Positions 1-38,981 of a DNA stretch of 38,981 nucleotides are shown one piece after another. Origin of the DNA: Conexivisphaerales archaeon (lineage in GTDB: Archaea; Thermoproteota; Nitrososphaeria; Conexivisphaerales; UBA164); NCBI GenBank assembly GCA_030756715.1, contig JAVBJD010000008.1, positions 1 to 38,981 on the forward strand, read 5' to 3'. A program made the position numbers and the translations under genes. Below the pieces are notes generated by a model. The model was not told where the DNA came from and searched no databases. It saw only the letters and a list, made by a program, of their open reading frames with translations. Numbering within the stretch: the stretch's first letter is position 1; every line of letters starts with the position of its first letter.

Positions 1-92
1 CATGTTTTAGACCCTGTGTCTATTTAAAATCTATTTACCTTGGAACTGTTAGCTACGGCGTAGCCTGCTGTTAAACTTTTAAACCAAAAAAA

Positions 93-572
93 TTAAGCGG
101 ACTTAATAAAATTTGCAACAGAAACTGGATCCTTAATATATTTTATCGTGTACTTCTTACCTGATTTGGTCCTTATTATAAGATTACCTATCCCAAAACA
201 ATCACAGAACGAAGGATAGTTTATATCAACACGCTCAATATCTTCTTTTGGCACTATCGTTTTTTTAGTTCTTAGCCTGTTAAATATGTACAGATAATCA
301 TCGGTAATAAAATATTTTTCGTAACAACAGACAGCAAAACACAAAATGCCCAGCGCGAGATACGGTGCGCCGATTATAAAAACGTAAGGATATATCAGGA
401 TTGCTATATAAGGTATGATCGCAAAAATAAGGAAAAAAGCAAACCCAACTATAGCAAGATAAGAAAGTATATAGGCGCACACCGAAGTCATTCTGGGTTT
501 TATGATAGTTCCTGCAGTATGTGTATAATTATTATTTGCGATTTTGTCATTATACATTTTTATCATCTTCAA
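93..572 (-). CDS. Membrane protein with PH-like (bPH2/DUF304-type) domain
   Basis: 159 aa ORF; two hydrophobic helices followed by a 'YFITDDYLYIFNRLRTKKTIVPKEDIERVDINYP' PH-like segment. Confidence 0.6.
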   Translation of the reverse strand: MKMIKMYNDKIANNNYTHTAGTIIKPRMTSVCAYILSYLAIVGFAFFLIFAIIPYIAILIYPYVFIIGAPYLALGILCFAVCCYEKYFITDDYLYIFNRLRTKKTIVPKEDIERVDINYPSFCDCFGIGNLIIRTKSGKKYTIKYIKDPVSVANFIKSA

Positions 573-776
573 AATGTTTTAAAAAATGAAAAATAAACGC
601 ATTTCTGTTAACAAATGCGTTATAAAAATAATAAAAACAGATCAAATGCATTGATTTTATAGAAAAATTGGCACAAACTTTCTGCAAAAACTTAAAAAAT
701 CACTCTTTTGAATGTCTTAGTTACACCGTTTAATATCATTATATATATTCAAAATACACTTTAATTTTATAATTGA

Positions 777-1238
777 TTATGCGTATATAAGAGCTTCAAC
801 CGGAGCTTCTTTTGAAACCTCTAATATCTGAAAAGATTCATACCTTTCTATCCCATCAACAGAAGTTATTTCTTTGAGTTGCTTCATAATCTCCTGAGTA
901 TTTTTTGCTACGCTGACAACTATGAGGTCGTAAGAACCCGTTGTTATAAATATGTGAGAAACGTAAGCCAGCGGTTTGATAAGCTCTGCAACGTCTTTTG
1001 CAGAATTTCCTGGCTTTATTTTTATGCCAACAGCATACATTACAAGGTTTAACGCATTAGCATCTATCAGAGGTATAAAAGAATTTATTATCTTGCTTTC
1101 CTGTAACTTCTTTATTCTTTTGCTTACTGTTGAAGTTGAAAGGTTCAACCTCTGCGCTATCTGCCTGTATGAAAGCCTGCAGTCACCAGCCATGCATTTT
1201 AATATCTGGATATCTACTTTATCCAGTTGTTTTTTCAA
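777..1238 (-). CDS. Lrp/AsnC family transcriptional regulator
   Basis: N-terminal HTH 'LDKVDIQILKCMAGDCRLSYRQIAQRLNLSTSTVSKRIKKL' plus RAM-type C-terminal domain. Confidence 0.92.
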   Translation of the reverse strand: MKKQLDKVDIQILKCMAGDCRLSYRQIAQRLNLSTSTVSKRIKKLQESKIINSFIPLIDANALNLVMYAVGIKIKPGNSAKDVAELIKPLAYVSHIFITTGSYDLIVVSVAKNTQEIMKQLKEITSVDGIERYESFQILEVSKEAPVEALIYA

Positions 1239-1384
1239 TTTTGTTAATATTTTGGGTTCCTGATATTAAATCTTTTATGCTTTTTTATCAAAATCATAAT
1301 ATTCGATTAATGCAAACTTGAAAATTATGTTTGTTCCCGCTTGGATGAAATAATCGTTAAATAAAAAATTAAAAAAATCAAACT

Positions 1385-1885
1385 ATGCAGGGGGATGAAG
1401 AGGAAGCAAGAATACTTGATAAAATGATTAAAGAAATCATCAGAAAAACTGAGGAAAGTCAGAAAAAAGCTTCTTCTAAATTCCCTCTTCAGGGCGTCTA
1501 TGAGTTTGTTGAAGGAAGATGGCAGTTAACTGCTTATACCAAAAGCTGGAAGCCCAAGGAAGATGGCCTGTATGTAATTTTTAATGACGATTTTGACAGT
1601 TCGTTTTTATCAGGTCCTTTTGGTGACCCTTTTTTAAAAATAGCCGAAAATGTTGGAGGTTCTATAAAATCTGTTGTAAAAACGTTTAAAAATTTCGCAG
1701 GGCCTTATTTAACCTTTATATGTGTTGACCTTGGTAAAGAGCTGTTTTCAAAGACTTTTGACGCTCTCCCATGGCTATCTGATGTTGCTACGCTTGTGTC
1801 TTATTTCGGAATCAACTGCCCTTCTGTTAAAAAAACGGACCTGCTTAAGATATCTGACGTTTGTCCATGCGCAAAGTTATGGTAA
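1385..1885 (+). CDS. Hypothetical protein, possibly with a degenerate thioredoxin-like C-terminal domain
   Basis: 166 aa ORF with archaeal-like codon use; segment 'FAGPYLTFICVDLGKELFSKTFDALPWLSDVATLV' is loosely thioredoxin-like but lacks CxxC. Confidence 0.5.
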   Translation: MQGDEEEARILDKMIKEIIRKTEESQKKASSKFPLQGVYEFVEGRWQLTAYTKSWKPKEDGLYVIFNDDFDSSFLSGPFGDPFLKIAENVGGSIKSVVKTFKNFAGPYLTFICVDLGKELFSKTFDALPWLSDVATLVSYFGINCPSVKKTDLLKISDVCPCAKLW

Positions 1886-2144
1886 AAAGTTTAAAACAAA
1901 TTTCCGCATTGATTATAAATAAAAATATCAAACCCCGGGGCATTTAGATCAGATGACAGACAAATAAACAGGATACATGACAAATATCAAAAAATCATGC
2001 ACTTTAACATTTATCCGGCGTGTGTCTAAGCCTGAAGAGAGCTTATTTTACGCACTTAATTTAAAAAGCAAAAAATTTGTTTTTCAGCAGTAAAAAATTC
2101 CAAAAAAGACAAATTTTAATCATTAGCTTAAATTATAATTTTAG

Positions 2145-3926
2145 ATGAGCCTCTTTCCATATTCCTACAGAGAAGGCCAAAAAGAATCTATAGATGAAAT
2201 CACGAAAGTTGCCGGAAAACGCCCCATAATTTTTCAGGCTCCTACGGGGTTCGGAAAAACCCCTGTTGTTTTATCTTCTCTTCTTTTAAAGGGTTTTAAA
2301 ATACTGTGGGCTGTGAGGACCGGAACTGAAACCGATAGGCCAGTTGAAGAACTTAAGAAAATAAATGAAGTTTTCGGAACAGAATTCCTTGGTATCTCTT
2401 TTAGAGGAAAGAAGGATATGTGTCTTCTAGCGCTGGAAAAAATGAGTGACGCGAACTATGATGAGGTTTCTTACTTTTGTTCAAAAAACAGAAAAAGGTG
2501 TCCTTATTATATCAACCTTCAAAACGAACGTTTTACAGATGCCAAAACGATGCTTTATTCCGAAGTCTTGAAACAATCAGCAGACAGGATGATATGTCCT
2601 TACTTCTATCAGAGAGAATTAGCCGGCCTAGCAAATCTTGTAAGCGTAAGCTACAACTACGTCCTCGACGAAAAAGTATCTTGGAGCCTCAGAAGCGTTT
2701 TTGATTACAGCGAGAGCTATCTTGTAGTCGATGAGGCTCACAACCTTCAGTTTTCATTCATGAATATAAACAGCGATCATATCACTACTGGCTCGATAAA
2801 GAGAGCGCTATCTGAGCTTTCGTTTTTTAAAAGTGAACGAGCTAGAGGTTTTCTTATTAAATTAGAAGAAAAAATGAGGGAAGAGCTTGGAAAAAGGAAA
2901 GAAAAAGAAGTTAAAATTGAAGATTTTTATTCTTCGAAAAATTCAGACGCGCTAGATGAAATAAAGGTATTTGGAGAAACTTTAAGGTCCGAAAGACTTT
3001 CAAAAGGTGAAAGGCCACAGTCTTCCCTTTACCATATATACAGCTTTTTTAAGAACTCTTTAGAGCTTTCAAACGAAAAAGGCGTTACACATTTTCTTTC
3101 AAAGGAGAAAAACGAACTAAAGCTGGAAAGGGTGGATATGAGAGCTTCTGAAGCCCTTAAGGAAAAATGGAAAATGTTCAGGGGGGTGCTTTTCATGTCT
3201 GGCACTCTAGAGCCCATCGAAGCGTTTTCTGAAGTTATTGGCATTCATAACCCTTATATTATCAATAGAAAGTTCAAAGTAAGATCTGAAAACGTCTCGA
3301 GCGTCATAATAAAAGGCGTAACAACCAAAGGGGAAAGATTAAGTGAAGAAATGTTAAGTAGATACATGCGCGTAATTTTATCGTTCCTCAGAAAAAACTC
3401 CGGGAGAAACGTTGCAGTTTTTTCTTCAAGCTATAGAATTCAGGAAGCTCTGTTAAGTGCCCTGCCAGAAGATTTAAGAAAAAGATCATATTTAGAAGTT
3501 GAAGGAATGAGCGGACAGCAATCAAGGGAAGTTTTAAATTCCTTCAAGCTTGCCGCAAAAAGCAACCAGAAAGGGATTTTGTTTGCTTCCGCATCGGGTA
3601 GATTTTCTGAAGGTGCAGACTTTCCCGGAGAAGAGCTTGAAGCGGCAATGGTAATTGGAATACCGTTTGAAAAACTAAACATCAAGATAAAGGCGCTTAT
3701 CAGATATTACAACGAAATCTACGGAAGGAAAAAAGGAAGATATTATGCTTATACCGTTCCTGCTTTAAGAAAAGTAAGTCAGGCCTTGGGCAGAGTTATA
3801 AGGTCTGAAAACGATAAAGGTTACTTTGTGCTTGCGGACGAGAGATTTTTGTACAAAAAATACTTTGACCTTCTACCGGAATTTGTAAAGAGAAACTATA
3901 GCATAATCGATTATGAAAGCTTTTAA
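2145..3926 (+). CDS. XPD/Rad3/DinG-like superfamily 2 helicase
   Basis: Walker A 'FQAPTGFGKT', DEAH box 'LVVDEAHN', interspersed Cys (YFCSKNRKRCPYY...MICPYFYQREL) as in Fe-S helicases, motif VI 'SQALGRVIRSENDKG'. Confidence 0.93.
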   Translation: MSLFPYSYREGQKESIDEITKVAGKRPIIFQAPTGFGKTPVVLSSLLLKGFKILWAVRTGTETDRPVEELKKINEVFGTEFLGISFRGKKDMCLLALEKMSDANYDEVSYFCSKNRKRCPYYINLQNERFTDAKTMLYSEVLKQSADRMICPYFYQRELAGLANLVSVSYNYVLDEKVSWSLRSVFDYSESYLVVDEAHNLQFSFMNINSDHITTGSIKRALSELSFFKSERARGFLIKLEEKMREELGKRKEKEVKIEDFYSSKNSDALDEIKVFGETLRSERLSKGERPQSSLYHIYSFFKNSLELSNEKGVTHFLSKEKNELKLERVDMRASEALKEKWKMFRGVLFMSGTLEPIEAFSEVIGIHNPYIINRKFKVRSENVSSVIIKGVTTKGERLSEEMLSRYMRVILSFLRKNSGRNVAVFSSSYRIQEALLSALPEDLRKRSYLEVEGMSGQQSREVLNSFKLAAKSNQKGILFASASGRFSEGADFPGEELEAAMVIGIPFEKLNIKIKALIRYYNEIYGRKKGRYYAYTVPALRKVSQALGRVIRSENDKGYFVLADERFLYKKYFDLLPEFVKRNYSIIDYESF

Positions 3927-4648
3927 AACCTTATCTCTAACGGGTTTATTTCTTTTTTAATTCCCTTAAGTATGCCCATATAGAAATAATCTTCGTTTGC
4001 CTCAATTGCAAAAAAACATTCTTCTTCATTTAAGTATTTTAATAAAGAACTCACAACCAAGAATTCTCCATAACTTGGTCTTGAATTTTTACCCGAGATA
4101 TAATCTTTTAACCCGTTATTAAAATCAACGACCATCGAGACAACAAACTTTGAGAATTCATACATTGCTTTGCTGACCTTGTGCTCGTCTCCAAAGTATG
4201 ACTTCATTTTTGAGATAAGCTGACCTTTGTTGTACATTTCGTCATAAGACCATATTATGTAATCCACAACCCTTCTGCACAAAGCCATATCTCCCAGAAA
4301 CCTTAGGATTTTTATGAGCATGCTTATGTATTCATCTATAAATTCAGGGTCGTTACTTAAGGCTTTGCTGACAAACCTTTTAAAACCTTTTAGTTCATCC
4401 GTGTGCATATCCAGATATGCTTTCAGATCTTTAACGTTTTTCCCCACTAATGCAATGTCCAGCACATATGCCTGAGCTTCAACTTTGTCATACCTTACAG
4501 TTAAAAGGTTAAACGTTGGAAGAAGATGCATCTTTATAAAAACTTCAGCCTTTTCCCTTATCAGTGGGTTAGGCTCATACAGCTTTAGCTTGATTATCGC
4601 ATTATCTATGACCTTTGTCGCAGAGTCATAATCGAAATTCATGCTCAT
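3923..4648 (-). CDS. Hypothetical alpha-helical protein
   Basis: 241 aa ORF, convergent with the helicase gene (4-nt overlap); no recognised motif. Confidence 0.6.
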   Translation of the reverse strand: MSMNFDYDSATKVIDNAIIKLKLYEPNPLIREKAEVFIKMHLLPTFNLLTVRYDKVEAQAYVLDIALVGKNVKDLKAYLDMHTDELKGFKRFVSKALSNDPEFIDEYISMLIKILRFLGDMALCRRVVDYIIWSYDEMYNKGQLISKMKSYFGDEHKVSKAMYEFSKFVVSMVVDFNNGLKDYISGKNSRPSYGEFLVVSSLLKYLNEEECFFAIEANEDYFYMGILKGIKKEINPLEIRF

Positions 4649-4681
4649 TAATTCTCAACCCTTTCTTATATTTTTTTGCAT

Positions 4682-5653
4682 TCATTCTGATACCCTGTCT
4701 CTTAACAGAAACATTATGATGGTGGTTAAAATTAATACGATAAACGAAAGCATATATTCAATATCCTGCGAAATTATGATGATGTTTCCCCTTCTTAGGC
4801 CTGAAAGAAGCATCCTGAATGCTAAATACGAAAAAACAGACAGCAGAACGATCTTTATTGTAGAACCTCTAGTTTTTGGTAAAAGAGATGAAGCGTGTAA
4901 AGCACCCACTATTATTCCGATTATAGAAACGGCTGAAAGAAACGGGTGAATGTATCCAAATTGCCAGTAGATTGAACCGCTTGTAGATGCTGTTACTCCT
5001 ACTATCAGATTGCTAGTAGCTGAAGCTACTTTTATGGGCAGGCTTTGTATCCCGTAAAGGGCAAACATGTTTATAGGTCCCCCTCCTATACCAAGAAGCC
5101 CGCTCATCAGCCCGCCAAAGAGCATGACCCCCCAGGATTCAAACAATCTTTTTTTATCAACAAAATAATCCACATACAGATGCAACGAAGGATCAAAATA
5201 TTTTCCTCGTATAAAGAGCCCTTTGCTTTTATTTGATATGCCGCTTAATGGTTCCATTTCTCTTTTTGGCGCCTGTTTTGCAGTAAAGAAGGCGGCTATA
5301 TACATTATAATGCTAAAAAATATGTACAGAATCCAGTTATATTTAGTTTTCATTAGTTCATAAAGCAACAAAGATCCCATTATAGCCCCGGTAGTACCAG
5401 CTGAAGCCATAAACAGAAATACTCTCAGGTCGGGTATTTTAAGCTTCAAATACCTGTATCCTGATGTTATCGAAGTGCCCACAGCGGATGATAAACTTAT
5501 TCCAGCCGCATACTGAATCGGTAAACCAATAAATATTGTGAGAAGCGGTGTAAGGATTACTGCACCTCCCAAGCCAAGAAGGCCTCCCAGCAATCCAGCA
5601 GCATATGCACAGACCATTATGATGAAAATTTCAAACAAAATGCTGATCATCAT
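4682..5653 (-). CDS. TauE/SafE family sulfite/anion transporter
   Basis: 'GLLGGLLGLGGAVILTPLL' and 'GGLMSGLLGIGGGPINMFAL' duplicated glycine-rich motifs, multiple TM segments. Confidence 0.9.
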   Translation of the reverse strand: MMISILFEIFIIMVCAYAAGLLGGLLGLGGAVILTPLLTIFIGLPIQYAAGISLSSAVGTSITSGYRYLKLKIPDLRVFLFMASAGTTGAIMGSLLLYELMKTKYNWILYIFFSIIMYIAAFFTAKQAPKREMEPLSGISNKSKGLFIRGKYFDPSLHLYVDYFVDKKRLFESWGVMLFGGLMSGLLGIGGGPINMFALYGIQSLPIKVASATSNLIVGVTASTSGSIYWQFGYIHPFLSAVSIIGIIVGALHASSLLPKTRGSTIKIVLLSVFSYLAFRMLLSGLRRGNIIIISQDIEYMLSFIVLILTTIIMFLLRDRVSE

Positions 5654-7056
5654 ACAACCCTGGGGATGACCAGTATTGCCACCATAAGGTTTAACAGCGT
5701 TATTGCAGCTAGCGCTATATACAGCCTGTCTCTTTCAACTATAAACCTTATTAGGTTTATAGCAACCATCACTATCGGTATCGCTATCAGCACCAAAAGG
5801 CCTGTAAGTATAAAGCTCAGCCCGTCAAGCTCTGTATCGTAAATTAACACGCTCTTTATACTGAACAAAGAAGTGTCAACCCCAAATTTAAGGTTGACTA
5901 TCCTGCTTAAAGGAATCCCCATGCCTTCTCCGTGCAAAAAGAGCAGAAATAAACCTGCTATTAAAAAAGCCGCTGTGATTATGACGCCGTACTTTAGCAC
6001 TTTGCTGGTTATGTCTATGAACCTTTTTTCGGTTTTATTTGGCTTTTCCATCTGAGTAAGGTATACGCTCAGCGTGCTATCATTTGTCTGGCTGTACCTT
6101 CTTCCAAAAACCAAATACAGCGAAAATAGAATTGCAATCCCTATTATCAGCGAAAAGATATTCCTTTCCATGGAAGTTATAGGAAGTATACCCTCTCTTC
6201 CCAGCCCTCTGACAACCATCCTTATACCTAAGTAAGAAAGGATAGCTACAAAAAACCACCTTATCTGCCTGTTGGTAACGTGAACGAGCATTCTTGTCCC
6301 TATTCTTGCCCCCAAAAGAACTCCTATGGCAGTGCATGCCGCAACAGCAGGAGTTATGTACCCGAAAAACCAGTATAGCGACCCGCTAGTGGCTGCCGTA
6401 ACCCCTATCATAAAGTTGCTAGTTGTTGTTGATACTTTCATCGGTATGTTCATTCCCCAGTCCATACCCAGAACTTTCAATGCTCCGGATCCTATGCCTA
6501 ATAACCCGCTCATTATTCCTGCAAAAAACATTATTATCCACCCGAGCCACCACCTTATCCCCCAGTACTTGTACCACATTTTAAGAGCCTGATCATAACA
6601 CGTCCCATAAAGTCTGAAGATTTTTGTTGTCCTGTCTGGCTGCTTCAGTGGTGGAAGTTCGCAAGTGCTCCTCTGTATTGTTGGTACGATTGAGAAAATC
6701 AACATAGCCCCAAAAAGTATGTAAATTATCCACGTTAATCTGTGAGAATATGTATAGTTTGCAAGCAACGAGCCTATTATTGCGCCAGCGGTTGTCGCTG
6801 TTACAAGGCTTATTCCTATCCTGTCGTTAGCCAGCCTCTGTTTAACGTACACGCTTGCAGATCCTGCAGAGGTCGATATGGAAGATACAAGAGAAGCGCC
6901 CGTTGCGTACTTGATAGGTATTCCAAAAAACAGGGTCAAAAGCGGGGTAAGAACAACGCCTCCCCCTAACCCGGCCAGAGCCCCTATTATGCCCGCTATA
7001 ACAGCAATTAATATAAGCTCTACCATCCATAAAATTATTGATCCTATAAAAAACAA
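5650..7056 (-). CDS. TauE/SafE family transporter with extra C-terminal membrane domain (DUF1634-like)
   Basis: 'GALAGLGGGVVLTPLL' and 'AGIMSGLLGIGSGALKVLGM' motifs; about 130 aa extra C-terminal TM domain. Confidence 0.88.
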   Translation of the reverse strand: MFFIGSIILWMVELILIAVIAGIIGALAGLGGGVVLTPLLTLFFGIPIKYATGASLVSSISTSAGSASVYVKQRLANDRIGISLVTATTAGAIIGSLLANYTYSHRLTWIIYILFGAMLIFSIVPTIQRSTCELPPLKQPDRTTKIFRLYGTCYDQALKMWYKYWGIRWWLGWIIMFFAGIMSGLLGIGSGALKVLGMDWGMNIPMKVSTTTSNFMIGVTAATSGSLYWFFGYITPAVAACTAIGVLLGARIGTRMLVHVTNRQIRWFFVAILSYLGIRMVVRGLGREGILPITSMERNIFSLIIGIAILFSLYLVFGRRYSQTNDSTLSVYLTQMEKPNKTEKRFIDITSKVLKYGVIITAAFLIAGLFLLFLHGEGMGIPLSRIVNLKFGVDTSLFSIKSVLIYDTELDGLSFILTGLLVLIAIPIVMVAINLIRFIVERDRLYIALAAITLLNLMVAILVIPRVV

Positions 7057-7057
7057 T

Positions 7058-7408
7058 TCAGGGCGGAGGTATGTATTCGTCTTCCTTGGATGCCATTTCT
7101 TTTATTTCGTTAAGCAGCTTATCGTCTTTGAGTATGGCTTCAAGCGCATCTTTTTTACTTCTATGGTTTATCAGACTTCTGTAAAGAGCCTTTCTGAACG
7201 CTACGGGCGTTTCCTCAACAAACCCTCTTGCATCTATCCTTACTCTGGGGAAAAGCTGCATCAGAATCTTCGCCTGCTCTTCAGTTACTTCTACCTCTAT
7301 CATCTTGAGCGTCCCGCCAAAAAGGTCCTTGATTTCTTTCTCAAGTTCTGTTCCTTTTATAAGCTTCAACCTTTCTTCATCTAGCACAAGCCCTATTTTA
7401 TAAGCCAT
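7058..7408 (-). CDS. Small conserved-looking soluble protein downstream of sat (unknown function)
   Basis: 116 aa ORF directly abutting sat (ends 7408; sat begins 7409) in an apparent operon. Confidence 0.7.
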   Translation of the reverse strand: MAYKIGLVLDEERLKLIKGTELEKEIKDLFGGTLKMIEVEVTEEQAKILMQLFPRVRIDARGFVEETPVAFRKALYRSLINHRSKKDALEAILKDDKLLNEIKEMASKEDEYIPPP

Positions 7409-8755
7409 TTATCCCACCTCCACTTCAAGCTCGTCCTCTTTCTGCATAAGATATTTCTTGTTCACGAACGGATATCCAAAAACGCGCCACCATTTTACTA
7501 TGGCGCTGTATACTTCAGGCCTAAATATAACTGAAGGAGGCTTTACGCCTTCAGCTATAAGCCCCCTAACAAAACTTCCGCTAAACCTCTGAGCTTCACT
7601 GTGACCACAGGTTTCGCTGTAAGTTATTTCATTACAGCGGGGGCAGTAAAAGAATTCCTGCATGTTAACCGGCCTTATTTCAAGACCTTTTTCAACGTCA
7701 TATGGAGGTGCATCAAATCCATAGCTCGGAAGCCCATTTATCCAGAGCTCCTGCGTTGAATACGGGTCAAAATAATCTCCCGCTGCAGCATGATCTCTTC
7801 CAAACATGTGATGTGTGCATCCCATATTCTGCCTTATTATGCCATGTAGAAGCGATTCTAGTGGAGCACCATACCTCATGTCCCATAATGTAAACGAAAC
7901 CATATGCCTTTCTGGCTTTATGTATCCGTATTTGTTTACTGCTTCGTGACCCTCAAGGATGGCTTCATCTACAAAGTCTCCTATCCTCTTCGCACCTACT
8001 ATTGCATTTACTAGTATACCTCTGCATGGTTCAACATCTCCCATAAACGCAGCTTCTTTCATAAGATGTTCATGACCCGTATGTGGCACATTTCTTGTCT
8101 GGTGTGCTATCACAGTTCTCCATTTTCTTCTCAAAAATTCCTCCCTTGACCTTTCTGGAGGATACCAGAACCTGCTGTATGGATCTTTAAACTTTGGTTC
8201 ATTTATTATGAAAACTTTACCTGCTATTGCAAAACCGCTCATGTTGCGGTAAATGCTGAAACCCGGATGCTTTTCGTCGAGCGGCTTTTTCAGAGCATCT
8301 GAGTTTTTTTCTGGAGTTCCGAACGTTTTAACGGCAAGATCTGCCGGATCAAAATCCCACATTTCATCTACGTCGATGTATGCAAACGGTTTTCCCTTTA
8401 ACCTGAGATAGAGCCTGTCGCCTTCTTTGAGCTGCATGCTCTTTATTTTTTCTTTGTCCGCGTCAAATATTATCGGGAATGGAAATATGTATCCGTCAGG
8501 CAACCTTCTGTACTTTAAAACGGAATCGACGTCTTCTTTTGTCATGAATCTGTCAAGAGGGCTGAAGAAACCATAACAAATAGACATGATTTCCCTGTAA
8601 ACGTTTCTTATCGGGGCCCCGGATTTTCTGTCGATTTCCGGTTTTATATCGTAAACAGGCGAACCTTTTAGCTCCTGCTCTTTTTTGTCGATGTTGTTTA
8701 CAAGCTTTCCCCCGTAAGGAGGCGGGTTGTTGATTATCAGCTTCATTCCATTCAC
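7409..8755 (-). CDS. sat: Sulfate adenylyltransferase (ATP sulfurylase), homo-oligomeric type
   Basis: Motifs 'AHQTRNVPHTGHEHLMKEA' and 'HHMFGRDHAAAGDYFDPYSTQ'; zinc-ribbon-like 'FFYCPRCNEITYSETCGH'. Confidence 0.97.
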   Translation of the reverse strand: MNGMKLIINNPPPYGGKLVNNIDKKEQELKGSPVYDIKPEIDRKSGAPIRNVYREIMSICYGFFSPLDRFMTKEDVDSVLKYRRLPDGYIFPFPIIFDADKEKIKSMQLKEGDRLYLRLKGKPFAYIDVDEMWDFDPADLAVKTFGTPEKNSDALKKPLDEKHPGFSIYRNMSGFAIAGKVFIINEPKFKDPYSRFWYPPERSREEFLRRKWRTVIAHQTRNVPHTGHEHLMKEAAFMGDVEPCRGILVNAIVGAKRIGDFVDEAILEGHEAVNKYGYIKPERHMVSFTLWDMRYGAPLESLLHGIIRQNMGCTHHMFGRDHAAAGDYFDPYSTQELWINGLPSYGFDAPPYDVEKGLEIRPVNMQEFFYCPRCNEITYSETCGHSEAQRFSGSFVRGLIAEGVKPPSVIFRPEVYSAIVKWWRVFGYPFVNKKYLMQKEDELEVEVG

Positions 8756-10614
8756 CTCAGTTCAACAACCGGCACAGACCAAAGCTTCCAGGCTCCTGTC
8801 TTCGCGTCGTATTTTGAGTTTACAAAAACTCTCCAGTTATCGTCATCTAGAGCTGGAAAATCGCTCCTGACATAGTACCCAGGCCACCTTGTCTCTTTCC
8901 TGAAGAGCATGTGGTTTACAACAGCTTCAGCTGTTAGTATCCTGTGCCAAAGTTCCCAGGTTCTAAGGAGCTGGTGATAATCTTCAGCAACTGCATAGTT
9001 CAGGAAGTCCTCTTTAAGATAAGTCAGGAGCTCTTGAGCCCTTAGCAACATGTGCTCATTGGTTGTGTACCACGAACCCCAGCCTCCTGCATATTCATCC
9101 ATCAGCTTCTGAAGCCTTGCCATTCCCTGTTCGTACCACATCATGTTTGAAGAAACCTTGCCTCCTGTTATCATTCTCTTGTTCCTGTTGTACCTTTCTA
9201 TCGGCTCAAAAATTTTTACTGTAAGCTGTTCAACCTGCGAGCTATCTGGAGATACATTTTCATCGCTGTGTTCCTTTATGTACCTTACAGCCGATTTTGC
9301 GGCTATCCTGCCTTCTGTAAAAGATCCTGATGAGAACTTATGCGGGCTTGCGCCACAGGCATCGCCGGCAAGAAAGAGACCGTCTAATGTGCTCATCCTG
9401 TTATAACCCCAGTTGTAGCTGGTACCCCTTTCGTCGACTGACTTTGCTTCCTTTATCACCATGTCTTCAGGACCGCTTGCCCATGCTCCACATTCAGTTG
9501 CGTGCGAGCCCATAACATATGGTTCAGAAGGTAGCACTTCAGAAGGCGTCTTTATAGGATCTATGTTCTGCCCAGCCCAGAGTATAGCCTGAGTTATTGT
9601 CATATCCAGGAAGTCTTCCCAACCTAGCTCTTCGTTCTTTTCCGTTAGAACCTGCTCTGTATGCAGATATATTGGACCTCTCCCCTGTTTCAGCTCTAGG
9701 AGGCTTGAATAAACCCTCAGGTTTGTGGGCGTGGGAAAAGCGTCAACGTATTTGAACTTCCCGTCATAAAGTTTTTTAAGTTCTTCTTTATGCAAAGAGA
9801 ATGGATCCTGTCCATATGCGTTAGTCTGTTTTGCTTTGAGCATCAGCTGCCATGCTCCTACAGGTCCATATCCATCTTTGTACCTTGGGACTGAGAACCT
9901 TGCCTCCATCATCGTCATTACAGCTCCTGCTTCGATCAGCATGCCGTAAGAAGACCCGCTTGACCAATGCGGATACCATGTCCTTCCTTTACCTTCTGAT
10001 GTTGACCTCGGCCTGTATATCTGTGAACCTCCTCCTGCTGAAACTATTACTGCCTTTGACCTGAAAACGTAAACCCTTCCATCCCTTACGTTAAACCCTA
10101 TGGCTCCCGCAACTCTATTTGGATTCTGACTGTCCTTTAAAAGATGTGTTATCATAACTCTGTTGTAGATTTCTGAGACTGACTTCTTTGCAGCTTCTGC
10201 AACTATAGGCTTGTATGACTCCCCATGAATCATTATCTGCCATCTCCCCTCCCTTACGTATCTTCCGTTTTCATCTTTAAAGATGGGGAGCCCCCATTCA
10301 TCAAAGAGGTACACTGTGGAGTCAACGTGCCTTGCATAATCGTATACCAGGTCTTCTCTAACAACTCCCATAAGATCGGTTTTTACATAATTTACATAAT
10401 CTTCTATCGTGTTTTCGTTATACTTTAACCCAAGATATGTATTGATGGCCGAAAGGCCCATCGCTACGGCCCCGCTTCTGTCTATGTTGGCCTTTTCGAC
10501 CAGAACTATCTTCAGGTTTCTGCCCCAGTATCTCGCTTCCCAAGCTGCACCGGTACCAGCCATTCCTCCTCCTATTATCAGTATGTCTGAATCTACATAA
10601 CTTACCTTTGTCAT
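8752..10614 (-). CDS. aprA: Adenylylsulfate (APS) reductase alpha subunit
   Basis: FAD-binding 'DILIIGGGMAGTGAAWEARYW', 'LFLAGDACGASPHKFSSGSFTEGRIAAKSAV'; adjacent to aprB and sat. Confidence 0.97.
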   Translation of the reverse strand: MTKVSYVDSDILIIGGGMAGTGAAWEARYWGRNLKIVLVEKANIDRSGAVAMGLSAINTYLGLKYNENTIEDYVNYVKTDLMGVVREDLVYDYARHVDSTVYLFDEWGLPIFKDENGRYVREGRWQIMIHGESYKPIVAEAAKKSVSEIYNRVMITHLLKDSQNPNRVAGAIGFNVRDGRVYVFRSKAVIVSAGGGSQIYRPRSTSEGKGRTWYPHWSSGSSYGMLIEAGAVMTMMEARFSVPRYKDGYGPVGAWQLMLKAKQTNAYGQDPFSLHKEELKKLYDGKFKYVDAFPTPTNLRVYSSLLELKQGRGPIYLHTEQVLTEKNEELGWEDFLDMTITQAILWAGQNIDPIKTPSEVLPSEPYVMGSHATECGAWASGPEDMVIKEAKSVDERGTSYNWGYNRMSTLDGLFLAGDACGASPHKFSSGSFTEGRIAAKSAVRYIKEHSDENVSPDSSQVEQLTVKIFEPIERYNRNKRMITGGKVSSNMMWYEQGMARLQKLMDEYAGGWGSWYTTNEHMLLRAQELLTYLKEDFLNYAVAEDYHQLLRTWELWHRILTAEAVVNHMLFRKETRWPGYYVRSDFPALDDDNWRVFVNSKYDAKTGAWKLWSVPVVELR

Positions 10615-11039
10615 TTCCTGCTCACCTCTATCTTTATCGTGTTCTCTTTTTCTGACGAGAGTAAAGGCGTGTAAAGGTCCTGAGGATCAGGCTCGGGCAG
10701 TTCCTGAGGAGGCTTTATAGAACCCCATGGTGTAGTCCTTATAGGAAAGGCAAACTCTTTAACTTTGCCGTTTCTGTATTTTATCCTCCAGTAAACTTTT
10801 TGACTCTTTTCGTCTCTAAAAACTGATATCGAATGCCCCATGGGAACAAAGTCAGCATAGCTCCTGACATCTATGGCAAACCTCGCGCATACCTTGACAC
10901 AGTTCATGCATTCCCAGCATGCGTCAGGCTCAACGTTTACAGTTTTCCTGTCCTTTGTGAAATGCATTATATCGCTAGGACAAATGTCAACACAATCCCC
11001 GCATCCAACACACCTTGATGTATAGACGAAAGTCGGCAT
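10611..11039 (-). CDS. aprB: Adenylylsulfate reductase beta subunit
   Basis: Two 4Fe-4S motifs 'CVGCGDCVDICPSDIMHF' and 'CWECMNCVKVCARFAI'; typical AprB tail. Confidence 0.97.
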   Translation of the reverse strand: MPTFVYTSRCVGCGDCVDICPSDIMHFTKDRKTVNVEPDACWECMNCVKVCARFAIDVRSYADFVPMGHSISVFRDEKSQKVYWRIKYRNGKVKEFAFPIRTTPWGSIKPPQELPEPDPQDLYTPLLSSEKENTIKIEVSRK

Positions 11040-11041
11040 CT

Positions 11042-11797
11042 TTAGCTCACCCCCGAAGGAATTTTAGGTTGTTTCCCGGTTCTTCTTGAATATCTTTCAT
11101 AATAGTTCCAGATTATCTGATACAGAGCGTGTGAAAACTTGGTATAAGGCATCGTTATAAAAAGCAAAAAGACTATAGACATGTGGACCCAGAAAGCTGC
11201 GGCTACCCAGTAGACAAAAAAGAACTCGATAACTTCAAGCACAAACCCTGTTAACACCGTCAGCACAAGCAGTACTATAAAAAGATCAGTTCCTGTAATT
11301 CTTGAACTGGATTCGCCTCTAAACCGTGAGGGCCAGTATATTATAAAGCCAATGAGCACGAGTATTCCTCCGATAGTGCCCAAGCCGAGTTCAACGGCCT
11401 CTCCAAGAGGACCTAAATAGTAAGATGGCAAAAAGGAGCTCTGGTTAACCCACTTGTCAAATATAAAACCTGAGATCGTTGAAAATATCAGCATTATGAA
11501 GCCGTAGAAGAGAAGAAGATGAGCGGTCCTTTTTGAATGAGGCTTTTTTGAATAATAAGCCCCCGTGTGGCACTCCGAAAGCGGTTCTGAAGCCAGAATA
11601 TCGTAGACGAAAACTTCTGCGAGAGCCTTGATTGAAGCTGAGGCTTTCCCTTCAGAAACAGACGGCCCTTTAACGGGGAATATGTTATAGGATCTGACCT
11701 TGCCTCTATATATTTCAATTGCAAATTCAATTATAAGAATAGCAAGAAGCGCAAACCCTGCGTAATCTATGAATGCGTGGTTTATCGGTAGTATCAT
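11042..11797 (-). CDS. aprM: Cytochrome b-like membrane protein of the AprM/QmoC-C-terminal/NarI-like type
   Basis: 251 aa, about 5-6 TM segments, several His in helices (KRTAHLLLFYGFIML, AAAFWVHMSIVFLLFI); directly upstream of aprBA. Confidence 0.7.
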   Translation of the reverse strand: MILPINHAFIDYAGFALLAILIIEFAIEIYRGKVRSYNIFPVKGPSVSEGKASASIKALAEVFVYDILASEPLSECHTGAYYSKKPHSKRTAHLLLFYGFIMLIFSTISGFIFDKWVNQSSFLPSYYLGPLGEAVELGLGTIGGILVLIGFIIYWPSRFRGESSSRITGTDLFIVLLVLTVLTGFVLEVIEFFFVYWVAAAFWVHMSIVFLLFITMPYTKFSHALYQIIWNYYERYSRRTGKQPKIPSGVS

Positions 11798-11965
11798 TTT
11801 TTCTCAACTGAAAGTTATCCTGATTTTATTTAAAATAATTATTTCAATGAATTGGGAACAAATTTTTACGCAATCTGTGTATAAAATCGTTTTTTGTTCA
11901 CTTTTACATGGTTACAGAATTTGGTTTATGCTAGTTCGCGTTTATATTGATATAACAAATCATAC

Positions 11966-12802
11966 TTGTACGTTTTCGACCGAGGTTCAAGAAGACTTCT
12001 AGCTTATCTTTATCATGTTCTTTTTCTGTTAGGAATAAACATTAAATCAAACCGAAATTCATCATGGGTTGTGGAAAGTTCGAGGAAAAGCTGTACTGTA
12101 TATATTGTTGGGAGCGGTCCCGGAAATAAAGGCCTACTTACTGTAATGGGTTATAAAGTGCTCAAAAAAGCAGAAGTGCTCATCTATGATTACCTTATCC
12201 CCAATGAAATCATTGATATTGCACTCCCTGGCTGCATAAAGATTCCTCACCAAAAAGGAGAAACAGCTGACCAACGCCAGAAAAAATTTGAAGAAGCTGT
12301 GCTTAATTACTGTGAGACCAAAAAAGTTATAGTAAGGCTTCAGATAGGTGACCCTTTTCTTTTTGGAAGGGGAGATGAAGAGATAAAATTCTTGAGAAAA
12401 AACAGAATAAAGTTCAGAGTTATACCGGGCATAACGAGCGCCATCGGAGTTCCTACCTATGCCGGATTACCTGTTACATCCAGAGGCGTTTCGTCATCAG
12501 TTACGATAATAAACGGACACCCTTTAAAAGAGGGAGAAATCAACTGGGAAGCTTTAAAGAATGTTGGCGGAACGATAGTCATAATGATGGGTATTTCAAA
12601 CTCGGAAAAGATATCTTCAGAGCTCATCAAGAACGGTTTTGATCCTGCAACTCCAGTATGCGTTATCTCTAACGGCACAACGCAATATCAGAGGGTTGTC
12701 ATCACAGATCTTAATAACATGCCTTATGAAATAAAGAAAAACAAAATAAGCTCGCCCGGAGTTATTATAGTTGGCAAAGTCGTCCAGGAGTTTATGACAT
12801 GA
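11966..12802 (+). CDS. sumT: Uroporphyrinogen-III C-methyltransferase; true start probably near the GTG at 12071
   Basis: 'VYIVGSGPGNKGLLTVMGYKVLKKAEVLIYDYLI', 'RLQIGDPFLFGRGDEE', 'VIPGITSAIGVPTYAGLPVTSRG'; the N-terminal 35 aa of the ORF are not SUMT-like. Confidence 0.93.
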   Translation: MYVFDRGSRRLLAYLYHVLFLLGINIKSNRNSSWVVESSRKSCTVYIVGSGPGNKGLLTVMGYKVLKKAEVLIYDYLIPNEIIDIALPGCIKIPHQKGETADQRQKKFEEAVLNYCETKKVIVRLQIGDPFLFGRGDEEIKFLRKNRIKFRVIPGITSAIGVPTYAGLPVTSRGVSSSVTIINGHPLKEGEINWEALKNVGGTIVIMMGISNSEKISSELIKNGFDPATPVCVISNGTTQYQRVVITDLNNMPYEIKKNKISSPGVIIVGKVVQEFMT

Positions 12803-13556
12803 ACTTTTCTATTGCTTTACACAGATATCCACACTTTAATTCATCCAGAGGAACCGTTAGATTGGAACAAAACTTATAGCATCCAGCACACATATAAATA
12901 TGCGCGAGCTTTTCTGAAAAATTCAAGCCTACAAAGTATTTTTTAGCCCCGATTATCATATCATCACCGTTAAGATCGGCAGCTTTAGGCCCGATTTTCC
13001 CGATTATGTACCTTGCCATATCCTTCTGAACCGTTTTATTCCCGCTATTGTTCTCAGAAAAAATCATAGCAGCCATAATCATTATCATCGGGTTTTCCAA
13101 AAGGGTTACGTCGTTCGGGTTCATTATTTTTGGAAGCGAATAAAGAATTGAGTTCATCCACTTCATTTCACTTTCATCAACCCCCCATCTGTACATCAAC
13201 CTTGAGGTTAGCTCGTTATTCTTTAGGCACCCATAAGCCCAGCAGGTGAATATGCCTTTTACAGTAGCTTTGTAAACTGATTTGCTCCTTCTATCTTCTG
13301 GTCTTTCTACTTCAATCGATTTTATAAGGCCATCTTTAGAGAGCCTTTTTGCTTTTTTATAAATCGACGAAATGCCGTATGGCAGCATTCTTGTTATCCT
13401 GTAAAGCGATACTGGTTCATAGTGAATGATATAAGTTAAGATCTCTAAAGCTATAGGGTCGTACGAACGTGATGATTTTCTTATAGCCTCACGCATTTCA
13501 GATAAAAAATTCGGTTTTACAATTTCCCTTTCCGAGTGAGGCATCAATTTACCCAA
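12792..13556 (-). CDS. Winged-helix DNA-binding protein with C-terminal Cys-rich motif; candidate sulfur regulator
   Basis: wHTH-like 'EPVSLYRITRMLPYGISSIYKKAKRLSKDGLIKSIEVERPEDRRSKSVYKATVKG'; C-terminus 'YMCAGCYKFCSNLTVPLDELKCGYLCKAIEKF'. TTG at 13556 or ATG at 13544 could be the start. Confidence 0.7.
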   Translation of the reverse strand: MGKLMPHSEREIVKPNFLSEMREAIRKSSRSYDPIALEILTYIIHYEPVSLYRITRMLPYGISSIYKKAKRLSKDGLIKSIEVERPEDRRSKSVYKATVKGIFTCWAYGCLKNNELTSRLMYRWGVDESEMKWMNSILYSLPKIMNPNDVTLLENPMIMIMAAMIFSENNSGNKTVQKDMARYIIGKIGPKAADLNGDDMIIGAKKYFVGLNFSEKLAHIYMCAGCYKFCSNLTVPLDELKCGYLCKAIEKFMS

Positions 13557-13568
13557 ATTTATTGTGCC

Positions 13569-13616
13569 TTATTTCACTTATAAAGGTTGTTAAAGATTCA
13601 CAAAAAAGTGAAATAA
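13569..13616. promoter_or_regulatory. 10-bp inverted repeat flanking the TATA-like box of the winged-helix gene
   Basis: TTATTTCACT at 13569-13578 and AGTGAAATAA at 13607-13616; TATA-like TTTATAAG on the minus strand lies between. Confidence 0.65.
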
Positions 13617-13620
13617 AACA

Positions 13621-14967
13621 TTACATAAATTTTTGCAACAACATTTTGTTCAAAAAATTGTAAGTTTCAGGATGAATGTGCATAAAGCTGGCGTACGCGT
13701 TTTTTATATAAACCCCATCAAATCCCTCAATGCCATTGCCCTTTAGATACTTTAAAGTAAAAATTTCTCTGCTTTTCATTATCATCTTTGTATAATGAAA
13801 TTCATGACCTTTCAGAATCGTTCCCTTACTGGCTATTATATTATCCTTTATGACTTCCCCTGTTACATAACCGTGACCCACAGGCTCGTTCATGACTACA
13901 GCATAAGCGTCTATAACTCCAGACATCCTGTACTCAGATCCCATGTAAGCTATAGCATCAGCTAAATAGATAAGCCCCCCGCATTCGCCATAAAAAAGCT
14001 TTCCTTTTTCAACATGATCCTTAACAGACTTCATAAAGGGTTTGTTCTTTTCTAACTGTTCTGCATAAACTTCAGGAAACCCTCCCCCGATTATCAGCAT
14101 GTCAGCATCAACATAAGCATCTTTCTCAGGATCAACAAATTTAACATCGCCTACTTCTGAAGCGAATTCAATGGTTTCCGGATAGTAAAAAGAAAAGGCC
14201 CTCCCGAGCGCTATTGCTATCTTGAGTTTTTTCATGGAAGGCTTTTCACGCTCGGTAGCCTGAAAACCAAGAGGATCCGATCTTTCCTTTGCGAGCTTTA
14301 AAACTCTTTCAGCGTCTATATTCTGAGAAGCCAGAGATGAAGCCAGCGTTATGGCATCTCTTCCAGTTTCGTTTGCGTGAACAAGTCCAAGGTGTCTGTA
14401 TGCCATTATTTTTTCCAGCGTTCTGTCTCTCTTTATCGTGCCTACTACTTCAACGTCCTCACTTTCAACAGCTTTCCTGATCTTTTGTTCTTGGCTTCCC
14501 ACCACATTGGTGAGTATAACGCCAGCTATCTTTACTTTACTGTCAAAATCCCTCAATCCTTTTATCAGGGCCCCTGCGGTTCTGTTTATCCTTTCGCCAT
14601 TTATTACAATAACCACTGGGGCTTTCAGAAGCTTTGCCATCTGCGCGGTGCTTCCTTCTTCGCTTTCCCCATCGGGGCTGTCGTAAAGTCCAGCAACGCC
14701 CTCAATGATAGCTATATCCGAACCCGAAGAATACCTGCAGAACCTTTCAACCACTTTGTTTCCCATTAAAATTTTATCCAGGTTCCTGCTGGGTTCTCCT
14801 GTAACCGCTGCATGATAGCTCGGATCTATGTAGTCAGGTCCAACTTTGAACATGGAAACCCTGTATCCGCGGGCAATCAGAGAACGGGCTAAAGCTATAG
14901 AAGCTAAAGTTTTACCGTTTTTTCCTTTATAGGATGAAACAATTAACCTGGGAGTTTCACATTCCAT
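13621..14967 (-). CDS. dsrN: Cobyrinate a,c-diamide synthase family; by context DsrN (siroheme amidase)
   Basis: 'GKNGKTLASIALARSLIARGYRVSMFKVGPDYIDPSYHAAVTG', GATase motif 'GKLFYGECGGLIYLADAI'; directly downstream of dsrC. Confidence 0.9.
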   Translation of the reverse strand: MECETPRLIVSSYKGKNGKTLASIALARSLIARGYRVSMFKVGPDYIDPSYHAAVTGEPSRNLDKILMGNKVVERFCRYSSGSDIAIIEGVAGLYDSPDGESEEGSTAQMAKLLKAPVVIVINGERINRTAGALIKGLRDFDSKVKIAGVILTNVVGSQEQKIRKAVESEDVEVVGTIKRDRTLEKIMAYRHLGLVHANETGRDAITLASSLASQNIDAERVLKLAKERSDPLGFQATEREKPSMKKLKIAIALGRAFSFYYPETIEFASEVGDVKFVDPEKDAYVDADMLIIGGGFPEVYAEQLEKNKPFMKSVKDHVEKGKLFYGECGGLIYLADAIAYMGSEYRMSGVIDAYAVVMNEPVGHGYVTGEVIKDNIIASKGTILKGHEFHYTKMIMKSREIFTLKYLKGNGIEGFDGVYIKNAYASFMHIHPETYNFLNKMLLQKFM

Positions 14968-14971
14968 CCGT

Positions 14972-15307
14972 TTATACGCATCCCGTGGGCTTTGGTGCGC
15001 CTGCTACCTTGCATGCTCCGTGAGCTGGTCCGTCAGGGAAAAGCTCGTATATGCTTTCCAAAGTTTCACCGGTTTCCTTTAACAGTATCTTTACAGGAGG
15101 ACATACACCATAGGTTTCCCAGTATTTTCTAAGATACCTTATAAGCTTCCAGTGCCTTTCAGTAAGCTGCGTTATTCCTTCTATGTTTATAGCCATCCAC
15201 TCTGCTACTTTCTCATCCCACGCTTCAGGATTCTGAAGAAAACCGTCTTCGTCTATCACAATTTTTTTGCCGTTTACTTCAAATTCTCCGGGGTAATTTA
15301 CAACCAT
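14972..15307 (-). CDS. dsrC: DsrC/TusE family sulfur carrier, full DsrC type
   Basis: C-terminal arm 'GPAHGACKVAGAPKPTGCV' with both redox cysteines (CX10C). Confidence 0.97.
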   Translation of the reverse strand: MVVNYPGEFEVNGKKIVIDEDGFLQNPEAWDEKVAEWMAINIEGITQLTERHWKLIRYLRKYWETYGVCPPVKILLKETGETLESIYELFPDGPAHGACKVAGAPKPTGCV

Positions 15308-15378
15308 TCTGTTTCACCGAAAAAAACTAACTTGTTGTTTATAATTAAGCGTTATTCGACAAAAAAGGGAAATAACTT

Positions 15379-16506
15379 TTAGACGTACTTGATAAATTGC
15401 CTTACTCCAAAGTTCCAGCTAACTTCTATACATGCGTTGTGTCTCGATTTTGGAACCCCTACCTGTCTCATGAACTCTTCAAGCCCAATTCTGTCGATCG
15501 TGTCCCCTATCCTTTCTCCGGGTTCGGCATTTTTCTTCCAGACATCGACTATCTTCCTTACAACAGCCACTACTTCTCTATATTCCGGAGGATTTAGAGG
15601 AACCCAGGGTACTATCCTGTAAGCCAGCCTTGGACCTGAGCCTGTGTTGCTCGTCTTCCCCCCTACAAAAACGCCCACGCCTATCTTGTCCGGATCCCAA
15701 TCAAAGTAATCGCACACGTTCTTGCACCTGCCACAGGCTATGCACCTTTTATCGTCAACTTCAATACCAACTGAACCGTCTTCCTTTGCATAAAGCTTGA
15801 TAGCATTTACAGGACAAACAGCCGCAACATCAGGAGTTACCTTTTTCAGAGCTTCTGCTGAAGTTGGCAGACAGAACTTTATCTTTTCCGGATCTGGCTT
15901 TGGAGCCTGCCCCCAGTGGCCAACAACAACTATATCTCCTGCTAACGTGCCTGCGCATATGTTGGTGCATCCCGAAACAAAAATATCCAGTTTCGATGGT
16001 AGCTTTTCTTCCCCTGTAAAGTAAGGCATGAAGTAATCATAAAGCGCCTTTGTTATAGAAGGTGCATCTACTGCAAAGGTTGAACATGTAAGGTATGCCG
16101 TACAAGAAGTTATGTGCCAGAGGCTGTTTTCCCAACCTCCCGCCGGAAAGCCGTAACCTTTCATGACATCGACTATCTTCTTCGCTTTATCAAGCGAATC
16201 GGTGATGAATTCAACGTTCATACCTCTGGTTGCTCTAACTACCTTTAGTCCGTAGCTATCAGCTACATCTATTATCTTTTTCAGCGTGTCAACGCTTATT
16301 CTTGAGTTTGGTGGAAGCCCAACCTTTACTGTAAAAATACTTTCTCCGCTTTCAGATATGTGTTCTATTATTCCGTTGCCGTGGAACTTTCTGTCAACCC
16401 ACTTTCCATAGTTTCTTTTGATTATGTCCGGGAACTGTGCGGCGTAAGGCATAGGAAGCCTCTTGTTTATCCTTTCAGACGGGTCTGGAACAAAAGTTTC
16501 AGCCAT
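15379..16506 (-). CDS. dsrB: Dissimilatory sulfite reductase beta subunit
   Basis: Paralogous to upstream ORF; siroheme-cluster cysteines 'CTAYLTC'...'GCTNICAG'; ferredoxin domain 'CIACGRCKNVCDYFDWDPDKIGVGVFVGGK'; gene order dsrA-dsrB-dsrC. Confidence 0.93.
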   Translation of the reverse strand: MAETFVPDPSERINKRLPMPYAAQFPDIIKRNYGKWVDRKFHGNGIIEHISESGESIFTVKVGLPPNSRISVDTLKKIIDVADSYGLKVVRATRGMNVEFITDSLDKAKKIVDVMKGYGFPAGGWENSLWHITSCTAYLTCSTFAVDAPSITKALYDYFMPYFTGEEKLPSKLDIFVSGCTNICAGTLAGDIVVVGHWGQAPKPDPEKIKFCLPTSAEALKKVTPDVAAVCPVNAIKLYAKEDGSVGIEVDDKRCIACGRCKNVCDYFDWDPDKIGVGVFVGGKTSNTGSGPRLAYRIVPWVPLNPPEYREVVAVVRKIVDVWKKNAEPGERIGDTIDRIGLEEFMRQVGVPKSRHNACIEVSWNFGVRQFIKYV

Positions 16507-17742
16507 TTACTGCTCACCTCCATAGTAATCTTTGACCAAACTCTTAGCCCATTCTGCGTATGTAACCCTTTCATCATCTGAAAGGACAACGCCTGTTGTA
16601 AACCTTAAATGCGATGATGGAGCAGCCTTCGGCTTGTCAGGAAGCGTTTCTTTTGCCGCATCGCTTATGAGCCTGAACCCTCTTCTGAGTATGAGGTCTG
16701 CAAGCCTGTGCCTCCTCGGCGCATTGTTCGAGTAGATATCTATAACCTTAAGTATAAACGGCAATGCTTCCTTGTAGTCATCAAGAAGCGCCACACCCCA
16801 GCTTAGCCTTGGCCCATAGTGGGCCTGCGCATGTGAACCTACAAGCATAGCTATCTTCCTGTTCTTTCCTGGCTTTATAGCTGGAAACGCCATCTTTATA
16901 CAATTCATTGCCTTAAGACATCTGTCTCCATCTATCTTAAGCTGCTGCTTGTCATCATCCCATGAGATTGCCCCTGAAGGACATCTCTTCGCCAGCTCTT
17001 TCGGGTCAACCTTGCCGCTCTTTATCATCTCCCTGAGCTTTTCCTGATCCACTTCTGGAGCGCCGACCCATGTCCCTATAAAGGTAAAATCTGACCTGGC
17101 GTTTGCTCCGGCGCAATCGAACGGGCATCCACTGAACTTCATCTTTAGCTTGTACGGAAAAAGCTGGGTGTTAAGGAATTTGTAAATCTCAGGATGGCTC
17201 CTGAAAAAATCCATTGCGGCAAGCGTGTCATAAAGAGCAAACTCGCAAAGAGCTGGACCTGGACAGGCATAAAATTCCCTGAAAGTATCGCCTGAACCGC
17301 CAACGTCAGAACCCATGACGTTTCTTATTATGTCTATGGCCTGGTCAGCCTTATCAGGCTGTATGTTTATCACTATTGCACCAGTGTTCCCTGCAAACTC
17401 CAGCAACCCTATTCCATACTGCTCTGCAACGTAAGCTATCTTCTTTAAATAAGCGGTTGATAGGAACCTTCCAGCTGGAGAATAGGTCCTGAAGTGAACC
17501 TCTGATACTTTACCATCTCTCGATCTTCTGGCAAGGATACCGCTGAATACGTACCTTACCCTGAATGAGCCGCTGTACCATGGAGAATACTTGTGCATTA
17601 CCCCCCATGCATAATACTCTATTGGATACCTGGTTTTCTTTAACTCTGTAACGTGGCTAGGCCATGGACCTTTCTCGAGTTTTTCAAGAGCCTTCATATC
17701 ATCCTCTGAAATTTTCTGTTCCCTGATGTCTGAAATCGTCAT
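16507..17742 (-). CDS. dsrA: Dissimilatory sulfite reductase alpha subunit
   Basis: 'CPGPALCEFALYDTLA' and 'KFSGCPFDCAGANARSDFTFIGTW' (CX5C...CX3C), 'HYGPRLSWG'; followed by dsrB. Confidence 0.95.
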   Translation of the reverse strand: MTISDIREQKISEDDMKALEKLEKGPWPSHVTELKKTRYPIEYYAWGVMHKYSPWYSGSFRVRYVFSGILARRSRDGKVSEVHFRTYSPAGRFLSTAYLKKIAYVAEQYGIGLLEFAGNTGAIVINIQPDKADQAIDIIRNVMGSDVGGSGDTFREFYACPGPALCEFALYDTLAAMDFFRSHPEIYKFLNTQLFPYKLKMKFSGCPFDCAGANARSDFTFIGTWVGAPEVDQEKLREMIKSGKVDPKELAKRCPSGAISWDDDKQQLKIDGDRCLKAMNCIKMAFPAIKPGKNRKIAMLVGSHAQAHYGPRLSWGVALLDDYKEALPFILKVIDIYSNNAPRRHRLADLILRRGFRLISDAAKETLPDKPKAAPSSHLRFTTGVVLSDDERVTYAEWAKSLVKDYYGGEQ

Positions 17743-17859
17743 TTTAATAATACTTTAAATCGGGTTTTAAAATCAGTTATTACACCTTATAGTGTAATAA
17801 AAAATGTTATAAAAAATCGTGTAATAATCATTTAAAATTATTAATGGAGAAAATAATCC
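17743..17859. promoter_or_regulatory. Divergent dsrA / dsrM promoter region with a perfect palindrome
   Basis: TTATTACAC-CTTATA-GTGTAATAA at 17777-17800 and an extra GTGTAATAA at 17819-17827; TATA-like TTTTAAAA (minus strand, ~17765-17772) and TTTAAAAT (17831-17838) adjoin the half-sites. Confidence 0.75.
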
Positions 17860-18777
17860 ATGACAATTGTAAATTACGTTGCATATGCCGCCTATCTTTC
17901 TTTTGTTTTCTGTGTCGTCATAACGATCTTAAAGGTCAGCAAATACGCCAGAGCTCCTATGCACCTAAGGTGGGAACTTTACCCTGTTCCTTCTGAAGAA
18001 GAACACGAACACGGAGGGTCTTATCTGGAAAGGCCAGAATGGTGGAAGACTGATATCAAAGAAGAAAAAGGTTCAGAGCTCATCGATATGTTCAAAGAGA
18101 TGATATTTATAAAAAGGCTTTATAACAGCAAACGAACCCAATGGTATTTTAGTTTCCTTTTTCACGGTGGCATATATTTGCTCCTGATATGGTTTGTAGC
18201 TATTTTTATAGGAAGCCTTTTTGAGCTTCTAAAAATCACTTCAGGTATTCTTTTTACAGTGTTTTTTTATGCTTCTTTGGTTCTCGGTTATATTGGGATC
18301 TCTATAACGTTTATAGGGGCTGTTGGGCTTATAGCGTTAAGGGCAACAGATAAAAAGATCAACTACCTTTCTGCTCCGGTAGATTACTTTAACCTTTCAT
18401 TTATATCGCTTATCATGCTGTCGATGATATTTTCGCTCTTTTATGACCCTTACTTTAACTATGCGAGATCTTTCCTAGCATACCTGATAAGCGGAAACGG
18501 TTTGCTTATAGGCGTTAAACAACCGGCTTTGCCCGTTGCATCTTCTATAACTGTTCTGCTTGTATGTCTTTTCCTGCTTTATTTGCCTTTTACAAAAATG
18601 ACCCACTTCCTCGGAAAATATTTTACCTATCATAAGGTTCAGTGGGACTCAAGGCCTAACATGGTAGCGGAAAGGTTCGATGAAAAGAAGTTAGAGCTCA
18701 TCAAGAAAAACCTCGACCTTACAGTTCCATGGGATGCACCGCACGCTCCTAAAGGAAAAAGGTGGGATGAAGTATGA
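17860..18777 (+). CDS. dsrM: DsrM, membrane cytochrome b subunit (NarI/HdrE-like), copy 1
   Basis: 305 aa, multiple TM segments with conserved His; 4-nt overlap with dsrK; divergent from dsrAB. Confidence 0.88.
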   Translation: MTIVNYVAYAAYLSFVFCVVITILKVSKYARAPMHLRWELYPVPSEEEHEHGGSYLERPEWWKTDIKEEKGSELIDMFKEMIFIKRLYNSKRTQWYFSFLFHGGIYLLLIWFVAIFIGSLFELLKITSGILFTVFFYASLVLGYIGISITFIGAVGLIALRATDKKINYLSAPVDYFNLSFISLIMLSMIFSLFYDPYFNYARSFLAYLISGNGLLIGVKQPALPVASSITVLLVCLFLLYLPFTKMTHFLGKYFTYHKVQWDSRPNMVAERFDEKKLELIKKNLDLTVPWDAPHAPKGKRWDEV

Positions 18778-20375
18778 GCAAAACGGTTGATCCTAAAGAA
18801 TTTTCAAGAGAAAACAGAGAACCCCTGATAAAGATAAAGCTTGAAGATCTGTTAAAGCTCGAAGGTTTAAAAGAAGAACCTCCAATAAAAGATCCTCCTG
18901 CTGTATGGACTCAGAGGTATGACTTCACCCTCGATGGACATGCCGCCGTTGGAATTCCGATACCGAAAAATGAAGAAGAAAAAAGGGCTCTTGTAGAAAA
19001 GTTCCTTAATGGGCTTGAAAAAGACCTGAGTTATGAAGGTAACTGGACTTTTGCGCAGCAGTTCAAACTTTCTCTAGATTACTGCGCAAAGTGCGGGGCC
19101 TGCGAGGATGCGTGTCCTATCTATACAGCTAGCGGTAAGCAGAACATCTACAGCCCGCTATACCGTTCGGAAATTCTCAGAAGGATATACAGAAAACACT
19201 TTACAGCTGCCGGAAAACTTTTCGGAACCTTGGTTACAGGTGATATGGATGAGACCTGGCAGCTAATAACGAGGCTTATAGAGCTATCTTACAGGTGCAA
19301 CATATGCAGAAGGTGTGCACAGGTATGCCCGATAGGTATAGATAACGGACTAATAGCGAGGGAAATAAGAAAAATAGCAAGCCAAGAGTTAGGTATAGCT
19401 GCTAAAGAACTGCACGAAAACGGCACTGTGCTCCAGCTAAAGGTTGGTTCAAGTACCGGTATGAACCCTGAAGGCTTTAAAAAAATAGTAAAAATGATGG
19501 AAGAAGATATAGAATCCAAAACCGGATTAAGGATCAAGATTCCCGTAGATGAAAAAGGAGCGGATATACTTCTTATACATAACGCCGGTGAATTCCTTTC
19601 GTGGCCAGAAAATCCTGAGGCCTATGCGATAATATTTGAAAAGGCTGGCCTGAGCTGGACTCTGAGCTCTGAGCCCGTAGGCTATGATTCAGTAAACTAT
19701 GGAGTCTGGTACGATGATATTCAGCTAGCAAGAATAGCAAAAAAACACGTTGAAATAGCTCACAAACTAGGCGTAAAAAGGATCGTCGTAGGTGAATGCG
19801 GACATGCTACAAAAGCGCTTGTAGTTACTGCAGAAAGGCTCCTTACCAGAGAAAACTACATACCACGAGAAAGCGTGCTTCCCATACTAGCAGAAATAGT
19901 CGATAAAGGCAAGCTAGACCTGGACCCTCTTAAAAACGATTTTCCTGTAACACTTCACGACCCGTGCAACATAGTCAGGCTTTCTGGAATTGTGGAACCG
20001 CAGAGAAAAGTTCTGAAAAAGATAGCTCCGCGTTTTAGAGAGATGGAGCCACACGGAGTGTGCAATTACTGCTGCGGAGGCGGTTCTGGGTTTGCTATAA
20101 TGCACTCATATAATTTTGATCAGTGGAAAAACAAAGTTGCTTCCAGAATGAAAGTTAAACAGATACTTGATGCGTTCAGACAAGAGTTAAACGATGGTGG
20201 CTTTAAGTATGTTTGCGCTCCGTGCAGCAACTGCAAAGGAGAAATAAGAGATTTTATTTCGCACTATAAGCTCTGGGATAAGTTCAGGATAAATTATGGA
20301 GGTCTTGCAGAGCTTGTAGTGAACGCAATGAACGAAGTTAAAAATCCTTACATAACAAATAACGAATTCCATTAA
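18774..20375 (+). CDS. dsrK: DsrK, HdrD-like Fe-S subunit, copy 1
   Basis: 'CAKCGACEDACPIY', 'CNICRRCAQVCPIGID', CCG motif 'CNYCCGGGSGF' with 'CAPCSNCKGE'. Confidence 0.92.
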   Translation: MSKTVDPKEFSRENREPLIKIKLEDLLKLEGLKEEPPIKDPPAVWTQRYDFTLDGHAAVGIPIPKNEEEKRALVEKFLNGLEKDLSYEGNWTFAQQFKLSLDYCAKCGACEDACPIYTASGKQNIYSPLYRSEILRRIYRKHFTAAGKLFGTLVTGDMDETWQLITRLIELSYRCNICRRCAQVCPIGIDNGLIAREIRKIASQELGIAAKELHENGTVLQLKVGSSTGMNPEGFKKIVKMMEEDIESKTGLRIKIPVDEKGADILLIHNAGEFLSWPENPEAYAIIFEKAGLSWTLSSEPVGYDSVNYGVWYDDIQLARIAKKHVEIAHKLGVKRIVVGECGHATKALVVTAERLLTRENYIPRESVLPILAEIVDKGKLDLDPLKNDFPVTLHDPCNIVRLSGIVEPQRKVLKKIAPRFREMEPHGVCNYCCGGGSGFAIMHSYNFDQWKNKVASRMKVKQILDAFRQELNDGGFKYVCAPCSNCKGEIRDFISHYKLWDKFRINYGGLAELVVNAMNEVKNPYITNNEFH

Positions 20376-20716
20376 AGAGAAATTATAAACTTGGCCGTTG
20401 AAGCGTAATCATAAAAAGAACCGACGCCCCAGACATCTATATCATCTCTACAAAAATTCTTAACCCCGTACCCCTGTACGGCTGCTGAGCATGCCACAAA
20501 TTTTACGCCAAGCTTTACCGCATCCTCAAACTTTTTCTTGATGTTTTCGCTCAACCTTTCAAATACTTCTTTTTTAACCAGAAGTACGCCGTCAAGGGCA
20601 AGAAACACTAACACTTCGTATCCCATTGCAGCAGCTGCTGAAGCGTAGTCCAGCAGCATTCCGGTCCTTGCTGAATCAGCAGGCGGCACAGTAGAAAGGA
20701 AAGCCGCTTTATCCAT
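20372..20716 (-). CDS. DsrE family protein
   Basis: 114 aa; 'MLLDYASAAAAMGYEVLVFLALDGVLLVKKE...VKFVACSAAVQGYGV' DsrE/DsrE2-like fold with a single conserved-position Cys region. Confidence 0.8.
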   Translation of the reverse strand: MDKAAFLSTVPPADSARTGMLLDYASAAAAMGYEVLVFLALDGVLLVKKEVFERLSENIKKKFEDAVKLGVKFVACSAAVQGYGVKNFCRDDIDVWGVGSFYDYASTAKFIISL

Positions 20717-22124
20717 CGCTTACCACCAGCGCTCTGTAAACCAGATCCATAAGTCCCGAATATTCTATTTCATTTTTATACATCCTGTTAAGGTAAGGAA
20801 CAACATGACTAAGCTGGGCTTTGCATATGGAACACGGCCTTATGACCCAGCTTGCACCGCTTTTCAGAGCCTCTTCATACCAAAGCTTTGCGTACTGTGT
20901 AGCAAGTGGTACAACTTCATCTGCAAGGTTCCCTCCCTGTCCTCCGCAGCACCATGTGTATTCCTTTCTGTGCTCCGGATCAACCCATCTTTTTGTTACA
21001 TGATTCATTATAAACCTTGGTTCTTCTGTCAGGTCGCCCCCTCTTGCGTACTGGCATGGATCCTGATAAGTGTAAACTGTTTCTCCGTTTTTGTTCGGGT
21101 CTAGCTTTATCTTTCCTTCTTTTATTGCCCTGTAAACGAGATGGTGTATGTGGACAAGCTTTATTCCTTTTTTCTTGAGTTCAGGCATTGTATAATTTTT
21201 GTGAACCCTCCAAGCATGTCCGCACTCACCCGCTATGACCAGCTTTACTCCCAGCTTTTCAGCAGCGCTGACGTATTTCTGAGCCAGTCCTTGCATGTGC
21301 TTTGGATGAAGGAAAAGCCCGAAGTTTGCCGTTTCTGTAACCTCAGTACTTATGGTGAAATCCACGCCATAAACGTTTAAGAAAAGCAGATAGCCTTTTA
21401 GCGTTTCAAGGTTCATGTATAGATCTGCCGATGATGGTAACAGAAGAGCGTTAGCCTTTTCGTCTACTTTTACCTTTACGTCAACGCCTTTTTCTTCTTT
21501 TATTTCGTTCTTTACAAAATCAAGTATTGGAACTATCGCTTTTGGGTTGAGGTTCATATTGTTACCGCTCTTCCAGTGAGCATCTATTGTTAAAGACGTG
21601 AACCTTGATGCCATCCCAATTTCATAAAGTATAGACCTGACGGTCCTGGTTACGTCTGTCTGGTCTACTCCAAAAGGACAAACGTATGCGCATCTTCTAC
21701 AGATCAAACAGAGCCAGTAGTACGTGTATACTTTTTTTATATAGGATTCATCTATTTTCTTTACAGCGCCAGCCACTTTACCAAATATCTTTCCTGATGG
21801 CTTTGTTCCCTTTATTACAGCTCTTATCATCTCTGCTCTTCCAAGAGGCGAATTAAGTATATCGCCGCTTGTTATGTACGTTGGACAAGCCTCCAGACAA
21901 GCTCCACAGTGAACGCAAACGTCTATAGCCATCTTAACATTCCAGTTATTGTTATACTCTTCCATGAGCCTCTTTTTAAAGTGCTCAACCTTGTCTTCTG
22001 CTTTCTCTATCCCAACTTTCTCGTTCAGAGAATTTAAAAGGGTTTCATCTGCCGTATAGTGGACAAAGTTAGAAACGTCTCCATAGCTGAACGGCCTTTC
22101 TTTGAAAACCTTTCCGTAGGACAT
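20709..22124 (-). CDS. dsrK: DsrK-like HdrD family Fe-S protein, copy 2
   Basis: 'CVHCGACLEACPTY', 'CLICRRCAYVCPFGVD', 'WCCGGQGGNLADE', 'RPCSICKAQL'. Confidence 0.9.
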   Translation of the reverse strand: MSYGKVFKERPFSYGDVSNFVHYTADETLLNSLNEKVGIEKAEDKVEHFKKRLMEEYNNNWNVKMAIDVCVHCGACLEACPTYITSGDILNSPLGRAEMIRAVIKGTKPSGKIFGKVAGAVKKIDESYIKKVYTYYWLCLICRRCAYVCPFGVDQTDVTRTVRSILYEIGMASRFTSLTIDAHWKSGNNMNLNPKAIVPILDFVKNEIKEEKGVDVKVKVDEKANALLLPSSADLYMNLETLKGYLLFLNVYGVDFTISTEVTETANFGLFLHPKHMQGLAQKYVSAAEKLGVKLVIAGECGHAWRVHKNYTMPELKKKGIKLVHIHHLVYRAIKEGKIKLDPNKNGETVYTYQDPCQYARGGDLTEEPRFIMNHVTKRWVDPEHRKEYTWCCGGQGGNLADEVVPLATQYAKLWYEEALKSGASWVIRPCSICKAQLSHVVPYLNRMYKNEIEYSGLMDLVYRALVVSDG

Positions 22125-22125
22125 T

Positions 22126-22941
22126 TTACCGTTTTTCGCCTCCGTATTCGACTTTCAGGGAAGGCCTTGAAATCGTGGGCATGAACAGGTATGAGAAAGG
22201 ATGAATAAGTTTCCCCCACGGAAAGTAAGCTACAAGTATCATTGCAAGTACTGCGTGTGCTTGAAGAATTGGCTCAGAAATGATGTATGATATCTGAGGA
22301 TGAAAAGTTAAAAGTGAGTACATCCACAAAGAAACAGATTGTATATAGCTTGGATAGAATGGAGAGATACCAAGCGTCTGCAAGAGTCCGAGCATTATAA
22401 TTGCAAGCAAAAGAAAATCTGCAAAGAAATCGTCTATGTAGCTGAACCTGTTAACGGGGATCTTTATATTATAAGAGTTAACTATCCTTAGCTCTGCTGA
22501 AGACCCTGCAAATCTTCTGTATATCAGAATAAGAAGCCCTGCGAGCGCCATTAATCCTCCTGCTCCCCCCAAATAAATGGCAAGCGTGTGATGTACTGCA
22601 GGTGTTATTCCAAAGTATTTTGAAAGCATATTTTCAGGAAGTATAATACCCAGATGACCAACCAGAACTATCCAGATGCCCCAGTGAAACATAAAACTTC
22701 CTGCAAAAAGCGCGTTATCCTTGTCTTTTCCGGGCAAAGTATAAAATAAGAAAACGCGCTTCAGCACATCTGCGCTGGTTGAGAAGAAATCGTGTTCATA
22801 AAGTCCCAAGTTCACGTTGTAAAGTCCAGTTAAACCTTTTGCATTGAACCAGTTGAGACATCTGTATATGATTCCTGCAATAAAAACTACAACGACAGCA
22901 TAAGGCAGAAGCGCGAAAATTATATAGTAAAGTGCATACAT
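22126..22941 (-). CDS. dsrM: DsrM-like cytochrome b membrane protein, copy 2
   Basis: 271 aa polytopic protein, 'SFMFHWGIWIVLVGHLGII', 'HHTLAIYLGG', 'FPWGKLIHPFSYLF'; immediately upstream of dsrK-like gene. Confidence 0.87.
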   Translation of the reverse strand: MYALYYIIFALLPYAVVVVFIAGIIYRCLNWFNAKGLTGLYNVNLGLYEHDFFSTSADVLKRVFLFYTLPGKDKDNALFAGSFMFHWGIWIVLVGHLGIILPENMLSKYFGITPAVHHTLAIYLGGAGGLMALAGLLILIYRRFAGSSAELRIVNSYNIKIPVNRFSYIDDFFADFLLLAIIMLGLLQTLGISPFYPSYIQSVSLWMYSLLTFHPQISYIISEPILQAHAVLAMILVAYFPWGKLIHPFSYLFMPTISRPSLKVEYGGEKR

Positions 22942-22989
22942 TATATTTCAAAATTCACTGACTTTTTTTATAAATGATATTACACTGTA

Positions 22990-23613
22990 TTATAGAACAT
23001 CCTTTAAAAGCTCATCAACCTTTTTTTCTATAAGTTCCCATTTACCAGACCTTAGCAACTCAAAGTACTTATTGAGCAACTCTTTCTGGATTTTTTTCTT
23101 TTTGTTTGTGTCGACGTTCCTCAGGCTTTTCCTTACCTTTTTTAACGCGGGATAAACCTTGAGGTAAGGTTCTATCATCTGCCCTATCTTGTATGCTAAA
23201 AATTCAGAAAAATAAGGCAAATTTCCTGAAGATGATACAGCTATAATTACATCTCCTTTTTTAAATACGGCCGGAAAAATAACGTCAGAATCCTGAAAAT
23301 CAACAACGTTACACATAATGCCAAGCTTCTTTGATTCTTCTTTTACTTTAAGATTAAATTCTTTATCATTTGTTGCGGCGATTGCCAGAACTTTGTCTTT
23401 TAACAGAGCGTTTATTTTGTTTTTCTCTTTTAAAGAAAGTTTTTTAACATTAATCCGGTTAAATTCCTTCTCAAAGCCATTTGAAGCAACGTACACATTA
23501 GCCCCTAGATCCAAGAGCTTCTTAGCTTTCCTTAGCGCGACTTTACCGCCGCCGAATATTATAACGTCTTTATTGTGTACATTAACCATAAGCGGCAGAT
23601 ATTTTTTCATCAA
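22990..23613 (-). CDS. Precorrin-2 dehydrogenase / sirohydrochlorin ferrochelatase-type (CysG N-terminal/Met8-like)
   Basis: 'LPLMVNVHNKDVIIFGGGKVALRKAKKLLDLGANVYV', 'VIFPAVFKKGDVIIAVSSSGNLPYFSEFLAYKI'. Confidence 0.93.
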   Translation of the reverse strand: MMKKYLPLMVNVHNKDVIIFGGGKVALRKAKKLLDLGANVYVASNGFEKEFNRINVKKLSLKEKNKINALLKDKVLAIAATNDKEFNLKVKEESKKLGIMCNVVDFQDSDVIFPAVFKKGDVIIAVSSSGNLPYFSEFLAYKIGQMIEPYLKVYPALKKVRKSLRNVDTNKKKKIQKELLNKYFELLRSGKWELIEKKVDELLKDVL

Positions 23614-23722
23614 AAAAGGAAGCAGTTTTTACTATATAACTTTAATTTTGCCTACCTTAGAAATAAATCGTTATGAATTCTATATGATCAAACTTAAAAA
23701 CTTCTTTTGTATAACGATCTTT

Positions 23723-24688
23723 ATGCATAATCAAATTGAGATAGCCTTTGGACCTGTACCTTCAAGAAGGCTGGGTTCGAGCTTGGGTATAAACAACATA
23801 CCGCTAAAGCACTGTTCCTATAACTGCGTTTACTGCCAAATTGGTAAGGGCTTATCGGTTGAAACTATGAGAAGGGCATTTTATGACCCTAAAGTAGTTT
23901 TTGAATCTGTAAGTAAGAGGCTTGAAATTATTGAATCAAAAGGAGAAAGGGTTGATTTCATAACTTTTGTGCCAGATGGCGAACCAACCTTAGATATAAA
24001 CTTAGGTAAAGAGATAGAGCTGGTAAAAACGTTAGGGATAAAGGTTGCGGTCATAACAAACTCTTCGCTTTTATGGGACAAAGAAGTTAGGGATGCGCTT
24101 TCGAAAGCCGATTTTGTTTCTTTTAAGGTTGATGCGGTATCAGAAAAAATATGGAGGATCGTTAACAGACCCAGCAACAAACTTTCACTTGAACGTATTC
24201 TTGAAGGCATAATAACTTTCTCAGATTTATTTAGAGGTACGCTTGTGTCTGAAACTATGCTAATAGCAAAGATAAATTATGGAGATGAAGCAGGAAAAAT
24301 AGCTTCATTCCTTTCAAATGTTAATGGTTTAAAGAAGGCATATGTTGCAGTGCCCACTAGGCCTCCAGCTGAAGAATGGGCAGGTCCTCCAGAAAGGGGC
24401 ACAGTTCTGTACTTTTTGGCTCGTTTTAATGAGATACTTGGGAGTAAAGTGTTCCCATTAGATTTTCCCGAAAAAGGGGAATTCGGGTACACGGGTAACG
24501 CCGAGAAAGACATACTTTCTGCGGCGTTCGTACATCCACTTAGCAAAGAAGCTGTACAGCAGATACTTGAAAAAGATAATGAAAACTGGGAAACTATAGA
24601 AAAGTTAATCGAATCAAAACAGTTGCTTGAAGTTAAATTTGGAGATAAATTATATTATAGAGCCGCTAAACCTGAAAACGCTTTTTGA
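23723..24688 (+). CDS. Radical SAM protein (archaeal Fe-S oxidoreductase, 'GPVPSRRLGxSLGINN' family)
   Basis: 'FGPVPSRRLGSSLGINNIPLKHCSYNCVYCQIG' CxxxCxxC; the ORF track starts at 23318 but its first 135 codons are antisense to the precorrin-2 dehydrogenase gene. Confidence 0.88.
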   Translation: MHNQIEIAFGPVPSRRLGSSLGINNIPLKHCSYNCVYCQIGKGLSVETMRRAFYDPKVVFESVSKRLEIIESKGERVDFITFVPDGEPTLDINLGKEIELVKTLGIKVAVITNSSLLWDKEVRDALSKADFVSFKVDAVSEKIWRIVNRPSNKLSLERILEGIITFSDLFRGTLVSETMLIAKINYGDEAGKIASFLSNVNGLKKAYVAVPTRPPAEEWAGPPERGTVLYFLARFNEILGSKVFPLDFPEKGEFGYTGNAEKDILSAAFVHPLSKEAVQQILEKDNENWETIEKLIESKQLLEVKFGDKLYYRAAKPENAF

Positions 24689-24745
24689 CGTTTTCAGTAA
24701 ATTTAACAGTTTAATATTGATATAATTTTAATCAATTTATTCTAA

Positions 24746-24766
24746 TTCTAGAATGAATTTCTAGAA
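24746..24766. promoter_or_regulatory. Paired TTCTAGAA palindromes upstream of doxD
   Basis: TTCTAGAA at 24746-24753 and 24759-24766, just upstream of the putative TATA (tactttta) and doxD start. Confidence 0.5.
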
Positions 24767-24799
24767 ATACTTTTATTCTCAAAGTTTTCTTTAAAACAG

Positions 24800-25330
24800 G
24801 TGAACAAGATGCAAAGTCCTAATGTAGATCAGGCGCAAATGGCTCTTCCTATAATGAGGATAACCCTTGGATGGCTTTACTTTTCTGCCATGCTCAGAAG
24901 AGTTTGGAACGTTCCCGCAAAGATGAACCCGAGTTCTTCGCTTTACGTGGGTGGAAAACTTATAACATTTATACCCCACTCGCTTTTTATCGGAGGCATA
25001 CTTCAGTATACTCTTCTACATCCAACCCTACTCTTTGATTTCCTGGTTATATGGACCATCCTTGAAGGAGTTTTTGGCCTGTTTATGATGCTGGGCTTTA
25101 TGAGCAGGCTTTCTGGCCTTGTCATAGCGCTTCTTGCATGGGGTATAGGCCTTGGTGCTGGATGGATTGGCACTACGTGCTTAGATGAATGGCAAATAGC
25201 GGCTGTAGAAGGTGCAGCAGCTTTAGTATTTGCTTTTGCAGGGAGCAGGTGGCTTTCGATAGATCAGCTTTTGATAAAGAAATACCCTAACGGCCTCAGA
25301 ATAGGAAGGTGGGACATACCCCTGTGGTGA
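24800..25330 (+). CDS. doxD: Thiosulfate:quinone oxidoreductase large subunit (DoxD)
   Basis: 176 aa DoxX/DoxD-like membrane protein '[27 protein letters not shown]...[21 protein letters not shown]'; followed by DoxA-like ORF. GTG 24800 or ATG 24809 start. Confidence 0.87.
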
Positions 25331-25337
25331 TAAAAAA

Positions 25338-25838
25338 ATGCAGAAATTCGTTGCTCTTTTAATTATTGGGTTGATAATAGCAACAGGCTATACTTTTGTT
25401 ACTTACCAGTATTTCTTTGGAGGTTTCACTAATCTGCACAATTACTCAAAAACGCCTGCTTATGTGCTGAACGGCTCTAAAGTTTTTACAAACGGAACGG
25501 TTGTACTTCAGATAGCAAGGGTTGATGGCCCGGATACATATGGCGGTTTTATAGTATTGGTTCAGCTAATTTCTCAAAACGGATCAGTTGTATACCAGTG
25601 GAATGCAGAGCAACTCGGAAGCATACCACAGAGCCACATCCACAATGAATACCCGCTTCACCCTGTAAAATCTGACAAGTTTGCGTTAATTGTCCCGCTT
25701 GGACAGAATGCAAGCGTCATTCTTCAGGTTCCTTTTAAACTACAATCTGGCACCTATACGCTAAGAGCCTATGACGTTAATGGCCAAGACAGCGCTTATG
25801 GAATTAGCTTTTCTGTGACGGTTCAAACACAGCAATAA
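25338..25838 (+). CDS. doxA: Thiosulfate:quinone oxidoreductase small subunit (DoxA-like)
   Basis: 166 aa with one N-terminal TM and beta-rich extracytoplasmic domain; directly downstream of doxD. Confidence 0.75.
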   Translation: MQKFVALLIIGLIIATGYTFVTYQYFFGGFTNLHNYSKTPAYVLNGSKVFTNGTVVLQIARVDGPDTYGGFIVLVQLISQNGSVVYQWNAEQLGSIPQSHIHNEYPLHPVKSDKFALIVPLGQNASVILQVPFKLQSGTYTLRAYDVNGQDSAYGISFSVTVQTQQ

Positions 25839-25877
25839 ATCATTTTATTATTTTTTTAACTTAATTTTGTTAAAAAT

Positions 25878-27257
25878 TCAACCAACTTTTTCTGCAAGTT
25901 CTAGCTCTATCAGCCTGTTGAGCTCAACTGCAAAGTCAGCAGGTATTTGCCTTTCAAAATCCTCTAGATAACCGGATATTATAAGGGCTGTAGCTTGTGA
26001 CTCTTTCAGCCCTCTGCTCTGAAGGTAAAATAGAGCATGTTTGTTTATCTTTCCTGCCGTTGCCTCATGAACTACTGAAGCGTCAGTCGACTTTACGACT
26101 TCATAAGGGTATGTGTAAGCCGAAGATTTTTCATCGACGATCAAAGAATCGCAGCTAACATAAGATTTCGAGTTCTTTGCGCCCATAGATACATAGACTA
26201 TTCCTCTGTATGTTGATTTTCCTCCATTCATAGAAACGCTTTTTGACTGTATAACGGAAGATGTATCCTGAGCTATATGGTATGCTTTTCCACCGGAATC
26301 TATTTCTTGCTTTCCCGAAGCCATGCTTAGGGAAAGAATCTGCGTGCTTGCCCCTTTCCCTACAAGGTATGAAGCTGGATAAGCCATTGTAACAGCGCTG
26401 CCTACATTTCCTCCAACCCATTCCATCCTCCCGTTTTCATAAACCCTAGCTCTTTCTGTAACGAGATTATAAACGTTTTTTGACCAGTTCTGTATAGAAG
26501 TATATCTAACTTTGGCGCCTTTTTTGACCACCACTTCAACAACACCAGAATGTAATGATGCTTCTGAATACCTCGGAGCGGTACAGTTCTCTATATAGTG
26601 AACGTAGCTGTCTTCTTCTGCAACTATGAGCGTCCTGTCAAAGGTTCCTTCGTTTGAGCTGTTCATTCTATAATATGCATAGACTGGTTTTTCAAGCTTT
26701 ACGCCTCTTGGGACATAGAGGAAGCTACCCCCTCCCCAAACAGCGTAAGTTAAGGCTGAGAATTTATTGTCCCCTATGGGCACAACCTTTCCGAAATATG
26801 GCCTTACAAGTTCCGGGTATTCCTTTACGGCTTCGTCCATTGCTGCAAATATTATTCCCTGGGACTCAAGTTCCTTTTTCATATTGTGGTAAACCATTTC
26901 AGATTCAAACTGTGCTCCAACACCCGCTAAAAATTTTCTTTCTGCTTCTGGCACCCCTAATCTTTCAAAAGTCTCTCTTATTGAAGGCGGTAGTTCTTCC
27001 CAAGATGAGGCCCTTTTGCTTAATGGTTTTATATAATATATAAGATTATTGAGGTCTAAACCTCTGAGATCAGGCCCCCATCTTGGCATAGGCGATTCTA
27101 AGAATTCTTTTAACGCCTTTTTTCTGATATCCTCAACCCATACAGGATCGTCTTTCTGCCTTGAGATTTCTTCTATCAGTTTTTCATCGATCCCAGGAGG
27201 AGAAACATATGCGTACTCGGCCTTAACCGAGAAATCATAATCCATAAAAAAACTCAT
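25878..27257 (-). CDS. sufB: Fe-S cluster assembly scaffold SufB
   Basis: 'FAAMDEAVKEYPELVRPYFGKVVPIGDNKFSALTYAVWGGGSFLYVPRGVKLEKPVYAYYRMN', 'YIENCTAP', 'SDASVVHEATAGKI'. Confidence 0.96.
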   Translation of the reverse strand: MSFFMDYDFSVKAEYAYVSPPGIDEKLIEEISRQKDDPVWVEDIRKKALKEFLESPMPRWGPDLRGLDLNNLIYYIKPLSKRASSWEELPPSIRETFERLGVPEAERKFLAGVGAQFESEMVYHNMKKELESQGIIFAAMDEAVKEYPELVRPYFGKVVPIGDNKFSALTYAVWGGGSFLYVPRGVKLEKPVYAYYRMNSSNEGTFDRTLIVAEEDSYVHYIENCTAPRYSEASLHSGVVEVVVKKGAKVRYTSIQNWSKNVYNLVTERARVYENGRMEWVGGNVGSAVTMAYPASYLVGKGASTQILSLSMASGKQEIDSGGKAYHIAQDTSSVIQSKSVSMNGGKSTYRGIVYVSMGAKNSKSYVSCDSLIVDEKSSAYTYPYEVVKSTDASVVHEATAGKINKHALFYLQSRGLKESQATALIISGYLEDFERQIPADFAVELNRLIELELAEKVG

Positions 27258-27320
27258 CTTTGATTCTTTATAAGTTTTGATCGAATTCCGTTTAGAGATT
27301 TTAAGCTTTATAAAGATGAT

Positions 27321-27887
27321 CTATAAATTCGTGTTTGATTTTGCTTTTGAAATCCTGTTCCGTTCGTTTATCATGAACTTTTCTAAAGCTATTCCTATCA
27401 GCTTCGTATACTCCCCTTTGAAGTTTTCCTTTATATCATTTGCTAGCTTAGGAACCCATCTTAGTATATGAGAGCTTACAAATTCGTCCCCTTCTTTATC
27501 AAGAGAAACAAAATAAAGAAATGATGTGAACTCCATCTCTGTTGAAACATGATCAGGTAATTCTTTCTGAACGTTTAGACCGTATTTTAAGTAGCTAGCC
27601 ATAAGCTTCTCCAGTACGCTTCCATAAATCGTTTTTTGAATATACCATGATTCATAAGGCGGACACTTTAGCTCTCTGAAATCGTTAACAAAGCATGAAG
27701 TATATTCAGTTAGAAGTTTGTCCATATCTTGGCTCACAAGTATTTCATAAATTTTCTTTGTTTCTTCATAATATGGCCTATCTTTTACATACTCTAAAAA
27801 TTCTTTTAAATTATCCCTATATCTTGGTCCTAACAAAATATATGAAAACAATCTGTAATCTGCTGATACAGATCTGTATTCAGTCAT
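27321..27887 (-). CDS. sreE: TorD/DmsD-like molybdoenzyme chaperone (SreE-like)
   Basis: 'YTSCFVNDFRELKCPPYESWY', 'ELPDHVSTEMEFTSFLYFV' typical of TorD-family chaperones; last gene of sre-like operon. Confidence 0.82.
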   Translation of the reverse strand: MTEYRSVSADYRLFSYILLGPRYRDNLKEFLEYVKDRPYYEETKKIYEILVSQDMDKLLTEYTSCFVNDFRELKCPPYESWYIQKTIYGSVLEKLMASYLKYGLNVQKELPDHVSTEMEFTSFLYFVSLDKEGDEFVSSHILRWVPKLANDIKENFKGEYTKLIGIALEKFMINERNRISKAKSNTNL

Positions 27888-29289
27888 CCTTCACGCTGCC
27901 TCTCGGTTTAAACTGCGAATTAGGTCCTAAAAGCTTTTTCGCAGCGTACTCAGACCTGTGCTTTGGACATAGCTCAAGCCACTCGTCATCAACTTCCATT
28001 CCCTGTTTTTTCATAACTTCTTTTATGTGGTTTAACGATCTCCTTGATCCGACTGGAGCTCCACAAACTCTGCACTTTACCAAATAATCCTTTGCCAGCA
28101 CTTTCTTTTCACTCTTTCCCCTATTTACCTTAATAGCCTTTCCAGATCCATCTTTTGAAGACACAGGACATACGTTTATACAAATGTTGCAACCTATACA
28201 CGGCTCAGGATCAAACGTTAGCGCTTCCTGGCCATCTATGTTTTCGATCTTCAAAGCAGAAACTGGGCACCACTTTGCACATGCTTCGCATAAAGTGCAT
28301 GAGTCATCAACTTTAACATCGTAAGATAGAATGTCTTTGAGTTTATTCTCTGTAAATTTCTTACTTAAATCTGAACGCTTCTCAACGCTATCAAGTCTAA
28401 TAGTAAATGGTGCGGGTTCTACAGACTCCTCTGTATTCCCCCTTATTTCAAACTTTATCCCTCCTATCACCGAATTTACGGTCCTTACATCTTGTTTTAA
28501 CTTTTCAAGGTTCTTCTCAAGTTCGCAACCAACGCATTTAAGATAAACTTCTCCAGAGCTTCTCAAAGCTAAAAGATCCTCTAGAGAAAGCATCGCTATG
28601 CAAGGTAACTTTATCGAGTTTCCTTTATCTTTATAGCAAGAAATCGTTTTGTTTCCTTTTAAAGTTGATAGGTCAAATATTGAACGCTGCGGCGCAGAAG
28701 GAAACTGTAGCGCGCTTTCTGGACAAGAAGCAACGCATAGGCCGCACGCTGTACATTTTTCATAGTCTATCTTTACTCCACTCTTTTTGTCAACGGTAAT
28801 TGCGTTGTAAGGACAAGAATCCTGACAAACTGTACATTCCCTATAAAGATAACCGCAGTAATCAGATATGTAAACGGGCTTATCAACCCTGTCCTTGCCA
28901 ACCTTTACCGCCCCCCTTATTACCTCTCTCCTGCTAAGGGGCAGTGTAATGTCTATTTCCTGAGCTTTATCAGCAACAAAGTTACGCTCTAACATAACAG
29001 TATTCTGCGCTATGGCTTCATCTCCCCATCTATAATCAACAACCCTTAAGAGTAGCGGGTTTAGGCCAGCTTTTAGCGCGGCTTCCCTGTAAAGTTTTAA
29101 ATGGGCCTCATCATAAACTCCTACAATTATCAATCCGTTTATGTTAAGCCTTTTTATAAAATCGGCAAGCTCTGCTGAATCGCATGTTTTTACTTCCCCT
29201 GAAGGATTATGTTCACAACCGTGTTTTAAAATGCCTATCTTATTTTTCGTAGAATTAATAAAATAATCAGAAAAACCCATCTGTTTCAC
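27880..29289 (-). CDS. sreD: Polyferredoxin with C-terminal zinc-ribbon-like Cys motif (SreD-like)
   Basis: Several CxxCxxCxxxC clusters (CTACGLCVASCPESA, CTLCEACAKWCPVSA, CIGCNICINVCPVSS) plus 'VKCRVCGAPVG'. Confidence 0.8.
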   Translation of the reverse strand: MKQMGFSDYFINSTKNKIGILKHGCEHNPSGEVKTCDSAELADFIKRLNINGLIIVGVYDEAHLKLYREAALKAGLNPLLLRVVDYRWGDEAIAQNTVMLERNFVADKAQEIDITLPLSRREVIRGAVKVGKDRVDKPVYISDYCGYLYRECTVCQDSCPYNAITVDKKSGVKIDYEKCTACGLCVASCPESALQFPSAPQRSIFDLSTLKGNKTISCYKDKGNSIKLPCIAMLSLEDLLALRSSGEVYLKCVGCELEKNLEKLKQDVRTVNSVIGGIKFEIRGNTEESVEPAPFTIRLDSVEKRSDLSKKFTENKLKDILSYDVKVDDSCTLCEACAKWCPVSALKIENIDGQEALTFDPEPCIGCNICINVCPVSSKDGSGKAIKVNRGKSEKKVLAKDYLVKCRVCGAPVGSRRSLNHIKEVMKKQGMEVDDEWLELCPKHRSEYAAKKLLGPNSQFKPRGSVKDD

Positions 29290-30458
29290 TTAAATATCCA
29301 GAGGTGTTTTGGCTTTTCTCCTTCTTCCAAGGGGAATATCAAGGCTCCAAGCGCATACAGGCTAGGCCAGAGTATACATGCTCCTATGAACATCATCAGA
29401 AGCCCGGTTGGCGGGAAATAAGAGTAGTTTGATATCTGTAAAGTAAGCCACACGTAAGGTCTCAGTTCTTGCGGCAGTACTATCAGAGAGTATTTGCTCA
29501 TAAAACCACCTATTATCAAAAGAACAGCAGCTGTTATGGCTGCCCAAGAGCTCTTTTTCATGTATCCGTAAACAGCAAGGGCAACAGGTATGAATATTCC
29601 TAGCACCATTTCTACCCCCCAGAATATTACGGCTTCGCTTCCAAAAAGCAGAGTCTGGTAAACGGGCCATACGGTTTCTCTGCTATACCATGCTGATATT
29701 ATGATCCAAGTCAAGTACATCAAATATGAAGGTATCGATATAAGGTAAACTTCGCTGTAGTAACGACTCATAAAAGCTTTCAGGTTGCTGTCTTTGTGTT
29801 TAACTACGTATATGAAAAGAGACTGTCCTGCGGCACCAAGCATAATGGCGCTCATTATAAAGTAAAGAGCCAGCCAAGGACCGTACCAGGCAGGCATAGA
29901 AATTAGGCTCCCGAATACTTCACCGAGGTTGCTGTGCACTGCTATCGTGGCTATAAGTACGAGAATAGCTATAGCAAGCTCTAAGTACTTTATCCTTCTA
30001 AGCAGGTCCCATGACTCAACAAGTATCATATAGAGAAGCTCTATGACTAGCATTAGAGCGAAGAATGTGTAGAATGCTGCCATCCAGGCTATTCTTGAAG
30101 ACATCCTGAAGAACAGCAGTATATAGTAAAAGTCAAAAGGCTTGTATATGCCTAAAAGTACGAGCAACCAAGCTGAAAATATTGTAGATAGAGAGAACCA
30201 TACTCCGTATTTTATTATCTTTTTGTACTCTCCGTTCGGCCCGTTGTAACCAAATATCGTGTATACGCTGTTAACTATGCTTGAACCAGTCGCCATCAGT
30301 GCAAAGAAGGTATAGCCAACGACGTCAAGCCCCCACGGTACGTCAAAAACCTGCTCTTCAACCTGATCAAGCTTGTAGCCATAATAAGCCATTCCTAGAG
30401 CTATAAGTATGAGCACGATCGAAATAACAGCCACAGCTACTTTCTTTCCTGTATTCAT
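29286..30458 (-). CDS. sreC: NrfD/PsrC-type membrane anchor subunit (SreC-like); ORF track start 30506 trimmed to Met at 30458
   Basis: Polytopic protein; ATG at 30458 lies just after the sreB stop (TGAAATG), avoiding a 47-nt overlap. Confidence 0.82.
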   Translation of the reverse strand: MNTGKKVAVAVISIVLILIALGMAYYGYKLDQVEEQVFDVPWGLDVVGYTFFALMATGSSIVNSVYTIFGYNGPNGEYKKIIKYGVWFSLSTIFSAWLLVLLGIYKPFDFYYILLFFRMSSRIAWMAAFYTFFALMLVIELLYMILVESWDLLRRIKYLELAIAILVLIATIAVHSNLGEVFGSLISMPAWYGPWLALYFIMSAIMLGAAGQSLFIYVVKHKDSNLKAFMSRYYSEVYLISIPSYLMYLTWIIISAWYSRETVWPVYQTLLFGSEAVIFWGVEMVLGIFIPVALAVYGYMKKSSWAAITAAVLLIIGGFMSKYSLIVLPQELRPYVWLTLQISNYSYFPPTGLLMMFIGACILWPSLYALGALIFPLEEGEKPKHLWIFK

Positions 30459-30459
30459 T

Positions 30460-31146
30460 TCATTCTTCACCTCCGTTTTCAACGTACCTGCCCTGCTGTT
30501 TTCCAAAAATGTACCTTACCTTAGATCCTACACCAAGCTCTGGATTTATTTCCACAGCCTGACCGGTGTTAAACAGTATTGAAACTTCACTGTTTGGATC
30601 GTCAAGGCACCCGAACACCCTCGCTCCTCCTACACATGTCCTTACACAGGCTGGCGTGTTAGTGTCGTCTGGCGCTGTTCCATAGCAGAAGGTGCATTTA
30701 TCGACATGAGGGACAACATGTATTGTGTTTTCTCCATAGTATTCTTTAGATTTTTCAATATCTTCATAAGTATACATATACCTCGCGCCAAAAGGACATG
30801 CTTCAACACAGTACTGGCAGCCTATGCATTTGTACTCGTCAACTACGACTATTCCACCATCAACTATCTGAGTTGCACCTGTTGGGCAGACATAATAGCA
30901 AGGCGGATTCTCACACTGCATGCAAAGCCTTGGTAAAAAGACCCTTTGCGAGTTCGGATAATCCCCGAGTTCATAATCTTCTACATGAGTCCTCCAGAGC
31001 TCGTTCCAGAATGGGGTCTGGTTTTCAAGAGTGCATGCGGCAACGCATGCATCACATCCCATACACTGGTCTACCTTTATGACCATTCCCCAGTGATTAC
31101 ATTCTCCTGTGTTCTTAAAGCCCTGATAGGGGTTTTGCTGACTCAT
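30460..31146 (-). CDS. sreB: PsrB/TtrB-type four-cluster ferredoxin subunit (SreB-like)
   Basis: '[15 protein letters not shown]', '[17 protein letters not shown]', '[16 protein letters not shown]', 'CTFC...CVRTC'. Confidence 0.9.
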
Positions 31147-31151
31147 TTTTT

Positions 31152-34100
31152 CTACGCACCTCCATTAGTAGAATTAGTATAATTTGGAGCTGTGCTCTCC
31201 TGAGAAGGCAGCTCTGTCGAAACTTCAGCCACAGCCGTAAACTGGCTTATTTCTGCGGCTGTAGCCTTTCTAACATTTACCGTAAACTGCTGTATCATCC
31301 TGTGACCTGTCAGCGGGTCGTAGCTCTTTGTCCAGATTTCTGTTACAGCCTTGTTGCCAAAGCTGTCTAGAGAGTTTATAGAATAGCTCTGGGCCGGATT
31401 TGACTGCCCCCATGGCATGGGCACACCTATTGTATCGGGTCTTATCATTTCAGTTAAATGCACTCTAGCTGCTATCTGTGCGCCTGTTATGTTGTTCGTT
31501 ACAACTATCCAGTCCCCTTCGTTCAGACCCATGCTTTTCGCTACGTCTTTGTTCATCCATATGTACTGGAGTATGTTCTTATGATAGCTGTTCGAAGTCA
31601 AGGCGTATAGCACTGGAATATCTGCTGTATATATGTATGCTATCTGCGGTACTTTGTATTCTACGTGGAAGAACTCTGGGGGTGTTGGCCTAAAAGCCGG
31701 ATCACTGTATGGAGCTGAAGGCTGCTGATAAGTTCCCGGGCTTATAGCGTATCCAGCATTCCAGTCAGGGGGGACGTACTGGATCAAAGGATCCCAAGTC
31801 CTGTCATAACCGAAATTTTTAACCACATAATAATAAAGTATAGTTGAATAAACCTCTATCCTTCCAGATGGTAGCCCTGCAGGTACGTTCCATGGAACCC
31901 TCATGTTATTTTGTACATAATCATCCCAGGTATTGACCGTTATTACCCCCTGAGTCTTGAGCTGATTCATTACGTCTTCGGGTTCTACGTTCAACTTTGA
32001 GGCAATTATAGCGCTCTGAACATCGTTGAACGCCTTGCCCGTAAATTCTCCCCAAACAGGATAAATGCCGGTAGAGTTAAGCTGGTTGAGGTATGGCTGC
32101 ATTTCTTTCTGCATGGCAGCGATAAGCTGGTCTGCAGGTAGTCCGAGAGCGTTTGCCATGACAGTTATGTATTCGTTAAAGAAACCCAGCTCGTAGGAAA
32201 GCAAAACAAAAGTATCGAGCTCGGGTATTGCATACGGGTAAACACGAGGAACAGCCTGCCACCTCTTTCTGTAACCAGAATCGGGTGTAGCTCCTCTGTC
32301 CGTTATCGGCTCGTCCCTTTCTATATAAGTTGCATCAGGCAGTATTACGTCTGCATAAAGCGTTGTATCAGTAGGTAAGACGTCTATCATGACAACAAAT
32401 GTGTTGCTAAGTATCTCTTTCCACTCTGATTCCTGCATATCCTTAGCTGGATTTACGCAGCAAGCCATTATCATCTTTATGTTATAAGGCTGGTTGTTCC
32501 ACTGAACCTTGTTATTAATAGATTCATATATACCCGTATCGGGGAAAAGTGAATACACTGCTGCTGGCTTTAAGCCCTGAGAAATTAAGGTTGAGTTATA
32601 AGCGGCTGCTACGGAAGGATGGCCATGCTGCCAGAAGTTAGGATTGTTAAACACCAGAGCTGTAGCAACGTATTCCATCATCTGACCGGGTAAGTTCATT
32701 ACTGGCACAGACATCAGAACTTCAGGTCTCTGTATAAGTATCCCTGGCTTTATCTTGCCCGAGCTTACTGCAGAATTATAAGCCTGATAAAGCTTGTAAG
32801 CCGATTCCCTCCATGCGCCGCTGTATAACCATCCTCCCCTTACATCTATGCTGCCCTTCAGAGCCATTATTATAGCTGTGGCCCTTCTCCACTGAGTTGT
32901 ATAGCTGCCCTGAGATCCTCTAAGCCCTGTCCCTATTTCTACTGGAGACGCCGTTGCAACTTTGTTATAAAATTGCTTTATGAGAGAGCTATCTACATCA
33001 GCAAGTTTTGATACGTAATCTATGCTGAAACTTGAAACACGATCTGAAAGAAACATAAAGAAAGTTTTTAAAGTTTTTCCGTCTTGAGTTTGGAGACCCG
33101 ATACGTGAAGAGCAGGGATTATCCTTCTTCCATCAACGGTATAAGCGTTGGTGTTTGTGTAGGGGGGCACATCAACTATCTTCCCTGAAATTTCGTCATA
33201 AACTTTGAACGCCTTAACTGTTCCGTCTTCGTAAGTTGAGACATATGGATGTATTATTCCGTTTTCTTCATATCCTAAAAATGGAGAATCTGTGTAATAC
33301 CTTACAAAATTATCGTCATAATAATTGTTTTCTATCAAGTAATTTATAAGTCCCATAGCTAAAGCCAAGTCGCTCCCTGGTTTTGCGGGAATCCATAAAT
33401 CGGCTTTTGATGCCGCTTCGCTTACACGTGGATCTATAACAATAACATAGGCGCCGTTTTCAAGACCTTTCCCAAATCTAGCCCCTTTATTAACGAATAC
33501 TCCTGCCGGGTTTCCGTTACTTCCCCATAAAACAATTACTGGAGAATATTCAAAATCGTCAACCAAATCAAGACCGTGGGCGTCAAAACTACCGACCGTA
33601 AGGTTTATCCCGAGCTGTTCCCCGAACAAGCAGGGCTGCATCGGGCTGCCAGCCATGTTCGGTATCTGCGAAGCCATCATAAATGGGATAAGCTCCGGCC
33701 TGTAGTTTGCGCAAGGTATAGCTCCGCCTCCCATAGCTATTTCCCATGGCTGTACATTAAGCTCCTGCATCTTCTGCTTTATATAGCTTATAGCTTCGTC
33801 CCAAGTAGCTTCTTTAAAAGACCACGTGCCCTTTGGGCCTGTCCTTATAAGCGGTTTTTTGATCCTGTCCTTGTTATAAGTTATCATGGTACCGCTCCTT
33901 CCTCTTGCACAAAGCTTACCAAAATTTAGTGAAGAGTTTGGGTTTCCATCTATTTCTACAGCCCTTATATAATTTCCTTTTTGCTCTACATAAACAAGGG
34001 CATCACACACAGAAGAACATATCCCGCACATAGTTGGAGAGTATGTATAAGAATAACCTGGCAAAGGTTGCTCATAATCTGTCTGCAACGAAAGAAGATT

Positions 34101-34226
34101 AAAGGAAAACTTGCCCTCTGCAGCACCAATCGCATAAACAATACCTGCGGCAACTACCGCGCTGCCTGTTATTTTTATAAAATCACGCCTGGCAACATCT
34201 ATTTTCTCTTTACTATCACTGGCCAT
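31152..34226 (-). CDS. sreA: Tat-exported molybdopterin oxidoreductase catalytic subunit (sulfur/polysulfide/tetrathionate reductase family, SreA-like)
   Basis: Twin-arginine '[10 protein letters not shown]', cluster '[15 protein letters not shown]...LCARG', MopB-type sequence, size and five-gene order A-B-C-D-E as in sre cluster of Acidianus. Confidence 0.88.
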
Positions 34227-34642
34227 AGCTAACAGTGTTTAGAATAGTCACGTTATTAAATTTTACTAAACAGATGACTAAAAAATTTATAAGAATTATA
34301 CAAATGTTTTGCAATTTTTAAGATTTAAATAAAAATATAGCTTAACGTTACCTCAGTATACTTTTAAATTACTAATCAGTTTTTTATTTTTAACAATCAA
34401 TAATTTTTTGATAATTTAAATTGCCTTTTTGTTATCTTTTACAACCTAAATAAAACTATAATAAATTTATCCGGTTTTCAAGTTGGACTTTCCAAAAAAC
34501 TGACCAAAAAAGTGAAATTTGTTCGCTATCATTGAAATTTTATTGAAATTAATCTTAAACGTTACTTGCTTTATGACTTTTTATGCCACTAAAAAGATGT
34601 TTTGTTCAATATGTTTAAATCAAATTTACTGAGCTCAAAAGC

Positions 34643-35349
34643 TTAGATTATGGGGTATAGAAGTTCTGGCGTAGAATAAGCCTTATCTGCTTTTATATAA
34701 TAGGTGTTTTGATGCAATTTTTTAACTTCTTCAACACAGCTTTCATGAATTTTATAATCTTTAGATTGAATTGCCAGATCTATCCTTAATTTTGTTAAAC
34801 GGTTAACTGAATCTATAAATTCAGCTATTTTCTTTATTTCGTCGCATTCTATAAGATGGGGATAAAGAACTGTCTCTGCTACTACTTTTAGATCTTTGCC
34901 ATACCTTAGAAAGTTCTCAAGAACCTTCTTGTTCTGCCTTCCAGTAAGCCTGATATGCAGTTTTTCATCAATGGCCTTTATGCTAAAGGTTATTCCATAA
35001 GAGAGCTCAAAAGTTCATCGTCCAGCATTTCCCCATTTGTTATCAGCCATGAATTTATTCCGTTGTATTTTAGTTCTTTCATCAAAGTTTTTATTTCATC
35101 ATCTTCAGTCTGTTCTCCTCCACCCAAGTATGCAGTGTGTACGCTGTTTTCTTTTAAGATACTGACAGCTTTTTCAACAGTTAAATATTCAGGATTTATA
35201 TTTTTTAATTTGTTTTGCTGATCTTCCTTTAAAGAAGAACACCATCTGCTTACGTTTCTTACACAATAAATGCATCTCCAGCTACAAACATCAAAGGTAA
35301 GATAAGCGCTTCGATCTACAAAATTCACGATCTGATAAATTTTTGTCAT
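34643..35349 (-). pseudogene. Radical SAM protein split by a one-base frameshift
   Basis: N-terminal part (34990-35349) has 'CSWRCIYC' CxxxCxxC; reading continues in another frame as 'YGITFSIKAIDEKLHIRLTGRQNKKVLENFLRYGKDLKVVAETVLYPHLIECDEIKKIAEFID...TPELLYPII*' to a stop at 34643. Confidence 0.75.
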
Positions 35350-35470
35350 AAAATCATCTAAAGCTTAACTTGTCAAGCTTGCTTTTTAAAATTGACCGTA
35401 TTTGTTAAGCTAGAATGTTTTTTAGAAATACTGACATTAAAAAATCTTTAAAATACCAGTGCGTTTACTA

Positions 35471-35857
35471 TCATTTTAAACCCCAGCTGCTAAACCCTGA
35501 TGGCTCTATTCTAATAAAAGGAGCTTCTCCTTCCTTCCATGGATTCAACCTTACCCATTCGAATTTTTCATAAAAAATCTTGTATAATTTCCTGTATTCC
35601 TCCCCTTTTTCTATAATCGATGCTTTACCCCAGATCAGAACGCCTCTGTTTGGGTTTATGTCATCAACAACTACGGCCGCTTTAGGATTTTCTTTTAAGT
35701 TCCTTAACTTTTTTGTCTCATAATCTGTGCTTATGTAAACTTTTCCGTTACAGTAAATATATGATACGGGAACGACGTGCGGGACACAGTTTTTCCCTGC
35801 TGTAGCTATATGGCACATCCCATGTTCTTTTAAAAAATCCTCAATGTATTTCTCCAT
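35471..35857 (-). CDS. Pyridoxamine 5'-phosphate oxidase-like FMN-binding split-barrel protein
   Basis: 'MCHIATAGKNCVPHVVPVSYIYCNGKVYISTDYETKKLRNLKENPKAAVVVDD'; start taken at ATG 35857. Confidence 0.85.
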   Translation of the reverse strand: MEKYIEDFLKEHGMCHIATAGKNCVPHVVPVSYIYCNGKVYISTDYETKKLRNLKENPKAAVVVDDINPNRGVLIWGKASIIEKGEEYRKLYKIFYEKFEWVRLNPWKEGEAPFIRIEPSGFSSWGLK

Positions 35858-35900
35858 AAAACAATAAATGTATAAAGCACGATAAAAAGTATGACATTCT

Positions 35901-35920
35901 CTCACGCGCTTTAGCGTGAG
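35901..35920. repeat. GC-rich hairpin CTCACGC-GCTTTA-GCGTGAG
   Basis: Perfect 7-bp stem, 6-nt loop, in a short relatively GC-rich segment between genes. Confidence 0.7.
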
Positions 35921-35958
35921 CGTCTCATGTCGCTATCACCAGACCCCTAATATTCATT

Positions 35959-36960
35959 TTAAATTTTGTCTACATTTGCAATGTATTTTTCTTTTTCTTT
36001 GTCGCTCCAAAAAGAAGATAGAAAAGAATTCTTTGTAATCTGTTTTATTTCAGAAAAAGTAAGGTTTAAAGCCTCTGCTACAGCTTCGTAATTTTCATTT
36101 ATATACCCACCAAAGTATGCTGGATCATCTGAGTTGATTGAAACTATAATTCCAAGATCGATGGCTTTCTTTACTGGTACATCCTTTATATCCTTAAAGT
36201 ACTCTACAGCCACTGATGCAAGAGGGCACATTGTCACCGGAATCCTGTTATGAACAACGTAGATGACAAGCGACTGGTCCTCGAACATGTGGTATCCGTG
36301 GTCTATCCTTGCTACCTTTAAAAATTTTATAGCTTCCCATACGTACTCAGCTGGAGCCTCTTCCCCTGCGTGAGCTACAGCTATGAACCCTTCATCACTT
36401 GCTCTTTTGAAAACGTTCTCAAACTTTGACGGAGGGTTGCCAAGCTCCTTCGAATCAAGGCCGACGCCCATGATCCAGCTTCTGTACTGCAACGCCTGTT
36501 CTAAAGTTTCTTCCGCTGAGCTTACTGGCATGTCCCTCAGAAAGCTCATTATTATTCCGGCTGAAATTCCGAAATCGTCCTCTGCCTTTACTGCTGCCCT
36601 GTGTATCCCCTTTATCACTGTCCCAAAATCAACTCCTCTCCTGGTGTGAGCCTGAGGGTCAAAGAATACTTCAGCCCTCCTGACGTTCTGAGAAGCTGCC
36701 TTTTTAAAATAAGCGTAAGCCAGGTCAAAGAAGTCCTGCTCATCGACCAGCGAGCTTACGCCGAGATAATAAAGGTCAAGGAATGACTGGAGGTCCTTAA
36801 ACCTGTATGCGTTCCTTGCATCTTCTATGCTTTTGTATGGAAGCTTTATCCCGTTCTTCTTAGCCTTCTCGAGCATCATCTCCGGCTCAAGGGTTCCTTC
36901 AAGGTGAAGGTGGAGCTCTGCTTTTGGAAGCTTTGAGATAAAATCAGACAGGTTTGTCAT
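35959..36960 (-). CDS. add: Adenosine/adenine deaminase family metal-dependent hydrolase (resembles type-2 adenine deaminase)
   Basis: 'LPKAELHLHLEGTLEPEMMLEKAKKNGIKLP', 'FKDLQSFLDLYY', 'VAHAGEEAPAEYVWEAI', 'SINSDDPAYFGGYI'. Confidence 0.93.
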   Translation of the reverse strand: MTNLSDFISKLPKAELHLHLEGTLEPEMMLEKAKKNGIKLPYKSIEDARNAYRFKDLQSFLDLYYLGVSSLVDEQDFFDLAYAYFKKAASQNVRRAEVFFDPQAHTRRGVDFGTVIKGIHRAAVKAEDDFGISAGIIMSFLRDMPVSSAEETLEQALQYRSWIMGVGLDSKELGNPPSKFENVFKRASDEGFIAVAHAGEEAPAEYVWEAIKFLKVARIDHGYHMFEDQSLVIYVVHNRIPVTMCPLASVAVEYFKDIKDVPVKKAIDLGIIVSINSDDPAYFGGYINENYEAVAEALNLTFSEIKQITKNSFLSSFWSDKEKEKYIANVDKI

Positions 36961-37087
36961 AGCAAATTTATTCCTGAGAAGGTAATAAATCTTTGTATCT
37001 CTATAATCTGTTCAATTGTAAATTTGTTATAATTATATAGCAAAATAAAAGCGTTAATAGCTTTAACTTTCCAGCATACAAAGCACG

Positions 37088-38509
37088 TCAGCCCAGGTTG
37101 TACGCTATTATTTTTGTTTCGCTCATTTCTAACATTGTATATTTTACACCTTCCCTTCCTATTCCGCTCTTTTTAACTCCTCCAAAAGGCAGGTTGTCAA
37201 ACCTGACCCTCGTCATATCGTTTATAATAACGCTGCCTGCCTTGATCTTTGATGCTAACCTGTAAGCCCTGCTGAAATCTTTAGTGAATACTGAAGCGTC
37301 TAACCCGTATTCTGTATTATTGGCAATCCTGAGCGCTTCATCATCATTCTTTACTTTTATGAGTGGAAGCACTGGCCCAAACACTTCTTCGTTCCATACT
37401 CTTGCCACGAGAGGGGCTTCAATGATAGTTGGTGGATAATAGAACCCCTTATCAAAACTTTTTGGATACTGATAGATAATCTTACCTCCTACGTTAAGAG
37501 CATCATTTACAAAAGACTTCATCTTTTCTACAGCTTCAATATTTATCAATGGCCCTATGTCTGTGCTTTCTGAAAGCGGGTCTCCCACATTGAGCTTTTT
37601 AACGTTGTCAACCAGTCTTTTGACAAATTCTTCGTATACTTCTTCTCTAACTATAACCCTTTTTGTCGCATTACAGAACTGGCCTGCATAATCAAACCTG
37701 CCTACGGTAACTGCGCGAGCTGCAACATCCAAGTCAGAATCTTCGAGTACTATTGCTGCATCGCTTCCACCCAGCTCCATTATCACCTTTTTACCTTTAA
37801 CAATAGCCTTACCTGCAAGCTCAAGCCCTACTTTTGATGAGCCTGTAAATGATATGAGTGATACCTTTTCACTATCTATCATCAGGTTGCCTATCATTTC
37901 AGAATTTCCAGTGACAACCTCTAAGCTGCTTTCTGGAAAACCAGAATCCTTTATGATTTCTGATATAGCTATCTCAGTTAAAGGCGCTTCTTTGCTTGGT
38001 TTCAGAACCACAGCGTTCCCAATTGCTAAAGCAGGGGCTACTTTGTGAGCCATTGAATCAGGCGGAAAATTGAAAGGGGTTATGGCTCCAACTACACCAA
38101 CAGGCTCCCGTTTTACTATGGCAATCCTCTTCTCATTGCCTGCCGGATAGTTATAAGCTTCTAAAGGTACAAAATCTCCCGTCAACACCTGTGGAAGTTC
38201 TTGTGCTGCAAGCTCGTATATTGATGCTGTCCTTTCCATAACAAGCCTTGAACTCTTTATCGGTCTGCCAATTTCCCTTGAAAGAAGCACAGCGAGCTCT
38301 TCTTTCCTGTTCCTGATTTTTTCTGCCACCTTTCTGAGAGCTCTTGCCCTTTCATGTGCAGACATTGTTTGAAGACTTTCAAGAGAAGCGTACGCCCGTT
38401 CTATTGCGGCTTTAACATCTTCATCTGTCATGTCTTGCACATAATCCAGAATTTTTCCTGTAGCAGGTTCATAAACGGGTATTCTTTTATCCATGTTTCT
38501 TTTTTGCAA
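37088..38509 (-). CDS. NAD(P)-dependent aldehyde dehydrogenase (GAPN/succinate-semialdehyde/lactaldehyde dehydrogenase-like)
   Basis: 'GVVGAITPFNFPPDSMAHKVAPALAIGNAVVLKPSKEAPLT', 'FTGSSKVGLELAGKA', 'VIMELGGSDAAIVLEDSDLD', 'AGQFCNATKRVIV'. Confidence 0.94.
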   Translation of the reverse strand: MQKRNMDKRIPVYEPATGKILDYVQDMTDEDVKAAIERAYASLESLQTMSAHERARALRKVAEKIRNRKEELAVLLSREIGRPIKSSRLVMERTASIYELAAQELPQVLTGDFVPLEAYNYPAGNEKRIAIVKREPVGVVGAITPFNFPPDSMAHKVAPALAIGNAVVLKPSKEAPLTEIAISEIIKDSGFPESSLEVVTGNSEMIGNLMIDSEKVSLISFTGSSKVGLELAGKAIVKGKKVIMELGGSDAAIVLEDSDLDVAARAVTVGRFDYAGQFCNATKRVIVREEVYEEFVKRLVDNVKKLNVGDPLSESTDIGPLINIEAVEKMKSFVNDALNVGGKIIYQYPKSFDKGFYYPPTIIEAPLVARVWNEEVFGPVLPLIKVKNDDEALRIANNTEYGLDASVFTKDFSRAYRLASKIKAGSVIINDMTRVRFDNLPFGGVKKSGIGREGVKYTMLEMSETKIIAYNLG

Positions 38510-38694
38510 TTCCTTTTATTTAAAGCAGTCTCTTTACCACTTTTTTAACATAAGGAGAACGTAATATATTCTGAATAGAATTTCCACTGTTTATCATTCT
38601 GTAAACTGGTTCGTTGTCCGTTATATGTAAACCCGCTAAAATGTTTACTAGACCTTCAAATGCTTGTGGTACAAGTGGTGTAGTTGGTCCCACG

Positions 38695-38981
38695 ATGGGT
38701 TTCACCCTACGTAGGCATACGCTGGCATGTATTCGCATGCCCCGCAGGGCTTGGGCTTCACAGCATCATACAGCTCCCTCGCGGGTTCATCGGGAGCCTT
38801 CCGCTCCGCCCCCGTCAGGAAGTACCCGCCCACTCACAAGCCTTCCCCGTTACCAGAGAAGCCTTCATGGGGAACTCCCTCCATCCTCAGCCTCCCTTCC
38901 TGAGCGTGCATGTCCCCCTCGCTCACCCGAGGTCTTGGGGTCTTTGCCATCACCCTACTGCCCATGCACAGCTGAATTACA
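38695..38981 (-). mobile_element. Possible 3' end of a mobile element (IS200/IS605 tnpB-like end), truncated by window edge
   Basis: Abrupt change to GC-rich composition from about 38695; tandem hairpins (GGCATG-TATTCG-CATGCC at 38724-38741; CCTACGTAGG at 38706-38715); short open frame on minus strand 'MGSRVMAKTPRPRVSEGDMHAQEGRLRMEGVPHEGFSGNGEGL*'. Family assignment is a guess. Confidence 0.35.

Follow-up and report, generated by a model that had tools for sequence, protein, structure and literature searches.

A winged-helix protein with a four-cysteine tail and a shared promoter box in archaeal dissimilatory sulfite reduction clusters: a likely local regulator

The window, the whole 38,981-nucleotide stretch of DNA analysed here, is contig C63 of the 1.26-Mb genome of a Conexivisphaerales archaeon (JAVBJD010000008.1). 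It contains a cluster of dsr genes. An open reading frame for a 254-aa protein, placed between sumT and dsrN by a first-pass annotation, is found there and is called REG below. Its neighbours also include apr and sat. The genes around it are:

11966-12802, plus strand: sumT-like gene, assigned from sequence, convergent with REG, the 3' ends overlapping by 11 nt
12792-13556, minus strand: REG, 254 aa from TTG at 13556 or 250 aa from ATG at 13544
13621-14967, minus strand: dsrN (CobB/CbiA-type amidase)
14972-15307, minus strand: dsrC
15379-16506, minus strand: dsrB
16507-17742, minus strand: dsrA, top match TIGR02064 (E 2e-97), strong but under the model's curated cut-off
17860-18777, plus strand: dsrM-like membrane subunit, assigned by its position adjoining dsrK
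18774-20375, plus strand: dsrK, top match NF045796, strong but under the curated cut-off

The dsrA of the window has full-length homologues in other dsr archaea; the dsrM-like subunit has no match in NCBIfam. The presence of dsrAB has been reported in the Nitrososphaeria families UBA164 and UBA183, and the phylogeny points to Vulcanisaeta/Pyrobaculum (PMC10833072). The only other transcription factor noticed in the window is an Lrp/AsnC-family regulator at 777-1238 (minus strand), near the window edge and outside the dsr cluster. A separate cluster at 29286-34226, encoding a 1024-aa protein resembling molybdopterin oxidoreductase, a 4Fe-4S protein and a membrane subunit, is possibly a second sulfur-respiration system of the psr/sre-like kind.

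REG consists of a DNA-binding fold, a helical middle and a small domain that carries the tail. Its parts map to the minus strand as follows:

13266-13457, minus strand: winged helix-turn-helix (wHTH), residues about 34-97 in TTG numbering, from AF2 and generic wHTH Pfam/PDB matches only
13227-13244, minus strand: C105-x4-C110, directly after the wing, from the family alignment
12795-12968, minus strand: C-terminal beta-beta-beta-beta-alpha domain bearing the Cys tail, from AF2
12819-12890, minus strand: Cys cluster C223-x2-C226-x3-C230-x11-C242 plus C246

The AF2 model, built on a 23-row alignment (pLDDT 77.7, pTM 0.72), has a confident winged helix with pLDDT >90 at residues 31-70. The C-terminal domain scored 80.8 when modelled alone and had no Foldseek match in the PDB (best E 1.5). 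The top Foldseek match of REG was a MarR-type winged helix, ZitR (E 4e-3), and a viral fold search returned generic wHTH only. In the model the central helices look like an effector or dimer region. No curated Pfam or NCBIfam family scored above its cut-off against the window protein: MarR (PF01047) reached 14.4 bits under a gathering score of 24.6, PadR (PF03551) 18.0 under 27, and the F-93 winged helix (PF22194) 21.6 under 28. Among all REG members the best E for F-93_WHD was 1.6e-5. The family is previously uncurated, with no name and no curated family beyond the winged-helix part.

The first-pass annotation had read from the sequence a wHTH and a cysteine-rich C-terminal tail, and both stand. 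The tail, MCAGCYKFCSNLTVPLDELKCGYLC, is present as quoted; C223, C226, C230 and C242 do not vary among the aligned members that have a tail (20/20), all of which have the pattern C-x2-C-x3-5-C-x4-11-C, while short members have no tail. C246 is not conserved and differs in genome G006. The annotation had overlooked the pair C105/C110, found in 26/26 and 24/26 aligned family members respectively, where the wHTH is followed by G-x3-C-x4-C. This pair is kept more widely across the family than the four-Cys tail. A YkgJ-like CxxCxxCC reading of the tail in the sister genome G003 was dropped; the window tail lacks the third Cys and has no Pfam match.

The promoters of the cluster share a sequence box, whose sites in the window are:

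17777-17800, minus strand: perfect palindrome TTATTACAC-N6-GTGTAATAA, 4 nt upstream of the dsrA TATA (17765-17772)
17819-17827, plus strand: half-box GTGTAATAA, 3 nt upstream of the dsrM TATA (17831-17838)
15352-15375, minus strand: dsrC promoter box TTATTTCCC-TTTTTT-GTCGAATAA, 3 nt upstream of TTAATTAT
13593-13616, minus strand: REG promoter box TTATTTCAC-TTTTTT-GTGAATCTT, about 8 nt upstream of TATA
13577-13584, minus strand: TATA-like TTTATAAG of REG, TTTTTAAG in G003
13569-13579, minus strand: proximal arm of an 11-bp inverted repeat, AAGTGAAATAA, AAGTTACATAA in G003

Upstream of TATA, the gap to the proximal half-box is 2-4 nt at the dsrA, dsrM and dsrC promoters and about 8 nt at that of REG. 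TTATTWCAC occurs in five copies in the window against 0.99 expected, a count reached in 0/100 shuffles, and all five fall in the dsrA/dsrM and REG promoters. The longer TTATTWCACN6GTGWA matches three times where 0 are expected: at the dsr palindrome, once on each strand, and at REG. TTATTWCAC-N6-GTGWAATAA-like sites are present in the compared genomes G000, G003, G004 and G006, perfect at dsrA/dsrM and imperfect at dsrC and REG. The dsrA palindrome is the only match with no mismatch in each of G000, G003 and G004, and the dsrC box is identical in G003 and G004 and reads TTATTTTAC-GATTTT-GGGTAATAA in G006. When 361 kb of G003 were scanned with a position weight matrix, the four best scores were all dsr-cluster promoters, a partly circular result as the matrix was built from those sites. 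G003 has an additional GTGTAATAA (L004:9556-9564) next to an integrase-like ORF, 70 nt ahead of sumT.

At its own promoter, REG had been proposed to repress itself through a perfect 10-bp inverted repeat around the TATA-like box. A perfect repeat is indeed present at 13569-13616, with arms of 11 bp (TTATTTCACTT at 13569-13579 and AAGTGAAATAA at 13606-13616) set 26 nt apart, and the motif common to the REG and dsr promoters is confirmed. The 91%-identical sister genome G003 (L004), the closest relative that has REG, keeps the distal arm unaltered; its TATA-side arm reads AAGTTACATAA, with two changes and the GTG core lost. Five of the approximately seven substitutions between the two REG promoters lie in or beside that arm. 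The loss of the proximal arm in G003 led to rejection of the 26-nt-spaced repeat as the primary operator, and autorepression through it is not supported. What is conserved is TTATTTCAC-N6-GTG[AT]A, with spacing equal to that of the dsr palindrome, an imperfect proximal half and, like the dsr promoter sites, a position upstream of TATA. The G006 REG, away from dsr, keeps TTATTACAC upstream. To judge from these comparisons the functional DNA element is probably TTATTWCAC-N6-GTGWAATAA and not the long-spaced repeat. The dsr and REG promoter sites first annotated are real; the dsrC site and the dsrM half-site had been missed.

Co-occurrence was surveyed in 398 Thermoproteota genomes from 164 genera, with REG taken at E<=1e-7 and dsrA at E<=1e-40. 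REG and dsrA were each found in 33/398 genomes and together in 25 (25/33 vs 33/398, p=5e-26), and among genera REG was found in 9, dsrA in 9 and both in 8 (p=7e-12); the genomes are related and both p values overstate independence. The two genes share a contig in 19 genomes, 1.2-7.3 kb apart, and at the remaining REG loci examined REG adjoins dsrC, dsrN, hdrD2, apr or sat. REG relatives occupy the matching place in most heat-loving archaea with the sulfite-reduction pathway. The dsr linkage suspected from the window is thus strong across Thermoproteota, in co-occurrence and in physical linkage with dsr/apr/sat, and homologues are mostly not spread broadly apart from dsr/apr without the Cys motif. 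Two of the carriers beyond the 25 have REG following sat (G436) or near apr/sat (G485), and several others adjoin DsrC-like genes. Short tail-less forms adjoin dsrC, dsrA or apr/sat (L077, L081, L083). Boxes are present and REG was not detected in G004, whose contig ends in dsrN, and in G009; MAG incompleteness is assumed to lie behind some absences.

A three-sequence profile search of the class found full-length homologues only in G000, G003 and G006, and elsewhere in Thermoproteota the same profile gave strong matches, best in the Vulcanisaeta-like genus g129 (E to 4e-60). The window protein groups with g129 members in the REG tree (support 81/69), with long branches that call for caution. 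Genus g129, a lineage separate from the UBA164-like genomes, has two paralogues, REG1 and REG2, that flank apr-sat in the order dsrBA / orf114, dsrM-like, hdrD2, REG1, aprM, aprB, aprA, sat, REG2, sumT, dsrN. In G006 a transposase-like ORF (11385-12362) interrupts dsrK (L043:10972-13597), and the end of G006 contig C10 repeats an adenosine-deaminase-like gene and the REG 3' end at the contig edge (L046:11206-12643 and L047:6078-7542), by duplication or as an assembly artefact. In family f33 (L158, L160, L164; L166-L169) distant REG relatives adjoin DsrC-like genes, and others adjoin membrane proteins that look PsrC/NrfD-like.

The half-box recurs at the matching position in g129. It was scored there as GTGDAATAA lying 20-48 nt ahead of the start codon and oriented with the gene. 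It precedes 13/41 ORFs in two Vulcanisaeta-like dsr loci with a matched background of 3/372 (p=6e-12), and 32/133 dsr-locus ORFs across g129 against the same 3/372 (p=4e-17), both p values overstating independence among related genomes. Boxed genes include dsrA, aprM, sat, sumT and orf114, the nitrate-reductase-gamma-like dsrM2, and genes for a TauE-type transporter and for a pyridine-nucleotide oxidoreductase. Where dsr, apr and sat promoters were inspected, 2-4 nt separate the end of the box from the TATA that follows; the arm spacing of the box is 6 in UBA164-like genomes and 7 in g129. The g110 dsrA site is TTATTTCAC-N7-GAGGAATAA, upstream of TTTTTAAAC. Searched genome-wide with one mismatch, TCACN7GTGDAATAA showed no excess over a reversed-pattern control (e.g. 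22 vs 17 in G500), and its concentration in the cluster is apparent only by position. A variant of the box showed no significant enrichment in f33 (3/35 vs 5/86, p=0.69; upstream slices were flawed for ORFs at contig ends). By eye, a variant GTGTTAATAA lies upstream of the dsrC and dsrA TATA in f33 (L077, L082).

Taken together, REG is likely a local transcription regulator of the dissimilatory sulfite/sulfate-reduction genes, predicted to bind the shared box and to sense through cysteines. It probably serves as a sulfur- or redox-responsive switch of the pathway promoters. The best reading is a thiol- or metal-type regulator, whose ligand, box binding and sign of action we infer; sulfite, sulfide or persulfide as the sensed compound is a conjecture. 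A REG dimer would bind the imperfect palindrome TTATTWCAC-N6-GTGWAATAA through its winged helices at the dsrA, dsrM and dsrC promoters and at its own, the GTGnAATAA half abutting BRE/TATA. The four-Cys C-terminal domain, as a metal or Fe-S site, and/or C105-x4-C110 would act as the sensor of redox or sulfur state, with DNA binding or TBP/TFB recruitment changing in response. Promoter-proximal activation, which would work by contact with TBP/TFB, appears somewhat more likely than repression because of the near-constant 2-4 nt distance from box to TATA at the dsr promoters and the separate dsrA and dsrM sites.

Repression is a serious contender, if held a little short of even, because the box overlaps the expected position of BRE. 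REG would then repress dsr and itself by blocking TFB/TBP beside BRE/TATA, until sulfite, persulfide or Cys oxidation releases it, as in the first-pass annotation but from the conserved site. The bacterial sulfane-sulfur sensors sHdrR and SoxR are repressors (PMC12423496, PMC10451225), and the second half-site at the window REG promoter overlaps TATA. However, the conserved sites neither cover TATA nor follow it but precede it at an almost constant distance, and the TATA-side arm is lost in G003.

The cysteines admit another reading, credible though distinctly the less probable one, in which the tail is a structural zinc site and the effector is a small molecule held in the central helical domain. 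It would fit the likeness of the central helices to an effector/dimer region and the short homologues in dsr/apr context, which keep the wHTH and C105 without the tail. Against it, two independent Cys sites are conserved in what would be a sulfur-metabolism regulator.

It is unlikely that another factor reads the box, whether a TFB/TBP variant, Lrp or a third wHTH of Vulcanisaeta-like genomes, and that REG controls something else nearby. The third wHTH, a distant relative in the g129 dsr cluster (L066:16954-17628, minus strand; orthologues in L067, L070, L071, L073 and L076), is a 224-aa protein without the Cys tail that has GTGAAATAA in its own promoter, and as an alternative it may be the box binder in g129. 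The REG1 and REG2 promoters there have no dsr box, and G009 has the box where REG was not found. In place of the box, the REG1/REG2 promoters (L066, L067, L070, L071, L075, L076) carry conserved TGCA-N5/6-TGCA and TATTCAACTGAATA palindromes. The third wHTH, however, was not found in the five UBA164-like genomes searched, box-bearing ones included, and the Lrp gene lies outside the cluster. No wHTH family other than REG was found in the clusters of both lineages.

That the repeat and box are an AT-rich coincidence with REG a bystander is strongly disfavoured and very improbable; the arms are AT-rich and chance matches are common among short two-copy repeat families, but no box match was expected in the window, and the positional enrichment across lineages and genus-level co-occurrence speak against it.

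Compared with known systems, REG has features of several. MsvR, a methanogen HTH + V4R redox regulator (PMC3729527), likewise has an N-terminal HTH, a Cys-bearing C-terminal domain and autoregulatory upstream boxes, and redox-dependent DNA binding as in MsvR is proposed for REG by analogy. MsvR differs in its V4R domain (PF02830), which a Pfam scan of 23 REG members did not find, in its motif, and in its role in methanogen oxidative stress, where REG is linked to dsr/apr/sat. MarR, F-93, PadR and TrmB proteins share the winged-helix DNA-binding fold, but the match is confined to the winged helix of REG, is sub-threshold for the window protein, and leaves the rest without a curated family. The sulfur-responsive SurR of the Thermococcales, an ArsR-like protein, has its CxxC within the HTH, and its sites are GTTn3AAC. 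It resembles REG as an archaeal wHTH over sulfur/energy genes, with a Cys-based switch that for REG is only proposed; in REG the cysteines follow the wing and lie in the tail, and its cluster motif is TTATTWCAC-N6-GTGWAATAA. No REG member matched ArsR-named families in Pfam or NCBIfam. sHdrR and SoxR have paired cysteines, and DsrD has a small wHTH fold. The former, bacterial ArsR-type repressors, also regulate sulfur-pathway genes (PMC12423496, PMC10451225), whereas REG is without an ArsR family match, longer, has an extra four-Cys domain and would act at archaeal promoters. DsrD, like REG a wHTH protein of dsr clusters, is cited in PMC10833072 as activating DsrAB allosterically; it is a short protein that partners the bacterial DsrAB, while REG has a regulator-like architecture of ~250 aa.

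The archaeal enzymes of dissimilatory sulfite reduction, an energy metabolism of ancient origin, have been mapped well. No named archaeal transcriptional regulator of it was found in the searchable literature, which is weak evidence as subscription papers fall largely outside the search, and the dsr evolution papers searched do not discuss one. There is about an even chance that REG and the dsr box form a conserved circuit for dissimilatory sulfite/sulfate reduction in Thermoproteota that entered Nitrososphaeria together with the dsr genes, and that the four-Cys domain of REG is a new sensory domain unmatched among solved structures. The REG C-terminal domain is a new candidate Cys-based sensor domain, and the regulator-box pair, conserved in Vulcanisaeta-like and Nitrososphaeria genomes, opens control of the pathway to direct testing.
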